A stretch of DNA of 64,000 bases from Ideonella aquatica (GTDB taxonomy: Bacteria > Pseudomonadota > Gammaproteobacteria > Burkholderiales > Burkholderiaceae_C). The translations under genes were made by a program, and so were the position numbers. The stretch covers positions 248,001-312,000 of the forward strand of contig NZ_JAGQDE010000003.1 of assembly GCF_018069755.1 (NCBI RefSeq). Direction: 5' to 3'. Shown piece after piece: positions 1-64,000 of this stretch (its first letter is position 1; every line of letters begins with the position of its first letter). The notes under the pieces were generated by a model. It was given only the letters and a program-made list of their open reading frames with translations, was not told where the DNA came from and made no database searches.

Positions 1-996
1 CCCGCCCCGGCCCCTGCGCCGGAGGCTGCCCCGGCCGCGCCGGTGCAGGCCAGCGTGCCGGTGCAGCCGCTGGCGCTGGAGCCGCTGCTGCGCGAGTTCA
101 AGGACGATCTGCTGCGCGAGCGCCGCTCCGCACGCCGCTGGAACATCGGGGTCCGGCTGGGCTGGCTGGCGCTGTTCGTCTTCCTGGTCTGGAGCGCGTT
201 CAGTGCCCAGCCGGGCGCCAAGACCCACCCCAACGCCGGTCCGCACACCGCGCTGGTGGAGGTGCGCGGCGAGATCGCGGTGGACACCGAGGCCAACGCC
301 GAGAACCTGATCGGCGCGATCAAGTCGGCGATGGAGGACGGCGGCTCCGAGGCGGTGGTGCTGCGCATCAACTCGCCCGGCGGCAGCCCGGTGCAGGCCG
401 GCATCATCAATGACGAGATCCGCCGTCTGAAGGCCCTGCACAAGAAGAAGGTCTACGCGGTGGTCGAGGAGATGTGCGCCTCAGGTGCCTACTACATCGC
501 TGCGGCGGCCGACGAGATCTATGTCGACAAGGCCAGCCTGGTGGGCTCGATCGGGGTGCTGATGGATGGCTTCGGCTTCACCGGCCTGATGGACAAGCTG
601 GGTGTCGAGCGCCGCCTGCTCACGGCCGGCGAGAACAAGGGCATGCTCGACCCGTTCTCGCCGCAGAACGACAAGCAGACCGCCTACGCCAAGGCGATGA
701 TCGGCCAGATCCACGAGCAGTTCATCCAGGTGGTGCGCGAGGGCCGCGGCGACCGCCTGAAGGAAACGCCCGAGACCTTCTCGGGCCTGTTCTGGAACGG
801 CGAGGAGGCGGTCAAGCTGGGCCTGGCCGATGCGTTCGGCAACCTCGATTTCGTCGCCCGCGAGGTGGTCAAGGCCGAGCACGTGATCGACTACACCCCA
901 CAGGAGAACGTCGCCGAGCGCCTGGCCAAGCAGTTCGGCGCCTCGATCGGCCAGGGCGCCGTGAAGGCGCTGCGCCAGATCGCGCCGATCCGCTGA
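1..996 (+). CDS. sppA: S49 family (SppA-like) signal peptide peptidase, 5' partial
   Basis: A membrane-anchored serine protease of family S49, which in other bacteria degrades cleaved signal peptides in the membrane. The frame is open to the window edge with a Pro/Ala-rich stretch, so the true start probably lies outside; an internal GTG at 43 is the first start codon seen. Counting from that GTG, one transmembrane helix lies at about residues 39-54. The nucleophile motif CASGAYYIA gives Ser147 and the GENKG motif gives the general base Lys199, the Ser-Lys dyad of short SppA enzymes. SPGGS at 111-115 is the conserved oxyanion-region loop. It converges on a cytochrome gene. SohB-like is the alternative name; family assignment is firm. 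Confidence 0.88.
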   Translation, partial: PAPAPAPEAAPAAPVQASVPVQPLALEPLLREFKDDLLRERRSARRWNIGVRLGWLALFVFLVWSAFSAQPGAKTHPNAGPHTALVEVRGEIAVDTEANAENLIGAIKSAMEDGGSEAVVLRINSPGGSPVQAGIINDEIRRLKALHKKKVYAVVEEMCASGAYYIAAAADEIYVDKASLVGSIGVLMDGFGFTGLMDKLGVERRLLTAGENKGMLDPFSPQNDKQTAYAKAMIGQIHEQFIQVVREGRGDRLKETPETFSGLFWNGEEAVKLGLADAFGNLDFVAREVVKAEHVIDYTPQENVAERLAKQFGASIGQGAVKALRQIAPIR

Positions 997-998
997 CG

Positions 999-1292
999 TC
1001 AGCGCACCGAGGCCAGCAGGTGGTCCAGCGCTGAGGCCACTTCCTCGTCGCTCAGCTTGGGGTTGCCCGCTTTGGGGGGCATCGCGCCCTTGCCCTTGAG
1101 GGCCGAAGCCAGCAGGGCGTCGCGCCCGGTCTCCAGGCGCGGGGCCCAGGCCGCCTTGTCGCCGAACTTCGGCGCATTGGCCAGGCCGGGCACGTGGCAC
1201 ATCGCGCAGTTCTGGTTGTAGACGGTGGGGCCATCGGCGGCCGCGGCCAGCAGCGGTGCGCACAGGGCCAGGCCCAGCAGGGTCTTCGTCAT
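999..1292 (-). CDS. Small periplasmic c-type cytochrome (c5-like)
   Basis: A 97-residue single-haem cytochrome c, probably a soluble periplasmic electron carrier. It begins with a signal peptide (Lys near the start, hydrophobic core, cleavage near AAAA-DG). The haem motif CAMCH follows shortly after, and GAMPP near residue 70 supplies the likely axial methionine. Size and motif spacing match cytochrome c5/class I small cytochromes. It ends 2 bases from the end of the converging peptidase gene and has no redox-enzyme partner beside it, so its electron donor and acceptor are unknown. Confidence 0.85.
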
Positions 1293-1519
1293 CGGGGGTC
1301 TCCTCGGTGGGTTTTCAACGCGGTGCCCCGGGGCGCAAGCCGTGTGCCAGGCGGTCCGCGCGCCCGCGCAACCGTTTCCGCGCGCATGCGCACGGCGCTG
1401 TTTCAGGGTTCCCCCGGGGATCTGAGCCGCCAGGCGTGCCAGCGCGGCACGCCTGGCGTCAGATCAGGACACGGCCCCAGTGGGCCTGCGACAGGCCCGC
1501 GATCGGTTCCAATAGCGGC

Positions 1520-1921
1520 ATGAGCCGACCTCGCAGCTGGCTGCGCCGCTTCCAGGCGGCGCGCCTGGCCACCTACCTGATCGCCCTGTGGAAACTGGCG
1601 CGACACCCACGCACGCCGCGCCTGGCGCGCTGGGTGGCGCTGGCCGTGCTGGCCTATGCGGTCAGCCCGATCGACCTGATCCCCGACTTCATCCCGGTGC
1701 TGGGTCAGCTCGACGACCTGGTGCTGATCCCGGCCGGCGTGGCCCTGGTCGTGCGGCTGACGCCCGGCGAAGTGTGGCAGGACTGCCTGCGCGCCGCCGA
1801 GACCCAGGCCGAGGTGCTGCCCCAGCTGCGCGGCGGCCTGTTCGCGATCATCGCGCTGTGGCTGGTGCTGCTGATGCTCTTCGTGTGGTGGCTGGGCAGC
1901 ACGGTCTGGAACGGCGCCTGA
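1520..1921 (+). CDS. DUF1232 (YkvA-like) membrane protein
   Basis: A 133-residue protein carrying the DUF1232 core, recognisable from the segment [20 protein letters not shown] at about residues 50-70, which is the family signature ([11 protein letters not shown]). A second hydrophobic helix closes the C terminus (about 110-130). The reading frame stays open upstream to 1256, but the ATG at 1520 is preferred because the upstream part is low-complexity Arg/Pro sequence and the family normally starts here. The family has no established biochemical function. It converges on the arginase gene with 1 base between the stops. Confidence 0.82.
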
Positions 1922-1922
1922 C

Positions 1923-2840
1923 TCAGGCGCGCATCAGCGTGCTCTTGCCAAACAGGCTTTCGATCAGGTCCACCGCCAGCTCGGCGGTCTTGTTGCGCAG
2001 GTCCAGCGCCGGGTTCAGCTCGACCACGTCCAGGCTGCCCAGGCGGCCAGTGTCGGCAATCATCTCCATGCACAGCTGCGCCTCGCGGTAGGTGGGGCCG
2101 CCGGGCACGGTGGTGCCCACGCCGGGCGCGATGTCGGGGTCGAGGAAGTCGACGTCAAAGCTCACGTGCAGGTGGGTGTTGGCGTCCAGCGTGGCCAGCG
2201 CCAGCTCCATCGCGTGGCGCATGCCCATCTCGTCGATGTAGCGCATGTCGAACACCTCCAGGCCCGCCTGGTGGACAAAGCGCTTTTCGCCCGGGTCGAC
2301 GCTGCGGATGCCGATCTGGCGGATCCACCTGGGGTGGATGGCTGGCACCTGGCCGCCGATCTCGATCAGCTCACGTGGGCCGTGGCCGCACAGGCAGGCC
2401 ACCGGCATGCCGTGGATGTTGCCGCTGGGGGTGAGCTCGTTGGTGTTGAAGTCGGCGTGGGCGTCCAGCCACAGCACGCGCAGCTTCTTGCCGGTTTCGC
2501 GGCAGTGGCGCGCCACCGCGCTGATCGAGCCCAGCCCCAGGCAGTGGTCACCGCCCAGCAGGATGGGCAGGCGGCCCAGCGCCAGCTCGGCGTGCACCGC
2601 CTCGTGCACGAGGCGGTTCCAGGCCACCACCTCGGGCAGGTGGCGGTAGCCGTTGACCGGCGGTTGCCAGGGGTTGGCCGGTCCGGACAGGTTGCCGCGG
2701 TCGACCACGTCCACGCCATGGCTTTCAAGGATAGGGCCGATGTTGGCCACCCGCAGGGCCTCGGGGCCCATGCTGGCGCCGCGCGCCCCGGCACCGATGT
2801 CGGTGGGGGCGCCGATCAGGGAGACGAGTGGGTGCTGCAT
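1923..2840 (-). CDS. rocF: Arginase
   Basis: Hydrolyses L-arginine to ornithine and urea; 305 residues, a normal length for bacterial arginase. All three manganese-binding signatures of the ureohydrolase fold are present: GGDHCLGLG, DAHADFNT and SFDVDFLDP. The stretch TPSGNIHGMP after DAHADFN is the arginase-type substrate loop and argues against agmatinase or formiminoglutamase. The first GGDH serine is replaced by cysteine. The frame runs open far upstream, but MQHPLVSLIGAPTDIGAG is the conserved N terminus, fixing the start at 2840. No urease or ornithine genes lie nearby; it is divergent from a ParA-like gene. Confidence 0.93.
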   Translation of the reverse strand: MQHPLVSLIGAPTDIGAGARGASMGPEALRVANIGPILESHGVDVVDRGNLSGPANPWQPPVNGYRHLPEVVAWNRLVHEAVHAELALGRLPILLGGDHCLGLGSISAVARHCRETGKKLRVLWLDAHADFNTNELTPSGNIHGMPVACLCGHGPRELIEIGGQVPAIHPRWIRQIGIRSVDPGEKRFVHQAGLEVFDMRYIDEMGMRHAMELALATLDANTHLHVSFDVDFLDPDIAPGVGTTVPGGPTYREAQLCMEMIADTGRLGSLDVVELNPALDLRNKTAELAVDLIESLFGKSTLMRA

Positions 2841-2951
2841 GGGGCGCCATTGTGCGCGCGCCGCCGCCGCCGATCCGTCGGTCATGCCCCGCTGTGGCCG
2901 AACTTTCCATGGGCTACCATGGGCTGGTCGACACCAAGACGGAGGCGCGCG

Positions 2952-3572
2952 ATGCCCGTGATCGCCGTGGCCAACCCCAAGGGCGGGGTGGGCAAGAGCA
3001 CCCTGGCCACCAACCTGGCCGGCTGGCTGGCGCGCCAGGGCCATGCCGTGATGCTGGGTGACCTGGATCGGCAGCAATCGTCCTGTCAGTGGCGTGCGCT
3101 GCGCCCGCCGCAGCTGCCGCCGATCGCCGGCTGGGAGCTGCGCGAGGGCGGTCTGGTGCGCCCGCCCAAGGGCACCACGCATGCGGTCATCGACACCCCG
3201 GCGGGGCTGCATGGCAAGAAGCTTGATGCGCTGCTGCGCATCGTCGACCGCCTGCTGGTGCCGCTGCAGCCCAGCCTGTTCGACATCCAGGCCACCCATG
3301 CCTTCATGCAGGCGCTGCGCGAGCACCCGCGTGCCGAGCGCATTGACGTGGCCCTGGTCGGCATGCGGGTCAAGGACCACACCATCGCCCGCGAGCGGCT
3401 GGAGGAGTTTGCCGCCACGCTGCAGGCGCCAATGGTGGCGATGCTGCGCGACACCCAGAACTACGTGCACCTGGCGGCCCATGGCCTGACGCTGTGGGAC
3501 GTGGCGCCGGGCCGGGTCGAGCGCGACCTGGCGCAGTGGGCGCCACTGACAGATTGGCTGTCCCGTCAATAG
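2952..3572 (+). CDS. ParA/MinD-family ATPase, solitary
   Basis: A 206-residue deviant Walker-A ATPase. NPKGGVGKST at residues 8-17 is the P-loop with the signature lysine of ParA/MinD proteins, and a Walker-B-like segment (HAVIDTPAG) follows. No ParB, MinE or parS-like partner is next to it, and it lacks an N-terminal DNA-binding domain, so it resembles the short ParA-like proteins used for positioning protein complexes or plasmids. It lies between arginase (divergent) and a response regulator gene (48 bases downstream). Cargo unknown. Confidence 0.85.
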   Translation: MPVIAVANPKGGVGKSTLATNLAGWLARQGHAVMLGDLDRQQSSCQWRALRPPQLPPIAGWELREGGLVRPPKGTTHAVIDTPAGLHGKKLDALLRIVDRLLVPLQPSLFDIQATHAFMQALREHPRAERIDVALVGMRVKDHTIARERLEEFAATLQAPMVAMLRDTQNYVHLAAHGLTLWDVAPGRVERDLAQWAPLTDWLSRQ

Positions 3573-3620
3573 GGGGCCGCACGTCAGGGCCGCGTGGGCT
3601 GCTGCAGCTAGCATCGGGTC

Positions 3621-4361
3621 ATGGTCCACGCTGCTCGCCTCGCCAAAGTCCTGCTGGTCGACGATCATCCGCTGATCCTGTCCGCGCTGAAGGCCATGAT
3701 CGAGCAGATGCAGCCCGGCGTCCTCGTGACCGCCCTGTCCAGCGCCGCGGCGCTGCGCGAGGCGCTGCAGAACGACGGCGAGCAGGACCTGGTGCTGCTG
3801 GATCTGCAGCTCGGTGATGCCCAGGGCTTTGATCTGCTCAGCACGCTGCGCAGCGGCTACCCGCAGCTGCCGGTGGTGGTGATTTCAGCCTCGGACCGCG
3901 CGGTGGATGTGCTGGCCGCAATCGACCTGGGCGCGATGGGCTACCTGCCCAAGCGCATGAGCACCGAGGCGCTGGCCGATGCCCTGAAGCTGGTCATGGA
4001 GGGCGGCATCTTCGTGCCGCCGCTGCCGCTGGCCGACCTGATGGCGGTGTCCGGGCCGGGCTCGGTGTCGGCGCCCGATGCGGTCTATGCCGGCAAGCTG
4101 TCGGTGGACGACCTGGGCATCACGCCGCGCCAGACCGACGTGCTGCACCTGCTGCTGCAGGGCCTGCCCAACAAGGACATCGCGCGCCGCCTGGGCCTGT
4201 CGGTCGAGACGGTGAAGGACCATGTGCAGGCGGTGCTGCGCTCGCTGGGCGTGTCCTCGCGCACCCAGGCGGTGCTGGCGGTGTCGCGCATGGGGGCGTC
4301 CAAGCGGCGCCTGCGCATCGGCGAGCCGTCGCCGGATGAGGGCGAGCCCACCCCCGAGTGA
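3621..4361 (+). CDS. NarL/LuxR-type response regulator, orphan
   Basis: A 246-residue two-component regulator. Residues 8-125 form a receiver domain with the acidic pair in VDDH and phospho-acceptor Asp61 (LLDLQLGD). A LuxR-type helix-turn-helix occupies about 165-225 (TPRQTDVLHLLLQG, then LGLSVETVKDHVQAVLRSLG). No sensor kinase is adjacent; neighbours are a ParA-like ATPase and scpA (convergent), so its kinase must be elsewhere. The acidic, low-complexity C-terminal tail (SPDEGEPTPE) has no family counterpart. Confidence 0.9.
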   Translation: MVHAARLAKVLLVDDHPLILSALKAMIEQMQPGVLVTALSSAAALREALQNDGEQDLVLLDLQLGDAQGFDLLSTLRSGYPQLPVVVISASDRAVDVLAAIDLGAMGYLPKRMSTEALADALKLVMEGGIFVPPLPLADLMAVSGPGSVSAPDAVYAGKLSVDDLGITPRQTDVLHLLLQGLPNKDIARRLGLSVETVKDHVQAVLRSLGVSSRTQAVLAVSRMGASKRRLRIGEPSPDEGEPTPE

Positions 4362-4370
4362 GCCCGCCGC

Positions 4371-5216
4371 TCAGTGCGGCGTGTAGCTCAGCCGCACGTA
4401 GATCGGCGCAAAGGCCTCGGCCTGGGTCAGCTCCAGCAGGCGCTCGCGCGCCAGCTCCAGCATCGCGATGAAGGTGACCACCATCACCGCCGGTCCGCGG
4501 GTCACGTCGAACAGGTCGCGGAATTCCACAAAGCGCTCGCCCTGCAGGCGGCGCAGCACCACGCTCATGTACTCGCGCACACTCAGCTGCTCGCGGGTGA
4601 TCTTGTGGTGCTGATGCAGCTTGGCGCGCTTCATGATGTCGGCCCAGGCGGCGCGGATGTCGTCAGCGTCCACCTCGGGGAAGCGCGGCGTGATCGCCTG
4701 TTCGATCGTCACCTGGGCGCGCAGCACGTCGCGACCCAGCTGGGGCCGCGCATCCAGGCGCGCGGCGGCCAGCTTCATCTGCTCGTACTCCAGCAGGCGG
4801 CGCACCAGCTCGGCACGCGGATCCTCGGGCTCCTGGCCGTCATCGCTCTTCTTGGGCGGCAGCAGCATTCGCGACTTGATCTCGATCAGCATGGCCGCCA
4901 TCAGCAGGTAGTCGGCTGCCAGCTCCAGGTTGTGGCGTCGGATCTGCTCGACATAGGCCAGGTACTGCCGCGTGACATCCGCCATCGGGATGTCGAGGAT
5001 GTTGAAGTTCTGCTTGCGGATCAGGTAGAGCAGCAGGTCCAGCGGGCCCTCGAAGGCCTCGAGGAAGATCTCCAGCGCATCGGGCGGGATGTACAGGTCG
5101 GTGGGCAGCGCGAACAGCGGCTCGCCGTACAGGCGCGCCACGGCAATGCCGTCCACCACCTGCGGGGTGTCGGCCTCGGGCGCGGGTGGCGCAGGGGGCA
5201 GGACGTCGTCGTTCAC
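4371..5216 (-). CDS. scpA: Segregation and condensation protein A
   Basis: ScpA is the kleisin subunit of the Smc-ScpAB condensin. It bridges the Smc heads and binds ScpB during chromosome compaction. The protein has the family N-terminal signature FEGPLDLLLYLIRKQNFNI and a winged-helix C terminus; 281 residues from the GTG at 5216. A longer reading to 5324 would overlap the upstream DUF3460 gene and adds an Arg/Pro-rich, non-conserved leader, so the GTG is preferred. The DUF3460-scpA order is a recurrent Burkholderiales arrangement. Confidence 0.92.
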   Translation of the reverse strand: MNDDVLPPAPPAPEADTPQVVDGIAVARLYGEPLFALPTDLYIPPDALEIFLEAFEGPLDLLLYLIRKQNFNILDIPMADVTRQYLAYVEQIRRHNLELAADYLLMAAMLIEIKSRMLLPPKKSDDGQEPEDPRAELVRRLLEYEQMKLAAARLDARPQLGRDVLRAQVTIEQAITPRFPEVDADDIRAAWADIMKRAKLHQHHKITREQLSVREYMSVVLRRLQGERFVEFRDLFDVTRGPAVMVVTFIAMLELARERLLELTQAEAFAPIYVRLSYTPH

Positions 5217-5253
5217 GCGCCGCGGGGCCGGGCCGGTGTCGGCCTGGCCAGGA

Positions 5254-5457
5254 TCACTTCTTCTGCGCGAAGTAGACGTAGGCCGTCTGTGGCACCTTGG
5301 CCGTGCGGTAGGCCGCGGCGGCATCGGCGTCCTGCGGGCGGTCCCACAGCAGCGAGCGGCCGGCCAGCTGCTCGGACTCGAGCGTCGGCTTCTTCGACTT
5401 CAGCTCATTGATGAACTGGGTGGCGTCGGACTGGTAGGGCTTCCAGAAGAGCGGCAT
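5254..5457 (-). CDS. DUF3460 family protein
   Basis: A 67-residue protein of the small DUF3460 family, found mostly in beta-proteobacteria and commonly encoded just ahead of scpA, as here (37 bases). Characteristic residues are the opening MPLFWKPYQSDATQFINELK and the closing aromatic segment TAYVYFAQKK. Rich in Lys/Gln, no signal peptide or membrane span, so probably cytosolic. Function unknown; the conserved linkage to scpA suggests co-expression with the condensin gene rather than a proven functional link. Confidence 0.85.
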   Translation of the reverse strand: MPLFWKPYQSDATQFINELKSKKPTLESEQLAGRSLLWDRPQDADAAAAYRTAKVPQTAYVYFAQKK

Positions 5458-5548
5458 AGCGTGGGGCGTGGTTCGACGAAACCGCCGATTTTAGGCCAGG
5501 GGCTGACACCGGGCCTTCAGGCCGTCCCCGCACACGGACAATCGCGCC

Positions 5549-6520
5549 ATGACCGAGACCGAGCTGAAGTTCCAGATCCCCGCCGCCGCGCTGCCCGCCC
5601 TGCGCGAGGAACTGCTGGCCCGCGGCGCCACGCCGCAGTCGCTGCGCGCGCTCTACCTGGACACGCCCGACGGCCGGCTGTCGGCCGCCCGGGCCGCGCT
5701 GCGCCTGCGCCTGGAGGGCGAGGCCGGCTGGGTGCAGACCGCCAAGGCGCTGGGCGCCGATGTCCTGACCCGGCTGGAGCACGATGCGCTGGTCGGCCCG
5801 GCGCCTGAGCCGCCAGCCCTGGACCTGGCGCGCCACGCCGGCACGCCGGTGGCCCAGGCGCTGCAGGCCGCGCTGCAGGGCGCCACCGCAGCCCTGAGCG
5901 TGGTCTTCGAGACCGATGTGCAGCGCCTGCGCCTGGACGCCCCCGCGCCCTCGGGCGCCTGGGTCGAGCTGGCACTCGATGAAGGCGCGGTGCGTGCCGC
6001 GGGCCGCGAACTGCCGCTGGCCGAGATCGAGTTCGAGCTGCGCAGTGGCGAGCCAGCGGCGCTGCTGCACCTGGCGGCCGAGGCGGTGGGCCGCCACGGG
6101 CTGTGGCTGGACACCCGCAGCAAGGCCGAGCGCGGCCACCTGCTGGCGCGCAAGCTGCCCGCCACGCCGCCGCGCGCCGTGGCGCGCCCGGCCGCCAGCC
6201 TGCCCGCGCGTGCCGCCGTGGCGGGCCTGCTGGACGGCGTGCTGGCCAGCGCCAGCGTGCTGGCCGACCCGGACATGCCCGCCGAGGCCGCTGCCCCGCA
6301 CCTGAGCGCCTGGCTGCGCGGCCTGGCCGAGCTGCTGCAGGTGCTGGGCCGTGCGGCGGCCGACGAAGCCCCACCCGACCCGGCCTGGGCCGAGACCCTG
6401 GTGGCCCTGCTGGCGCCGCTGGACACCCAGCCGATGGTGGGCGCCGCCGCCCGGGTGGCCCGCGGCGAGCGCTACAACCGGCTGGTGCTGGCGCTGCTGG
6501 GTTGGTCGCAGCCGCTCTGA
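5549..6520 (+). CDS. CYTH-domain protein, probable inorganic triphosphatase
   Basis: A 323-residue CYTH-domain protein related to E. coli YgiF. The N-terminal ETELKF contains the ExExK metal/triphosphate-binding signature, and further tunnel residues appear as ALRLRLEG, LDEGAVRAAG and EIEFELRSG. Residues about 1-205 form the tunnel domain, and the Ala/Leu-rich remainder is consistent with a shortened CHAD-like helical region. The expected reaction is hydrolysis of tripolyphosphate to pyrophosphate and phosphate. It diverges from DUF3460 and is followed by a 7-bp hairpin. Confidence 0.82.
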   Translation: MTETELKFQIPAAALPALREELLARGATPQSLRALYLDTPDGRLSAARAALRLRLEGEAGWVQTAKALGADVLTRLEHDALVGPAPEPPALDLARHAGTPVAQALQAALQGATAALSVVFETDVQRLRLDAPAPSGAWVELALDEGAVRAAGRELPLAEIEFELRSGEPAALLHLAAEAVGRHGLWLDTRSKAERGHLLARKLPATPPRAVARPAASLPARAAVAGLLDGVLASASVLADPDMPAEAAAPHLSAWLRGLAELLQVLGRAAADEAPPDPAWAETLVALLAPLDTQPMVGAAARVARGERYNRLVLALLGWSQPL

Positions 6521-6521
6521 A

Positions 6522-6548
6522 CCCCTAGCCTCGGCCTTGGCCTAGGGG
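6522..6548 (+). terminator. Possible hairpin terminator after the CYTH gene
   Basis: Inverted repeat CCCCTAG (6522-6528) and CTAGGGG (6542-6548) beginning 2 bases after the CYTH stop codon. No T-tract follows, so it may instead slow polymerase or protect the 3' end. Confidence 0.4.
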
Positions 6549-6643
6549 GATGGTCGGCCGCAGCCGACCTGCGGGAATCCGTTTGTACGAGGGACGGGAC
6601 GGCAGTGGCCGGACCGCACAGACCTCAACCATTCGGAGCCCCC

Positions 6644-7006
6644 ATGCACATCCGCCCCATGCCCTTCGCCCTGGCCGCCCTGGTCAGCCTGTCCGCCCTG
6701 GCCGCGTCGGCCCAGGCCGCGGGCCATGCCAACGCCGATCACCCCGCGGTGGCCCAGCAGCGCCTGGCCACCCAGGCCGGCATCGACACCAACCACTTCC
6801 TGGTGCAGCCGCCGGCCACCGTGACCTGGGCGGTGCGGACCGACGCCCCGGTGCGCCACGCCAACGCCGACCATCCGGCCGTGGCGCAGCAGCGGCTGGC
6901 TGCCCAGACGGGCATCGACGCCAACCATTTCCTGGTGCAGCCTCCCGCCTCGGTGACCTGGGTCGACCTGCCCACGCCCACCCGGCTGGCCGCCGTGGCG
7001 CGCTGA
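6644..7006 (+). CDS. Small secreted protein with two 35-residue repeats
   Basis: A 120-residue protein that I do not recognise. Residues 1-25 are a clear signal peptide ending ASAQAA. The mature part is almost entirely two copies of a 35-residue unit (28-62 and 72-106, period 44), identical at 31 of 35 positions and starting HANADHPAVAQQRL, with a second block NHFLVQPPA followed by VTW. No cysteines, no membrane span. It is predicted to be periplasmic or exported. It stands alone between a hairpin upstream and the convergent SulP gene 1 base downstream. Related short proteins with an HPAV...FLVQPPA pattern may exist in Burkholderiales, but I cannot assign a role. Confidence 0.75.
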   Translation: MHIRPMPFALAALVSLSALAASAQAAGHANADHPAVAQQRLATQAGIDTNHFLVQPPATVTWAVRTDAPVRHANADHPAVAQQRLAAQTGIDANHFLVQPPASVTWVDLPTPTRLAAVAR

Positions 7007-7007
7007 G

Positions 7008-8651
7008 TCAGAGGGCCTCGACGCCCGGGATGATGGCCTCGGCGCCCAGTTCGGCGGCAAAGCCCGAGCGCTGGATCAGCCCCAGCGGCTGCGGGTTCAC
7101 GCTGGCCAGCACCAGGGCGATGCCGCGCCGCTTCAGCGCCGCGTGCAGCTGCTCCAGCGCGTCCAGGCCCGAGGTGTCCATCGACACCAGGCGGTGCATC
7201 TCCAGCACCACGGTACGGGTGCCCTCGGGCACCTGCTCGGGCAGGGCCTCGATCTTGCCCACGGCGCCAAAGAACAGCGAGCCGAACAGCTCGAAGACCT
7301 CGTTGCCGGGCGGCAGGCCCTCGTGCGGCACATGGGTCACGCTGAACAGCGTGCCCATGCGGTAGATGAAGAAGCCGCAGGCCGCCAGCAGGCCCATCTC
7401 CACCGCCACCGTCAGGTCGAACACCACGGTCAGCACGAAGGTGCCCAGCAGCACCGTGCGGTAGGGCAGCAGGAACTGGCGCAGCCGCGCGAACTCGCGC
7501 CACTCGCCCATGTTCCAGGCCACGAACAGCAGGATGCCGGCCAGCGCCGCCAGCGGCACATGCTGGGCCAGCGGCGCCGCCACCAGCACGATCACCAGCA
7601 GCGTCAGCGCATGCAGCATGCCGGCCACGGGCGTGCGGCCGCCGGCGCGCACATTGGTGACCGTGCGGGCGATCGTGCCGGTGGCCGGGATGCCACCGAA
7701 GAAGGGCGTGACGAAGTTCGCCACGCCCTGGGCCATCAGCTCCTGGTTGGGGTCGTGGCGCGGGATCTCGGCCATGTTATCGGCCACACGCGCGCACAGC
7801 AGCGACTCGATCGCGCCCAGCAGCGCGATGGTGATGGTCGGGATCACCAGCTGCTTGGCCGTGGCCCAGGTGAACTCGGGCAGATCAAAAGCGGGCAGCG
7901 CCTGCGGGATGCCGCCGAACTTGCTGCCGATGGTCTCCACCGGCAAGGCCAGCAGTTGCGCCACCACCGTGGCCCCGGCCAGCGCGATCACCGTGCCCGG
8001 TACCTGCGCGGCGTGGCGGCGGAACTTGTCGCGCCAGGTCTGCGGGCCGACCGGCATGGTGTAGCTCTTGGGCCAGATCACCACCAGCGCCAGGCAGGCC
8101 AGGCCGATCGCCACGGCCCAGGGGTTGACGCTGTCCAGGTGGCGCGCCAGCGTGGCGATCTGCGAGAAGAAGTCCCCCGGCATCTTCGCCACCTGCAGGC
8201 CCAGCAGGTCCTTCAGCTGGCTCAGGCCGATCAGCACCGCGATGCCATTGGTGAAGCCGATCACGATGGACACCGGGATGTAGCGCACCAGCGCGCCGAG
8301 CTTCAGCCAGCCCATGATGAACAGCAGCACGCCGGCCAGCGAGGTGGCGATCAGCAGATTGGCCAGACCGTAGCGCTCGACGATGCCGTAGACGATGACG
8401 ATGAATGCGCCGGCTGGCCCGCCGATCTGCACGTTCGAGCCGCCCAGCGCCGAGATCAGGAAGCCGGCGATGATGGCCGTGAACAGGCCGGCCTCGGGCT
8501 TGACGCCGCTGGCAATGGCAAAGGCCATGGCCAGCGGCAGCGCGACGATGCCCACGGTCAGGCCGGCACCCAGGTCCTTGGCGAAGGACAGGCGGTCATA
8601 GCCCTGGACAGCCTGGATCAGGCGCGGCTGAAAACGGTGCAGGCGAGCCAT
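7008..8651 (-). CDS. SulP/SLC26-family anion transporter with STAS domain
   Basis: A 547-residue inner-membrane transporter for sulfate, bicarbonate or another anion. The transmembrane part (about residues 25-420) has the SulP signatures GLTVGIVALPLAMAFAIASG near the N terminus and the AGPAGAF-like NVQIGGPAGAF segment. A cytoplasmic STAS domain fills the C terminus (about 435-547; SMDTSGLDALEQL is the STAS nucleotide-loop region). Length is normal for the family. Substrate cannot be told from sequence; no carbonic anhydrase or sulfur-assimilation gene is beside it. A ribbon-helix-helix gene sits 4 bases upstream on the same strand and could be co-transcribed. Confidence 0.9.
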   Translation of the reverse strand: MARLHRFQPRLIQAVQGYDRLSFAKDLGAGLTVGIVALPLAMAFAIASGVKPEAGLFTAIIAGFLISALGGSNVQIGGPAGAFIVIVYGIVERYGLANLLIATSLAGVLLFIMGWLKLGALVRYIPVSIVIGFTNGIAVLIGLSQLKDLLGLQVAKMPGDFFSQIATLARHLDSVNPWAVAIGLACLALVVIWPKSYTMPVGPQTWRDKFRRHAAQVPGTVIALAGATVVAQLLALPVETIGSKFGGIPQALPAFDLPEFTWATAKQLVIPTITIALLGAIESLLCARVADNMAEIPRHDPNQELMAQGVANFVTPFFGGIPATGTIARTVTNVRAGGRTPVAGMLHALTLLVIVLVAAPLAQHVPLAALAGILLFVAWNMGEWREFARLRQFLLPYRTVLLGTFVLTVVFDLTVAVEMGLLAACGFFIYRMGTLFSVTHVPHEGLPPGNEVFELFGSLFFGAVGKIEALPEQVPEGTRTVVLEMHRLVSMDTSGLDALEQLHAALKRRGIALVLASVNPQPLGLIQRSGFAAELGAEAIIPGVEAL

Positions 8652-8655
8652 CGGA

Positions 8656-8862
8656 TCACCGTGCGGCGGGGTCGTCGTTCCCGGCCGCCGCCGCCGCGCT
8701 GCCGCTGGGCTGGTAGGACACGCCGTGGGCCGCCAGGTGGTCGCGGATCAACTGGCGCACCACCTGCGAGGGCGTGCGGTCCTGGGAGGCACACAGGCGC
8801 TCGAAGGCGGCCTTTTTGGCCGGATCAATCAGCACGGTCAGCCGGGCGGTCTTGAGTTCCAT
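8656..8862 (-). CDS. Ribbon-helix-helix (CopG/Arc-type) DNA-binding protein
   Basis: A 68-residue protein with the ribbon-helix-helix pattern: beta strand ARLTVLIDPAKKAAFERL then helix-turn-helix DRTPSQVVRQLIRDHLAAHG. Such proteins are dimeric repressors, often autoregulatory. The Met at 8862 is chosen because the strand begins just after it; an upstream Met at 8937 would add 25 non-conserved residues and cover the operator-like palindrome. It is divergent from the DUF1275 gene and 4 bases ahead of the SulP gene, so it may control either. The Ala-rich tail is not conserved. No toxin partner is visible. Confidence 0.75.
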   Translation of the reverse strand: MELKTARLTVLIDPAKKAAFERLCASQDRTPSQVVRQLIRDHLAAHGVSYQPSGSAAAAAGNDDPAAR

Positions 8863-8880
8863 GCGGCGCAGTTCAAAAAC

Positions 8881-8924
8881 ATGTGCGTCATATGCACATA
8901 CAAGGCGAATCCTAGGCGCATATG
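8881..8924. promoter_or_regulatory. Operator-like palindrome in the divergent RHH/DUF1275 promoter region
   Basis: ATGTGC (8881-8886) and GCACAT (8894-8899) form a 6-bp inverted repeat with a 7-base centre. CATATG occurs at 8889-8894 and again at 8919-8924, exactly 30 bases apart, about three helical turns. A repeated short site on one DNA face is how ribbon-helix-helix dimers usually bind cooperatively, so this is a candidate binding site for the adjacent regulator. This stretch is also noticeably more A+T-rich than its surroundings. Confidence 0.5.
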
Positions 8925-8954
8925 ATGTGTGTCGCAAGGCCCTTCTTGCACGCC

Positions 8955-9710
8955 ATGCCGACCGATTTCCTGCACCGCCTGACCGCGCCCCAGCGCACCC
9001 GCCGCGCCAACCGGCAGCTGGGCAGCGTGCTGGCCTTCGTGGCCGGCGCGGTGAATGCCGGCGGCTTTCTGGCGGTGCAGCGCTATACCTCGCACATGAG
9101 TGGCATCGTCTCGGGCATTGCCGATGACCTGGTGCTGGGCCAGGTGGCGCTGGCGCTGGGCGGCGTCTCGCTGCTGCTGGCCTTTGTGGCCGGGGCGGCC
9201 ACCACCGCGATGCAGATTCACTGGGCGCGCCGCCAGGGTCTGCAGGGCGAGTTTGCGCTGCCGCTGATGACCGAGGCGGTGCTGCTGCTGCTGTTCGGGC
9301 TGCTGGGGGCGAACCTGGAGCTGCTGGTGGACATCTTCGTGCCGTCCACCGTGCTGCTGCTGTGCTTCGTGATGGGACTGCAGAACGCCGTGGTGACCAA
9401 GATCTCGCAGGCCGAGATCCGCACCACCCACATGACCGGCGTGATCACCGACCTGGGCATCGAGCTGGGGCGCCTGTTTTACTGGAACCGTCGGCCCGAC
9501 GCGGAGGCCGGCCATGCGGTCCTCGCCAACCGCGACAAGCTGGGCATCCATGCCACCATCCTGGCCATGTTCTTCGGTGGCGGCCTGCTGGGGGCCGTGG
9601 CCTTCAAGCGCCTGGGCTTTGTGGCCACGCTGCCGATCGCCGGCCTGCTGATGGTGATGGCCGCGCCGCCGCTGCTGCGCGACCTGTGGACGCGCCGAGC
9701 CGCGCCATGA
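8955..9710 (+). CDS. DUF1275 (YoaK-like) membrane protein
   Basis: About 251 residues with six or so hydrophobic helices, matching the DUF1275 family of inner-membrane proteins. Family landmarks are FVAGAVNAGGFLAV, TSHMSGIVSGIADDL, FVMGLQNAVVTKIS and RTTHMTGVITDLGIELG. The family has no proven substrate. The Met at 8955 is preferred over 8922 because the latter lies in the operator-like region; the start is uncertain by 11 residues. Its stop overlaps the next gene's start (ATGA), indicating translational coupling with the spermidine-synthase-like gene. Confidence 0.83.
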   Translation: MPTDFLHRLTAPQRTRRANRQLGSVLAFVAGAVNAGGFLAVQRYTSHMSGIVSGIADDLVLGQVALALGGVSLLLAFVAGAATTAMQIHWARRQGLQGEFALPLMTEAVLLLLFGLLGANLELLVDIFVPSTVLLLCFVMGLQNAVVTKISQAEIRTTHMTGVITDLGIELGRLFYWNRRPDAEAGHAVLANRDKLGIHATILAMFFGGGLLGAVAFKRLGFVATLPIAGLLMVMAAPPLLRDLWTRRAAP

Positions 9711-10483
9711 GCGAGGCCTGGTGGGCGCTGCCCGAGCCGGCCGAGCCTGACCAGGTGCAGCCTTTCCTGGTGCGCGACGGGGAGCACCTGTCGCTGCACT
9801 TTCACCTGGGCGAGGTGCAGAGCAGCATGCGCAGCGACGATCCGCAGCGGCTGGCGCTGGACTACACGCGGACCATGGCCGCTGCGCTGCTGCTGGCGCC
9901 GGCGCCGCGCACCGTGCTGATGATTGGCCTGGGTGGCGGCTCGCTGCTGAAGTTCCTGCGCGCGCAGCTGCCCGCCGCGACACTGACCGTGGTGGAGATC
10001 AATCCGCACGTGATCGCGCTGCGTGACGCCTTCGCCATTCCGCGCGACGACGAGCAGCTGTGCGTGCTGTGCGCCGATGGGGCGGCGCATGTGGCCTCGA
10101 CATCGGCGCAGTACGACCTGCTGCTGGTCGACGGCTTTGACTACGACGGTCAGCCCGAGGCCTTGTGCAGCCCCGACTTCTACGCCCATTGCCGCGAGCG
10201 CCTCGCGCCCGGCGGCCTGCTGGTCGTCAACCTGCACGCCGACGGCGACCAGGAACACCGGCTGCTGGACCGGCTGGCGCTGTGCTTCGACGGTCAGCTG
10301 GTGGCGGTGCCCAGCGCGGATGCGGGCAACCGCATCGTCTTCGCAGGGGCACCCTGCCAGCCCGGCCGCGACCTGGGCGCGGTGCGACGGCGCTGGGCCG
10401 GGATGCCTGCCGGGCAGCGCGAGACCCTGGCTCACGTCCATCCCGTGTTGATGCAGGCGCTGATGGCACAGGGCGCGGCCTGA
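9707..10483 (+). CDS. Spermidine synthase-like methyltransferase-fold protein
   Basis: A 258-residue Rossmann-fold protein of the polyamine-synthase superfamily. MIGLGGGSLLKFL is the nucleotide-binding glycine loop, VVEINPHVI carries the acidic residue that binds the cofactor ribose, and DLLLVDGFDYDGQPEALCSP matches the active-site region of aminopropyltransferases. It is shorter than classical SpeE and lacks its full N-terminal beta domain, as is usual for the SpeE-like proteins of this order, so aminopropyl transfer is not assured. Coupled to the DUF1275 gene by a 4-base overlap. Confidence 0.78.
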   Translation: MSEAWWALPEPAEPDQVQPFLVRDGEHLSLHFHLGEVQSSMRSDDPQRLALDYTRTMAAALLLAPAPRTVLMIGLGGGSLLKFLRAQLPAATLTVVEINPHVIALRDAFAIPRDDEQLCVLCADGAAHVASTSAQYDLLLVDGFDYDGQPEALCSPDFYAHCRERLAPGGLLVVNLHADGDQEHRLLDRLALCFDGQLVAVPSADAGNRIVFAGAPCQPGRDLGAVRRRWAGMPAGQRETLAHVHPVLMQALMAQGAA

Positions 10484-10504
10484 GGGCACTGGGCGCGGCC
10501 TGAG
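10465..10504. repeat. 20-bp tandem duplication across the stop codon of the spermidine-synthase-like gene
   Basis: Two adjacent 20-base units, 10465-10484 and 10485-10504, differ by one base (GGCACAGGG versus GGCACTGGG, both continuing CGCGGCCTGAG). The first copy contains the stop codon at 10481-10483 and the second lies outside the gene. It looks like a recent replication-slippage event. Confidence 0.8.
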
Positions 10505-10628
10505 CCGGCTCATCAGGACGTTTGCGGGCATTCAGGGCCCCAGTTAAGGTGAATGCCCATAAACGGTAGAGGGTATTGTCACCAGCCAAGCCGCCACCCT
10601 GAGTCGGTGCGCCCTTCTTGACCTGGAG

Positions 10629-12182
10629 ATGCCCTTGAGAACCCTGTCCTCGCTTGGCGTGATCGCCCGCTTGACGCTGGCCGTCGGCGTGCTGCTGGCC
10701 GTGCTGGCCGCCAATGCCGGTCTGAACCTGTGGCAGCAGTCGCAGACAGCCACGATGATGGCCGGACTGGCCGCGCAGTCCGACAAGCTGCGCCTGGTCG
10801 ACCGCTGGGCCGCGCTGTCCGAGTCCGCCTCGGTGCGCATCATGGCGGTCAACAAATCGGGTGATGAGGCCATCTCGGCCCTGTTCGGTCCGGAGATCGG
10901 CCCCAAGGTGAAGGAGGTCGGCGAGCTGTTCCGCCAGATCAAGGGCCTGGCGACCCGGCCAGAGGAGCTGGCCTGGTTCGAGCAGATGACGCCCAAGCGC
11001 GAGGCGCTGCTGCAATCGCTCAAGGACATGGCCGAGTACCGGAAGATCGGCGACATGCCCGCTGCCAGCACCATGTTCGACACCGCCTTCATGCCGGCGC
11101 AAAAGGCCTACAACGAACACATCCAGGGCTTTGTGCGGATGCAGCGCGACTACCTGGAGCGCGAAGCCGCCGAGACCGCCGCCCGCGGCCGCCAGCAGGC
11201 CCTGCTGGCGCTCGGCGTGGTCGGACTGCTGGCCGTGGGCGGCGGGGTGCTGGCGGCCACTGTGCTGCGACACATCCGCCGCTCGCTGGGCGAAGCGGTG
11301 GCCGTGGCCCAGGCCGTGGCCGCCGGCGACCTGAGCCACCCGGTGACCGTGCGGGGCCGCGACGAATTCGGCACCCTGATGCGGGCCCTGGCCGAGATGA
11401 CCGGCTCGCTCGAGCGCATCGTCGGCCAGGTGCGCCAGGGCACCGACAGCATCGCCACCGCCTCCGCCGAGATCGCCCAGGGCAACAACGACCTCTCGCA
11501 GCGCACTGAGCAGCAGGCCGGCAATGTGCAGGCCGCCGCGTCGGCGATGGACCAGATCACGGTGTCGGTGCGGCAGAACGCCGAGCACGCCCGCCAGGCC
11601 AATGCCCTGGCCCAAGCGGCCAGCGAGGTGGCCCAGCGCGGCGGCGAGGCCGTGGCCCGCGTGGTCGACACCATGGGCCAGATCAACACCGCGTCACGCC
11701 GCATCGAGGAGATCATCGGCGTGATCGACGGCATCTCGTTTCAGACCAACATCCTGGCCCTGAACGCCGCGGTCGAGGCGGCGCGCGCCGGCGAGCAGGG
11801 CCGCGGCTTTGCCGTGGTGGCCGGCGAGGTGCGCAGCCTGGCGCAGCGATCGGCCAACGCGGCCAAGGAGATCAAGGACCTGATCGCCGACTCCACCGAC
11901 AAGGTGCGGGTGGGCAGCGAGCAGGTCGAAGGGGCCGGCCGCACCATGGACGAGATCGTCGACTCGGTGCGGCGCGTCAGCACGCTGGTGTCGGAAATCA
12001 CGCAGGCCACGGCCGAGCAGGACAGCGGCATCGCCAGCGTCGGCCAATCGGTCAGCGAGATCGATCAGATGACGCAGCAGAACGCCGCCCTGGTGGAGCA
12101 GGCGGCGGCTGCGGCCGAGTCGATGCGCCGGCAGGCGCAGGAGCTGGAGCAGGCGGTGGCGGTGTTCCGCGTCGGACGCTGA
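10629..12182 (+). CDS. Methyl-accepting chemotaxis protein, orphan
   Basis: A 517-residue transmembrane chemoreceptor. Transmembrane helix 1 spans about residues 10-32, followed by a periplasmic four-helix-bundle-type domain (about 33-190). Transmembrane helix 2 (about 190-213), a HAMP domain and the cytoplasmic signalling coiled coil follow. The kinase-contact hairpin ([20 protein letters not shown]) is intact. The C terminus ends AVFRVGR, with no CheR-tether tail. Unlike the four receptors of the che operon it stands alone on the plus strand, convergent with metG. I found no convincing sigma-28 site upstream. Ligand unknown. Confidence 0.92.
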   Translation: MPLRTLSSLGVIARLTLAVGVLLAVLAANAGLNLWQQSQTATMMAGLAAQSDKLRLVDRWAALSESASVRIMAVNKSGDEAISALFGPEIGPKVKEVGELFRQIKGLATRPEELAWFEQMTPKREALLQSLKDMAEYRKIGDMPAASTMFDTAFMPAQKAYNEHIQGFVRMQRDYLEREAAETAARGRQQALLALGVVGLLAVGGGVLAATVLRHIRRSLGEAVAVAQAVAAGDLSHPVTVRGRDEFGTLMRALAEMTGSLERIVGQVRQGTDSIATASAEIAQGNNDLSQRTEQQAGNVQAAASAMDQITVSVRQNAEHARQANALAQAASEVAQRGGEAVARVVDTMGQINTASRRIEEIIGVIDGISFQTNILALNAAVEAARAGEQGRGFAVVAGEVRSLAQRSANAAKEIKDLIADSTDKVRVGSEQVEGAGRTMDEIVDSVRRVSTLVSEITQATAEQDSGIASVGQSVSEIDQMTQQNAALVEQAAAAAESMRRQAQELEQAVAVFRVGR

Positions 12183-12185
12183 GCG

Positions 12186-14231
12186 TCAGCGCACGCGCAT
12201 CCCGGGCTGGGCGCCCGGGAAGGGCTCGAGCACGAAGATGCCCGGGTGGGCCTTCTCGTCGGCGTGGCTGGCGGCCAGCACCATGCCTTCGCTGACGCCG
12301 AACTTCATCTTGCGCGGCGCCAGGTTGGCCACCATCACGGTGAGCTTGCCTTCCAGGTCCTCAGGGCGGTAGGCGCTCTTGATGCCGGAGAAGACATTGC
12401 GGGTGCGTCCCTCGCCCACATCCAGCGTCAGACGCAGCAGCTTGTCGCTGCCCTCCACGTGCTCGGCCTTGACGATCTTCGCGATGCGCAGATCGACCTT
12501 GGTGAAGTCGTCTATTCTGATCTCGGGCGCCAGATCCTCGCCGCCGGGCACCACCTTCGGCGCCGGCGGCGGGGCCAGCAGCTCGTCCAGCAGCTTGGCG
12601 TCCACCCGTTGCATCAGGTGCTTGTACTCGCCGATGACATGGCCGCCCAGCGAGCGCGCCGCGTCGGCGAAGGCGAAAGGCTCGACCTTCAGGAAGCCTT
12701 CGACCTGGGCCACCAGCGCCGGCAGCACCGGCTTCAGGTAGATGCTCAGCAGGCGGAAGGCCTCGATGCAGGTGCTGCAGACATCGTGCAGCGCAGCGTC
12801 GGCGCCGTCCTTCTTGGCCAGCTCCCAGGGCTTGTGGGTGTCGACGTACTCGTTGACCTTGTCGGCCAGCGCCATGATCTCGCGCAGCGCCTTGCCGAAT
12901 TCGCGCTCCTCGTACAGCGCCTCCACGGCACTGCGGTGCGCGCGCAGGGTATCCAGCAGCGTGCGGCCTTCGACGCCCAGGTCGGCGCTCAGGCGCCCGC
13001 CAAAGCGCTTGCTGAGGAAGCCCGCGGCGCGGCTGGCGATGTTGATGTACTTGCCCACCAGGTCGGCATTGACGCGGGCGATGAAGTCATCGGGGTTGAA
13101 GTCGATGTCCTCCACCCGGGCGTTGAGCTTGGCGGCGATGTAGTAGCGCAGCCACTCGGGGTGCATGCCCAGCTCCAGGTACTTCAGCGGGCTGATGCCG
13201 GTGCCGCGGCTCTTGCTCATCTTCTCGCCGCCATTGACGGTGATGAAGCCGTGCACGTTCACCTTGTCCGGCGTCTTGCGGCCGCTGAAGTGCAGCATCG
13301 CCGGCCAGAACAGGGTGTGGAAGTAGGTGATGTCCTTGCCGATGAAGTGCACCTGCTCCACCGCCGGGTCGCGGAAGAAGGCGTCGTAGTCCAGGCCCTT
13401 CTTGCCGAAATAGTTCTTCAGCGAGGCCAGGTAGCCGATCGGCGCGTCCAGCCAGACGTAGAAGTACTTGCCCGGCGCATCCGGGATCTCGATGCCGAAG
13501 TAGGGCGCGTCGCGGCTGATGTCCCAGTCGCCCAGGCCGCCCTGGCCCTGCTCGTCCTTGGCGAACCACTCCTTGATCTTGTTGAGCACCTCGGGCTGCA
13601 GGCGGCCCGGCTCATGGGTCCACTGCTCCAGGAAGCTCACGCAGCGCGGGTCGGACAGGCGGAAGAAGTAGTGGTCCGAGGTCTTCAGCACCGGCGTCGC
13701 ACCCGACAGTGCCGAGTACGGGTTCTTCAGCTCGGTGGGCGCGTAAACCGCGCCGCAGACCTCGCAGCTGTCGCCATACTGGTCCTTGGCGCCGCACTTG
13801 GGGCACTCGCCCTTGATGAAGCGGTCGGGCAGGAACATGCCCTTGTCGGGGTCGAAGAACTGCTCGATCGTCTTCACGTCGATCAGGCCGTTGTCGCGCA
13901 GGCCGCGGTAGATGTCCTGCGCCAGCTGATGGTTCTCGGGCCCGTCGGTCGAGTGCCAGTTGTCGAAGCTGATGTGAAAGCCGTTCAGGTACTGCGGCCG
14001 GCCGGCGGCCACCTCGGCGACGAACTGCTGCGGCGTCTTGCCGGCCTTCTCGGCGGCGATCATGATCGGCGCGCCATGGGCGTCGTCGGCGCCGACGAAG
14101 TGCACTTCGTGGCCCTTCATGCGCTGCGCCCGCACCCAGATGTCGGCCTGGATGTACTCCATCATGTGCCCGATGTGGAACGGGGCGTTGGCGTAGGGCA
14201 GGGCGGTGGTGACGAAGAGCTTGCGGGTCAT
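12186..14231 (-). CDS. metG: Methionyl-tRNA synthetase
   Basis: Charges tRNA-Met with methionine in the cytosol. The 681-residue protein has the class I signatures HIGH (residues 19-22) and KMSKS (in GEKMSKSRG). The zinc knuckle [18 protein letters not shown] places it in the MetG1-type, zinc-containing group. The C terminus (about 575-681; [20 protein letters not shown]) is the dimerising tRNA-binding OB-fold found in the long form, as in E. coli. Full length, and the start at 14231 fits the conserved [19 protein letters not shown]. Confidence 0.97.
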
Positions 14232-14377
14232 GGTGCAGCCAGGGACGCCGGGCCCGCGCGGGCCGGCGGCCCGCCTGCAGGGTCAGGCGCCGCAGGAAAC
14301 CCGTGATTTTACGGTGCACGGGGGATGGACAGGGCCATCACTGCGCGGCACCCTGTCGGCCAGGAAGGACCACCGCC

Positions 14378-14770
14378 ATGAGCACCCGCCGAACCAGCCT
14401 GCGCGCCGCCGCCGGCCTGCTGTCCGCCGCCGCCCTGTCCCCGGCCGAAGCGCAGACGTCGCCACCGGCGCGCGACCAGCGCTGGGTGGTCGTGCACCGC
14501 CCGGGGCCGGCCTGGCAGTCCGGGGTCAGCCCGTTCGAGCAGCCGGGCCTGGACACCCACATCGCCCACTACCGCCGCTGGCAACAGGAGGGCAAGCTGG
14601 CCCTGGGCGGCCCGTTCATGGACGGGTCGGCCGGCGGCATGATGATCGCGGCGGCCGGCGTGCCCGAGGCCGAGGTGCGCGCGCACGCCCAGTCTGACCC
14701 GGCGGTGCAGTCGGGGCTGCTGACGGCCGAGCTGCGGCCCTGGCTGATCGGCATGCGCGGCACGGTTTGA
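14378..14770 (+). CDS. YCII-related protein with probable export signal
   Basis: A 130-residue protein whose C-terminal part (about 35-130) resembles the YCII domain: an HIAHYRRWQQEGKLALGGPF core and a DPAVQSGLLTAELRPW ending. YCII domains form small ferredoxin-like dimers, sometimes with hydrolase or dehydrochlorinase-like activity. Unusually, the first 27 residues (twin Arg in TRRTSLRAAAGLLSA, then Ala-rich and EAQT) look like a signal peptide, whereas most YCII proteins are cytosolic. Divergent from metG. Confidence 0.68.
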   Translation: MSTRRTSLRAAAGLLSAAALSPAEAQTSPPARDQRWVVVHRPGPAWQSGVSPFEQPGLDTHIAHYRRWQQEGKLALGGPFMDGSAGGMMIAAAGVPEAEVRAHAQSDPAVQSGLLTAELRPWLIGMRGTV

Positions 14771-14816
14771 GCCGCGGCAAGCCGCCCTGCGGTGCTGTCG
14801 GGCACGATCACCGGCG

Positions 14817-15215
14817 ATGCACCTGCTGATCGACACCTTGGCGCTGTGCCTGTTGCTGGCCTCGGCCGAGACCCTGCACGGCATCGCCCGCACGCTGTGG
14901 GTGGCGCCGCGCCTGGGACAGCAGCGGGCCCGCCGATGGAGCGTGATCAGCGGCTCACTGCTGGCCTTTGGCCTGTGCGCCTGGCGGGTGCCCGGCTTCG
15001 GCCTGCAGGGGCCACTGGCCCACGCGCTGCTGGGCGCGGTGCTGGCCGCCTTCATGGCCAGCTTCGACCTGGCGCTGACCCATTGGCTGCTGCGCCGCCC
15101 CTGGCGCCAGGCGCTGCAGGACCTGAACCTGCGCCAGGGCCAGCTGCTGCCGCTGGGCCTGATGGCGCTGGCAGCCTCGCCGACGCTGGTGTGGTGGCTG
15201 CAGCGCAGCAGCTGA
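14817..15215 (+). CDS. Small integral membrane protein, unknown function
   Basis: A 132-residue hydrophobic protein that I do not recognise. Four likely membrane segments: about 3-20, 42-60, 66-87 and 110-127. A conserved-looking ETLHGIARTLWVAPRLG sits between the first two, which suggests a real protein rather than a chance frame. It ends 7 bases from the convergent HDAC-like gene. Confidence 0.6.
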   Translation: MHLLIDTLALCLLLASAETLHGIARTLWVAPRLGQQRARRWSVISGSLLAFGLCAWRVPGFGLQGPLAHALLGAVLAAFMASFDLALTHWLLRRPWRQALQDLNLRQGQLLPLGLMALAASPTLVWWLQRSS

Positions 15216-15222
15216 GCGGCCC

Positions 15223-16254
15223 TCAGCCGCCCTCGAACCCCGCCAGCACGCTGACCACGTTGTCGCCGATCTCAGCCACCGCGTAGCCGCCTTCCAGAAC
15301 GAACACCGTGGGCAGGCCCAGCGCGGCCAGGCGTGCGCCCAGACGCTTGAACTCTGGCGTGCGCAGGTGAAAGCGCGAGATCGGGTCGCCCTCGAAGGTG
15401 TCCACGCCCAGCGAGACCACCAGCGCCTCGGCGCCATGGGCGACGATGCGGCGGCAAGCCGCTTCCAGCGCCTCGAACCAGCGCGTGTTGTCACTGCCGG
15501 CGGGCAGCGGGTAGTTGGCGTTGAAGCCCAGGCCGGTACCCGCGCCGGTCTCGTCGGCGTGGCCCAGGTAGAACGGGTACTCGGTGCGCGGATCGCCGTG
15601 GATGCTCTGGAACAGCACGTCCGACCGTTGGTAGAAGATCTGCTGCGTGCCGTTGCCGTGGTGGTAGTCCACGTCCAGCAGCGCCACGCGGGCGGCGCCG
15701 CCATCGACGAAGGCCTGCGCCGCGATGGCGGCATGGTTGAGGAAGCAGTAGCCGCCGTAGAAATCGGTGCCGGCGTGGTGGCCGGGCGGCCGTGCCAGCG
15801 AGAACGCAGCACGGGCGCCCTGCGCCACCGCGGCCTGGGCCGTCAGCGCGCAGTGGGCACCGGCCAGCGCCGCCGTCCAGGTGCCGGCGGTGATCGGGCT
15901 GCCGCTGTCGAAGGAGTACAGACCCAGTTGGGCCACCAGGTTGTCAGGCTCGATGTCGTCGCGAAAGCCGCGTGTCGGCCACACGGCCGGCAGCAGGTCG
16001 CGCGTGCCGCCCTGCGCGGCCCAGGCGTCCCACACCCGCGCCAGGAAGGCCAGGTAGCGCGGCGCGTGGATGCGCTCGATCGGCGCCAGGCCGTGGTCCT
16101 CGGGCGCAGACACCTCGCCCAGGCCGGCGCGCTGGAAGGCCTGCAGCACGAAATCGGCACGCTCGGGCTTTTCAAAGCAGGGCACCAGCTCGCCGCGGTA
16201 GATCTCGTGGGTGCCGGCATGGCCACGGTGCAGGGGGGAGTGGAAGCAACGCAT
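15223..16254 (-). CDS. Histone-deacetylase-fold amidohydrolase, probably acetylpolyamine amidohydrolase
   Basis: A 343-residue zinc amidohydrolase of the HDAC/AcuC/AphA superfamily. The catalytic and metal-binding motifs are RPPGHHAG (tandem histidines), DVDYHHGNGTQ (Asp and His zinc ligands) and GVDTFEGDP (third ligand). The segment HGDPRTEYPFYLGHADETG is characteristic of acetylpolyamine amidohydrolases rather than AcuC, so removal of acetyl groups from N-acetylated polyamines is the best guess. The start at 16254 gives the family-like MRCFHSP opening. Convergent with a small membrane protein gene. Confidence 0.85.
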   Translation of the reverse strand: MRCFHSPLHRGHAGTHEIYRGELVPCFEKPERADFVLQAFQRAGLGEVSAPEDHGLAPIERIHAPRYLAFLARVWDAWAAQGGTRDLLPAVWPTRGFRDDIEPDNLVAQLGLYSFDSGSPITAGTWTAALAGAHCALTAQAAVAQGARAAFSLARPPGHHAGTDFYGGYCFLNHAAIAAQAFVDGGAARVALLDVDYHHGNGTQQIFYQRSDVLFQSIHGDPRTEYPFYLGHADETGAGTGLGFNANYPLPAGSDNTRWFEALEAACRRIVAHGAEALVVSLGVDTFEGDPISRFHLRTPEFKRLGARLAALGLPTVFVLEGGYAVAEIGDNVVSVLAGFEGG

Positions 16255-16310
16255 GCGACGGATTCTGCTCCTGGGCGGCCCCCTATACTGGCCTGGACAA
16301 GACAGCCACG

Positions 16311-16925
16311 ATGACCATGACCTTTCTGCCACGACTGCTGCTGGGCCTGCTGCTGGCCCTGACCCAATGGGCTGCCCAGGCGGCCACGATCGACAAAATG
16401 CTGGTGGCGCCCTTCGGACAGTACGACCAGAGCTACAACGCGGGCGGCAGCTTCATGGTCTTCCCGCAGGCCCTGAGCTACCAGCTCAGCGATGGCAGCA
16501 GCTGGAGCTCGGGTGCCGGCTGGCACCCCCACACCCAGGCCGCACCGGCCAGCGTGAGCGAGGTGGACGGCGTGCTGACCGTCCGCTTCGTCCGTCCGGC
16601 CGACGGCATCCTGTTCCAGAACACCGATTACGACAGCGGCGACCATTCGGCCCAGGGCGTGCTGGGTGCGCCCAAGGTGATCGAGCTGGTGGCCAAGGTG
16701 GGCAGCAGCCACGGCACGATCCGCGGCCGCACCCTGATCGTCTCGAACGACGAGACCTGGTACGGCCAGCCGCGCTTCAACTTCTATTCGGCCGCGGTGG
16801 GCCAGAAGGTGCCTTTCAAGCTCACCGTCACCTTGCTGGGCGGCCAGACCTTCCACGCCGGCCTGTTCAACGGCAGTTTCAGCTACCGCATCGCCGGTCA
16901 GGTCGACTTCACCCGGCCGCGCTGA
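16311..16925 (+). CDS. Secreted protein of unknown function
   Basis: A 204-residue protein with a strong signal peptide (residues 1-25, cleavage near AQAA-TID). The mature part is rich in Gly, Ser, aromatic and beta-branched residues and looks all-beta; no cysteines beyond the leader. I do not recognise a family. Its last 17 bases overlap the end of the converging RidA gene. The ATG at 16311 is followed by another Met at residue 3; either could be used. Confidence 0.65.
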   Translation: MTMTFLPRLLLGLLLALTQWAAQAATIDKMLVAPFGQYDQSYNAGGSFMVFPQALSYQLSDGSSWSSGAGWHPHTQAAPASVSEVDGVLTVRFVRPADGILFQNTDYDSGDHSAQGVLGAPKVIELVAKVGSSHGTIRGRTLIVSNDETWYGQPRFNFYSAAVGQKVPFKLTVTLLGGQTFHAGLFNGSFSYRIAGQVDFTRPR

Positions 16926-17394
16926 GCAGCGCCGCCTGCAGCTCCAGCTCCACCGTCGCGTTCTTGGGCAGCGAGGCCACCCCGACCGACGTGCGAGCGT
17001 GGCGGCCGGCCGGACCCAGCACCGCCACCAGCAGCTCGGAGGCAGCGTCGGCCACCTCTGAGTGCTGGCTGAAGCCGGGCCCGGCCTGCACGTAGACGCC
17101 CACCCGCAGCAGCTGCGCCACAGCGCCGAGGCTGCCCAGTTGCTGGCGCAGCAGCGCCAGCGCGCGCAGCGCGCCGATGCAGGCGGCGCGGCGGGCCTCC
17201 TCCAGCCCCACCGTCTCGGCCGAACCGGTGACCACCACCTGCTGGCCGATGCGCGGCACCTGGCCGCTCACGTGGGCGATGCCGGCATGCAGCAGCAGGG
17301 GCTGGTAGTTGCCGCCCACCAGCAGGGGGGCATCGGGGTCCAGACCCAGGGCGCGGGCCCGGTCCAGCAGACGTTGGTCGCGGTCGGAGGGCAT
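16909..17394 (-). CDS. RidA/YjgF-family protein
   Basis: A 161-residue Rid-superfamily member. RidA proteins are trimers that hydrolyse reactive enamines or imines made by PLP enzymes. The C-terminal GVASLPKNATVELELQA is the family signature region, but the catalytic Arg of classical RidA (R105 type) is not obvious there, since Lys-Asn replaces the usual pattern, so it belongs to a divergent Rid subgroup with uncertain activity. Divergent from the GyrI-like gene. Confidence 0.8.
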   Translation of the reverse strand: MPSDRDQRLLDRARALGLDPDAPLLVGGNYQPLLLHAGIAHVSGQVPRIGQQVVVTGSAETVGLEEARRAACIGALRALALLRQQLGSLGAVAQLLRVGVYVQAGPGFSQHSEVADAASELLVAVLGPAGRHARTSVGVASLPKNATVELELQAALLSAAG

Positions 17395-17441
17395 CGCCCG
17401 ATTCTCGCCGCGGCTGGGGCGAGAATGTCGGGCACCCCACC

Positions 17442-17963
17442 ATGAACGGCCCTCGACTCATCCGCTTCGCCGAGCTGCCCGCTGGCCTGGCCGCCCTCAC
17501 CGCCACCGCACGCGGCATGGAGGAGGGCCGCTTCAGCCGCGCCTCGGCCGAGGCCTTTGGCGAGCTGGCCCGCGCGACCCGGCTGGCTGGCCATATCCGG
17601 GAGGTGCGCAACTGCATCAGCATCAGCCCCGATGTGCCCAGCGGGCCGGACGACGCCGATTGCCGCTTCGTGGCGGGCTACCTCTTCGGCCATGACCTGC
17701 GCACCGGCCAGGGCGCGGGCGAACGTCCGGCGGTGGCGATGCACGGCTCGCTGGCCTGGTGGCCGCTGGCCAGCGGGCGCTACGCGGTGTTCGGCCACCA
17801 GGGTCCGCACGACACGCTGGCCCAGGCCTGGCGCGAGGTCTTCGACACGGCGTTGCCGGCCATGGGCCTGCAGGCCAGGGCGGCGCCGCTGGACCTGATG
17901 GTCGATGACCGACGGGACACGCCGGCACAGGCGCTGCGCACCGAGATCTGGGTGCCGGTCTGA
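17442..17963 (+). CDS. GyrI-like small-molecule-binding domain protein
   Basis: A 173-residue protein resembling the GyrI-like/AraC effector-binding fold: the central GSLAWWPLASGRYAVFGHQGP and the closing DDRRDTPAQALRTEIWVPV follow the domain pattern. There is no DNA-binding domain, so it is a stand-alone ligand-binding version, as in the gyrase inhibitor GyrI or stress proteins binding cationic drugs. No linked target gene. Confidence 0.75.
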   Translation: MNGPRLIRFAELPAGLAALTATARGMEEGRFSRASAEAFGELARATRLAGHIREVRNCISISPDVPSGPDDADCRFVAGYLFGHDLRTGQGAGERPAVAMHGSLAWWPLASGRYAVFGHQGPHDTLAQAWREVFDTALPAMGLQARAAPLDLMVDDRRDTPAQALRTEIWVPV

Positions 17964-17968
17964 AACGG

Positions 17969-17994
17969 CACGGGCCGCCCGAAGGCGGCCCGTG
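17969..17994 (-). terminator. Terminator of the chemotaxis operon (UUCG tetraloop)
   Basis: A perfect 11-bp stem, CACGGGCCGCC (17969-17979) and GGCGGCCCGTG (17984-17994), closes a 4-base loop that reads TTCG on the minus strand, a very stable tetraloop. It lies 21 bases beyond the cheW stop and directly after the GyrI-like stop, so it may serve both converging transcripts. The T-run on the minus side is short (GTTTC). Confidence 0.75.
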
Positions 17995-18014
17995 ACAGGG
18001 GGGTGACGAAGGCC

Positions 18015-18554
18015 TCAGGCGGCCGCGTCGCTGATCAGGCCCATGTCGGCCGAGGACATCAGCGCCTGGATGTCCATCAGGATCAGCATGCGCTCGCCGA
18101 CGTTGGCAATGCCGGTGATGTAGGACATGTCGACCTGGGCGTTCATCATCGGCGCCGGCTTGATGGCGTCGCCGCCCAGCTCCAGCACGTCTGACACCGC
18201 ATCCACCACCGCCCCCACCACGCGGCCGCGGATGTTCAGCACGATCACCACGGTGAAGGCGTTGAACTCGGCGCTGGGGCAGTTGAGCTTCACGCGCAGG
18301 TCGATGATCGGCACGATCACGCCGCGCAGGTTGACCACGCCCTTGATGAAGTCAGGCGCGTTGGCGATGCGGGTGGGCTGCTCGTAGCTGCGGATCTCCT
18401 GCACGCGCAGGATGTCGATGCCGTATTCCTCCCCGCCCAGGCGGAAGGTCAGGAACTCGCCGTGGGGGGTGGTGGCGGGGCCGCGAGCGTCGGCCTGGCC
18501 GCTGCGGGCGGCTTCGTGGCGGGCCACGTGGCGGGCTTCGGTGATCATGTCCAT
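18015..18554 (-). CDS. cheW: Chemotaxis coupling protein CheW
   Basis: Adapter that links receptors to CheA in the chemosensory array. The CheW beta-barrel starts after a 32-residue leader (EFLTFRLGGEEYGIDILRVQEI) and contains the conserved VVNLRGVIVPIIDLR core and the C-terminal GERMLILMDI strand. The 179-residue length is slightly above E. coli CheW because of the leader and an Ala-rich tail. It is the last gene of the che operon, 75 bases after an MCP gene and just ahead of the terminator. Confidence 0.95.
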   Translation of the reverse strand: MDMITEARHVARHEAARSGQADARGPATTPHGEFLTFRLGGEEYGIDILRVQEIRSYEQPTRIANAPDFIKGVVNLRGVIVPIIDLRVKLNCPSAEFNAFTVVIVLNIRGRVVGAVVDAVSDVLELGGDAIKPAPMMNAQVDMSYITGIANVGERMLILMDIQALMSSADMGLISDAAA

Positions 18555-18629
18555 GGCGAGGTCCTCGGAGGGCGGTTCAGGGGTTCAGAAGGGTTCATCG
18601 GCCGCCGGTGGCGGCACTTGAGGGCGGTG

Positions 18630-20342
18630 TCAGAAGGTCTCCCAGTCACCGTCCGCGGTGGCGCCCGCCAGTGCCGGCGTGGGCATGGCCAGCGCACGGG
18701 TGGCGGCGGCAGCTGCGGCCGCCACCGGCGCCGGTTTGGGCGTCGCAGGCGCGGCCGGCCGGCCCTGCGGCGCGGCGGATGGCACGGACGCGCCCAGCGA
18801 GGCCGCGTGCCCCGGCAGACGGAAACTGCCCACCAGATTGGCCAGGCCACTCGCCTGGGTGCGCATGCTCTCGGCGGCGGCGGCGCTTTGCTCCACCAGC
18901 GCGGCGTTCTGCTGCGTCATCTGGTCGAGCTGGCCCACCGCCTGGCTGATCTGGCCGATGCCGTCGCGCTGCTCGCCGCTGTGGGCGGTGATCTCGGCGA
19001 TGATGTCGGTGACGCGCTGCGAGGAGCCGACGATCTCGGTCATCGTGGTGCCCGCTTCCTGCACCAGGCGCGAGCCGCTCTCGACCTTTTCCACCGACGC
19101 GGCGATCAGTGCCTTGATCTCGCGCGCGGCGTCGGCCGAGCGACCCGCCAGGCTGCGCACCTCGCCGGCCACCACCGCGAAGCCGCGGCCCTGCTCGCCG
19201 GCGCGGGCGGCTTCCACCGCGGCGTTGAGCGCCAGGATGTTGGTCTGGAAGGCGATGCCGTCAATCACACCGATGATGTCGGCGATCTTGCGCGAGGCCT
19301 GGTGGATCTCGTCCATCGTGCTGACCACCTGGGACACCACGTTGCCCCCACGCTGGGCCACCGTGCTGGCCGAGGTGGCCAACTGGTTGGCCTGGGCCGC
19401 GGCATCGGTGCCCTGGCGCACCGACTCGGTGAGCTGGGTCATCGACGAAGCGGTCTGCTGCAACTGGCTGGCGGCGGTTTCCGTGCGCTGCGACAGGTCC
19501 TGGTTGCCGGTGGCGATTTCGCTGCTCACGCTGGCGATGCTGTCAGCGGCCTGGCGGACCTGCTGCATCGACGACTGCAGGCGCTCGACCATGCGCGCCA
19601 GGCTGCGCTGCAGCGCGCCGATCTCGTCCTGGCGGTCGGTGTCGACCTGCACCGTCAGGTCACCGTCGGCGACCGATTCGGCGGCCTGCGAGGCGCGTGA
19701 CAGCGAGCGGGCCACACTCACCAGCAGCCGCGCGCCCACGCCCACCGCGGCGGCGGTCAGCAGCAGCGTGGCCACCAGCAGGGCGATGGTGAGGCGGTCG
19801 TTGGTGGCCAGATCAGCCGCCTGCTCGTCGCGGCTGGTGGCCAGGATGGCCTTTTGCATCTCGACCAGCTGGCCGGCCAGGTCCTTGTAGGCCGCGTCGG
19901 CGCCCTGCATGGCCGCAATGCCGGTGTTCGGGTCCACCGAGGCCAGGTCCAGGGCCTGGGCGGCCTGTTTGGCGTATTGGGCCAGTGCCGACTGGATTGT
20001 GGGCACGGTGACCGGCGAGTTCCCCAGGTCGGCCTCGTCGATCGACTGTGACAGGCTGTCGTCGATCGCCTTGCTGCCGCTGACGATGCCATCGGAGAGC
20101 GCCTTCAGGCCGGCCTCGTCGATCGAGCCAATGATGCTGATGCCGCGGTAGACCCCGGAATGCAGCTGTCCCAGCCGGGCCTGGGCGTCGGCCAGCGCGC
20201 GTACCTCACCCAGGCTGGCTTCATGGTTGCGGGCGGCCTTGGCCGCCTGCAGGTGACTGCCCATGCCCACGGCGGCGGCGCCGGCCAGGGCCACCAGGGC
20301 GGTGACCAGCGCAGGGGCCAACAGCTTGGTGCCGAGTTTCAT
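18630..20342 (-). CDS. Methyl-accepting chemotaxis protein with DWETF tail
   Basis: A 570-residue transmembrane chemoreceptor: TM1 at about 8-28, a roughly 155-residue four-helix periplasmic domain, TM2 at about 187-210, HAMP, then the signalling hairpin with the intact tip [21 protein letters not shown] flexible Pro/Ala linker of about 60 residues ends in DWETF, the pentapeptide type that tethers CheR and CheB. The free periplasmic Cache protein is encoded 58 bases upstream in the same operon and may present ligand to this receptor. Confidence 0.94.
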
Positions 20343-20400
20343 CAGGTTCTCCAGAGTCTAGTCAGGCGGCCTGTGTCAGCCCACAGGCCCGTGGCCGATG

Positions 20401-20853
20401 TCACTTGTAGATGCCACCGCAGACGATGGTCTCGTCCAGGCGCTCGCAGTACATGGCCTTGGGCTCGATCTTCTTGGTTTCGGGGTTGGTGAACTTGTAG
20501 TCCTGCCAGAAGCTGGGCTTGGCCTTGGCCAGCTCGACGCGCTCGCGCACGAACGCCTTGCCGTCCACATCTTTCAGGTCGATCAGGTTCTTGCCCACCA
20601 TCTTCTCGTTGGCACCGTGGGCGTGGACCATGCCATCCAGGCCGTAGACCACCAGGTACAGGTCCTGCTGGCGGAACTGGCCGGTCTTGCTGGTGATCTC
20701 GGCGTAGCCCTTGTCCTTGCCATTGGCCTTGATGAAGGCCAGGCCCTTCTTGACCATGCCGGTGGCATCGGCCTCGGTGGCACCGCCCTCGGCGGCATGG
20801 GCGCCGATCAGCGCGATCGGCAGGATCAGGGTGGCGGTGAGGAAGCGCTTCAT
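20401..20853 (-). CDS. Free periplasmic single-Cache-domain protein
   Basis: A 150-residue secreted sensor-like domain. Residues 1-20 are a signal peptide (ending AHAAEG). The rest matches a single Cache (sCache_2-type) domain: GLAFIKANGKDKGYAEI, the central DLYLVVYGLDGMVHAHG strand pair and NLIDLKDVDGKAF. Cache domains normally sit inside receptors; here it has no transmembrane or signalling part. Two cysteines near the C terminus (MYCERLDETIVCGG) could form a disulfide. It lies between two MCP genes in the che operon, which argues for a sensory role. Confidence 0.82.
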   Translation of the reverse strand: MKRFLTATLILPIALIGAHAAEGGATEADATGMVKKGLAFIKANGKDKGYAEITSKTGQFRQQDLYLVVYGLDGMVHAHGANEKMVGKNLIDLKDVDGKAFVRERVELAKAKPSFWQDYKFTNPETKKIEPKAMYCERLDETIVCGGIYK

Positions 20854-20889
20854 GGCGTGTCTCCAGGAGGTGCGGACAGGGCCGCGGGG

Positions 20890-22479
20890 TCAGAAGGATT
20901 CCCAGTCATCGCTGGGCCCGGGGGCCGGCGTGCTGGACGGTCGGGGAGAGGAGGGCGCGGGTGCCGACGGGGCGATCTGTGCACGCACCTGCGCCAGGGC
21001 GATCACGTCGCGGGCGGCGCGGGCGTGGGGTGGCTCGCCGGGCGCCGTCGGCAGCTGCCGGGGGCGGTCATCCAGGTGGAAGGAGTTGGCGGCCTGGTTC
21101 AGGCGGGCGGCCTGTTGCTGCAGGCTCTCGGCAGCGGCTGCGCTTTGTTCGACCAGCGCGGCGTTCTGCTGCGTCATCTGGTCGAGTTCCTGCACGGCGG
21201 CGTGCAGCTCCAGGATGCCGCTGCTCTGCTGCTCGGCATCGACGGTGATCTCGCGCACCCGCTGTGACACATGGGTCACGGCGGCAGCCAGCTCGCCGAT
21301 GCGCTCGTCCGTCTCGCGCACCTGCTGGGTGCCGCTGTCGACCTTTTCGCTGGAGCTGAGGATCAGGCTGCGGATTTCGCGCGCTGCCTCGGCCGAGCGG
21401 CCCGCCAGCGTGCGCACCTCGGATGCGACGACGGCGAAGCCGCGGCCTTGCTCGCCAGCGCGCGCGGCCTCCACCGCCGCGTTCAAGGCCAGGATATTGG
21501 TCTGGAAGGCAATGCCGTCGATGACGCCGATGATGTCGCTGATGCGCCGGCTCGACTGGTTGATTTCTTCCATCGTGGACATCAGCTGCTGCATCGATGC
21601 ACCGCCCCGCTCGGCGGCGGCAGAGGCATCGCGCGCCAGACGGTCGGCGTCGCTGGCGGCGGCGCTGCTGTGGTGCATGGTCTCGCTCAGGCCCTGCATG
21701 CCCGAGGCGGTGCGCTGCAGGAAGCCGGCGGCGCGCTCGGTGCGTTGCGACAGGTCGAGGTTGCCGCTGGCAACCTCGCGGCTGGCGGTGTGGATGCTTT
21801 CGGCACTGTCCTGCATCTGGCCGACGGTGCGGCGCAGGCCGTCGCGCATCGCGACCACCGAGCGCATCACATCGCCGATCTCGTCGTGGCGCGTGGTGTC
21901 CAGCTGAACACGCAGGTCGCCCTCGCCGATCTGGCGCGCGGCGCGGGCCAGCTCGGCCAGCGGCCGGCAGATCGCGCGCACCAGCAGGGTCGAGGCCACG
22001 GCCAGCGCGGCCGCCACCAGCACCGAGACGCCTGCGACCAGCCACACGGTGCGCATGCGCTCCTGGCTGGTGCGCACATGCAGCGCCTCGGCCAACTGTT
22101 CTTCCAAAGCCACCAGATCGCTCAGCGCGGCGCGGTAGGGCGCCAGAGCGGTCAGGTCGCCGGGCAGCGAGCCCAGGCGGGCCAGCGTGCGGCGCTCATC
22201 GTCGCTGCTGGCCAGCGGGCTCAGGCGCTGGCGCAGGGCCTCGATGCGGGCCGCTTGGGTGGTGGCGGCGGCGCCGGCCGACAGCCGTGCCTCCAGCGCA
22301 GAGAGCTCACCCTGCCATTGGTGGGCCAGCGTCAGGCGCGTCTGCTGGTCGCGCGAGGCCTGTCCGGCAGCCTCGATCAGGCTGCGCGTGCGCACTGCGG
22401 CGATCACGCTCATCACGACCAGCATGACGATCAGCACCAGCGTGGGTGTCCACAGGCGGGTCGAGAGCTTGAGTGGCAT
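20890..22479 (-). CDS. Methyl-accepting chemotaxis protein with DWESF tail
   Basis: A 529-residue chemoreceptor. TM1 spans about 10-32 (LVLIVMLVVMSVIAAV), the periplasmic domain is short (about 125 residues, Leu/Ala-rich, probably helical), and TM2, HAMP and the signalling domain with the conserved tip follow. The Pro-rich C-terminal linker ends SDDWESF, a CheR-tether-like pentapeptide. The Met at 22479 directly precedes the first membrane helix; the longer frame upstream adds only Arg/Pro-rich shadow sequence. Starts 10 bases after the previous MCP stop. Confidence 0.92.
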   Translation of the reverse strand: MPLKLSTRLWTPTLVLIVMLVVMSVIAAVRTRSLIEAAGQASRDQQTRLTLAHQWQGELSALEARLSAGAAATTQAARIEALRQRLSPLASSDDERRTLARLGSLPGDLTALAPYRAALSDLVALEEQLAEALHVRTSQERMRTVWLVAGVSVLVAAALAVASTLLVRAICRPLAELARAARQIGEGDLRVQLDTTRHDEIGDVMRSVVAMRDGLRRTVGQMQDSAESIHTASREVASGNLDLSQRTERAAGFLQRTASGMQGLSETMHHSSAAASDADRLARDASAAAERGGASMQQLMSTMEEINQSSRRISDIIGVIDGIAFQTNILALNAAVEAARAGEQGRGFAVVASEVRTLAGRSAEAAREIRSLILSSSEKVDSGTQQVRETDERIGELAAAVTHVSQRVREITVDAEQQSSGILELHAAVQELDQMTQQNAALVEQSAAAAESLQQQAARLNQAANSFHLDDRPRQLPTAPGEPPHARAARDVIALAQVRAQIAPSAPAPSSPRPSSTPAPGPSDDWESF

Positions 22480-22489
22480 GGCGCTGGGG

Positions 22490-24214
22490 TCAGAACGTGG
22501 TCCAGTCGTCCTGGTCGCCCGCGCTGGCGGTGGCGACCGGCGCTGCAACCGGCGTGGAAGGGGCAGGCCTGGCTGGCGGCCGGACGGTGGCGGGCGCCGG
22601 CACGGCGGGTCGGCTGGCGGCCGGTGTGGCTGGCGTGGCCGACGCCGCGGCGATCGTTGCGCGCGGCGCATCGCCGGTGCGGAAGGTGGCCACCAGCGTG
22701 GTCAGGCCCTCGGCCTGGTGGCGCAGGCTGTCGGCCGCGGCGGCGCCCTGCTCGACCAGGGCGGCGTTCTGCTGGGTCATCAGGTCCAGGCTGTCCAGCG
22801 CGGTACCGACATGGCCGATGCCGCTGCTCTGCTCGCCGGAGCGGGTGGCGATCTCCTGCACGATCACCGAGACGCGCTGCACCGAGCCGACGATGTCGGT
22901 GATGGTCTGGCCAGCGTCGCGCACCAGGGCCGAGCCGGTTTCCACCCGCTCGGTTGACTGGCCGATCAGTTGCTTGATCTGGCGCGCGGCGTCGGCGCTG
23001 CGCTGGGCCAGCGTGCGCACCTCGCCGGCCACCACGGCGAAACCGCGGCCCTGCTCACCAGCGCGTGCGGCTTCCACCGCGGCGTTGAGGGCCAGGATGT
23101 TGGTCTGGAAGGCGATGCCGTCGATGACGCCGGTGATGTCGGCAATCTGGCGGCTGGCCTGGGCAATGTCGTTCATGGTCTGCACCACCCGGCCCATGGC
23201 TTCGCCACCCCGCTGCGCGACCTCGCTGGCCGATCGGGCCAGATCGCTGGCCTGGTGGGCCGATTCGGTACCGGCCTGCACGACGCGTGTCAGGTCCTGC
23301 ATGTGCGAAGCGGTCTGCTGCAGGTCGCTGGCGGCCTGCTCGGTGCGCTGCGACAGGTCCAGGTTGCCGCTGGCCACTTCAGAGCTGGCGACGCGGATGC
23401 TGTCGGCGCTGTCGCGCACCTGGCTGACGATGCCGCGCAGTGCGTCCTGCATTTGCGCCAGGGTGTGCATGAAGCGGGCGATCTCGTCCGAGCCCGGGCT
23501 GTCCAGGCGCTGCGACAGGTCGCCGTTGGCCACCGCGGCGGCGGCGGCGGTGGCCTGGTCCAGGGGCACGGTGATCGAGCGCGCGGCGGCCCACATCAGC
23601 GCGCTGAAGCTGGCCAGCAGCACCAGCACGACAACGGTGCGCAGCACCGACAGTCGCTGAGCGACCACGACGGCCTCGGCCTGGCGGGCATCGATCGCGC
23701 CGCGGCGTGCGTCCGACCAGGACTGCACCGCCTGGCGTGCCTTGTCCAGCGACTCGGCCGAGCGCTGGGTGTAGGCGTGGCCCGCCGCGGCATCCATGCG
23801 GGCGTCGACCACCTGCTGCAGCACGTCACCCACTTCCTTGGCATAGGTGGACAGGCCGTCACGGGCGGCCTGCAGCGCAGCCCCTTGCGGCGCCGCGGCC
23901 AGGGCTGCCAGGTCATGGTCGCCCTGGGCAATGGTCTTGCTCCAGGCTGTCTTGAGCTCACCGGCTTCAACCGCGTTGTTGCCGGTCAGCAGCACCGCCT
24001 GTTCCAGACGCTGGATGCGCTCCAGCGTCAGCTGCAGGCCGGCACCGGTGCCGGCGAACGCCGCCTGCTCATGCAGCAGCTCGGCGGCCAGGTCCTGCTG
24101 CTGGCGCAGCGACCAGGCCGACCACAAACCCAGACCGACCACCGCCACCGCGAGCAGGGCCATGCTGCCCAGCAAACGCAGGCGAATGCTCAGTCGACGC
24201 AGCAAGGCCTGCAT
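22490..24214 (-). CDS. Methyl-accepting chemotaxis protein with DWTTF tail
   Basis: A 574-residue chemoreceptor: TM1 at about 12-31, helical periplasmic domain to about 190, TM2 at about 191-210, HAMP, signalling hairpin with intact tip, and a Pro/Ala linker ending DDWTTF. AAGGA precedes the ATG by 5 bases. The opening [13 protein letters not shown] closely resembles that of the next receptor upstream, so the two probably arose by duplication. Ligand unknown. Confidence 0.94.
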
Positions 24215-24224
24215 GTCGGTCCTT

Positions 24225-25796
24225 TCAGGCGGGCAGACGGAAGGAGCCCACGACCTCGGCCAGCGTGCTGGCCTGGCCTCGCAGGTGCTCGGCCGCGGCC
24301 GTGCTCTGCTCCACCAGTGCGGCGTTCTGCTGGGTCACGCGGTCCAGATCGGTGACGGCAGCGTTGACCTGACCGATGCCGCGGCTTTGCTCGGCGGCAG
24401 CGTGCGAGATCTCGCCGATGATGTCGTTGACGCGCTGCACCGAGGCCACGATGTCCTGCATCGTGGCGCCGGCTTCGCCCACCAGGCGCGAGCCGTTCTC
24501 GACCTGCTCGACGCTGGCGCCGATCAGGCGCTTGATCTCGCGTGCCGCGTCGGCGCTGCGCTGTGCCAGGCTGCGCACCTCGCCGGCGACCACCGCGAAG
24601 CCGCGGCCCGATTCACCGGCGCGGGCGGCTTCCACCGCGGCGTTGAGTGCCAGGATGTTGGTCTGGAAAGCGATGCCATCGATCACGCCGATGATGTCGG
24701 CGATGCGGTGCGAGGCGGCATTGATCTCGTTCATGGTCTGCACCACCTGGGCGACGACCTCGCCGCCATGGCTGGCCACGCCGGTCGCGGCCTGCGCCAG
24801 GCCGCTGGCCTGCTGGGCGTTGTCGGCGCTGTGGCGGACGCTGCCGGTCAGCTCTTCCATCGAGCTGGCGGTCTGCTGCAGGCTGCTGGCGGCCTGCTCG
24901 GTGCGCTGGTTCAGATCGGCATTGCCCGAGGCCACTTCGCCCGAGCCCATGCGGATGCTCTCGCTGGCCTCACGCACCCGGCCGACGATGCGGCCCAGGC
25001 CGCCCTGCATCTGGTCCAGGGCACGCAGCAGCTCGGCCAGCTCGTCCTGGCCGCGGGCGTCGATGCGGCGGGTCAGATCACCGTCGGCGATGGCCAGGGC
25101 CACCTCGCGGGCCTGCACCATCGGTCGGGTGATCGAGGCCGAGTTGGCCAGCGTCAGCGGCACGACGATGAACACCGCAGCCGCCAGCACCGCCAGGAAG
25201 GCCATCGTGGTGCGCTGCAATTGCTCGTCGAACGAGGCGCGGGTGCCCTCGACCTCGCTGGTCAGGATGGTGTCGATCTTGTCGAGATCGGCTTCGACCG
25301 CCTCGATGTGTTGCCTGCCGCGCGCAAACATGCGGTCCGCGCCACGGGCGTTGTCATAGGCGCCATCCTGGATGCGGCTGAGCAGCTCACCGGTGGACTT
25401 GGCGTAGGTGTCGATCTCGGCCAGCGCGTGGCGGGCCAGTGGGTTGTCCTCGTCCTCCTCGCCTTCGAGCAGGGCATTGAAGGCCTTGCGCAGGCCGGCC
25501 ACTTCGGTCTGCCATTTCTCGCGGTGCGCCAGCACAGCCACGCCATCCTCGTAGTCGATCAGCATGTTGCGCTCATGCAGGCGCAGCGCGCCCAGTCGGG
25601 TGCGCAGCTCGGTGGCATTGCGCAACTCGGCCACCGAGTGGTGCATGAAATCCTCGCTCAGCGAGGACAGGTGCCGACCGCCGACCAGGGCGGCGACGCC
25701 GACCAGGGCGAACAGCCCCAGCACGACACCGATCGCACCCAGCATGCGCAGGCGGATGGAGAAACGCCGCATCAGAGGCATCAGGGCATTGAACAA
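24225..25796 (-). CDS. Methyl-accepting chemotaxis protein, no tether tail
   Basis: A chemoreceptor of about 523 residues, the first of four in the operon. TM1, a four-helix-bundle-type periplasmic domain rich in charged residues, TM2, HAMP and a signalling domain with the intact tip are all present. It ends VVGSFRLPA, so unlike the next three it lacks a CheR-tether pentapeptide. I place the start at a TTG (25796) because GGAG lies 6 bases ahead of it; the first ATG is at 25781 and has no ribosome-binding site. It follows cheA by 46 bases. Confidence 0.9.
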
Positions 25797-25842
25797 GGCA
25801 GACTCCGGGTAGTGCGAGAGGAGCGCTGTGGCAGCAGAGCGA

Positions 25843-27990
25843 TCAGTGGCGCGAGCGTCGGACCAGCGCGCCCACATCCAGGATCAGCGCCACGCGGCCG
25901 TCACCCATGATGGTGGCGCCCGAGACGTCGTTGACCTTGCGGTAGTTGGCCTCGAGGTTCTTGACCACCACCTGCTGCTGGCCGAGCAGTTCGTCGACCA
26001 GCAGGGCGACGCGGCCGCCCTCGGCCTCGACCACCACCATGATGTTGGAGACGTTGTCGAACTCGAAGCGGGGCACGTCGAAGACGCGCTCCAGGTCGAT
26101 CACCGGCATGAACTCGTCACGCACCTCGACCACGCGGCCGGTGCCGCCGATCGTCTTGATCATGGTCTTCTCGACCTGGAAGGACTCGACCACCGAGGAC
26201 AGCGGCAGGATGTAGACCTCCTCGCCGACACCGATGCTCATGCCATCCATGATGGCCAACGTCAGTGGCAGGCGCACCCGCACACTCATGCCGTAGCCCT
26301 CGGCCGAGTCGATCTCGACCGAGCCGCCCAGTGCGGTGATGTTCTTTTTCACCACGTCCATGCCGACACCGCGGCCGGAGACGTCGGTCACCACCTCGGC
26401 GGTGGAGAAGCCCGGCGCGAAGATCAGGTTGTAGACCTCGCCGTCGGTCAGGCTGTCGGGGGCGTCGATGCCGCGTTCGCGGGCCTTGGCCAGCAGCTTG
26501 GCGCGCGACAGGCCCTTGCCGTCGTCACGCACCTCAATGACGATCGAGCCGCCCTGGTGCGAGGCGACCAGGGTGATCGTGCCGTGTTCGGGCTTGCCCT
26601 TGGCCAGGCGCTCGGCGGGCAGCTCGATGCCGTGGTCGCAGCTGTTGCGCACCAGGTGGGTCAGCGGGTCGGTGATCTTCTCGACCAGGCCCTTGTCCAG
26701 CTCGGTGGCTTCGCCCTGCGTGACCAGCTCAACCTTTTTGCCCAGCTTGCTGGCCAGGTCGCGCAGCATGCGCGGGAAGCGGTTGAAGACCATCGACATC
26801 GGAATCATCCGGATCGACATCACCGCTTCCTGCAGATCGCGGGTGTTGCGCTCCAGATCGGTCAGCCCGGAGAGCAGCTGCTGGCTGAGCTGCTGGTCGC
26901 TGTCGCGGCTGTTCTGGGCCAGCATGGCCTGGGTGATGACCAGCTCGCCCACCAGGTTGATCAGCTGGTCGACCTTCTCCACCGACACCCGCAGCGTGGA
27001 CGAATCCAGGCCCTGGCCGGCGTTCTTGGACTCGGCCTTGGGCGCTGCCGGCTTCGGTGCGACCGGGGCGGCGGCCGCCGCGACCGGTGCGGCCGGGCTG
27101 GTCGGCTCGGCGGCTGCCGCAGGTGCGCTGGCCCCGGGCGAGCCCGGGGCGTCGTCGAAGAAACCGTAGCCGGGGTCCACCGCCGGTGCAGCGGTCTCGG
27201 CGGGCGCGCCGGGGTTGCCGTCATGGAAGCCATAGCCCGGACCCAGCGGCTGCAGCTGCATGCGCTCGCGCGCCACGTGGAAGGTGAACAGGTCGAGCAG
27301 GTCGTCGTCGCTGCTCGCCGTGGTGATCTTGAAGCGGCGCATGCCGTCGGCGTCGCGGCCGGCGTCCAGCGGCTCGATGCTGCCCAGGTCGGTGATTTCC
27401 TTGAACAGCTCGGCCAGGTTGTCGGCCTGTGCGGGGTCGTCCAGCGGACCGACGGTCAGCTCCAGCGTGCGCACCGAGGGGCCCGCCGCGGCCACAGGGG
27501 CCGGCACGGCGGTGACCGGCGCGACCGGGGTTGGCGCAGGTGCCACGGCGGCCGGGGGCGCGCCGCCGTCGGCCAGCGCGCGGATGTGGGCGACCAGGTC
27601 GCGGGTGTCCAGGGCCTCGCCGGCGCCGCCGGCCTGGTGACGGGCGAGCAGGCTCTTGAGCGCATCGCCGGCCTGCAGCAGCACGTCGACCATGGCCGTG
27701 GTGGGCGTCAGCTCGTGGCGGCGCAGCTTGTCCAGCAGCGTCTCCATCTGGTGGGTCAGCTCGGCCACGTCGTTGAAGCCGAAGGTGGCGGCGCCGCCCT
27801 TGACCGAGTGGGCGCAGCGGAAGATGGCGTTGAGTTCCTCGTCGTCGGCGGCGGTGACGTCAAGCTCGAGCAGCTTCTGCTCCATCAGCTCGAGGTTCTC
27901 GCCGGCTTCTTCAAAGAAGACCTGGTAGAACTGGCTCAGGTCGATGCCGGCGCCGGACTGTCCGGATTCGTGGTGCATGGTGTCGGCCAT
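25843..27990 (-). CDS. cheA: Chemotaxis histidine kinase CheA
   Basis: The central kinase of chemotaxis; 715 residues. P1 (Hpt) carries the phospho-accepting His61 in [15 protein letters not shown]2-like response-regulator docking region (about 155-240) follows, then a long Ala/Pro linker. P3 dimerisation ([17 protein letters not shown]), the P4 ATPase with its N box ([12 protein letters not shown]) and G boxes ([17 protein letters not shown]), and the P5 CheW-like domain complete it. It lies between the cheY-type gene (52 bases upstream) and the MCP genes. No cheR, cheB or cheD gene is in the window. Confidence 0.97.
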
Positions 27991-28042
27991 GGGAGGCTCC
28001 TGGTCGTTGTCGTGGTGGGCCGTGCAGGTCCGTGGGGTCCGG

Positions 28043-28405
28043 TCAGCGGATGACCTTCCCGATCACCTCGATCAACTTGGCGGGGTCGAAGGGCTTGACC
28101 AGCCAGCCGGTGGCGCCCGCTGCGCGGCCGGCCTGCTTCATCTGGTCGCTGGACTCGGTGGTCAGGATCAGGATGGGCGTGCCCTTGAACTTGGGGTTCT
28201 CGCGCAGCTTCTTGACCAGGCTGATGCCGTCCATGCGGGGCATGTTCTGGTCGGTCAGCACCAGGTTGAAGTCGCGCTGGTTGGCTTTCTCCCACGCGTC
28301 CTGGCCGTCCACCGCCTCGACGACGTTGAAACCGGCGTTCTTCAGCGTGAACGACACCATCTGGCGCATCGAGGGAGAGTCGTCAACGGCAAGGATCGAG
28401 TGCAT
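28043..28405 (-). CDS. CheY-type single-domain response regulator (first copy)
   Basis: A 120-residue stand-alone receiver domain. The active site is complete: Asp8/Asp9, phospho-acceptor Asp52, Thr82 and Lys104. Trp101 stands where CheY has its switch Tyr, one difference from the copy at 33444, so its binding to FliM may differ. Encoded between the CheZ-like gene and cheA in the che operon, it is presumably phosphorylated by this CheA. It may act as a second output or as a phosphate sink. Confidence 0.93.
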   Translation of the reverse strand: MHSILAVDDSPSMRQMVSFTLKNAGFNVVEAVDGQDAWEKANQRDFNLVLTDQNMPRMDGISLVKKLRENPKFKGTPILILTTESSDQMKQAGRAAGATGWLVKPFDPAKLIEVIGKVIR

Positions 28406-28448
28406 GGCAGTTCTCCAGAAATCTTTCGGTGCAGGCGGGATGGGTGGG

Positions 28449-28916
28449 TCAGAAGAGGTCGATGGACCCGGCGTCCATCTCGTCCTGGGTCACGGGATTG
28501 GGGCGGCCAGGGCCTTCCTCGACGATGGTCTCGCCTTCGGGGTCCTCGCCCATCGCCTCGGCGGCGATGCGGTCGGCGCAGTTGCGCAGCCGACGGTGGG
28601 TGTGGGCAATCAGTTGCGTGGCCATGTCGTGGAACTGCAGCGCGGTGATCGCGCCGGCCAGTTCGGTCATGGCCTGGTTGAGGGCGCCGTCGTCGTCGCC
28701 ACCCTCGGCCAGGATGGCCAGGTCGCGCAGCACGTGCTTGATGCGGTCGGTGGCACCGTAAAAGTGCCCCGACAGCGTCTCGCTGGCGTCGTCGAGCAGA
28801 CGTTGCAGGCGCTCCAGGTCGTTGCTGGCCACCATCAGGTGGTCCTGCAGGTCCGCGGCCATCAGCAGCGGAAGGGCAGCGCCGGGGTCCGGTGGCGAGG
28901 TCTCGTTGAGTTGCAT
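28449..28916 (-). CDS. CheZ-like protein, predicted CheY-phosphate phosphatase
   Basis: A 155-residue, mostly helical protein at the head of the che operon. It is too short and diverged to be a standard CheZ, but the helix LQFHDMATQLIAH (residues 93-105) lines up with the CheZ catalytic helix (DFxDLTGQV). It keeps the catalytic Asp (Asp97) and the Gln four residues later (Gln101). An acidic linker then leads to a hydrophobic C-terminal tip (DAGSIDLF) placed where CheZ has its CheY-binding peptide. The start at 28916 has GGAA 5 bases upstream; 28940 is an alternative. Function is inferred, not established. Confidence 0.7.
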   Translation of the reverse strand: MQLNETSPPDPGAALPLLMAADLQDHLMVASNDLERLQRLLDDASETLSGHFYGATDRIKHVLRDLAILAEGGDDDGALNQAMTELAGAITALQFHDMATQLIAHTHRRLRNCADRIAAEAMGEDPEGETIVEEGPGRPNPVTQDEMDAGSIDLF

Positions 28917-28991
28917 CGGCGTTCCACGCGTGTCTGGCATGGGTGGGAGGCCCCCGAGGTGGCGGTCGCCATCCGGGGAGTTGTCATGGAT

Positions 28992-29019
28992 TCTTCGGCA
29001 GCACCGGGCCAGGTGTTGC
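28992..29019 (-). promoter_or_regulatory. Predicted sigma-28 promoter of the che operon
   Basis: On the minus strand, GCAA, 16 bases, then GCCGAAGA. This matches the late flagellar promoter pattern seen six more times in the window. It lies 76 bases ahead of the first che gene start. Confidence 0.5.
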
Positions 29020-29102
29020 GTCAATGACCCCGGCATTCCGACCGTATTTCGCACGACAGGGAGGCTCAACCCGCCAGCCCGGGCTGGGCCATACTTGCGG
29101 GT

Positions 29103-30269
29103 ATGCAGGTCCCCGCCGTTCCATCACCCTTGCGCGTGCTGCACCTGGAGGATTCCGACCTGGACCATGCGCTGGCCATGGCCCAGTTGCAGCGTGCTGG
29201 GCTGACGGTGCTGGCCACCCGGGTGGAGGACGAAGCCGCCTTCCGCGCTGCCCTGGCTGAATCCTGGGACATCGTGCTGTCCGACTACAACCTGCCGGGC
29301 TTCAGCGGCATCCGCGCACTGGACATCGTGCGCGAGATGGCCGAGCCGCCGCCCTTCATCCTGGTGTCCGGCGAGATTGGCGAGGATGTCGCCGTGGCCG
29401 CCATGCGCAATGGCGCCAGCGACTACCTGCTGAAACAGAACCTGGCGCGCCTGGCGCCGGCGGTGGAGCACGCCATCGATGCCCACGCCAGCGAGCGCGC
29501 CCGCCGCGCCGCCGACCAGGCGCTGGCGGCCTCGCGCGAGCGCGTGTCCGAGCTGGCCCAGCATCTGCAGACCACCGTCGAGCACGAACGTGCGGCGATT
29601 GCCCGCGAAATCCATGACGACGTCGGGGGGTCCTTGACCGCCCTCAAGTTCGATCTGGCCTGGCTGGGCCGCCACATCGGCGAGAACACGCCCGAGGTGC
29701 GCCAGCGCCTGGAGACCGCCACCGAGACGCTGACCCATGCCCTGGAGGCCAGCAAGCGCATCATGCACAACCTGCGCCCGGCCATCCTGGAGCAGGGCCT
29801 GGTGGCCGCGCTGCAGTGGATGGCCACGCGCTTCGAGCGCCGCACCGGCATCGCCTGCAGCTTCCGCGCCAGCCACGAGCTGCCGCCGCTGCCGGCCGGC
29901 GTGCCGCTGGTGGCCTACCGCACCGCCCAGGAGGCGCTGACCAACGTCAGCAAGCACGCCCAGGCCACGCGGGTGGCGATCGACCTGACCCTGGCCGGTG
30001 GCGTGCTGTCGCTGGAGGTGTCCGACAACGGCCGCGGCCTGTCGCCCGAGGACCTGGCCAAGACGCGCAGCTTCGGCATCCGCGGCCTGCGCGAGCGCTC
30101 GGGCACGGTGGGTGGCTGGGTGGACCTGTCCAGCGGGGCGGGCGGTACCACGCTGATCCTGTCGATCCCGCTGGACGGTGAGTCGCTGGACGACGAGGAG
30201 CCCGGCGCACCCGACCCGGGATTGTTCGGCGAGGCGGGACACGACCCGTCCGCCTGGGGAGAGCCATGA
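29103..30269 (+). CDS. Hybrid sensor kinase: N-terminal receiver plus HisKA_3/HATPase
   Basis: A 388-residue cytosolic kinase without membrane spans. Residues 10-125 are a receiver domain (acidic LEDSD, acceptor Asp61). A coiled coil (about 128-165) leads to a HisKA_3 dimerisation helix with His171 in REIHDDVGGSL. The HATPase domain has an N box in ALTNVSKHAQ and a G box in VSDNGRGLS. The position five after the His, usually Gln or His in this class and needed for partner dephosphorylation, is Gly. Its stop overlaps the start of a NarL-type regulator gene (ATGA), which is its likely partner. It is divergent from the che operon. Confidence 0.9.
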   Translation: MQVPAVPSPLRVLHLEDSDLDHALAMAQLQRAGLTVLATRVEDEAAFRAALAESWDIVLSDYNLPGFSGIRALDIVREMAEPPPFILVSGEIGEDVAVAAMRNGASDYLLKQNLARLAPAVEHAIDAHASERARRAADQALAASRERVSELAQHLQTTVEHERAAIAREIHDDVGGSLTALKFDLAWLGRHIGENTPEVRQRLETATETLTHALEASKRIMHNLRPAILEQGLVAALQWMATRFERRTGIACSFRASHELPPLPAGVPLVAYRTAQEALTNVSKHAQATRVAIDLTLAGGVLSLEVSDNGRGLSPEDLAKTRSFGIRGLRERSGTVGGWVDLSSGAGGTTLILSIPLDGESLDDEEPGAPDPGLFGEAGHDPSAWGEP

Positions 30270-30901
30270 CCCGCGTCATCATCTGTGACGACCACGCGCT
30301 GATCCGGCGTGGCATCCGCGACACCCTGTCGGATGCCCCCGACATCGACGTCATCGGCGAGGCCGGCGACTATGGCGAGCTGCGCGCGCTGATGCGCCAG
30401 GAACGCTGCGACGTGCTGGTGCTGGACATCAACATGCCCGGTCGCAGTGGCCTGGACGTGCTGCATGTGCTCAAGGACGAGGGCTCGCCGATCAAGGTGC
30501 TGGTGGTCAGCATGTACCCCGAGGACCAGTACGCGATCCGCGCCCTCAAGGCCGGCGCCTTCGGCTATGTCAACAAGGGCGGCGATCCGGCGCAGCTGGT
30601 GCAGGCGGTGCGCACCGTGGCGCAGGGCCGCAAGTACGTCACGCCCGAGATCGCCCAGATGCTGGTCGAGAGCCTGACCGCCCCCGAAGTGGCCAACGCC
30701 CACGAGAAGCTCTCCGACCGCGAATTGCAGACCCTGGTGATGATCGCCAGCGGCAAGCGCCTGGCCGACATTGCCAATGAGCTGATGCTCAGCCCCAAGA
30801 CGGTCAGCGTCTACCGGGCGCGGGTGCTGGAGAAACTGGGCCTGTCGAACAACTCCGAGCTGACCGTCTATGCCATCCGCAATGGCCTGGTCGGGGAATG
30901 A
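30266..30901 (+). CDS. NarL/FixJ-type response regulator, partner of the preceding kinase
   Basis: A 211-residue regulator: receiver domain with Asp8/Asp9 and acceptor Asp54 (LVLDINMPG), then a LuxR-type helix-turn-helix (about 145-205; LSDRELQTLVMIASGKR and LSPKTVSVYRARVLEKLG). Translationally coupled to the kinase gene by a 4-base overlap. Target genes are unknown; the position next to the che operon suggests a link with motility but does not prove it. Confidence 0.93.
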   Translation: MTRVIICDDHALIRRGIRDTLSDAPDIDVIGEAGDYGELRALMRQERCDVLVLDINMPGRSGLDVLHVLKDEGSPIKVLVVSMYPEDQYAIRALKAGAFGYVNKGGDPAQLVQAVRTVAQGRKYVTPEIAQMLVESLTAPEVANAHEKLSDRELQTLVMIASGKRLADIANELMLSPKTVSVYRARVLEKLGLSNNSELTVYAIRNGLVGE

Positions 30902-30909
30902 GGACACCC

Positions 30910-30929
30910 GGCGCGGGGGTACCCGCGCC
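30910..30929 (+). terminator. Hairpin terminator after the kinase-regulator pair
   Basis: GGCGCGGG (30910-30917) and CCCGCGCC (30922-30929) form a perfect 8-bp stem with a GGTA loop, 9 bases after the regulator stop. No T-tract, but further G+C-rich inverted repeats follow up to 30990. Confidence 0.55.
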
Positions 30930-30996
30930 ACCCTCCGAGAGGGTGCGCGGCCGCTTGGGAGCGGCCCGGCGCTGGCCGCGCGGGCCGGCCCGATCC

Positions 30997-31719
30997 TCAA
31001 TGGAACGGCGCGCGGTAGATCCACACCGGCTTGCCCGGCACGGTCTCCAGGCGCGCCGCGGGCGTCCAGCCCACCGCCTCGAACTCCAGGCTGACCAGCC
31101 AGGCGCCAGCGCGCAACTCGGCCTGGGCCTTGGCCATCGCCCGCGGCATGCTTTCGGGCCGCTGGAACAGGTAGACCATGTCCAGGGCCGACCAGTCGGC
31201 GCGCCAGATGTCGCCGCGCCGCACCCGGGCGAAGCGGCAGCGCAGCCGGCACAGCAGGGCCAGCGGCCAGCTCCATTCCAGGCCTTCCAGCCGGGCACCG
31301 GGGTACTCGGCGTGCAGCGCCAGCAGGCCGTCGCCCAGGCCGCAGCCAGCGTCCAGCACCTGGGCACCCGGGGGCAGGGGGGCCGCGGCCGCCAGGCCGT
31401 GCAGGGCCGCGGTGGGCGTGGGAAACAGCGGCGCATCGCGCCAGGCGTTCACCGGGTAGAGCAGGGCCAGCAGCGCCAGTGGCAGCAGCCAGGCCAGCGG
31501 TGGGATGGCAACCTGGCCGGCGGCCAGCAGCGACAGCGGAAAGCCGGCAAACAGGATCAGCCGGCGCATGCCGGTGGCGCCGCGCCAGGCCAGCAGGGCC
31601 GACAGCGCCAGCGCCAGGCCGAAGCCGACGACCGGCAGTCCCGCCGCACCCAGGGCGAGGAACAGCGCCCAGGCCGCAGCCCAGGTCAGCAGCGCAGGAA
31701 GCGGCCAGACGAGTGACAT
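30997..31719 (-). CDS. Membrane-anchored class I SAM-dependent methyltransferase
   Basis: A 240-residue protein with an N-terminal hydrophobic half (about residues 5-92, three or four helices) and a C-terminal Rossmann domain. VLDAGCGLGDGLLALH is the SAM-binding motif I, and LEGLEWSW is the motif II region. Membrane anchoring suggests a lipid, quinone or envelope substrate. Neighbours are the NarL-type regulator (convergent) and cheZ2 (31781), from which it is separated by a hairpin; no functional link is visible. Confidence 0.8.
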   Translation of the reverse strand: MSLVWPLPALLTWAAAWALFLALGAAGLPVVGFGLALALSALLAWRGATGMRRLILFAGFPLSLLAAGQVAIPPLAWLLPLALLALLYPVNAWRDAPLFPTPTAALHGLAAAAPLPPGAQVLDAGCGLGDGLLALHAEYPGARLEGLEWSWPLALLCRLRCRFARVRRGDIWRADWSALDMVYLFQRPESMPRAMAKAQAELRAGAWLVSLEFEAVGWTPAARLETVPGKPVWIYRAPFH

Positions 31720-31736
31720 CGGGCCGATTGTGACAA

Positions 31737-31755
31737 CGCCCGCACAGCGCGGGCG
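31737..31755 (-). terminator. Weak hairpin after the second cheZ gene
   Basis: CGCCCGC (31737-31743) and GCGGGCG (31749-31755) with a 5-base loop, 25 bases beyond the cheZ2 stop on the minus strand. No real T-tract follows, so termination is only plausible. Confidence 0.4.
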
Positions 31756-31780
31756 CCGGGAAAAGCGGGAGCGAGCGCGG

Positions 31781-32350
31781 TCAGAATCCGAGCGAGGCCA
31801 GCAGGTCGTCCACGTCGTCCTGTTGCAGCGCGCGGTCAGGCACCTGCACGCCGGCGAGCTCCTCGGTGGCGCCGCTCATGGCGCTGACCGGATCGGGCAG
31901 GTCGCCGTCGGCCAGCACGTGCTTGAGCTCGTCCTCGACGCGGAACAGGATCTTCATGACCTTGCCAATCACCTGGCCGGACAGGTCCTGAAAATCCTGC
32001 GCCAGCATCACATCGGTCAGCACCCGGTTCTGGTCGTCGGCAAAGGCGGCGGCGCTGGCGGCGTAGTCGGCGCACAGCTTCATCATCACGCGCGAGCGGG
32101 CGGTGTCGATCTCGGGCGACTCGGCCAGCCGGCGCATCGCCTCGGCGATCTCCAGGCCACGCCGGCGGACCTCGTCGCAGGCGGGCTTGGCCTCGTCGAT
32201 CAGGGCCAGCACGCGGGTGGCCGCCTGCTCGGTCATCTTGCCGACGTACTCCAGGCGCTCGCAGGCGTCGGGCACCTCGCGGACGGCCTGGCGCAGCTCG
32301 GGCTTGACCCAGGTTCCCGTGGCGGCATGAAGGGAGGGATCGGGCAGCAT
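31781..32350 (-). CDS. cheZ2: CheZ paralogue (second copy)
   Basis: A 189-residue protein of the CheZ phosphatase family, which dephosphorylates CheY. The catalytic helix MLAQDFQDLSGQVIGKV contains Asp122 and Gln126, the residues that position Mg and the attacking water. The C-terminal peptide DDVDDLLASLGF is the CheY-anchoring motif. The first 30 residues differ from the neighbouring CheZ, while the catalytic helix and tail are strongly conserved. It is the last gene of the motA-motB-cheY-cheZ run, after an unknown gene. Confidence 0.88.
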   Translation of the reverse strand: MLPDPSLHAATGTWVKPELRQAVREVPDACERLEYVGKMTEQAATRVLALIDEAKPACDEVRRRGLEIAEAMRRLAESPEIDTARSRVMMKLCADYAASAAAFADDQNRVLTDVMLAQDFQDLSGQVIGKVMKILFRVEDELKHVLADGDLPDPVSAMSGATEELAGVQVPDRALQQDDVDDLLASLGF

Positions 32351-32403
32351 GGGAGTGCCTTCTCGTTGGTGTGGTGTCGGTGGCGGGCGGGGTGTCGACG
32401 GGC

Positions 32404-32775
32404 TCAGTCCGGGCGCAGGAAGGGCATCGGCGACTGTCGCCGCGCACCGTTCTTGCGGCTGCGGTGCACCGCTTCCAGGCCGTCACGGCCGCCGTTGAGC
32501 AGGCCGTTGACCAGGCCCAGCACGTCGTCGACGCTCAGCGCCGCCACTGCGGGGTGGTAGCGCTGGATCGCGGCGGCCAGGCTGGCGCGCGGCACACCTT
32601 GGTGCGTGGCGCAGACCAGCAGCACCGCCTCGAACAGCTCGGGCACCTCGTGGCAGATCCAGCGGATCCGCCGCAGGCACTCGACCGGGCTGCCCGCCTG
32701 GCGCGGCAGCAGCCAGTGCGGCGCCTCGTCGGCGTGCAAGGCGGTGTCGTCAGCGGCGTGCGCCTCGGTGATCAC
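32404..32775 (-). CDS. Unknown protein between the two cheZ genes
   Basis: A 123-residue protein that I cannot assign. No signal peptide or membrane span; the central part (CLRRIRWICHEVPELFEAVLL) looks helical and amphipathic, and the basic tail HRSRKNGARRQSP is unusual. It starts 7 bases after the cheZ stop, so it is almost certainly translated from the cheZ transcript, and it is followed 53 bases later by cheZ2. Codon use is like its neighbours. Confidence 0.68.
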   Translation of the reverse strand: MITEAHAADDTALHADEAPHWLLPRQAGSPVECLRRIRWICHEVPELFEAVLLVCATHQGVPRASLAAAIQRYHPAVAALSVDDVLGLVNGLLNGGRDGLEAVHRSRKNGARRQSPMPFLRPD

Positions 32776-32782
32776 GGCGGCC

Positions 32783-33415
32783 TCAGAAGCCCAGGCTGGC
32801 CAGCAGGTCGTCGACCTCGCCCTGGTCGGCCACCACGTCGGTGCGGCCTTCCGGTGCGACCACCGGGCCTTGCAGCACGGCCGGATCGACCTTGTCGCGC
32901 TGCTCGGGCGGCACCACCTGCAGCAGCAGCTTGACGAGGCTGTCCTCCAGGTCGTTGGCCAGGGTCACCACCTTGGCCACCACCTGGCCGGTGAGGTCAT
33001 GGAAATCCTGGGCCAGCATGATGTCGGTCAGGTGGGCATCGATGCGGCTGGTGCTGTCCTCGACGTCCTTGACGAAGTTCATCACCCGGCCGGAGGCCAC
33101 CGCGCGCACCGGGTCCTTGACCAGCGCCTCGGCCAGCTCGCGCGTGGCCTGGCTGATGTGGTGGTGATCGGCCTTGGCCTGATCCACCGAGTTCAGCACC
33201 TTGTTGGCGGCATCGGCCGTCTTGTTGGCAATGTAGTTCAGGCGGCTGCGCGCATCGGGCAGGCCGTCGGCGGCCACCTGCAGCTTGGGCATCACACCCA
33301 GCTGCTGCATCGTGTCGTGCAGCAGCCGGGTGATCGAGCCCAGCTGCTGGAACACCTCGGGCGATACCGTCAGTGGCTCGGTGGGGGCCAGCGTGGTCAG
33401 ATCTTCCATCTTCAT
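32783..33415 (-). CDS. cheZ: Chemotaxis phosphatase CheZ
   Basis: Dephosphorylates CheY-P. The 210-residue protein matches E. coli CheZ (214) in length and layout: N-terminal helices, the long catalytic hairpin with MLAQDFHDLTGQVVAKV (Asp140, Gln144), a flexible linker, and the C-terminal CheY-binding peptide EVDDLLASLGF. GGGAG lies 6 bases ahead of the ATG at 33415. It follows cheY directly (28 bases), the usual order in FlhDC-type bacteria. Confidence 0.95.
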   Translation of the reverse strand: MKMEDLTTLAPTEPLTVSPEVFQQLGSITRLLHDTMQQLGVMPKLQVAADGLPDARSRLNYIANKTADAANKVLNSVDQAKADHHHISQATRELAEALVKDPVRAVASGRVMNFVKDVEDSTSRIDAHLTDIMLAQDFHDLTGQVVAKVVTLANDLEDSLVKLLLQVVPPEQRDKVDPAVLQGPVVAPEGRTDVVADQGEVDDLLASLGF

Positions 33416-33443
33416 GGGACGCTCCCGTGGGTGGAGGAGGGGG

Positions 33444-33842
33444 TCAGGCCGGCGTGGCCAGCTTCTGCAGGATCTTCTGGACCTTCTCTTCCAGCGTCGC
33501 CTTGGTGAAGGGCTTGACGATGTAGCCGGCCGCACCGCTCTGCGCGGCCAGGACGATGTCCTCCTTGCGCGCTTCGGCGGTGACCATCAGCACCGGCAGC
33601 TGCTTCAGGCCGTCGTCGGCCTTGATGGCCTTGAGCAGCTCGAAGCCGTTCATGTTGGGCATGTTGATGTCGCTGACAACGAAGTCGAAGCGGGCGTTCT
33701 TCAGCATGTTGAGCGCCACCTGGCCGTCTTCGGCCTCTTCGACGTTGTTGCAGCCCATCTCCTTGAGCAGGCCGCGCACGATGCGGCGCATCGTCGAGAA
33801 GTCGTCGACGACAAGGAACTTCAGATCACTGGGATGGCTCAT
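33444..33842 (-). CDS. cheY: Chemotaxis response regulator CheY
   Basis: The signal protein that binds FliM and changes motor rotation. 132 residues, very close to E. coli CheY: Asp13/Asp14, acceptor Asp58 ([12 protein letters not shown]), Thr88, the switch Tyr107 and Lys110 are all present. This is the copy with the canonical Tyr, so it is the better candidate for the motor-binding CheY. Lies between motB and cheZ. Confidence 0.96.
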
Positions 33843-33873
33843 GGCGGTCCTCGGTACGGGGGGAATGAGGCGT

Positions 33874-34809
33874 TTATCGGTTGCTGGCGGCCGGGCTTGA
33901 GCCCGATTCGTCTTCAGCAGGTGGCGGCTCAGGCTGGACCTCGGGCTTGAACACCCGGTCCTCGGCCTCGCGGTTCATCACGATGATGCTGATGCGTCGG
34001 TTGGTGGGCGCACCGGGGTTGTCCTTGTCGAACAGCTGGCTGCTGGCCAGGCCCTGGACGCGCAGCACGCGCCGCTCCTCCAGGCCGCCGGCGATCAGCT
34101 CGCGCCGGCTGGCATTGGCGCGGTCGGCGGAGAGCTCCCAGTTGCTGTAACCGCGTTCGCCAGCGGAAAACGGCTGGGCGTCGGTGTGGCCTTCCAGCGT
34201 CAGCAGATTGGGCACCTCGCCCAGCAGCTCGCCGATGGCGCGCAGCAGCTCGCGCATATAGGGTTTGACCACGGCCGAGCCCGAGTCGAACATCGGTCGG
34301 CTCTGATCGTCGACGATCTGGATGCGCAGGCCGTCGCGGGTCATGTCCAGGCGCACCTGTGAGGAAATCGACTTGAACTTCTCGCTGCCACGCATCTGGT
34401 TCTCGATGGTGTTCATCAGCTCTTCCAGGCGCTGCGCCTCGGCGCGCACCTGCTCGGCCTTGAGTGCCTGCAGGTTGAAGGTGCGCTTGGGCGCTTCCAC
34501 CGCGCCGCGCTTGACCTGACCGGCGGTACGGGTGATGTCCTCGCCGCCGCCCTTGATCACGCTGGACGAATCGCCCGAGCCGCTGCCGCCGCCCAGGGCC
34601 ACCTTCAGCGGCGACTGGAAGTAGTCCTGCAGACCCTTCTTGTCGCCCTCGGTGGTCGAGCCCAGCAGCCACATCAGCAGGAAGAAGGCCATCATCGCCG
34701 TCACGAAGTCGGCATAGGCGATCTTCCAGGCGCCACCGTGGGCACCGTGGCCGCCCTTCTTGATCTTCTTGACGATGATCGGTTGAAGCTTCTTCGCGTC
34801 GCCAGCCAT
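33874..34809 (-). CDS. motB: Flagellar motor stator protein MotB
   Basis: Peptidoglycan-anchored stator subunit. One transmembrane helix (about residues 32-50) carries the proton-binding Asp34 in [13 protein letters not shown]. The C-terminal OmpA-like domain (about 180-290) has the peptidoglycan-binding pattern [10 protein letters not shown] and [13 protein letters not shown]. 311 residues, normal length. The start is 10 bases after the motA stop. A single Asp at the channel position fits a proton-driven motor. Confidence 0.97.
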
Positions 34810-34819
34810 GGCGATCTCC

Positions 34820-35677
34820 TCACTTCTTCTTCACGTGGCCTTCGAGCTCGGAGAAGCTCGGACGCTCGGTGGAGTAGAGGACCTTGCGGCCGAACTCGAT
34901 CGCCACCTGCGGCGCATAGCCCTGCATCGAGGCCAGCAGCGTGGTCTTGATGCACTGCAGTTCCTTGCCGTCCTCGTCGATCTTCTGCTCGAGCAGGCCG
35001 GCCAGCGGTTCGGCAAAGCCGTAGGCCAGCAGAATGCCCAGGAAGGTGCCCACCAGCGCCGAGCCGATCATGCCGCCCAGCACCGCCGGCGGCTGGCCGA
35101 CCGAGCCCATGGTGTTGACCACGCCCAGCACCGCAGCCACGATGCCGAAGGCCGGCAGCGCGCCGGCCAGGCGGGCGATCGCGGCGGCGGCGGCGTGAGC
35201 CTCGTGGTGGTGGGTCTCGAGTTCGGTGTCCATCAGGCTCTCGATCTCGTGGGCATTGAGGTTGCCCGAGACCATCATGCGCAGGTAGTCGGTGATGAAC
35301 TCCACCGCGTGGTGGTCGTTACCCACCACCGGGTACTTCTGGAACAGCGCCGAGCTGTGCGGGTCTTCCACATCCTTCTCGATCGACATCAGGCCCTCCT
35401 TGCGGGCCTTTTGCAGGATGTCGTAGAGCAGGGCCAGCAGCTCCATGGCACGGGCCTTGGAATACTTGCTGCCCTTGAAGCAGGCGCCCAGGCCCTTGGC
35501 CGTGGCCTTGAGCACCTTGGGCTGGTTGTTGGCCACGAAGGCGCCCAGCGCACCGCCGAAGATGGTGATCATCTCGAAGGGCAGGGCCTTCAGAATGACG
35601 CCGATGTTGCCGCCGTGCACGATGTACACGCCGAAGATGCAACCGATGGCGACCAGCCAACCGACGATGACAAACAT
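34820..35677 (-). CDS. motA: Flagellar motor stator protein MotA
   Basis: Four-helix membrane stator protein that pushes on FliG. 285 residues: TM1 and TM2 at about 2-50, a cytoplasmic loop with the FliG-contact charges (KARKEGLMSIEKDVEDP), and TM3/TM4 at about 168-215 (ALPAFGIVAAVLGVVNTMG carries the functional Pro). The gene has its own sigma-28-like promoter at 35741-35768, separate from flhDC. Confidence 0.97.
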   Translation of the reverse strand: MFVIVGWLVAIGCIFGVYIVHGGNIGVILKALPFEMITIFGGALGAFVANNQPKVLKATAKGLGACFKGSKYSKARAMELLALLYDILQKARKEGLMSIEKDVEDPHSSALFQKYPVVGNDHHAVEFITDYLRMMVSGNLNAHEIESLMDTELETHHHEAHAAAAAIARLAGALPAFGIVAAVLGVVNTMGSVGQPPAVLGGMIGSALVGTFLGILLAYGFAEPLAGLLEQKIDEDGKELQCIKTTLLASMQGYAPQVAIEFGRKVLYSTERPSFSELEGHVKKK

Positions 35678-35740
35678 GGTGAATCCGTTCCCGCAGGCGA
35701 CGTGCTGGCCACACCGGACATCGGGTGGCCTCTGGGGCTC

Positions 35741-35768
35741 ATATCGGTGTGATCTTCGCGGGCCTTGA
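35741..35768 (-). promoter_or_regulatory. Predicted sigma-28 promoter of motA
   Basis: On the minus strand: TCAA (35768-35765), 16 bases, ACCGATAT (35748-35741), 64 bases ahead of the motA start. Same geometry as the flagellin and fliD promoters. Confidence 0.72.
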
Positions 35769-35823
35769 GCCGGCCAAGGGGCGGATAAAGCCCCCGGCGC
35801 AGGGGCTGTTCATGCTGGACAAG

Positions 35824-35855
35824 AAAAAAGGCGGGTGCCTGTGGGGCAACCCGCC
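35824..35855 (-). terminator. Rho-independent terminator of flhDC
   Basis: On the minus strand GGCGGGT (35855-35849) pairs with ACCCGCC (35836-35830) around a 12-base loop and is followed by TTTTTT (35829-35824). It lies 141 bases past the flhC stop and ahead of the motA promoter, so it separates the early regulator operon from the late motAB-che genes. Confidence 0.85.
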
Positions 35856-35995
35856 TGAAAAGCACAGGGGTTGTGCTAGGAGGAGACAAGCATGAACGGA
35901 AAACGGTTCAGTGATGAGAGCGTTGTCGGCGCGACAAGTTCCGGCCTTGAGCGGCGGATCGTGTGCTTTGCCACGCTCCCGGTACCTTCAGGGCG

Positions 35996-36568
35996 TCATT
36001 CGCAGACCGCAGCCTGGCGCGCCACGGCGCTGGGCAGCTGCAGCGAGCCGGCCTGGCGGCCCTTGCCGGCGCGGGCGGGCGGGTTGCACAGGCCGCACAC
36101 ATAGTGCTTGGCGATCTCGTGCGGGTGGGTCACATAGTGGCCGCCGCACTTGGTGCACTTGGTCATGGTCAGCATGCCGTTGTCGACGAACTTGACCAGG
36201 CGCCAGGCGCGGGTGACGGTCAGCTGGGGCTCCAGTCCCTGGGACTGGGTCTGCTCCAGGTAGAGCTGGTAGGCCTTGATGATGGTGTCGATCTCTTCCA
36301 GCTCCGAGGTCTTGTTCAGGTACTCGTGGATGTTCAGGAACAGGCTGGCATGGATATTGGGCTGCCAGGTCATGAACCAGTCGGTGGAGAAGGGCAGCTG
36401 GCCCTTGGAGGGGCTGCGGCCCGACACTTCCTTGTACAGGCGCAGCAGGCGCTCGTAGGACAGGTCGGTCTCGGACTCCAGCACCTGCAGTCGGGCGCCC
36501 AGGTGGATCAGCGTCACCGCGCGTTCGATCTGGCGGGCTTCGGTGAGGATGCTCTTGGTGCGGGCCAT
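35996..36568 (-). CDS. flhC: Flagellar transcriptional activator FlhC
   Basis: Subunit of the FlhD4C2 master activator that binds class II flagellar promoters with sigma-70 RNA polymerase. 190 residues. The four zinc-binding cysteines sit at 138, 141, 158 and 161 (CTKC...CGLC), the same positions as in E. coli FlhC. It follows flhD but with an unusually long gap of 126 bases occupied by a repeat element. Confidence 0.96.
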   Translation of the reverse strand: MARTKSILTEARQIERAVTLIHLGARLQVLESETDLSYERLLRLYKEVSGRSPSKGQLPFSTDWFMTWQPNIHASLFLNIHEYLNKTSELEEIDTIIKAYQLYLEQTQSQGLEPQLTVTRAWRLVKFVDNGMLTMTKCTKCGGHYVTHPHEIAKHYVCGLCNPPARAGKGRQAGSLQLPSAVARQAAVCE

Positions 36569-36641
36569 GGTGTTTCTCCGTCCTGTGCGTTGTGCTGGGT
36601 GTTCGTCTGGTGGCGCCACGGAACCGGCTCTGCCGGGCCGT

Positions 36642-36690
36642 CGGCGCCGCCCCCTTGAGGGGGAAGCGCCGCAGGCGCTTCGGGGGTGGG
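36642..36690. repeat. REP-like double hairpin between flhD and flhC
   Basis: Two hairpins back to back: CCCCC-TTGA-GGGGG (36650-36663), then AAGCGCC-GCA-GGCGCTT (36664-36680), followed by CGGGGGTGGG. This C-run/G-run plus GCGCC arrangement is a familiar intergenic repeat in Burkholderiales genomes. Here it lies inside the flhDC operon rather than at its end. Confidence 0.75.
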
Positions 36691-36694
36691 CTCG

Positions 36695-37018
36695 TTATGC
36701 CGCCTCTTGATGGCGACCGGCCATCAGGATCGAGGCGTGCAGGCGCTGGACGCTGTCGTTGGCGGCCGACTTGCCATGGCTGGTCAGCAGGCTCCAGACC
36801 AGGTCGTCGTCCATGCGGAAGCGGCACAGCAGGGTGTTGCCGGTGGCGATCTTCATCATCTGGGCCGGCGTCAGCGTGACCAGCAGGTTGGCGGTGTCTT
36901 CCGAGATGCCCAGGCGGAACAGGGCCTGCTCGCGGTCAGACCGGATCAGGCTCTGGGCCAGCATCAGGTACGACAGGTTGGCTTCGCGGATTTCGGCGAG
37001 GATTTGCTGGGTGTCCAT
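36695..37018 (-). CDS. flhD: Flagellar transcriptional activator FlhD
   Basis: Partner of FlhC at the top of the flagellar hierarchy; 107 residues. The conserved REANLSYLMLAQSLIRSDRE and the LTPAQMMKIA segment identify it. The start at 37018 has GGAG 7 bases upstream, and the conserved N terminus MDTQQILAEI excludes the longer frame. Upstream lie three GCCGTRTCA repeats that may be control sites. Confidence 0.95.
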   Translation of the reverse strand: MDTQQILAEIREANLSYLMLAQSLIRSDREQALFRLGISEDTANLLVTLTPAQMMKIATGNTLLCRFRMDDDLVWSLLTSHGKSAANDSVQRLHASILMAGRHQEAA

Positions 37019-37136
37019 GGTGGTGCTCCTGTGTGCGTTGGAAGGTTTCGGTGTCGGCGTGGAATGAACTGTAAGGACCGAAACAGGCCGGAAACATCGG
37101 TTCACTTCCAGCCCTTGAGTCCGGGTTTTTCTGTCA

Positions 37137-37186
37137 GCCGTGTCAGGCAAATTCCTACAAGCCGTGTCATCCAATCGGCCGTATCA
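37137..37186. repeat. Three direct GCCGTRTCA repeats upstream of flhD
   Basis: GCCGTGTCA at 37137-37145 and 37161-37169, and GCCGTATCA at 37178-37186, spaced 24 and 17 bases start to start. They lie 119-168 bases upstream of the flhD start, in the divergent region shared with the glycerophosphotransferase-like gene. Candidate regulator-binding sites; the protein is unknown. Confidence 0.55.
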
Positions 37187-37292
37187 GCCGGTTTTGCCAG
37201 TGAACAGCCCCGGGGGGGCCGCGTTTTTCGCGCCTTCTGGCCAGGGGCGGCCTCCTACAGTGGCCGCATCCCTTCATCCGCCTGAGGCCCCG

Positions 37293-38720
37293 ATGCACAC
37301 CCTGTCCCCCGATACCGCCGCGTCCGAGGCCACGCTGCCCGAGTGGCTGCCCCGGCTGGAGGCGGTGGAAGGCTTCACCGGGCAGCTGGGCCAGGCGATC
37401 GAGCAGCTGGTGGAGGCGGTGGTCGAGCTGCGCACTGCCAGCGCCCCGGCGCCAGAGGCCGCCACCGCCCCCGAGGCGCTGCTCAAGCGCGTGCAGCAGC
37501 TCGAGGCCCAGTGGTCGCTGCAGCAGACGCTGCAAGACCTGGAGCGCGTGTCGCGCTTCCATCACAAGACCCGCTCGGTGGTGTTTGTCGGCACCACCTA
37601 CTTCGGTTGCAACGTCAAGTACGGTTGGTTGGCCTTCCGCGAGCAGGCGCGTCGCCTGGGCATCACGCTGTGGTGGCTGCCCCAGACCGAACAGCAACTG
37701 CGCGACGTGCAGGCGCTGGGCGAGCGCTGCTTTCCGCTGAACCCGGCCGAGTGGAGCGCCGAGCACGTCAGCGCGGCGCTGCAGGCCGCGGTGGTGGTGG
37801 CCTGCGACCACCTGCTCAACCCCAACCCCTATGTGCCGGCGCTGCTGGCCGGCGCCCGCACGGTGCAGCTGTGGCACGGCGTGTCGATCAAGGAGATCGG
37901 CCTGGGCAACCGCCCGGGCCTGAAGCAGATGAACGCCCGGGTGGCCCGCGTGCTGGCCACCACCGGGCCGTTCAGCCGCTTCATCGGCACCTCGGCCGCG
38001 CAGGAAGGCGACTTCCGCCGCTGGTTCGGGCTGCAACGCTATGAGCCGATCGGCTACCCCCGCAACGACGTGCTGCTGCGCGAGCCCACGCCTGAAGACC
38101 TGCTGAACACCGACAGCGCCACGCTGCAGGCGATGCGCGAGGCCCGCGCCGCTGGCCGCCGCGTGCTGCTGTACGCGCCCACCTTCCGCGATGCGCGCCG
38201 CGGCGTCTGGATCATCGAGGCCGGCCTGGACCGTGTGGCGCGCGAGCTGCAGCAACGCGGTGACCTGCTGGTGGTGGCGCTGCACCCGGTGGAGGCGCCG
38301 ATGCTGCCGCAGCTGGCGCCAGCGCTGCCCGGCGTGCGCTTTGTTGCCCCGCGCACCGACCTGTACCCGCTGCTGCGCGAGGCCAGCGCGCTCATCACCG
38401 ATTACTCGTCGGTGATGTTCGACTTCCTGCTGCTGGACCGGCCGGTGCTGCTGTTCCGCCCCGACCACCGCGACTACCAGGCCAGCTCGCGCACGCTGGA
38501 CGAGCGCAAGCTCAACCCACTGCCCGGCCCGGTGCTCGCCGATGCCCATGCGCTGCTGGCCCAGCTCAAGCCCAAGGCACTGGCCGAGGACCGCCGAGCG
38601 GCCGACCGCCGGCGCCTGCGCCAGCAGCTGCATGACCACCTCGACGGCCGCAGCGGTGAGCGCCTGGCGGCGCTGCTGCTGGACGAACTCTCGCTGGCCC
38701 TGGCGGCCACCCCCCACTGA
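37293..38720 (+). CDS. CDP-glycerol glycerophosphotransferase-family enzyme
   Basis: A 475-residue member of the TagB/TagF family (PF04464 type), which transfers glycerol phosphate or a related polyol phosphate from a CDP donor to a glycan. Family landmarks: QLWHGVSIKEIG at about residue 192, LYAPTFRD and LHPVE in the donor-binding half, and the C-terminal ITDYSSVMFDFLLLDRPVLLF. The first 90 residues are a helical, Glu/Gln-rich extension not found in TagF. No membrane span. It heads a four-gene run with an FkbM methyltransferase, a TagD-like enzyme and a propeller protein. Confidence 0.85.
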   Translation: MHTLSPDTAASEATLPEWLPRLEAVEGFTGQLGQAIEQLVEAVVELRTASAPAPEAATAPEALLKRVQQLEAQWSLQQTLQDLERVSRFHHKTRSVVFVGTTYFGCNVKYGWLAFREQARRLGITLWWLPQTEQQLRDVQALGERCFPLNPAEWSAEHVSAALQAAVVVACDHLLNPNPYVPALLAGARTVQLWHGVSIKEIGLGNRPGLKQMNARVARVLATTGPFSRFIGTSAAQEGDFRRWFGLQRYEPIGYPRNDVLLREPTPEDLLNTDSATLQAMREARAAGRRVLLYAPTFRDARRGVWIIEAGLDRVARELQQRGDLLVVALHPVEAPMLPQLAPALPGVRFVAPRTDLYPLLREASALITDYSSVMFDFLLLDRPVLLFRPDHRDYQASSRTLDERKLNPLPGPVLADAHALLAQLKPKALAEDRRAADRRRLRQQLHDHLDGRSGERLAALLLDELSLALAATPH

Positions 38721-38731
38721 CGGAGCCCGCG

Positions 38732-39913
38732 ATGACCCCCACCCCGATGAGCCTGCGCGAGGACCTGGCGCTGCTGCTGCCGCGCCTGAAGGGCGCTGAC
38801 CTGGCCCGCTTTTGCGCCTTCCATGCGCGCTACGAGCCCCATCTCGACGAGATCGATCAGTCGCTCTACGCCCGCCTGGACGCCGCCGACCGGCCGCGCT
38901 TCGTGCAGTGGATGCTCAAGCGCTGGGGCAAGATCGACCTGGTCAATCCGGTCGAGCGGCGCCTGTACGACGACACCATCGCCGCGCTGCAGGCCCAGGA
39001 GCGTCCGATCATCGAGCTGGACGGCCGGCCTTACTGGCTGCGTGACATGCGCGACCAGGGCTACGACTTCAAGATGCTGGGCTACGACTGGTGGCTGGGG
39101 GCGCACGACATCCGCTATGCGCAGTACGAGCATGGGGGCGTGCAGCTGCAGCCCGATGACGTGATCATCGACGCGGGCGCCTTCATCGGCGACACCGCGG
39201 TCTACTTTCACCACAAGCTGCAGGGCCGCTGCCAGGTCCACAGCTTCGAGCTGCTGCCCGAGAACCTGGCGCTGCTGTTGCACAACCTGGAGCGCAACGG
39301 CGTGCAGGACGGCGAGGTGGTGGTCAACCAGTTCGCGCTGTCCGACCAGACCGGCCAGGAGATCACCGTGGCCGATGGCGCCACACAGGGCTCGACCTCG
39401 ATGTTCGGCCAGGGCAGTGACGGGGTGAAGGTGCAGACCGTCACGCTGGACGACTACGTGGTGCTGATGGGCATGGAGCGCCTGGACCTGCTGAAGATGG
39501 ACATCGAGGGCGCCGAGGTGCAGGCGCTGCAGGGCGCGCAGCACACCATCCGTCATTTCCGGCCGCGCCTGGCGATCTGCATCTACCACCGCTGGGACGA
39601 TGTGTTCAAGGTGCCGCGCGCCATCCTGGCCACCGGCGTGGACTACCGCTTCGGCTTCAAGTGGGTGCAGCTCAAGGATGGCTGGGAGGCGATCCTGCTG
39701 GCCGAGCCGCTGCCGGTAGGCACCGCCCCTGTCCCGGCGGCCCGCCGCGCCGGTGCCGACCCGCTGAGCGCGGCGCTGGGCGTGCTGAGCAAGCAGTGCG
39801 CCTCTGCCTTGGCCCGCGCCGACGCGGCCGAGCGGGCGCTGCGCCAGTTGGCACCGCAAACAGCGGCGCATTCGGCCGCTGATCCAGCCATCGCGCCAGC
39901 CGCCGCGGCCTAG
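38732..39913 (+). CDS. FkbM-family methyltransferase with long N-terminal extension
   Basis: A 393-residue SAM-dependent methyltransferase. The core (about 145-320) has the FkbM pattern: DVIIDAGAFIGDTAVYF (motif I), VHSFELLPENLALL (motif II), VTLDDYV and LLKMDIEGAEVQALQGA. FkbM enzymes O-methylate sugars or natural products. About 140 helical residues precede the core and an Ala-rich tail follows; both are outside the family domain. Starts 11 bases after the preceding gene. Confidence 0.85.
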   Translation: MTPTPMSLREDLALLLPRLKGADLARFCAFHARYEPHLDEIDQSLYARLDAADRPRFVQWMLKRWGKIDLVNPVERRLYDDTIAALQAQERPIIELDGRPYWLRDMRDQGYDFKMLGYDWWLGAHDIRYAQYEHGGVQLQPDDVIIDAGAFIGDTAVYFHHKLQGRCQVHSFELLPENLALLLHNLERNGVQDGEVVVNQFALSDQTGQEITVADGATQGSTSMFGQGSDGVKVQTVTLDDYVVLMGMERLDLLKMDIEGAEVQALQGAQHTIRHFRPRLAICIYHRWDDVFKVPRAILATGVDYRFGFKWVQLKDGWEAILLAEPLPVGTAPVPAARRAGADPLSAALGVLSKQCASALARADAAERALRQLAPQTAAHSAADPAIAPAAAA

Positions 39914-39965
39914 AGTGCCAGGGGCGTGCCGCGGATGTCCCGCGCGCGCTTGCCGGAGACCCGCG

Positions 39966-40442
39966 ATGAAACCCCATGCCCGCGCCACGCGTCCGATCCC
40001 TTCGGCCTCGTTGATCCGCCTGCCGGCCCATCCGGGACCGACGGTGGCCATCACCTATGGCACCTACGACCTGTTCCACATCGGCCATGTGCGGCTGTTC
40101 GAGCGCATCAAGCAGCGCTACGACCGGCTGGTCGTGGCGGTGTCCACCGATGAGTTCAATGCGCTCAAGGGCAAGCACTCGGTGGTGCCCTTCGACGACC
40201 GGGTGGCGATGGTCAAGGCCTGCCGCCATGTCGACGAGGTGATCGCCGAGGAGGCCTGGGACCAGAAGGCGCGCGACATCTGCGCCTATGGCGCCGACGC
40301 CCTGGTCATGGGCAGCGACTGGGACGGTCGCTTCGACGAGTTCAAGGACATGTGCGAAGTGGTTTACCTCCCGCGCACCGAGGGCGTGTCCAGCACGGAG
40401 CTGAAGGCCGACGTGGTGGCCCGCGTCGCCGCGCGCGCCTGA
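39966..40442 (+). CDS. TagD-like glycerol-3-phosphate cytidylyltransferase
   Basis: A 158-residue nucleotidyltransferase. GTYDLFHIGHVRLFERIK contains the HxGH motif, and RTEGVSSTEL is the RTxGxST-type second motif, which together mark the TagD/GCT branch making CDP-glycerol from CTP and glycerol-3-phosphate. Lys in NALKGK fits the substrate-binding site. A 25-residue basic N-terminal extension precedes the core. Next to a CDP-glycerol-using transferase, the assignment is mutually supportive. Its stop overlaps the next gene start by 1 base. Confidence 0.83.
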   Translation: MKPHARATRPIPSASLIRLPAHPGPTVAITYGTYDLFHIGHVRLFERIKQRYDRLVVAVSTDEFNALKGKHSVVPFDDRVAMVKACRHVDEVIAEEAWDQKARDICAYGADALVMGSDWDGRFDEFKDMCEVVYLPRTEGVSSTELKADVVARVAARA

Positions 40443-41410
40443 TGTCTGCGCTGTACCGGCCGGATCAGCCGCAGGCCTGGCGCAAGCTGGGCCGGGTCTA
40501 TGCACCGTCTGGCGCGCATGGCTTTGACGCCAGTCACTGCCACAAGCCCACCCCACTGCTGATCGACCCGCAGACGATTCGCGTCTATTTCGGCACCCGG
40601 GATGAACGCGGCCGCACCCGCACCAGCTTTGTCGATGTCAGCGCTGACGACCCGACCCGTGTGCTGTACGTGCACGACCGGCCGGTGCTGGACCTGGGCA
40701 CGCTGGGTGCCTTTGATGACTCGGGCGCCAATGTCTCCTGTGTGCTGCGCGTGGGCACGCGCGTCTACATGTACTTCATCGGCTGGAACCCCAGCACGAC
40801 GGTGCACACCCGCAACGCGATCGGCCTGGCGATCAGCGAGGATGGGGGCACCACCTTCCAGCGCGCCTTTGACGGCGCGGTGCTCGACCGCACGCGCAGC
40901 GAGCCCTTCTACACCGGCGCGGTCGACGTGCTGCACACGCCCCAGGGTTTTCGGCTCTGGTACACCAGCGGCAGCGCCTGGAAAGTCATCAAGGGCAAGC
41001 CCGAGATCTTCTACCACGTGAAGTACGGCCACTCGGTGGACGGCATCGACTGGCTGCGTGAGGACATCACCTGCATTCCGCCGGCGCATGAGTGGGAGGC
41101 CACGGCGCGCCCCTCGGTGCTGTTCGACGAGGGCCGCTGGCGCATGTGGTACAGCCGGCGCGACCTGCGCGCCTTCCGCACCGACCCGCGCCAGGGCTAC
41201 CGGGCCGGTTACGCCGAGTCCGACGATGGCCAGCACTGGACCCGCCTGGACGAGCGCGTGGGCCTGGCCTGCGACGCCGACGAGCAGGCCTGGGATGGCC
41301 AGGCCGTGGCCTATCCGTATGTGTTGAACCTGGGCGAGCGCCAGTTGCTGTTCTACAACGGCAACGGCTTCGGCCGCACGGGATTCGGCGTCGCCGAGCG
41401 GCGCCGCTGA
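40442..41410 (+). CDS. Five-bladed beta-propeller protein (GH43-like)
   Basis: A 322-residue protein built from repeated propeller blades: motifs such as RVYFGTRDE, VYMYFIGW, FRLWYTSGSAW, WRMWYSRRDL and QLLFYNGNG recur about every 60 residues, as in GH43/GH32/GH130-type glycosidases. Acidic residues at the blade starts are compatible with glycan hydrolysis or phosphorolysis, but I cannot assign the catalytic set. No signal peptide, so it would act in the cytosol on a glycan precursor. Translationally coupled to the TagD-like gene. Confidence 0.65.
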   Translation: MSALYRPDQPQAWRKLGRVYAPSGAHGFDASHCHKPTPLLIDPQTIRVYFGTRDERGRTRTSFVDVSADDPTRVLYVHDRPVLDLGTLGAFDDSGANVSCVLRVGTRVYMYFIGWNPSTTVHTRNAIGLAISEDGGTTFQRAFDGAVLDRTRSEPFYTGAVDVLHTPQGFRLWYTSGSAWKVIKGKPEIFYHVKYGHSVDGIDWLREDITCIPPAHEWEATARPSVLFDEGRWRMWYSRRDLRAFRTDPRQGYRAGYAESDDGQHWTRLDERVGLACDADEQAWDGQAVAYPYVLNLGERQLLFYNGNGFGRTGFGVAERRR

Positions 41411-41418
41411 TGCGGCGT

Positions 41419-41445
41419 CTGGCGGCAGCTCAGTGCTGCAGCCAG
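41419..41445. terminator. Hairpin between the converging glycan gene sets
   Basis: CTGGC-G-GCAGC and GCTGC-A-GCCAG pair around TCAGT. It overlaps the last codons of the methyltransferase gene and lies 9 bases after the propeller gene. No T-tract; bidirectional termination is only possible. Confidence 0.35.
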
Positions 41446-42197
41446 CGGCGCGAGCGCAGGATGAACAGCGGCCGGTTCAGGAACTCACCCAGGCTGTCAT
41501 CGCGTGCGATGTTGTGCGCGTCCAGATCGCGGTAGACCACGCGGCCCTCGTGCCGCTCGGCAATGCCGATCGCCTGCACCGCCCAGTCGGCGTCCAGCTG
41601 GCGCACCAGCTCGATCACCTCGGCCTTGCTGCCGTGGGCGAAGATCGGGCGCTTGGGGTCGCCCTGCCAGTTGAAGCCGATTTGCAGCACCAGGTGGTGC
41701 GCCAGCGGCGCCAGGCGCAGCAGGGCATCGCGCATCGTCTGCTGCACGGTCTCGGCCCGGGTGGCGGGGTCGCCGTAGTCATCGCCCACATGGTGCAGCA
41801 CATTGAGCAGGCAGACCACGTCGTGCGGTGCCAGGTCGGGGCGCTCAAAATCGATGTAGCGGTTCTCGCTGTGCAAGCAGTCGGCCAGGCCCAGGCGCTC
41901 CGCGGCATGGGCCACGAAGCGGTGGTGGGCGGTGTTGCCCTCGATGTGGCTGACCGCGGTGGCGCCACGTTCGAGCAGCTCGAACGAGAAGTAGCCGGTG
42001 TTGCCGCCGATGTCGGCCACGCGGCAGCCGCTCAGGTCGAGCCGGCTGGCGATGTAGTCCAGGCGCTCGCGCTCATAGCGCGACTTCACCTGCACCGCGT
42101 CCTGCGGCAGCAGGTCCAGCACCGCCGGTGGCAGCACCTGGTACTGGCTGTGCTTGCTGGCGGCCTGGAACAGCGATTGGAGCTGGCGATCGATCAT
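41430..42197 (-). CDS. Class I SAM-dependent methyltransferase
   Basis: A 255-residue cytosolic methyltransferase. VADIGGNTGYFSFELLERG is the SAM-binding motif I, and VVCLLNVLHHVGDDYGD is the motif IV region. Its start overlaps the ATP-grasp gene stop by 4 bases (ATGA), so the two are made together. Likely acts on a sugar or amino-sugar intermediate of the glycan set; substrate unknown. Confidence 0.82.
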   Translation of the reverse strand: MIDRQLQSLFQAASKHSQYQVLPPAVLDLLPQDAVQVKSRYERERLDYIASRLDLSGCRVADIGGNTGYFSFELLERGATAVSHIEGNTAHHRFVAHAAERLGLADCLHSENRYIDFERPDLAPHDVVCLLNVLHHVGDDYGDPATRAETVQQTMRDALLRLAPLAHHLVLQIGFNWQGDPKRPIFAHGSKAEVIELVRQLDADWAVQAIGIAERHEGRVVYRDLDAHNIARDDSLGEFLNRPLFILRSRRWLQH

Positions 42198-43324
42198 GGT
42201 GTGGGGCTCAGTTCGTCATGGTGCAAGGCACGGGTGTCCTCGCGGTCGAAGAGATCGCAGGCGGCGATGGCCGCGTGCTCGTCCAGCAGGCGCGCGGCCT
42301 CGTACTGGTGGAAGGCATAGGGCTGGGACGCCGGCACCAGGCCGCCGCTCCAGAAGTAGTAGGCGCCGCCGCCCGGGGCCGGCGTAGCCGGCCGCGGTGA
42401 CGGCTCGGTGCCGAAGGCATCGCGCCACAGGCCGCCAAACAGGTCCAGGCCGTTGTCCAGCGCGAACTGCATCGGGCCCCACATGCGCGGGTTGGCCTCG
42501 ATCATCACGCAGCGACCACTGTCCAGGTCCTGCCGCAGCTCCACCATGATCAGGCCGTGGAAGCCCTCGGCACGCAGCATGGCCAGGTAGCGAGCGGCCT
42601 CGGCGCTGTGGTGGAAGTCGCTGCGCCGCGCCAGGATGATCGAGCCGCCGTCCGTTTGCTGCAGCAGGTTCTCCTGCGAGCTGACCAGGGTTCGGCCATC
42701 GCGGCCCAGGTGGGCCAGCAGGTAGAGGCTGCGCCCCTCGGCGAAGACCTGGAAGTAGAAGTCGGCGGCGCGCTCCTCGCGCTCGAAGCGGGTGCGCTCG
42801 TTGGGCCCCAGGATCAGGTGCGGCTTGAGCTGGCGGCCGTCGGCGCCGGCATAGCGCAGCGGCTTGGCGACGAAGGGGTAGCTGGCGGGCGGCGCCGGCA
42901 GTTCCTCGGGCACCGCCAGGCCATGGGCCTGGCACATCGCGCCGAAGCTGTGCTTGTCGGAGATGCGGGCATACAGCGCCTCATCCACCAGCGGCACGAC
43001 AGCACCGGCGGCTTCCAGTGCCGCGCGCTCGCGCAGCAGCAGGCGGTTCAGGAACTCGCAGGACGGCGCGATCATCACCCGCTGGTGGCCATGCTGCTGG
43101 CGCAGCGTGGCGATCCAGCCCAGCAGGGCTTGCAGCGTCAGCGCCTCGGTACCGCGTGTGACCAGGACACGCTCGGCGTGGGTGGTGCGAAAGATCGGGT
43201 CCTTCGTGCCGCGCGCGGCCAGGTACAGCGGCCAGCCGCGCGCCGCGGCCTCGCGGCACAGCGCCACCACCGCCCGCGGGTTGTAGCCCGACAGGCACAG
43301 GATGGCGTTCGGCGCGCTGGCCAT
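42194..43324 (-). CDS. ATP-grasp family ligase
   Basis: A 376-residue enzyme with the ATP-grasp layout: an N-terminal Rossmann-like part (ILCLSGYNPRAVVALCREAA), a lid with SYPFVAKPLRYAGADG, and the C-terminal metal-binding MIEANPRMWGPMQFALDNG. Such enzymes form amide or peptide bonds using ATP. It lies between a DegT aminotransferase and a methyltransferase, which suggests acylation of a new amino group on a sugar. The Met at 43324 is chosen because the longer frame upstream belongs to the antisense of the aminotransferase gene. Confidence 0.8.
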   Translation of the reverse strand: MASAPNAILCLSGYNPRAVVALCREAAARGWPLYLAARGTKDPIFRTTHAERVLVTRGTEALTLQALLGWIATLRQQHGHQRVMIAPSCEFLNRLLLRERAALEAAGAVVPLVDEALYARISDKHSFGAMCQAHGLAVPEELPAPPASYPFVAKPLRYAGADGRQLKPHLILGPNERTRFEREERAADFYFQVFAEGRSLYLLAHLGRDGRTLVSSQENLLQQTDGGSIILARRSDFHHSAEAARYLAMLRAEGFHGLIMVELRQDLDSGRCVMIEANPRMWGPMQFALDNGLDLFGGLWRDAFGTEPSPRPATPAPGGGAYYFWSGGLVPASQPYAFHQYEAARLLDEHAAIAACDLFDREDTRALHHDELSPTP

Positions 43325-43338
43325 GACGGTGTCTCGGT

Positions 43339-44472
43339 TCAGGCCGCGGCCTGCAGGCGCAGCTCGGCGGCCTGGCAGAGCAGATCGGCAATGCGGTGCA
43401 CATCGGCATCGGCCAGCGCCGGGTAGATTGGCAGGCACAGCACCTGGCGCGACAGCGCATGGGCCACCGGCAGGCCGTCGGCCCGGGCGCTGGGCAGGTG
43501 GCGGTACATCTGGAACTCGCTGATCAGCGGGTAGAAATAGCGCCGGCCATGGATGCCCTGGTCCTTCAGCAACTGGTACAGGCGGTCGCGCGAGACGGTG
43601 AACTCGGGCGTCACCAGCACCGGGAAGTAGGAGTGGTTGCGGGTGGTGTCGGCAGGCGGCGGACTCAGCAGGCGCAGGCCCGGCAGGTCCTTCAGGCGCT
43701 CGCGGTACAGGGCCTCGATCTCGGCGCGGCGCTGCAGAGCTGCGTCGACATGCTTGAGCTGCAGCAGGCCGAAGGCGGCGTTGACCTCGCTCATCTTGCC
43801 GTTGATGCCGGCGGCCACCACGGTGGTCTCGTTGACGAAGCCGAAATTCTTCAGGTGGTCGATGCGCTGCTTGGTCTTGGCGTCGGGCGAGACGATGGCA
43901 CCGCCCTCGAAGGTGTTGAAGACCTTGGTGGCATGAAAGCTCAGGATCGACAGGTCGCCGGCCTTGAGCACGCTCTGGCCCCTCTGGCGCACGCCAAAGG
44001 CATGGGCGGCGTCGTAGATCACGCGCAGGTTGTAGTCGTCGGCGATGCGCTGGATGGCGTCCATGTCGCAGGGCGTGCCGTAGCAGTGCACCGGCAGGAT
44101 GGCGCTGGTGTGCGGGGTGATCGCGGCCTCCAGCTTGGCCGGGTCCAGGTTCAGCGTCTGCGGGTCGATGTCGGAAAACACCGGGCTGATGCCGTTCCAC
44201 AGCAGCGCGTGCGAGGTGGCGACGAAGGAGTAGGGCGTGGTGATCACCTCGCCCGAGATGCGCAGCGCCTGCAGTGCGGTGACCAGGGCCAGCGTGCCAT
44301 TGGCGAACAGCGAGATGTGCTCCACCCCCAGGTGGTCGCACAGCTGCTGCTCGAGCGCCTGGTGCATCGGCCCCTGATTGGTCAGGACGCGGCTGTCCCA
44401 GATCTGCTGCAGGTAGGGGATGAACTCCTCCAGCGGCGGCAGGGCGGGCTGGGTGACGTAGATGGGCTTCAT
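43339..44472 (-). CDS. DegT/DnrJ/EryC1/StrS-type sugar aminotransferase
   Basis: A 377-residue PLP enzyme that aminates keto-sugar nucleotides. The PLP-binding lysine lies in LSFHATKVFNTFEGG, and IYDAAHAFGV and LPVHCYGTPCDMD are family motifs. The start at 44472 gives the typical opening MKPIYVTQPALPP; a Met 14 codons earlier would overlap the preceding glycosyltransferase stop. One base separates the two genes. Confidence 0.9.
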   Translation of the reverse strand: MKPIYVTQPALPPLEEFIPYLQQIWDSRVLTNQGPMHQALEQQLCDHLGVEHISLFANGTLALVTALQALRISGEVITTPYSFVATSHALLWNGISPVFSDIDPQTLNLDPAKLEAAITPHTSAILPVHCYGTPCDMDAIQRIADDYNLRVIYDAAHAFGVRQRGQSVLKAGDLSILSFHATKVFNTFEGGAIVSPDAKTKQRIDHLKNFGFVNETTVVAAGINGKMSEVNAAFGLLQLKHVDAALQRRAEIEALYRERLKDLPGLRLLSPPPADTTRNHSYFPVLVTPEFTVSRDRLYQLLKDQGIHGRRYFYPLISEFQMYRHLPSARADGLPVAHALSRQVLCLPIYPALADADVHRIADLLCQAAELRLQAAA

Positions 44473-44473
44473 G

Positions 44474-45985
44474 TCAGGCGGCCAGGGCAGGTTCGGTATG
44501 GAAGGTGTCGGCACGTGCGAGCAGCTGCGCCTTGGTAGTGGCGTCCAGCGGCGAGGCGGCGATGCGCCGGTCCAGCTCGGCCACCACCTCGGCGTGGCCC
44601 AGGCGCTGGTGCAGGCGACGGATCGCCACCCAGGTCTGCACGCGCCGCTGCTCCTTCACGCGTTCGGGCAGCGGGCTCCAGGAGCTGAACTCGTTCTCGC
44701 GGCGCACGGCGCCGACGAAGGTGTCAAGGTAGGCGCCGCGGCCGAAGGTGCCCAGCCAGGACACCAGGAACTGGTCGCCGAAGGCGGCCAGCGCGCGCTC
44801 TGGCGGCATGGCGCTGAAGTGGCGGCGAAAGACCAGCGTCGGCAGCCACAGCAGCAGCTGCACGCTCATCAGCTGGTGCGCGGTGATCCAGGCGTTGTGC
44901 TGCCCCTTGCCCCACTGGCGAACCGCCAGCTGCAGCTCGGCGAAGTGGTAGTAGTTGTGGGCGGTGCAGGAAACGTCCGGGTGCTGGCGCATGAAGCCGA
45001 TCTGGTAGCGCAGCTTGTCGGGCCGGATCCAGTAGTCGTCGCCTTCGCAGGTGGCGACGAACTCGCCCTGGGCCCGGGCTAGCAGCAGCTCGAAGGGGCG
45101 CACGCCACGCGACATCTGGTTCTCGGTCTGCAGCACCGGCTTGATCAGGCGCGGATAGCGCTGCTGCCAGGCGCGGATCACTGCCTGCGTGCCGTCGGTG
45201 GAGGCGTCGTCGTGGATCAGGACCTCGAACGGAAACGGGCAGTCCTGACCCAGGAAGCCGCGGATCGCCGACTCGATGTAGCGTTCGTGGTTGTAGGTGG
45301 TGCAGACGATGCTGACCACCGGGGCGGTCTGGCCGCCCCAGCGCTCGAACAGCGCGTCCTCGCCCGGTGGCTCGAGCGCCGCGATGCGCCGGGCCTGCGG
45401 GCCCAGGCCCTCGGCCACCCAGCGGTCGGCCTCGGCAAAGCGGTGCAGGTGGTGCAGGCAGGTCGCGCCCAGGCCGTAGACGGCGGGCGGCGTGTGCGGG
45501 CCCAGCGCGCCGCGCAGGCGTTCGACGCCATGCAGGGCCAGCGGCCAGTCATGCAGCGAGGTGGCGGCATGGATGGCCTGCGGCAGCTCTTCGACGGTAC
45601 CGCGGTCCAGCAGGAAGCGCACGCGCAGCGACTCGGCGAGGGTGTCGGCCTCGCGCGAGAGCGGCTCAGCCAGCGCGGCGGCCCAGGCCGGCGGCGCATC
45701 GCCGGCGGCCTCATCCAGCAGCGTGCACAGGACCTGGGCGACCAGGGCGGTGCGCTGCGAGGCGTCCAGATCGGGATGGCGGCGGGCGATGCAGGCCTCG
45801 GCCAGGTCGGCACCGCCGGCCAGCAGTGCGGCTGCCAGTGTCAGTGGCTCGTCCAGCAGGGCGGGCGGGCATTCGCCCAGCACCACGTCGGGCTCCAGCG
45901 GTCCACCGGCGGCGGCGGCCAGCGGGAGCCGGCGCAGCAGCGAGGCGAGTTCCTGGGGGAAGGGCGTGGACGGCGCGTGGCTCAT
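44474..45985 (-). CDS. GT2-family glycosyltransferase with N-terminal helical domain
   Basis: A 503-residue protein. Residues about 1-200 are Ala/Leu-rich helices resembling a degenerate TPR-like scaffold. The GT-A domain follows (PVVSIVCTTYNHERYIESAI, VLIHDDASTDGT, the DxD-like CEGDDYWIRPDKL). The GDDYW motif is common in glycosyltransferases acting on surface glycans. First of the tightly packed run GT2-DegT-ATP-grasp-methyltransferase. Confidence 0.87.
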   Translation of the reverse strand: MSHAPSTPFPQELASLLRRLPLAAAAGGPLEPDVVLGECPPALLDEPLTLAAALLAGGADLAEACIARRHPDLDASQRTALVAQVLCTLLDEAAGDAPPAWAAALAEPLSREADTLAESLRVRFLLDRGTVEELPQAIHAATSLHDWPLALHGVERLRGALGPHTPPAVYGLGATCLHHLHRFAEADRWVAEGLGPQARRIAALEPPGEDALFERWGGQTAPVVSIVCTTYNHERYIESAIRGFLGQDCPFPFEVLIHDDASTDGTQAVIRAWQQRYPRLIKPVLQTENQMSRGVRPFELLLARAQGEFVATCEGDDYWIRPDKLRYQIGFMRQHPDVSCTAHNYYHFAELQLAVRQWGKGQHNAWITAHQLMSVQLLLWLPTLVFRRHFSAMPPERALAAFGDQFLVSWLGTFGRGAYLDTFVGAVRRENEFSSWSPLPERVKEQRRVQTWVAIRRLHQRLGHAEVVAELDRRIAASPLDATTKAQLLARADTFHTEPALAA

Positions 45986-46052
45986 ACTGCCACTCTAGGC
46001 AGGCTGGAGGCCACCGCTCCCCGGAAAAGCGCGGCGCCGCGGGCCCAGATCC

Positions 46053-47954
46053 TCAGGCTGCCGGCAGTGGCGCCGGTGGCAGGCCGGCCTGGGCGCGCTC
46101 GGCCATGCGCAGCAGCAGCGCCTCCCAGTCGCGCACGAAGCGGTCGGTGTCGAAGAGGGGCAGTGCCATCCGGCGCGTTTCCAGGTGCTGCTTCAGTGCG
46201 GCCAGGTCGGCGGGTGCTTCGGCCAGCGCGATCGCCCGGGCCACATAGGTGTCCTCGTCGGCGCAGGCCAGGTCGGGCAGCTCGCAGGCGCTGACCAGGC
46301 TGGCCGCCACGCGCGAGGCGAAGGTGGGGCCGGGCACGGTCAGCACCGGCACGCCGGCCCACAGCGCCTCGCTGGCGGTGGTGTGGGCATTGCAGGGCCA
46401 GGTGTCGAGAAACAGGTCGGCGGCGCGCAGCCGGGCGATGTGCTCGGCCAGGCCCAGCTTGGGCGCCCAGAAGACGCGCTCAGGCGGCACGCCGCGCTGG
46501 CCCAGCTCGCGCGTCAGCACGCTGCGCGCATGGGGGTCCCAGGCCAGCATCCACAGCACCGCGCGCGGCGCGCCGTGCAGGATGCGGGCCCACAGGTCCA
46601 GCATGTGCGGTGACATCTTGTAGGTCTGGTTGAAGCAGCACAGCACCGCGGCGTCTTCGGGCAGGCCCAGCGCCGCGCGGCTGGGCGCCGGGGGCAGGGC
46701 GCGGTGGCGGTCGTTGGGCTGGTAGCTGTGCGGCAGCTGGGCGATCTGCTCGCTGTACTGCGGCGCATGGTCCAGCGGTGTGACGACGGGGTCACCCACC
46801 ATGTAGTCGATGAAGGTGGCGCCTGTGCTGGCCGGATAGCCCAGCCAGGCCAGCTGCACCGGCGCTGGGCGGTAGGCCAGCAGCTCGAAGCGGCTGCCCC
46901 GGGTGTGGCCCTTGAGGTCGACCAGCAGGTCAATGCCGTCGTCGCGGATGCGCTGGGCGATCGCCTGATGGCCCAGCAGCGAGACATCAACGAAGTGCTC
47001 GCAGGCGCTGCGCACGCGCTGCTCCAGCGGCGTGCCATCGGTCTGGCTGTGCGAGTACAGCGTGACCTCGAAGCGCTGTCGGTCGCGCCGTTCCAGCACC
47101 TCGGCCAGCAGCGCGGCGGTGGCGTGCTGGTGGAAGTCGCTGGACAGGTAGCCCACGCGCAGCGGGCCGGGCCGGCGCGGGCCGGGTGGCGGCAGCGGGC
47201 GGACATGCTCGGTCAGGCCGCGGGCGCGCAGCGCGCCCATGCGGCGCTGCTGGGCCGGGGTGGCGTCCACGGCCAGCAGGGCAAAGGGCGACAGCAACTG
47301 GCCCAGCGCCAGATCGGCGCCGTCCATGGCTTGCAGCAGGGCGGCGGTGTCGGCCTCCAGCGTGGCCCAGTCGCAGGTCTGACGCTGCTCATGCACCAGC
47401 AGCGACAGCGCCAGCGCGCGCACCGTGGGGTCGTCCAGCGCGATCGCGGTGCGGAAACACTGCACCCCCTCGTGCCGCAGGCCCAGGTGCATGAAGCTGA
47501 GGCCCAGGCGGTAATGCGCCAGCGGGGCGTCGATCTTCAGCGCCAGGGCCTGGAAGAAGGCCTGGATGGCATCCGCATGGCGGCCGGCCAGCAGCAGGGC
47601 ATTGCCGTGCGCGTTGTGCCAGTCGAAGTCACGCGGCTGTTCCGGTGGCTGGGCATCGAAGACCTCGGCGGCCTCGGCCGGGCGGTGCGACTGGACCAGG
47701 GCGTCGGCCAGCAGGCGACGGGCCAGCGGCAGGGTGGGGTCGGCGGCCACGGCCTCGCGGGCGGCGGCGATGGCGGGGTCCAACTGGCGCAGGCCCAGGC
47801 GCGCGCGCGCCAGGTTCATCCACAGCAGGGCGTCGGCCGGGGCCAGACGGGTGCCGCGCTCGAACTCGGCGGCGGCCTGCTTCCAGGCCTGGGCGCGCAT
47901 GGCGGTCAGGCCGGCACGGCGGTGCGCCTCGGCGCGGTGGGCAGCATGCTTCAT
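46053..47954 (-). CDS. SPINDLY/OGT-like protein O-glycosyltransferase with TPR repeats
   Basis: A 633-residue protein with an N-terminal TPR superhelix (about 5-190) and a C-terminal GT41 domain of the O-GlcNAc transferase/SPINDLY type (about 240-625). Diagnostic segments are VGYLSSDFHQHATA, DLLVDLKGHTRGSR, VQLAWLGYPASTG, CCFNQTYKMSPHMLD and DTWPCNAHTTASEALWAG. Enzymes of this class sugar-modify Ser/Thr on proteins. Encoded near the flagellins, a protein-glycosylation role is attractive but unproven. Confidence 0.88.
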   Translation of the reverse strand: MKHAAHRAEAHRRAGLTAMRAQAWKQAAAEFERGTRLAPADALLWMNLARARLGLRQLDPAIAAAREAVAADPTLPLARRLLADALVQSHRPAEAAEVFDAQPPEQPRDFDWHNAHGNALLLAGRHADAIQAFFQALALKIDAPLAHYRLGLSFMHLGLRHEGVQCFRTAIALDDPTVRALALSLLVHEQRQTCDWATLEADTAALLQAMDGADLALGQLLSPFALLAVDATPAQQRRMGALRARGLTEHVRPLPPPGPRRPGPLRVGYLSSDFHQHATAALLAEVLERRDRQRFEVTLYSHSQTDGTPLEQRVRSACEHFVDVSLLGHQAIAQRIRDDGIDLLVDLKGHTRGSRFELLAYRPAPVQLAWLGYPASTGATFIDYMVGDPVVTPLDHAPQYSEQIAQLPHSYQPNDRHRALPPAPSRAALGLPEDAAVLCCFNQTYKMSPHMLDLWARILHGAPRAVLWMLAWDPHARSVLTRELGQRGVPPERVFWAPKLGLAEHIARLRAADLFLDTWPCNAHTTASEALWAGVPVLTVPGPTFASRVAASLVSACELPDLACADEDTYVARAIALAEAPADLAALKQHLETRRMALPLFDTDRFVRDWEALLLRMAERAQAGLPPAPLPAA

Positions 47955-48020
47955 GTCACCGCACTGTAGGCAGCGCGGTCGCGTCGAGTGCGCGGATGAG
48001 CCGCTGAAAAGCCGCCCGAT

Positions 48021-49019
48021 TCAGCCCAGCAGCTCGTGCAGCAGGCGCAGGTTGCGCTCGGCCAGGTGGCTGCCGCGGCCCGCCACCGCACCTTCCAGGT
48101 CGGGCCGCTCACCGATCGCCAGGCAGCGCTGCCAGGCGGCCTCGATCATTGGCACCAGCTCGCCGGCCCGCGCCGGCTCCTGGGCGGCCCAGTCCAGCAG
48201 CAGGTCGCCCAGCGCAAAGAAGAAGTCGGGCGAGTCGGTCCAGCGGGCCAGCTCGGATTCGGCCAGTTGCACCGCCTGGCTGTGGCGGCCCAGGCACTTC
48301 AGGGCGTGCAGGCGGCGCACGGCGAGGTCATGGCGCCAGGGCTCGTCGCCCGGGCGGTGCGCCGCCTCGTCGAAGGCGGCCACCGCCTCGGCCCAGCGGC
48401 CGTAGACATCATGGTCCTTGCCCAATTGGTACCAGAGATAGGCATCGTCCGGCTGGGCGGCCAGCGCCTGTGCCAGCAGGCGGGCATTGCGGCCGGCCTT
48501 GCGGGCCAGGGCGTCGCCCTGGTAGCCGTCATGGCCCAGCACCAGGTCCAGGCGGCGCACCGGCAGGGCGTGCACCGGTTGCTCGTGGATGCGGCCAAGG
48601 TAGCGCACCGGGCCGGGCAGCACGCGGCTGATCCAGCTCGGCACGTTGCCGGCCTCGCCGTCCTGCTGGCTGTCCACGCAGATCTGGCCGACGAAGTCTG
48701 GCGTCTGACGGCGCAGCGCCGCCAGCACCGGGGCACCGCGGACCAGCCACTCATCGGCGTCCACCACCAGGTGCCAGTCGGCCTGGGCCAGATCCAGCGC
48801 CGCGTTGCGGGCGGCCGAGAAGTCGTCCACCCAGGTGAAGGTCTCGACGCGGGCACCGGCGGCGCGGGCGAGCGCGGGCGTGGCGTCATCGGAGCCGGTG
48901 TCCAGCACCAGGCAGTCGTCCACATGGGGACGCAGGCTGTCGAGGGCGCGGCGGATGTGGCGGGCTTCGTTGCGCGCAATCATCACCAGCGCGATGCGCG
49001 CGCGCGTATCGGTCGTCAT
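48021..49019 (-). CDS. GT2-family glycosyltransferase with C-terminal TPR-like region
   Basis: A 332-residue enzyme. The GT-A domain (about 8-225) begins IALVMIARNEARHIRRAL, has DTGSDDATP and the metal-binding VVDADEWL, and matches the type with the conserved FSAARNAAL segment. The C-terminal third (about 185-320) looks like two or three TPR helices pairs (AYLWYQLGKDHDVYG). First gene of the minus-strand glycan set, divergent from the flagellin genes by 239 bases. Confidence 0.88.
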   Translation of the reverse strand: MTTDTRARIALVMIARNEARHIRRALDSLRPHVDDCLVLDTGSDDATPALARAAGARVETFTWVDDFSAARNAALDLAQADWHLVVDADEWLVRGAPVLAALRRQTPDFVGQICVDSQQDGEAGNVPSWISRVLPGPVRYLGRIHEQPVHALPVRRLDLVLGHDGYQGDALARKAGRNARLLAQALAAQPDDAYLWYQLGKDHDVYGRWAEAVAAFDEAAHRPGDEPWRHDLAVRRLHALKCLGRHSQAVQLAESELARWTDSPDFFFALGDLLLDWAAQEPARAGELVPMIEAAWQRCLAIGERPDLEGAVAGRGSHLAERNLRLLHELLG

Positions 49020-49142
49020 CGGCCGGACCTTAGGCCTCCAGTCGGGCGCTCAAAGCGCCGAAAAGACAGGTTCGGGGAGGGTGTTTCAGCCGCCCCCGGA
49101 ACTTGAGCCAGGCAGTCGATTGAAAAAAGATGTGAATCGACC

Positions 49143-49170
49143 TCAAGTCCGGCGATCAACCCTCCGAAAT
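49143..49170 (+). promoter_or_regulatory. Predicted sigma-28 promoter of the first flagellin gene
   Basis: TCAA (49143-49146), 16 bases, TCCGAAAT (49163-49170), 88 bases ahead of the start codon. The -10 element is weaker than that of the second flagellin (4-5 of 8 bases in common with GCCGATAA), but the spacing is identical and both share CCTCAAGT at the -35. Confidence 0.55.
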
Positions 49171-49258
49171 GCATCTCACGGCCCCAACCAATGTCCTGCG
49201 GGGGCGACAACCAAGGGTCCCAGGACCCGCTTATCGAACCCGTTGAAGGAGTCACACC

Positions 49259-50104
49259 ATGTCCGCCACGATCAACACCAACATCGCTTCTCTGAATGCG
49301 CAACGCAACCTGAACGGCTCGCAGAACTCGCTGGCCTCGTCGATGCAGCGCCTGTCCTCGGGCCTGCGGATCAACTCGGCCAAGGACGATGCCGCCGGCC
49401 TGGCGATCGCCGAGCGCATGAACGCCCAGGTGCGCGGCATGAACGTCGCCATCCGCAATGCCAACGACGGCATCTCGATGTCGCAGACGGCTGAAGGCGC
49501 CCTGTCCAAGGTGGGCGACGCCCTGCAGCGCATGCGTGAGCTGGCGGTGCAGTCGCGCAACGCCACCAACTCCAGCTCGGACAAGAACTCGCTGGACAAG
49601 GAATTCAAGCAGCTGCAGTCGGAAATCACCCGCGTGCTGGGCGGCACCAGCTTCAACGGCACCAAGATGCTGGGCGCCAACGCCACGGCGATGACCTTCC
49701 AGGTCGGCGCCAATACCAGCGCCGACGACTCGGTGACCATCACCACCACCGATCTGACCGGTGACTCCTCGATCACGGCCGTCACCGGCGGCTCGGCGAC
49801 GATCGACTCCACGGCCACCGCCGGCGCGATCAAGACCGTCATCGACGACCTGGACACCGCGATCGACACGATCAACGACCAGCGCGCCACCTTTGGTGCC
49901 TCGCAAAGCCGCTTCGAGGCGATCATCTCCAGCCTGCAACAGGGGGTCGAGGCCCAGAGCGCCGCCCGCAGCCGCATCATGGACGCCGACTACGCCCAGG
50001 AAACCGCCAACATGAGCCGGGCGCAGATCCTGCAGCAGGCCGGCACCGCGATGGTCGCCCAGGCCAACCAATTGCCCAGTACCGTCCTGTCGCTTCTTCG
50101 ATGA
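49259..50104 (+). CDS. fliC1: Flagellin (first of three)
   Basis: Filament subunit, 281 residues. The N-terminal D0/D1 helices (INTNIASLNAQRNLNGSQ, LSSGLRINSAKDDAAGLAIA) and the C-terminal D1/D0 (SRIMDADYAQETANMSRAQI, AQANQLPSTVLSLL) are complete. Only about 60 residues, rich in Thr and Ser, connect them, so the outer D2/D3 domains are absent; the Thr/Ser-rich patch is the exposed part and a possible O-glycosylation site. Nearly identical to the second copy. A hydrophilic GGAG site lies before the ATG. Confidence 0.96.
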   Translation: MSATINTNIASLNAQRNLNGSQNSLASSMQRLSSGLRINSAKDDAAGLAIAERMNAQVRGMNVAIRNANDGISMSQTAEGALSKVGDALQRMRELAVQSRNATNSSSDKNSLDKEFKQLQSEITRVLGGTSFNGTKMLGANATAMTFQVGANTSADDSVTITTTDLTGDSSITAVTGGSATIDSTATAGAIKTVIDDLDTAIDTINDQRATFGASQSRFEAIISSLQQGVEAQSAARSRIMDADYAQETANMSRAQILQQAGTAMVAQANQLPSTVLSLLR

Positions 50105-50185
50105 CGCTGGCCTGGCATCCCTGAGCAGGGTGCCGGGCGGCGGGGCAAACGTCCCGGGTTAGCCCCGGCGGCTGACGGCTCCCCA

Positions 50186-50223
50186 TTGGAAGGCTCCCGC
50201 AAGGGGCCTTCCAACAACTTTTT
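50186..50223 (+). terminator. Terminator of the first flagellin gene
   Basis: TTGGAAGG (50186-50193) and CCTTCCAA (50207-50214) with a 13-base loop, followed by CTTTTTG. A good Rho-independent terminator 82 bases past the stop. Confidence 0.82.
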
Positions 50224-50235
50224 GTAAAGACACCC

Positions 50236-50263
50236 TCAAGTTCCGGAACAGCGGCACCGATAC
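50236..50263 (+). promoter_or_regulatory. Predicted sigma-28 promoter of the second flagellin gene
   Basis: TCAA (50236-50239), 16 bases, ACCGATAC (50256-50263). Starts 13 bases after the preceding T-tract and 170 bases before the ATG, giving a long 5' leader. Confidence 0.72.
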
Positions 50264-50433
50264 CCAGCACAACGGGATCTGATTCATCGGGTTCCGCGGT
50301 CCGGTGAGATGGCCAAGGGTCAGGCAACGCCACAAGGCAGCGCCCGATCGGAGGAGCACCTGGCGCTGGGCGTAGCAACGAACGCGCCGGTGCTTTACCG
50401 GAGACTTCTGGAACCACTTGTAGGAGTGTCATC

Positions 50434-51279
50434 ATGGCTCAATCCATCAACACCAACGTCGCCTCGCTGAATGCCCAACGCAACCTGAACGGCTCGCAAA
50501 GCTCGCTGGCCACCTCGATGCAGCGCCTGTCCTCGGGTCTGCGCATCAACTCGGCCAAGGACGATGCCGCCGGTCTGGCAATCGCCGAACGCATGAACGC
50601 CCAGGTGCGTGGCATGAACGTCGCCATCCGCAATGCCAACGACGGCATCTCGATGGCGCAGACCGCTGAAGGCGCCCTGTCCAAGGTGGGCGACGCCCTG
50701 CAGCGCATGCGTGAGCTGGCCGTGCAGTCGCGCAACGCCACCAACTCCAGCTCGGACAAGAACTCGCTGGACAAGGAATTCAAGCAGCTGCAGGCGGAAA
50801 TCACCCGCGTGCTGGGCGGCACCAGCTTCAACGGCTCGAAGATGCTGGGCGCCAACGCCACGGCCATGACCTTCCAGATCGGTGCCAACACCAGCGCCGA
50901 TGACGTCATCACCGTGACAACCACCGACATGACGGGCGACTCGACGATCACGGCCGTCACCGGCGGCTCGGCGACGATCGACTCCACCGCCACGGCCGGT
51001 GCGATCAAGACCGTCATCGACGACCTGGACGCTGCGATCGACACGATCAACGACCAGCGCGCCGACTTCGGTGCCACGCAGAGCCGCTTCGAGGCGATCA
51101 TCGCGAACCTGCAGCAAGGCGTGGAATCGCAGAGCGCCGCCCGCAGCCGCATCATGGATGCCGACTACGCGACGGAAACCGCCAACATGAGCCGAGCGCA
51201 GATCCTGCAGCAGGCCGGCACGGCGATGGTCGCTCAGGCCAACTCGATGCCGCAGCAGGTCCTGCGTCTGCTGCAGTGA
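50434..51279 (+). CDS. fliC2: Flagellin (second of three)
   Basis: 281 residues, the same length as its neighbours and differing from the first copy at only about 20-25 positions, clustered in the central Thr-rich patch (DDVITVTTTDMTGD) and the C terminus (AQANSMPQQVLRLLQ). Complete D0/D1 domains, no D2/D3. Many synonymous positions are also shared with the first gene, pointing to recent duplication or gene conversion. It has its own promoter and terminator. Confidence 0.96.
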   Translation: MAQSINTNVASLNAQRNLNGSQSSLATSMQRLSSGLRINSAKDDAAGLAIAERMNAQVRGMNVAIRNANDGISMAQTAEGALSKVGDALQRMRELAVQSRNATNSSSDKNSLDKEFKQLQAEITRVLGGTSFNGSKMLGANATAMTFQIGANTSADDVITVTTTDMTGDSTITAVTGGSATIDSTATAGAIKTVIDDLDAAIDTINDQRADFGATQSRFEAIIANLQQGVESQSAARSRIMDADYATETANMSRAQILQQAGTAMVAQANSMPQQVLRLLQ

Positions 51280-51319
51280 ACCTGGCCGGGCCAGCGGCCC
51301 GGTGAATCCCCCGTCCCAG

Positions 51320-51359
51320 CGCCCCGACCGGCCATCCGCCGGTCGGGGCGTCTTTCCTT
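51320..51359 (+). terminator. Terminator of the second flagellin gene
   Basis: A perfect 13-bp stem (51320-51332 with 51338-51350) around CATCC, followed by TCTTTCCTT. Strong Rho-independent terminator 40 bases past the stop. Confidence 0.88.
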
Positions 51360-51444
51360 GTGGGGACCAAAGTACCGGCCCAAGCTGCCGCATTTCCCGG
51401 CTTTGGCCAGGGGGCCACCTGTTCAGAATCACTCCAACGCCTCC

Positions 51445-51472
51445 TCCAGCCGGAAGTGGCGTGGTCCGACAA
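51445..51472 (+). promoter_or_regulatory. Weak sigma-28-like promoter of the third flagellin gene
   Basis: TCCA (51445-51448), 16 bases, TCCGACAA (51465-51472). The geometry is conserved but the -35 has a mismatch, so expression may be lower or differently controlled than for the other flagellins. Confidence 0.4.
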
Positions 51473-51629
51473 GCACTGCAAGGACCGGCCCGAGGCGCCC
51501 AGGCGCGCCAAGGGAAGGTTACAACGGTGACGTTGTGCCGGGCTCGTTGGTCAGGGCCGTTCCCGAATGGCCATGACCGCAAGGCCGGCAAGCAGCGCCG
51601 GGCGTGGTCGACTTTGAAGAGGTACTCAC

Positions 51630-52475
51630 ATGCCACAGACCATCAATACCAACATCGCTTCGCTCAATGCGCAGCGCAACCTGAACATGTCCCAGTCGTC
51701 GCTGCAGATCTCGATGCAGCGGCTGTCCTCCGGTCTGCGCGTGAACTCCGCCAAGGACGATGCCGCCGGCCTGGCCATTGCCGAACGCATGAATGCGCAG
51801 GTGCGTGGCATGAACGTGGCAATCCGCAATGCCAACGACGGCATCTCGCTGGCCCAGACGGCCGAGGGGGCGCTGTCCAAGGTGGGCGACGCGCTGCAGC
51901 GCATGCGTGAGCTGGCGGTGCAGAGCCGCAACGCCACCAACTCCAGCTCGGACAAGGACTCGCTGAACAAGGAGTTCCTGGAGCTGCAGTCGGAAATCTC
52001 CCGCGTGCTGGGCGGCACCACCTTCAACGGCAAGCACATCCTGGGCTCCGACGCGACGACGCTGACCTTCCAGATCGGCGCCAACACGACGACCGACGAT
52101 GTCATCACGGTCACCACCACCGACATGAAGTCGGCCTCGGAGATCACCGTGGTCACCGGCGCCAGCGCGGCGATCGATGCCGCGGCCACCGCCGGCGCCA
52201 TCAAGACCGTGATCGACAACATTGATGCGGCGCTCGACACCATCAACGACACCCGCGCCACCTTCGGTGCGACGCAGAGCCGCTTCGACGCCATCGTCTC
52301 CAACCTGCAGCAGTCGGTGGAGAACCAGGCGGCGGCCCGCAGCCGGATCATGGATGCCGACTACGCGGCGGAAACGGCCAGCATGAGCCGGGCGCAGATC
52401 CTGCAGCAGGCCGGCACCGCGATGGTGGCGCAGGCCAATGCGCTGCCGCAGCAGGTGCTCAAGCTGCTGGGCTGA
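51630..52475 (+). CDS. fliC3: Flagellin (third of three, divergent)
   Basis: 281 residues with complete D0/D1 domains (LSSGLRVNSAKDDAAGLAIA; SRIMDADYAAETASMSRAQI; LPQQVLKLLG) and no D2/D3. The exposed centre differs clearly from the other two (HILGSDATTLTFQ, DMKSASEITVVTGASAAIDA), so it could form a chemically distinct stretch of filament. GAAGAGG precedes the ATG. Confidence 0.95.
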   Translation: MPQTINTNIASLNAQRNLNMSQSSLQISMQRLSSGLRVNSAKDDAAGLAIAERMNAQVRGMNVAIRNANDGISLAQTAEGALSKVGDALQRMRELAVQSRNATNSSSDKDSLNKEFLELQSEISRVLGGTTFNGKHILGSDATTLTFQIGANTTTDDVITVTTTDMKSASEITVVTGASAAIDAAATAGAIKTVIDNIDAALDTINDTRATFGATQSRFDAIVSNLQQSVENQAAARSRIMDADYAAETASMSRAQILQQAGTAMVAQANALPQQVLKLLG

Positions 52476-52496
52476 AGCCCGCCGCGCCGTGACATG

Positions 52497-52539
52497 CGCC
52501 GCGCAACCGGGCCCAGGCTCGGTGCGCGGCGTTTCTTCT
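52497..52539 (+). terminator. Terminator of the third flagellin gene
   Basis: CGCCGCGC (52497-52504) and GCGCGGCG (52524-52531) with an inner CCGGGCC-type pairing, followed by TTTCTTCT. Lies 22 bases past the stop and directly before the fliD promoter. Confidence 0.78.
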
Positions 52540-52544
52540 GGGGC

Positions 52545-52572
52545 TGAAGTTGCGCTCCATATCGGCCGATAA
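52545..52572 (+). promoter_or_regulatory. Predicted sigma-28 promoter of fliD
   Basis: TGAA (52545-52548), 16 bases, then a perfect GCCGATAA (52565-52572), 29 bases ahead of the fliD start. Confidence 0.8.
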
Positions 52573-52601
52573 GCCTTTACGAACACCCTCAGGATCGACC
52601 C

Positions 52602-54020
52602 ATGAGCACCATTTCCTCGCTCGGCGTGGGCAGCGGCCTGGATGCCGAGACCATCATCGCCAAGCTGATGTCAATCGAGCACCGCCAGGTCGATCTGCTG
52701 CAGACCAAGCAGACCGACATGAAGTCGCAGCTGTCGACGGTGGGCACGCTCAAGGGCCTGCTGGCCACGATGCAGGACAAGGCGCAGGCGCTGACCTCCA
52801 CCAGCCTGTGGGGCCAGACCACGGTCAGCAGCAGCGATGCCACCGTGGCCACCGGCACCACCACCACGGGCACGGCCACCGGCACCTACCAGGTCACGGT
52901 CCAGGCGCTGGCCGCCTCGCAGACGGTGACCTCCACCGCCCTGGCCAGCTCGTCCACCGCGCTGAACGAAGGCAGCCTGACGATCCAGCTGGGCAGCTGG
53001 AGCGGCAGCAGCTTCACCGCCAAGACCGGCAGCAACCCGGTGTCGATCACCATCGGTGCGGGCGACACCAGCCTCAGCGCCATCCGCGACAAGATCAATG
53101 CGGCCGGTGCCGGCGTGACCGCCACCATCGTCAACGACGTCAATGGCGCGCGGCTGTCATTGCGCTCCACCGACAGCGGGGCCGTCAACGGCTTCAAGAT
53201 CACCGCCACCGAGACCACCGACGACAACGACGAGGCCACCGGCCTGTCGATGCTGGGCTACGACCCGTCGGCCGGCACGCCGCCGATGAGCCTGAACCAG
53301 GCCGGCAGCAATGCGCGGGCGCTGATCAATGGCATCCAGGTGGAATCAGCCAGCAACACGCTCAGCAATGTCTCGGACGGCTTGAGCCTGACCCTGTCCA
53401 AGGTCAGTGCCACGCCGGTCCAGCTGACCGTGGCCACCGACACCACCGCCATCAAGACCGCGGTCAACGACTTCATCACCGCCTTCAACGCAGTGGCCAG
53501 CAACCTGCAGACCAACCTGAAGTACGACAGCGCCAGCAAGAAGGCCGGCGCGCTCCAGGGCGACCGCATGGCGGTCAATCTGCAATGGGCCCTGCGCGGC
53601 GTGATCAACCAGCCCAGCAGCGCGTCGTCGGTGTTTGGCACCTTGTCGAGCATCGGCATCACGATGCAGCAGGACGGCAAGCTCAAGATGAGCAGCTCGG
53701 ACTTTGATGATGCGCTGGCCAACCAGACCGAGCTGAAGAAGATGCTGACCGCCAACACCGACGCAGTGGGCAGCTCGGGCTTCATGACCCGCTTCGACGA
53801 CCTGGCGGCAGCGATGCTGGACGTGGAAGGCTCGGTCACGCTGCGCGAGGAGGGCCTGCAGGGCGCGATCAACCGCAACCAGGATCAGCAAGACGCGTTG
53901 GAAGACCGCCTGGCGCTCACCGAGAAGCGGCTGCGCGCCCAGTACGAGGCCCTGGACACCAAGATGGCCACGCTCAGCACCTTGGCCAGCTACATCTCGC
54001 AGCAGTACTCATCGTCCTGA
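52602..54020 (+). CDS. fliD: Flagellar filament cap protein FliD
   Basis: Cap that folds exported flagellin at the filament tip. 472 residues, close to E. coli FliD (468). The N-terminal FliD domain starts ISSLGVGSGLDAETIIAKLMSIE, and the C-terminal part ends with the coiled-coil (LALTEKRLRAQYEALDTKM) and the Ser-rich SYISQQYSSS. The middle is Thr/Ser-rich. It is transcribed from its own sigma-28 promoter and ends in a terminator, separate from fliS. Confidence 0.96.
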   Translation: MSTISSLGVGSGLDAETIIAKLMSIEHRQVDLLQTKQTDMKSQLSTVGTLKGLLATMQDKAQALTSTSLWGQTTVSSSDATVATGTTTTGTATGTYQVTVQALAASQTVTSTALASSSTALNEGSLTIQLGSWSGSSFTAKTGSNPVSITIGAGDTSLSAIRDKINAAGAGVTATIVNDVNGARLSLRSTDSGAVNGFKITATETTDDNDEATGLSMLGYDPSAGTPPMSLNQAGSNARALINGIQVESASNTLSNVSDGLSLTLSKVSATPVQLTVATDTTAIKTAVNDFITAFNAVASNLQTNLKYDSASKKAGALQGDRMAVNLQWALRGVINQPSSASSVFGTLSSIGITMQQDGKLKMSSSDFDDALANQTELKKMLTANTDAVGSSGFMTRFDDLAAAMLDVEGSVTLREEGLQGAINRNQDQQDALEDRLALTEKRLRAQYEALDTKMATLSTLASYISQQYSSS

Positions 54021-54040
54021 CGCCTGCCGTCCCCGGTTGA

Positions 54041-54069
54041 AGGGCGCCGCGAGGCGCCCTTTGTCTTTT
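54041..54069 (+). terminator. Terminator of fliD
   Basis: AGGGCGCC-GCGA-GGCGCCCT (54041-54060), a GNRA-type tetraloop, followed by TTGTCTTTT. Strong Rho-independent terminator 20 bases past fliD. Confidence 0.9.
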
Positions 54070-54130
54070 CCGCAGGCCTGTCAAGCCCTGCAAGGCGTGG
54101 AAATAGGGCCTGGCGGCCGACAGCGGCGGC

Positions 54131-54158
54131 TTAAGGGGCTTCACTGCAGGGCCGATAA
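54131..54158 (+). promoter_or_regulatory. Predicted sigma-28 promoter of fliS
   Basis: TTAA (54131-54134), 16 bases, then a perfect GCCGATAA (54151-54158), 45 bases ahead of fliS. Together with the fliD terminator it makes fliS-fliT-brake a separate late operon. Confidence 0.8.
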
Positions 54159-54203
54159 CTGGACAACACCGCCATTGACCGCCTCTCACGCGGACCCATC
54201 ACG

Positions 54204-54638
54204 ATGTACCCCGCCGCCATGACCTCTCCCTTCGGCCGCTCCGGCGCCCTGGCCCAGGCTTACCGCCGCATCGGCGCCGAGACCAGTGTGGTCGATGCCG
54301 ATCCACACCGTTTGATCGAGCTGCTCTTCGACGCCTACGCCGAGTGTCTGGTGCAGGCCCGTGGCGCCATGTTGGCCGGCCAGACGGAAATCAAGGGTCG
54401 CTCGATCAGCCGAGCCGCACGCATCGTTGACGAGGGCTTGAAAGCCGGGCTGGACCTGGACAAGGGCGGTCGCCTGGCGGCCGATCTGCGGGACCTGTAC
54501 GAGTATGTCTCGCTGCGCCTGGTGCTGGCGAACGTGCGCAACGACGTGTCGATCCTGGAAGAGTGCAGCCGCCTCATCGAGCCGCTGCGGCAGGCCTGGA
54601 AGGACATCCGACCGCAGGCCACCCGCGCCGTGAATTGA
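54204..54638 (+). CDS. fliS: Flagellin export chaperone FliS
   Basis: Cytosolic chaperone that keeps flagellin monomeric before export. 144 residues; the FliS helical bundle is recognisable from AYRRIGAETSVVDADPHRLIELLFD and LYEYVSLRLVLANVRND. Leads the fliS-fliT-brake operon. With three flagellins it probably serves all. Confidence 0.93.
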   Translation: MYPAAMTSPFGRSGALAQAYRRIGAETSVVDADPHRLIELLFDAYAECLVQARGAMLAGQTEIKGRSISRAARIVDEGLKAGLDLDKGGRLAADLRDLYEYVSLRLVLANVRNDVSILEECSRLIEPLRQAWKDIRPQATRAVN

Positions 54639-54699
54639 AGCCATGGTCGGCCCGACCGACCCAGCGGATGGCCCAGCGGTCGTCCGAGGACCCAAGATC

Positions 54700-54999
54700 A
54701 TGAACAGCTCCCTGCTCACCTATTACGAGGCCATCGAGAAGGCCAGTGCCGACATGCTGGAGGCCGCCCGTCTGGGCGACTGGGACCAGGTGGTACAGCT
54801 TGAAGGGGCCTGCGCCGTGCTGATCGCCCGCCTCAAGCAGGCGGCCCAGACCGAGTCGCTGCAGGCCGAAGAAGCCCGCACCAAATCGCGCATCATGCAG
54901 CGCATCCTGCTCAACGACGCCGAGATCCGCCACCTGGCCGAGCCGTGGATGGAAGACCTCGACATGATGATGCGCGGCAAGTCGCGCACCCTGCACTGA
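54700..54999 (+). CDS. fliT: Flagellar chaperone FliT
   Basis: Export chaperone for the cap protein FliD and, in enteric bacteria, an inhibitor of FlhDC. 99 residues, all helical (LLTYYEAIEKASADMLEAARLGDWDQ... LLNDAEIRHLAEPWMEDL), small as usual for FliT. The start at 54700 has GAGGA 9 bases upstream and gives the typical N terminus; a Met at 54643 would add a Pro-rich stretch. Position between fliS and the brake gene supports the call. Confidence 0.82.
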   Translation: MNSSLLTYYEAIEKASADMLEAARLGDWDQVVQLEGACAVLIARLKQAAQTESLQAEEARTKSRIMQRILLNDAEIRHLAEPWMEDLDMMMRGKSRTLH

Positions 55000-55018
55000 C
55001 AGCGCTGGAGGCCAGGCC

Positions 55019-55780
55019 ATGTACGAGGACACCCGACCGGCAGACTTGGGCGATGGCAGCCCGGGCGACGCGATGGCGGAGTTCAGGGTCACCTCACCGC
55101 CCGAGGTGCGCAGCCTGCTGAAGTCGCTGATGGACCGCGGCATCATCGTCAACCTCAATGCCTCGGACGGCAGCGTCTATGGCAGCACACTGTGGTCGGT
55201 CGATGCCGAGCAGCGCCGCATCGCCTTCACCGCCGACCTGGGCTCGCCGATGGTGCAGCGCATGGTCGAGGCCGACGAAGTCACTGCGGTGGCCTACCTG
55301 GACAAGGTCAAGCTGCAGTTCGAAGTGGGCGGCCGCCTGCTGGTGCATGGCCGCCAGGCCTGCGTGCTGCAGGCCGACTGGCCACGCGCCCTCTACCGCT
55401 TTCAGCGCCGCAACGCCTACCGCGTGCGCACCATCGAGCGCATGGCACCGCATGTGGAGTTCCGTCACCCGGCGCTGCCCGAGATGACGCTGAGCCTGCG
55501 CGTGCTGGACCTGAGCGTCAACGGCTGCGCGCTCTTCCTGCCCGACAACGTGCCCCCGCTGCAACCCGGCGTGACCATCCACGCCGCCCAGCTGCAACTT
55601 GAGCCGGGCCAGTCGCTGGCATTGCGGCTGCATGTGCACCACGTGACCGCCATCCAGCCCGATGCCCGCGGCGTGCGCCTGGGCTGCGAGTTCGTCGCGC
55701 TGCCGGGTGACGGTGACCGCGTGCTGCAGCGCTACATCGACGCCATCCAGAAGCGCCGCCGCATGATGTCCTTGGATTGA
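55019..55780 (+). CDS. ycgR: Flagellar brake protein YcgR (cyclic-di-GMP receptor)
   Basis: Slows the motor when cyclic-di-GMP is high. 253 residues with an N-terminal YcgR domain (about 20-125) and a C-terminal PilZ domain (about 130-245). The ligand-binding PilZ motifs are present: the Arg cluster in QRRNAYRVRT and DLSVNGCAL (DxSxxG). 19 bases after fliT, so expected in the same late operon. GGAGG precedes the ATG. Confidence 0.92.
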   Translation: MYEDTRPADLGDGSPGDAMAEFRVTSPPEVRSLLKSLMDRGIIVNLNASDGSVYGSTLWSVDAEQRRIAFTADLGSPMVQRMVEADEVTAVAYLDKVKLQFEVGGRLLVHGRQACVLQADWPRALYRFQRRNAYRVRTIERMAPHVEFRHPALPEMTLSLRVLDLSVNGCALFLPDNVPPLQPGVTIHAAQLQLEPGQSLALRLHVHHVTAIQPDARGVRLGCEFVALPGDGDRVLQRYIDAIQKRRRMMSLD

Positions 55781-55789
55781 GCACGCAAT

Positions 55790-55931
55790 GGGCGGTACCC
55801 CGCCCGTGGGGGCATGAGATCAAGCACCAGGGTCATGGCGCCACCTGCGCCGGCCAGCGCCGGGCCGCCCCAAGCGTCCGGCCGGCGCAGCCCCCTCGGG
55901 GGGCGACGGGCGGTACCCCGCCCGTGGGGGC
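55790..55931. repeat. Paired 24-bp hairpin repeat between the brake gene and fliE
   Basis: An identical 24-base unit occurs at 55790-55813 and 55908-55931. Each contains GGGCGG-TACC-CCGCCC, a perfect 6-bp hairpin, plus CGTGGGGGC. The 94 bases between them are G+C-rich with a CCCCC-TC-GGGGG hairpin at about 55890-55902. The second copy ends 1 base before the fliE stop. It lies between converging genes and probably works as a terminator or REP-like element. Confidence 0.8.
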
Positions 55932-55932
55932 C

Positions 55933-56292
55933 TCACACCTGCATGTTCATGACGTCGGTGTAGGCCTGCACCATGCGGTTGCGCACGGACAGCACGGCCT
56001 GGAAGCCGAGTTGGGACTTCTGCATCGCCACCATGGTCTGCTCCAGGCTGACCGTGGGGTTGTCCAGCTGCAGTTCACGCTGCAGGCGGCCGGTCTCGTT
56101 CTGGGCGTCGCTGACCTGGCGCAAGGCCTGCGCCATGGCGTTCTGGAAGCCGCCCTTGTCCACCGCAGCCGTGCCGTCCACGGCCGCCGGCGCACTGACA
56201 GCGCGTGTGCGACCCAGCGGCTGGCCGTCCGGACCCATGCCGGCCTTGGCCAGGGCCTGGTTGAAGTTGAAGGGGGTGAGTTTCAGGTCCAT
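55933..56292 (-). CDS. fliE: Flagellar hook-basal body protein FliE
   Basis: Rod-MS ring junction protein, essential for export of rod parts. 119 residues; the conserved C terminus (VSLEQTMVAMQKSQLGFQAV and VRNRMVQAYTDVMNMQV) is unmistakable. Encoded divergently from fliF, as in E. coli and Salmonella. The 180-base region between them should hold both class II promoters. Confidence 0.93.
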   Translation of the reverse strand: MDLKLTPFNFNQALAKAGMGPDGQPLGRTRAVSAPAAVDGTAAVDKGGFQNAMAQALRQVSDAQNETGRLQRELQLDNPTVSLEQTMVAMQKSQLGFQAVLSVRNRMVQAYTDVMNMQV

Positions 56293-56472
56293 GGGAGCAG
56301 CCTCCTCGGCGAGGTGACATGGACGGCATCGTAGGTCGGGCCCGGGTGCGGCGTAGGGGGGAACTGCCGGGCGATTGGCGGCCTTCTCGCACCATGGCGG
56401 GGCCCTCGGCTGCCCAACAATGGCTGGCAACTGGTCACTAGCCCGCATGGCGGGCCCGTATTGCCCAACGCC

Positions 56473-58182
56473 ATGGACGCCGTCGTCGAATCTCCCACCC
56501 CGCTGGTTCCTGCACAGCCGCCCGGCCTGATGGCCCGGCTGGCTGCCTTGCCTCAGGCCACCAGGCTCAAGCTGGGCATCGGCCTCGCCGGTCTGCTGGC
56601 CACCGTGGTGGCCATGGCCCTGTGGGCCAGCCAGGGCGACTGGAAGGTGCTGTACGCCAACCTGCCCGACAAGGAAGCCGGCGCGATCATCGCCCAGCTC
56701 TCGCAGATGAACGTGCCCTACCGCCACACCGACGGTGGCGCGGCCATCATGGTGCCGGCTGACCGCGTGTATGACCTGAAGATGAAGCTGGCCGCCGCCG
56801 GCCTGCCCAAGGCCTCGGTGACCGGCAATGAACTGCTGGACAACGCCCGCTTCGGCCAGACCGACCGCCAGGAGCGCATGAACATGCAGCGCGCGCTGGA
56901 GGGCGAACTGGTGCGCACCATCACCCGCCTGGACGGCGTGCAGGAGGCCCGCGTCCACCTGGCCCTGCCCAACCAGAACGGCTTCTTTCGCGAGCAGCAA
57001 AAGGCCAGCGCCAGCGTCATGCTGACCCTGCACCCGGGCCGCAGCCTGGACCGGGCGCAGGCCGCGTCCATCGTTCACCTGGTGTCGTCCAGCGTGCCCG
57101 AGCTGAACCCCAAGGCAGTCAGCGTGCTCGATCAGACCGGCACCCTGCTGTCCGGTCCCGACGAGACGGCGCGCAACCTCAACGAGCAGGAGCTGCAGTA
57201 CCAGCGCCAGATCGAAACCACCTATCTCAAGCGCGTGCAGGAGATCCTGGAGCCGGTGCTGGGCCACGACAACATGCGCGCCACCGTGACGGCCGAGATC
57301 GACTTCACCCAGACCGAGGCCACCCAGGAGCAGTACCGCCCCAACCAGGGTGACCAGCCGGCCGCGGTGCGCAGCCAGCAGACCCTGGAGTCCACCCAGC
57401 CCGGCACCCCGGTGCCCACCGGCGTGCCGGGTGCCGCGACCAACCAGCCGCCGACCCCGGCCACCGCGCCGGTCAACGGCGCCTCGGCACCGCTGCAGGC
57501 CAACCAGAGCGGCCAGAACGGCGGCGGCTCGCGCCGCGAGGCGGTGACCAACTACGAGGTCGACAAGACCACCCGCGTCACCCGCGCCCCGGTGGGCAGC
57601 GTCAAGCGCCTGAATGCCGCGGTGGTGGTCAACTACCGCCTGCCCACGCCCGATCCCAAGGCCAAGAGCAAGACCGAACCCAAGCCCGAGGCCCTGCCCC
57701 AGGAGGAAATCGACAAGATCACCGCCCTGGTGCAGGAAGCCGTGGGCTACAGCAAGGAACGCGGCGACTCGATCAAGGTGATCAGCGCGCCCTTCCGTGC
57801 CGACGACACGCCCAAGCCCGACGAGCTGCCGCTGTGGAAGCAGCCCTGGGTACTGGATCTGCTGCGTGCGGGCGCCGTGCCGGCCGCGTTGGCCATCGTC
57901 GCGCTGGGTCTGATCTTCGGCGCCATCCGGCCGGCCATCCAGGCGGCCAAGCCGCAGCCGGTGGAGGATGCCCAGGCGGCCGCCGACACCGCCGTGGCCC
58001 AGCTCGACGCCGTGGTCGACGACGGCCTGGCGCTGCCCGGCACCGAGGCCGGCATGCTGCCCGCGCTGGAGTCGCCGCAGGAGAACGCCAAGCTCGAGGC
58101 GGCCCGCCGCCTGGCCCGCGACAACCCGCAGGCCGTGGCCAACATCATGCGCGAATGGGTCACCGGCGAGGCCGTGGCCTGA
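56473..58182 (+). CDS. fliF: Flagellar MS-ring protein FliF
   Basis: Forms the membrane MS ring on which the motor is built. 569 residues; TM1 at about 34-51, the periplasmic ring-building domains (GDWKVLYANLPDKEAGAIIA through the GHDNMRATVTAEIDF segment), a Pro/Gly-rich periplasmic insert (about 300-355), TM2 near 465-485 (PAALAIVALGLIFGAI) and the FliG-binding C terminus (ARRLARDNPQAVANIMREWV). The ATG at 56473 is preferred to a TTG at 56461. First gene of fliFGHIJK. Confidence 0.96.
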   Translation: MDAVVESPTPLVPAQPPGLMARLAALPQATRLKLGIGLAGLLATVVAMALWASQGDWKVLYANLPDKEAGAIIAQLSQMNVPYRHTDGGAAIMVPADRVYDLKMKLAAAGLPKASVTGNELLDNARFGQTDRQERMNMQRALEGELVRTITRLDGVQEARVHLALPNQNGFFREQQKASASVMLTLHPGRSLDRAQAASIVHLVSSSVPELNPKAVSVLDQTGTLLSGPDETARNLNEQELQYQRQIETTYLKRVQEILEPVLGHDNMRATVTAEIDFTQTEATQEQYRPNQGDQPAAVRSQQTLESTQPGTPVPTGVPGAATNQPPTPATAPVNGASAPLQANQSGQNGGGSRREAVTNYEVDKTTRVTRAPVGSVKRLNAAVVVNYRLPTPDPKAKSKTEPKPEALPQEEIDKITALVQEAVGYSKERGDSIKVISAPFRADDTPKPDELPLWKQPWVLDLLRAGAVPAALAIVALGLIFGAIRPAIQAAKPQPVEDAQAAADTAVAQLDAVVDDGLALPGTEAGMLPALESPQENAKLEAARRLARDNPQAVANIMREWVTGEAVA

Positions 58183-58200
58183 ATCTGAGAGTCTGCAACC

Positions 58201-59202
58201 ATGGCCAGCGAAGACGAGAGCATCGAGAACGCCGCGATCCTGCTGATGTCCCTCGGCGAGGAAGAGGCGGCCCAGGTCTTCAAGCACCTGGGCCCGAAGG
58301 AAGTGCAGAAGCTGGGCGAGACCATCGCCCGCATGAAGGTCATCCCGCGTGAGCGCGTCGAGCAGGTGCTCGACAAGTTCACCGACGAGGCCGAGAAGCA
58401 GCACATGCTGGTGCCCGACACCGACGAGTACGTCAAGAGCGTGCTGCGCAAGGCGCTGGGCGACGACAAGGCCAACCTGCTGATCGACCGCATCATCCAG
58501 GGCAGCGACATCACCGGCATCGAGAGCCTGAAGTGGATGGACGCCGCCTCGGTGGCCGAGTTGCTGCGCAATGAACACCCGCAGATCATCGCCGCCATCC
58601 TGGTGCACCTGGACCAGGACCAGTCGTCCTCGGTGCTCAAGACCCTGCCGGAGCGCCAGCGCAACGAGGTGTTGATCCGCATTGCCACGCTCGACGGCAT
58701 CCAGCCCACCGCACTGAAGGACCTCAACGAGGTGCTCTCCAAGGTGCTGGCCGGCGGCGATCGCCTGCGCAAGGCCTCGCTGGGCGGCGTCAAGGCGGCG
58801 GCCGAGATCATCAACCTGATGGGCTCGTCGGTCGAGACCTCGGCGCTGGACTACATCCGCGAGGCCGATGGCGACCTGGCGCAGAAGATCATGGACAACA
58901 TGTTCACCTTCGAGGACCTGAACAAGCTCGACGACAAGGGCTTCCAGTCGGTGCTCAAGGAGGTGCAGGGCGAGTCGCTGGTCATCGCGCTCAAGGGCGC
59001 CACCCCGGAGCTGCGCGAGAAGGTGTTCCGCAACATGTCCAGCCGCGCCGCCGAGACGCTGCGCGAAGACCTGGAGAGCCGCGGCCCGGTGCGGGTCAGC
59101 GAGGTCGAGGCCGAGCAGAAGGAAATGCTGAAGATCGTTCGCCGACTCGTCGACGAGGGCCAGATTGTGCTGGCCTCGGGAGGCGCGGATGACTTCCTCT
59201 GA
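58201..59202 (+). CDS. fliG: Flagellar motor switch protein FliG
   Basis: Rotor protein that receives torque from MotA. 333 residues, the normal length: N-terminal FliF-binding domain (AAILLMSLGEEEAAQVFKHL), the EHPQ motif (LLRNEHPQIIAAILVHLD), and the charged torque helix (LNKLDDKGFQSVLKEVQG) with RGPVRVSEVE near the end. 18 bases after fliF; its last 14 bases overlap fliH. Confidence 0.97.
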   Translation: MASEDESIENAAILLMSLGEEEAAQVFKHLGPKEVQKLGETIARMKVIPRERVEQVLDKFTDEAEKQHMLVPDTDEYVKSVLRKALGDDKANLLIDRIIQGSDITGIESLKWMDAASVAELLRNEHPQIIAAILVHLDQDQSSSVLKTLPERQRNEVLIRIATLDGIQPTALKDLNEVLSKVLAGGDRLRKASLGGVKAAAEIINLMGSSVETSALDYIREADGDLAQKIMDNMFTFEDLNKLDDKGFQSVLKEVQGESLVIALKGATPELREKVFRNMSSRAAETLREDLESRGPVRVSEVEAEQKEMLKIVRRLVDEGQIVLASGGADDFL

Positions 59203-59995
59203 CCGGCGCGGCCCGCGCCAGGTGCCACCGCCCCAGGGCAGCAACCCACGGCCGGCCGGCCACTACACCCGCTTCATCCCGCGCGAGGAGCTCTCGGGCT
59301 TCTCGAACTGGACCCCCGATGCCTTCGTCGGCCTGGCCGACGAGGCCGAACCCCTGCCCACCGGTCTGCGCCGCACGCCGCCCGCGCCGGTCGAGCCACC
59401 GCCGGCAGCGCCGCCGCCGAACACCCTGGTCGGCCCCAGCGAGGAGGACTGGCTGCAGCGCGTCCAGGACGCCCGCCAGCAGGGCTACCAGGACGGCTAC
59501 CGCGATGGCCTGGAGGCGCTTGATGCCGCGCGTCGCCAGCATCTGCAGCAGGTCACCGCGCAATTTGCCGGTCTGGCCGCCGCCTTCGAGGAACAGATGG
59601 CCGCGCTGGAGCAGCGCATGGCCGATGCCGTCACCGCCACCGCGCTGACGCTGGCCCGCCAGGTGGTGCGCAGCGAGCTGTCGCAGCGGCCCGAGCTGGT
59701 GCGCCAGGTGGCCCAGGAGGCGATCGGTGCCGTGGTGCTCTCGGCGCGCCATCTGCGCCTGCGCCTGCATCCTGATGACCTGGCCCTGGTGGCCGCCGAC
59801 GACGGCGAGCTGCTGCGCTCGCGCGAGGTTCAGCTGCAGCCCGACCCAGGCCTGCAGCGCGGCGGCTGCGTGGTGGAGTCCGACCTGGGCCGTGTCGATG
59901 CCCGCATCGCTCAGCGCTGGGCGCAGGCGGTGGCCGTGTTCGGCGCCGAACTGCCGCTGCAGGACGACCCCGCCGGTGCCGCGGAGACCGCATGA
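59189..59995 (+). CDS. fliH: Flagellar export regulator FliH
   Basis: Holds the FliI ATPase at the export gate. 268 residues: an N-terminal Pro-rich part ([19 protein letters not shown] is the FliN/FlhA-binding end), a central coiled coil with alanine/glycine spacing ([19 protein letters not shown]), and a C-terminal domain (RAIAL-type [23 protein letters not shown]). The start inside the end of fliG has GGAG 6 bases upstream. Overlaps fliI by 4 bases. Confidence 0.92.
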
Positions 59996-61392
59996 CGACC
60001 TTGGATCGCCCCCAGCGCTGGGAACGCTTTCTGGACGATCTGGGCCGCTACGCGGCGCTGCGTCAGCCGCTGGAGATGGAGGGCTCGCTGGTGCGCGTCA
60101 CCGGCCTGGTGCTCGAAGCCACCGGCGTGCGCGCCCCTGTGGGTGCCGTCTGCGCGGTGGGCATGCCGGGTGACACGCCGGTCACCGCCGAGGTGGTGGG
60201 TTTCGACGGCGACCGTGCCTACCTGATGCCCACCGGCGAGCTGCATGGCCTGGCCAGCGGCGCCCGCGTGGTGCCGCTGCCCGTGCCGCAGCTGCCGCCG
60301 CGCCTGGGTGCCGAGAACCATCCCTGGCGCCGCAGCGAGGACCGCGGCCTGCACCTGCCGATCGGCGAGGGTCTGCTGGGCCGTGTCATCGACGCCCACG
60401 GCCAGCCCATGGACCGCGGCGGCCCGCTGCAAGTGGTGCAGAACGAACCCATGCTGCGCCGCCCGATCAATGCCATGGACCGCGATCCGGTGCGCCGCCC
60501 CTTGGACACCGGCGTGCGGGCGATCAACGCCTTGCTCACCGTGGGCCGCGGCCAGCGCCTGGGCCTGTTCGCCGGCACCGGCGTGGGCAAATCCGTGCTG
60601 CTGGGCATGATGGCGCGCTACACCGAGGCCGATGTCATCGTTGTCGGCCTGATCGGCGAGCGCGGCCGCGAAGTCAAGGAGTTCATCGAGGACATCCTGG
60701 GCGAGGAGGGCCTGCGCCGCGCCGTGGTGGTGGCCGCACCGGCCGATGCACCGCCGCTGGTGCGCATGCAGGGCGCCAGCTACGCCACCGCGATCGCCGA
60801 GCATTTCCGCGACAAGGGCCAGCATGTGCTGCTGCTGATGGACTCGCTGACCCGCTACGCCATGGCCCAGCGCGAGATCGCCCTGGCCATTGGCGAGCCG
60901 CCCGCCACCAAGGGCTACCCGCCCAGCTGCTTCGCCAAGCTGCCGCAGCTGGTCGAGCGCAGCGGCAACGGCCTGGCCGGCGGCGGCTCGATCACCGCCT
61001 TCTACACCGTGCTGACCGAGGGCGACGACCCGCAGGACCCGATCGCCGATGCCGCCCGCGGCATCCTGGACGGCCACATCGTGCTCTCGCGCGAACTGGC
61101 CGAGAGTGGCCACTTCCCGGCGATTGATGTCGAGCGCTCGATCTCGCGCGTGATGAACGCGGTCGCCGCCCGGCCGCACCTGGATGCCGCCCGCCGCGCT
61201 CGCCAGTGGCTGGCCAAGTTCAACAAGGCGCGCGATCTGATCCAGCTCGGCGCCTACACCCCGGGCGCCGATGCCGAACTGGACGCCGCCGTGCGCGTTC
61301 ACCCGCAGCTGATCGCGCTGCTGCAGCAGGACATGCACGAGCCGGCCCCGCTGGGTGCCAGCAGTGCCCAGCTGCAACAGCTCAGCCCCTGA
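59992..61392 (+). CDS. fliI: Flagellum-specific ATPase FliI
   Basis: Powers substrate release at the flagellar export apparatus. 466 residues. Walker [12 protein letters not shown], the Walker B strand [13 protein letters not shown], and the T3SS-ATPase signature [18 protein letters not shown] are present. Length matches E. coli FliI (457). Coupled to fliH by a 4-base overlap. Confidence 0.97.
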
Positions 61393-61418
61393 TCCCCTTG
61401 AGACCACACGCCTGAACC

Positions 61419-61877
61419 ATGGACCGGATGCAGTTGCTGGCCACCCTGCTCGAACGCGAGGAGCGCCGTCGTGACGAAGCGCTGGCGCACTGGCGCGCCT
61501 GCCAGCAGCGCGCCGAGGCCGCGCGCGGCCAGCACCAGGCGCTGCTGGGCTACCGCGATGACTACCGACAGCGCTGGGCCGGTCAGTTCCGCCAGGGCTG
61601 CGGCATCGACCTGCTGCGCTGCTACCAGGGCTTTGTCGGCCGCCTGGACCAGGCGATCGACCTGCAAGGCCAGCAGGCCGAGCACAGCCAGACCCTGGTG
61701 GACGCCGCGCTGCGCGCGCTGCGCCAGCGCGAGACCCGCGTGGCGATGGTGCGCAAGCTGATCGAGCGCCGCCAGGCTGCCGCCCAACTGGCGCAGTCGC
61801 GGCGCGACCAGAAGACCAGTGACGAAGCCGCCCAGCGCATGGGGCGGCGCGGCCCGCGCAGCCTGCAGGCCGCCTGA
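61419..61877 (+). CDS. fliJ: Flagellar export protein FliJ
   Basis: Coiled-coil stalk that fits inside the FliI ring. 152 residues, continuous helix rich in Arg, Gln and Ala (ATLLEREERRRDEALAHWRA... RKLIERRQAAAQLAQSRRDQ), about the usual size (E. coli 147). Identified by position between fliI and fliK as well as by composition. Confidence 0.88.
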   Translation: MDRMQLLATLLEREERRRDEALAHWRACQQRAEAARGQHQALLGYRDDYRQRWAGQFRQGCGIDLLRCYQGFVGRLDQAIDLQGQQAEHSQTLVDAALRALRQRETRVAMVRKLIERRQAAAQLAQSRRDQKTSDEAAQRMGRRGPRSLQAA

Positions 61878-61894
61878 CCCCACCCGACACCGCC

Positions 61895-62989
61895 ATGAGC
61901 CAAGCCAGCATCGCCCACACGCCCGCCCACCGCAGCCCGTCGACCGCCGGTGCCCGCCCGCCTTCCGGCGCGGCCTCAGGGCCGGGGGGCAACGCGCCAG
62001 CCGGCCTGTTTGCGCTGCTGTTGCGCGGCCAACAGGGCGACACCGAAGCGACGCCTGCAGCCCCTCCCGGACCCGAGGCCGGCGCCCAGGACGCGCCGCA
62101 GGACGAGGACGGCGACCGCTCTGAGACCACCGCCGCCCCAGCGGGAGACCCCTCACCCGCCCCGGCGTCCGTCCCCACACCGGTGCCCGCCTGGACCCCG
62201 ACCGTGCGCACCGCCACCGCGGCCGAGCCGTCGGCCGAGACGGAGGGCGGCGATGCCCTGCAGCGCCTGGGCGCCACCGGCCGCAGCCGTGCGAGCGCTG
62301 CCCGCGACGCCCTGGAGCGCTCCACCGCTCCTGACGAGTCCCAGCAGACCCCTGCCACCGAGCGGCCCGTCGCCGAGCTGCGTGAGGCCGGTCAGCGGCC
62401 CGCCACAGACCCGATGACCGAAGCCCCGCTTACCCCGGCCGGGCCTGAGCCGGTCCCGGAAACTGCACCGATCCATGCTGTCGCGGGCACCCTGCCCAGC
62501 CTGGGTGGCGCCAGCGACACCGCCGCGGCCACGCCCGCCCCGGCCGAGCCGGCACCCACGGCCCGCGCCCACCTGCCGCAGCCGCCCACCAGCCCGGCCT
62601 TCGCACCCGCGCTGGGCCTGCAGATCAGCACCTGGCTGCGCGAAGGCGTGCAGCATGCGGCGCTGGAGCTGAACCCGGCCGAGCTGGGACCGATCGACGT
62701 GCGCATCGCCCTGCGCGACGGCCAGGCCCAGGTGGCCCTGGCCGCTGACGTGCCCTTCACCCGCCAGGCCCTGGCCGACGCGCTGCCGCAGCTGGCCGAA
62801 GCGCTTGGCGACGTGGGCGTGCAACTGGCCGGCGGCGACGTCTCCGACCAGGCCGGCCGCCGCGCCCGCGATGAGTCCGCCGCCGGCCCGCATGGCGGCG
62901 CCGCAGCGCTGCCGGGAGGCGCTGAGCCGGCGCCGGCACCCGTGCCCGCCGCGGCCCGGCGCCGGGGTCTGCTCGACCTGTACGCCTGA
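61895..62989 (+). CDS. fliK: Flagellar hook-length control protein FliK
   Basis: Measures hook length and switches export to late substrates. 364 residues: a long Pro/Ala/Thr-rich ruler region (about 1-225) and the conserved C-terminal Flg_hook domain (about 230-330) with the signature AALELNPAELGPIDVRIAL and VALAADVPFTRQALADALPQL. An Arg-rich tail ends the protein. Followed by a hairpin (63004-63019) before fliL. Confidence 0.9.
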   Translation: MSQASIAHTPAHRSPSTAGARPPSGAASGPGGNAPAGLFALLLRGQQGDTEATPAAPPGPEAGAQDAPQDEDGDRSETTAAPAGDPSPAPASVPTPVPAWTPTVRTATAAEPSAETEGGDALQRLGATGRSRASAARDALERSTAPDESQQTPATERPVAELREAGQRPATDPMTEAPLTPAGPEPVPETAPIHAVAGTLPSLGGASDTAAATPAPAEPAPTARAHLPQPPTSPAFAPALGLQISTWLREGVQHAALELNPAELGPIDVRIALRDGQAQVALAADVPFTRQALADALPQLAEALGDVGVQLAGGDVSDQAGRRARDESAAGPHGGAAALPGGAEPAPAPVPAAARRRGLLDLYA

Positions 62990-63003
62990 TCCGGCGCCGA
63001 CCT

Positions 63004-63019
63004 GGCGCTGAGCAGCGCC
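63004..63019 (+). terminator. Hairpin between fliK and fliL
   Basis: GGCGCT-GAGC-AGCGCC, 6-bp stem, 15 bases past the fliK stop; no T-tract directly after it, but GCTTTTCC follows at 63041. Suggests fliL-fliM may form a separate transcript. Confidence 0.4.
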
Positions 63020-63140
63020 CGGGCAGGGCTGTTTCCCCCCGCTTTTCCGGCCTTCGCCAGCCGGGCGGCTCCGAATAATCGGTGACTGTCGGAGTGGACC
63101 AGGTGGTCCCTCCTGCCTGCACCGTCAACGAGGAGCCGCC

Positions 63141-63767
63141 ATGTCCGCCGCCGCTGCCGCCCCAGATGCCGCCGAGGCCGCGCCCAAGAAGGGCAAGAAG
63201 AAGCTGATCATCATCATCGCTGCCGTGGCCGTGCTGCTGCTGGGCGGCGGTGGGGCCGCGTTCTACGTGATGAAGAAGAACGCCGCCGCCGAGGAAGCTG
63301 CCGCCGAGGGTGAGGACGGCGAATCGTCCGCCCACGTCGAGAAGAAGCCGAAGAAGGACAAGAAGGAGAAGAAGGACGACAAGCATGCCTTGCCGGTCTT
63401 CGTGCCTCTGGATCCGTTCACGGTCAACCTGGCCGACCGCGATAGCGACCGCTTCGCCCAGATCGGCATCACGCTGCAGGTTGAGGACGCCCACGCGGGC
63501 GACGAGATCAAGGCTTATCTGCCGGCCATCCGCAACAACATCCTGCTGCTGCTGTCGCGCAAGTCCGCCCAGGACCTGGCCGGCGCCGAAGGCAAGGAAC
63601 TGCTGGCCGAGGAAATCCTGCAGGTGGCGGTGCAGCCCATGGGGATCGAGCTGGCACCACCCGGCGAGGAGGAGTCTGCCGCCAAGGGCAAGAAAAAGAA
63701 GCGCTACGACTCGATCGACGATTCACCGATCAAGCACGTGCAGTTCTCCTCCTTCATCATTCAATGA
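63141..63767 (+). CDS. fliL: Flagellar basal body-associated protein FliL
   Basis: Inner-membrane protein that surrounds the stator and supports torque. 208 residues: a short Ala/Lys cytoplasmic N terminus, one transmembrane helix (about 20-40, KLIIIIAAVAVLLLGGGGAAF), a long Lys/Glu-rich charged segment (about 44-80) and the conserved stomatin-like periplasmic domain (VFVPLDPFTVNLADRDSDRF onwards, ending HVQFSSFIIQ). It is longer than E. coli FliL (154) because of that charged segment and an acidic/Lys-rich insert near residue 185. GAGGAG precedes the ATG. Confidence 0.93.
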   Translation: MSAAAAAPDAAEAAPKKGKKKLIIIIAAVAVLLLGGGGAAFYVMKKNAAAEEAAAEGEDGESSAHVEKKPKKDKKEKKDDKHALPVFVPLDPFTVNLADRDSDRFAQIGITLQVEDAHAGDEIKAYLPAIRNNILLLLSRKSAQDLAGAEGKELLAEEILQVAVQPMGIELAPPGEEESAAKGKKKKRYDSIDDSPIKHVQFSSFIIQ

Positions 63768-63788
63768 GCCAAGAGTGAACGGTTCTCC

Positions 63789-64000
63789 ATGAACCAGCAA
63801 ATCCTCTCCCAGGACGAAGTTGATGCACTGCTGCAGGGCATCACCGGCGAGAGCCAGAAGCTCGAGCAGGAAGAAGTCCAGACCGGCGGCATCCGCGACT
63901 ATGACCTGGCCAGCCAGGAGCGCATCGTCCGCGGCCGCATGCCGACGATGGAGATCATCTGCGAGCGCTTCGCCCGCAACATCCGCGTCGGCCTGTTCAA
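63789..64000 (+). CDS. fliM: Flagellar motor switch protein FliM, 3' partial
   Basis: C-ring protein that binds CheY-P. Only the first 70 residues are in the window. The N-terminal CheY-binding segment NQQILSQDEVDALLQGI is present, followed by the linker and the start of the middle domain (YDLASQERIVRGRMPTMEII, ERFARNIRVGLF). 21 bases after fliL, the usual fliL-fliM order. Confidence 0.95.
   Translation, partial: MNQQILSQDEVDALLQGITGESQKLEQEEVQTGGIRDYDLASQERIVRGRMPTMEIICERFARNIRVGLF

Follow-up and report, generated by a model that had tools for sequence, protein, structure and literature searches.

A soluble relative of putative McpA-like chemoreceptors carrying a CheZ-like Asp/Gln pair, candidate phosphatase of the neighbouring Trp-type CheY in Ideonella aquatica

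The window, i.e., the whole stretch of 64,000 nucleotides of Ideonella aquatica DNA analysed here, carries at 28449..28916, on the minus strand, a gene designated P0001, the translation of which gives 155 residues and a stop. Its ATG at 28916 is a plausible start, since residue 1 begins many of the tblastn matches; a longer ORF with a TTG start (28449-29069) covers the same gene. The stop of P0001 is followed, 43 nt further, by the ATG of a cheY gene (28043..28405, minus strand, PF00072 match), ahead of which a GGAG is found, and then by cheA (25843..27990, minus strand, named from its own sequence and by tblastn synteny). A divergent histidine kinase/NarL pair lies on the upstream side. P0001 is thus located at the head of a che operon, as proposed in the first-pass annotation.

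P0001 contains LQFHDMATQLIAH, with D97 and Q101 spaced by four residues. Translation and row alignments define the motif Q94-F95-H96-D97-M98-A99-T100-Q101 (28614..28637, minus strand), in which the D97 codon is at 28626-28628 and the Q101 codon at 28614-28616. Three helices are predicted by AlphaFold2 (residues 11-69, 77-122 and 144-149), arranged as a hairpin, a loose acidic linker and a short C-terminal helix, with a mean pLDDT of 73.9, no residue at a pLDDT of 90 or above and a pTM of 0.51. The first of them, helix A, corresponds to 28710..28886 and the second, helix B, which carries QFHDMATQ, to 28551..28688, both on the minus strand. The linker (residues 123-143; 28488..28550, minus strand) is acid-rich and predicted to be coil. 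The C-terminal tail PNPVTQDEMDAGSIDLF (28452..28502, minus strand), the last residues of which are NPVTQDEMDAGSIDLF, is conserved in the alignments, includes the short predicted helix 144-149 and is proposed to be a CheY-docking peptide. The Asp/Gln pair at i, i+4, the acidic linker and the SIDLF tip on which the initial description of the protein relied are all recovered, and the long helical hairpin that it took as a criterion is predicted.

CheZ dephosphorylates CheY-P with Asp143 and Gln147, a water molecule attacking the phosphoryl group. Two bona fide CheZ proteins are encoded in the window, cheZ1 (32783..33535, minus strand, PF04344 E 8.3e-59; start 33415 used for modelling) and cheZ2 (31781..32350, minus strand, PF04344 E 2.8e-40), and no further PF04344 CheZ is found above the cut-off in the genome, so that P0001 could rightly be called a third CheZ-like gene. 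cheZ2 sits beside cheZ1, and its match starts at position 26 of the 203 of the profile. Between them lies a 123-aa ORF (32404-32775, minus strand) without any Pfam or NCBIfam match, which is matched in the loci L001, L003, L007 and L021 at 92, 55, 43 and 39%, respectively. For Comamonas testosteroni, the accessible part of PMC6600141 mentions CtCNB_4786 as an unpublished gene whose identity to CheZ is low.

P0001 itself has no convincing family in Pfam or NCBIfam. Neither PF04344 nor the NCBIfam CheZ model matches it at E<=1, whereas the two window CheZ reach 138.8 and 199.3 bits; the MCP signalling domain PF00015 is also absent at E<=1. Neither P0001 nor the 41-row profile built from its close relatives (A1, see below) gave a useful match against PDB sequences, and tblastn on plasmids gave a single weak match. 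The model of CheZ1, used as a control, has its main helices (43-100, 110-167 and 198-207) in the same order as those of P0001, with a mean pLDDT of 54.9, and its fold search returns 1KMI at rank 1 (E 3.4e-5); CheZ1 is also 32% identical in sequence to 1KMI. The P0001 model retrieves generic coiled coils with both Foldseek and VIA-align, CheZ being absent among the best 50 matches listed by each. D97/Q101 align on D180/Q184 of CheZ1, hence on D143/Q147 of 1KMI (as counted on the printed alignment), and the register claimed by the first-pass annotation is thereby upheld. The profile similarity between P0001 and CheZ is marginal: P is 0.0081 with A1, and a wider profile gives an hhalign score of 28.6 (P 0.001), reached by none of 150 column shuffles and by 2 of 150 block shuffles. 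Plain membership of the CheZ family, considered as a candidate identity, was rejected on the missing Pfam/NCBIfam match and this marginal similarity.

P0001 resembles CheZ (PF04344; 1KMI) in that its predicted hairpin bears a DxxxQ on the second helix, the register being F-x-D-[LM]-x-x-Q-x-I, and in having an acidic linker and a C-terminal peptide with QDxxD. P0001 differs in being about 55 to 60 residues shorter and in its tail, which ends GSIDLF, whereas that of CheZ is DDLLxSLGF. The QDEMD...LF tail of P0001, with its conserved short predicted helix, would take the place of the CheY-binding helix of CheZ, and may bind CheY. P0001 thus probably looks and works like CheZ without being a member of the CheZ family.

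A scan of species genomes for P0001 gave 407 candidate stretches, 324 of which encode a relative, and the best 80 were kept as close loci. These come from Burkholderiales genera or from unclassified beta-/pseudomonadotal bins, with one 'Vitreoscilla', and no transmembrane segment passes the hydrophobicity cut-off applied in any of the 81 rows that they make up with the window. In profile A1, composed of the window and 40 of these 80 loci, D97 and Q101 are invariant (41/41 rows), as are P139-S151, L154 and F155. P0001 is a real gene. At E<=0.01, A1 matches 61 of 369 sampled genomes of the class and 101 of 250 sampled genomes of the order (a few genomes being common to both samples), and the remote relatives extracted fall into two sizes, the soluble ones having about 120-230 aa and the long ones about 400 aa.

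A wider set of 145 rows was formed from the window, the 80 close loci, 25 soluble remote relatives and 39 long ones, drawn from the best-scoring profile matches plus a few extra fetched loci. D and Q are present in all 145 rows, none lacking the motif, a count to be read knowing that the regex anchoring the rows itself requires it; the last residue is Phe in 145/145. L112, at first sight an exception, merely had its motif assigned at the wrong place. The set leaves aside L155 and L170, extracted in a wrong frame, both of which have the motif and the LF end; five related QFQD proteins, also D...Q (L175, L176, L178, L192 and L193); five loci fetched as possible diverged CheZ (L174, L177 and L179-L181); and profile matches whose locus was not extracted. 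Over the tabulated stretches, the 64 remote rows agree fully at no positions other than Q94, D97, Q101 and the two last residues, LF, and 98% of them have a Gly six residues from the end. The final LF is found in 106/106 thinned rows and an [IV][ED]LF end in 142 of the 145, P0001 having Ile. The conservation of D97/Q101 among homologues, which the first-pass annotation proposed to check, is not due to chance. Two of the proteins left aside, L175 (1071-2252, minus strand) and L176 (240-1448, plus strand), both from genome G033, are of about 400 aa, with QFQDRxxQ and an FF end; they lie at places where PF04344 gives matches that stay under the threshold (E values of 3.4e-6 and 6.7e-5), and could represent another DxxxQ group.

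Among the long relatives, PF00015 is found in all 12 of those scanned, and an MCP tip signature (by regex) in 32 of the 39 long rows, 29 of these 32 also having a hydrophobic N-terminal segment; the 39 include some non-receptors, namely two run-on ORFs (L150 and L151) and L190, which is transmembrane and without a hairpin. When the C-terminal arm of the receptors (37 rows) is compared by hhalign with the soluble family (67 rows), P is 4.2e-26 over residues 51-155, i.e., over helix B and the tail. The receptor helix preceding the signalling hairpin (35 rows) aligns with residues 10-72, i.e., helix A, with a P of 6.4e-10 and a score of 58.5, reached by none of 100 block shuffles (maximum 34.2) and none of 100 column shuffles (maximum 16.4). 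Judging from these alignments, both long helices and the tail of P0001 are homologous to the segments flanking the receptor signalling hairpin. As both flanking segments match the soluble family, the soluble protein corresponds to a receptor minus its signalling hairpin.

The geometry is regular. In all 28 receptors that could be measured among the 39 long rows (28/28), exactly 103 residues separate the hairpin tip from the motif Phe that follows it, and the same distance is found in the receptor of L241; the helix A Phe lies 99-115 residues before the tip. In P0001, F52 and F95 are each about 21 residues from the predicted turn (69-77). The difference in length between the receptors and the soluble proteins is thus symmetric about the hairpin. 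A tree of helix B and the tail (73 rows, 62 columns), in which 39 of 70 inner branches are open, gives no order between receptor and soluble forms. L190 (1359-2162, plus strand), in which a hydrophobic N-terminal segment precedes helix A, helix B (here carrying QFQDLAAQ) and the tail, lacks the MCP hairpin and is possibly an intermediate between the two.

All these results bear on whether P0001 could simply be a coiled-coil protein, with a DxxxQ functionally unrelated to that of CheZ or CheT. Its fold matches are indeed generic coiled coils and its direct match to the CheZ profile is marginal. Against this stand the invariance in 145 rows, across two architectures, the fixed 103-residue register and the chemotaxis context, and no relative without D or Q was found at the same operon place among the extracted rows. 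We consider such a coincidence very improbable.

The published work on F7 chemotaxis systems, cited here and below from the accessible parts of the papers, allows the long relatives to be placed. McpA-like receptors are described as occurring only with F7 systems, beside the cluster, with a 24H signalling domain and a transmembrane region (PMC7534058). They are encoded with the F7 cluster and are, according to the available text, not needed for the F7 array (PMC7184735), and Pseudomonas McpA co-localises with the F6 array though its gene is in the F7 cluster (PMC7534058; PMC7184735). The McpA C-terminus, the role of which is described as 'important yet unclear', is presented as highly conserved; the second of its final five residues is a Val, standing where the CheR-binding aromatic would be (PMC7184735). 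Five of the six cheD-bearing regions that we inspected contain a receptor with the motif (L241, L242, L243 with two copies, L245 and L246). In L241 and L242, which are pseudomonad-like, a receptor with LQFQDMSSQ and a GEVELF end is directly upstream of a GATGWLVKPF cheY. In L245 and L246, it is downstream of an apparent cheR-cheD-cheB. These two layouts correspond to stage 2 and stage 1, respectively, of the F7 clusters as far as these are described in the accessible text of PMC7184735. In the genome of L243, the set receptor - Trp-type cheY - cheA is present twice, in tandem (1005-2638 and 10924-12613, plus strand).

From this cluster layout and from the tail, rather than from a comparison with PA0180, we infer that the long relatives are McpA-like receptors of F7 clusters. 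The receptor homology of P0001 is established, and layout and tail point to a soluble, hairpin-less relative of McpA-like receptors (PA0180/CttP, VCA1088). With these it would share both flanking helices, QFxDxxxQ, the [IV][ED]LF end, a gene adjoining cheY-cheA and a tail in which the CheR-binding aromatic is missing, Val or Ile being found in its place here; it differs from them in having neither the transmembrane part nor any of the MCP signalling hairpin. The proposal that P0001 is an undescribed minimal CheZ therefore has to be amended: the invariant Asp/Gln pair, the predicted hairpin and the CheZ register stand, whereas PF04344 and the NCBIfam model are absent and the kin are chemoreceptors. 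The receptor arms are slightly closer to CheZ than the wider profile is (score 30.9, P 2.9e-4, 1/150 shuffles). In the open-access literature searched, we found no report of a phosphatase motif in McpA-like receptors or of a soluble protein of the P0001 type.

The cheY next to P0001 has a Trp, in GATGWLVKP, at the place usually occupied by Tyr, as in the other CheY (GAAGYIVKP); on the printed sequence, its switch residue is W101 and its phospho-acceptor D52. The same cheY is directly downstream in 80/80 close loci by tblastn, with a median gap of 56 nt; the switch residue is Trp in 78 of them, the other 2 being truncated there. In these loci, cheA comes next in 78 and the divergent kinase is found in 79. 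In the 250 sampled genomes of the order, the DNA pattern GW[LIMF]VKPF, a pattern match rather than a gene-by-gene assignment, occurs in 112. Without correction for relatedness, 98 genomes have both the family and the pattern, 3 the family only, one of which (G570) is a broken match, 14 the pattern only and 135 neither. Of the 101 family-bearing genomes, 98 thus have the pattern, and in 90 of the 101 it lies downstream on the same strand, at most 1.5 kb away. Of 28 remote loci of the soluble type, 26 also have a Trp-type receiver no more than 1.2 kb downstream. The pairing with the Trp-type cheY noted at this single locus is thus strong. The gene pairing designates the Trp-type CheY as the presumptive substrate of P0001, and the literature on Comamonas suggests that the system at the P0001 locus is F7.

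The pairing is looser in the receptor loci: among 36, a Trp-type receiver lies within 1.2 kb downstream in 16, a Tyr-type one in 1, and no receiver signature is seen in 19, in part because stage 1 clusters place the receptor at the other end. These 20 of 36 loci without a Trp-type cheY, and the clustering of P. aeruginosa McpA with the F6 array while encoded in the F7 cluster (PMC7534058; PMC7184735), would fit with P0001 being the phosphatase or docking partner of another receiver, either the motor-type CheY (33444-33842) or CheB, and linking F6 and F7 in this way. We find this rather unlikely, given the pairing in all close and nearly all remote soluble-type loci. Moreover, two CheZ are already encoded next to the motor CheY, and L244, a region with a Tyr-type receiver and a CheZ and no Trp-type receiver, showed no motif receptor or other member of the family.

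A presumed equivalent of the Trp-type CheY has been studied in C. testosteroni, where CheY1, adjacent to CheA and with D52 as phospho-acceptor, takes phosphate and loses it fast, and has been proposed to act as a sink (PMC6391922). We presume that CheY1 and the Trp-type CheY of the window are equivalent. As CheY1 is, in the accessible data, fast to lose its phosphate unaided (PMC6391922), a phosphatase would not obviously be needed.

The partner of the tail has also to be considered. The CheD of the same genome (L200, 1402-2226), encoded about 104 kb from P0001 on the same contig, ends GGGSIDLF and P0001 ends DAGSIDLF, the six letters GSIDLF being common to both. Likewise, 14 of the 30 CheD loci listed (L194-L223) have an [IV][ED]LF tail, followed by at most one residue. 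The tails of P0001, CheD and the CheT-like proteins described below likely have a docking partner in common and, by analogy with CheZ, CheY would be our first guess. That the P0001 tail could be a CheR-tether pentapeptide was rejected, as it does not have a W-x-x-F end; three receptors of the window have ends of this type (DDWESF, DDWTTF and GDWETF).

The sharing of the tail with CheD, i.e., its occurrence without a D/Q helix, and its place among the most conserved parts of the close relatives, with P139-S151 invariant, could suggest that P0001 is a non-catalytic scaffold, the tail capturing CheY or another receiver, the hairpin holding it at the array or pole, and D97 and Q101 being structural. 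Yet across the 145 rows D, Q and Q94 vary no more than the tail end does, and they stand in the CheZ register; structure alone would not call for precisely this pair. A role restricted to docking seems to us unlikely.

CheT of Sinorhizobium meliloti offers another point of comparison. According to the accessible part of PMC12654446, it is a small DxxxQ protein with a CheZ-like predicted structure, which acts on one of two CheY and forms a complex with CheR. P0001 is also a small che-cluster protein with DxxxQ; CheT differs in being described from alphaproteobacteria. Thirteen CheT-like alphaproteobacterial rows, picked by motif alone except for L227, which was also picked by place, have [LM]QxxDxxxQ and mostly GDxxLF or FF ends. 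The cheT gene lies before fliF, and L227 (3445-3834, plus strand), which ends DFDFF, precedes a fliF-like ORF; L224 (4682-5053, minus strand), CheT-like by motif, ends KVSLF. Between these rows and the P0001 family, no significant homology is found, the P of 0.0036 being equalled by 5 of 60 shuffles.

P0001 could accordingly be imagined as an adaptation factor, its tail recruiting CheR or CheD in the way CheT complexes CheR, with dephosphorylation by D/Q being secondary, and the motif and GD-type LF/FF ends of the CheT-like loci would go with this. Besides the non-significant homology, none of four P. aeruginosa CheR interacts with the end of McpA, as cited in the accessible part of PMC7184735, which makes CheR a less likely partner of the tail. 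We regard an adaptation role as quite improbable.

We thus favour, as fairly probable, a P0001 that is a McpA-like relative acting as a phosphatase on phosphorylated Trp-type CheY. It would consist of the two hairpin-flanking helices of a receptor, joined by a short turn and followed by the conserved receptor C-terminal tail, and would most likely dimerise into a CheZ-like four-helix bundle. The GSIDLF tail would catch the phosphorylated Trp-type CheY encoded next door, and D97 and Q101 would then enter its active site, allowing water to attack the phosphoryl group as with Asp143/Gln147 of CheZ. P0001 would in this way drain the Trp-type CheY and not the motor CheY, already served by a CheZ of its own.

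A broader proposal, to which we would give slightly less than even chances, is that McpA-like receptors are receptor-phosphatase hybrids, with a CheZ-type site always 103 residues away from the tip and a CheY-docking tail, and that the ancestral F7 CheY has in them the phosphatase it otherwise lacks. In betaproteobacteria, instead of disappearing wholly, the gene could have had its hairpin excised, leaving a free phosphatase, or the receptors could have arisen by insertion of an MCP hairpin into such a phosphatase. The accessible part of PMC7184735 states that, in stage 1-2 organisms, cheZ is included in no systems other than F6, and reports that the mcpA-like gene is lost in stage 3, C. testosteroni being an example of stage 4. 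The sequences suggest that a soluble remnant of the mcpA-like gene stayed after this reported loss.

If this is true, the conserved C-terminus of McpA, which the text available from PMC7184735 terms 'important yet unclear', would gain a concrete job, and a phosphatase would be supplied to the F7 CheY where cheZ belongs to the F6 system. The published stage 3 loss would be amended, the helices and tail persisting beside the same cheY and cheA in the relatives examined. A receptor and an enzyme could then turn into one another as a symmetric coiled-coil hairpin is lost or gained.
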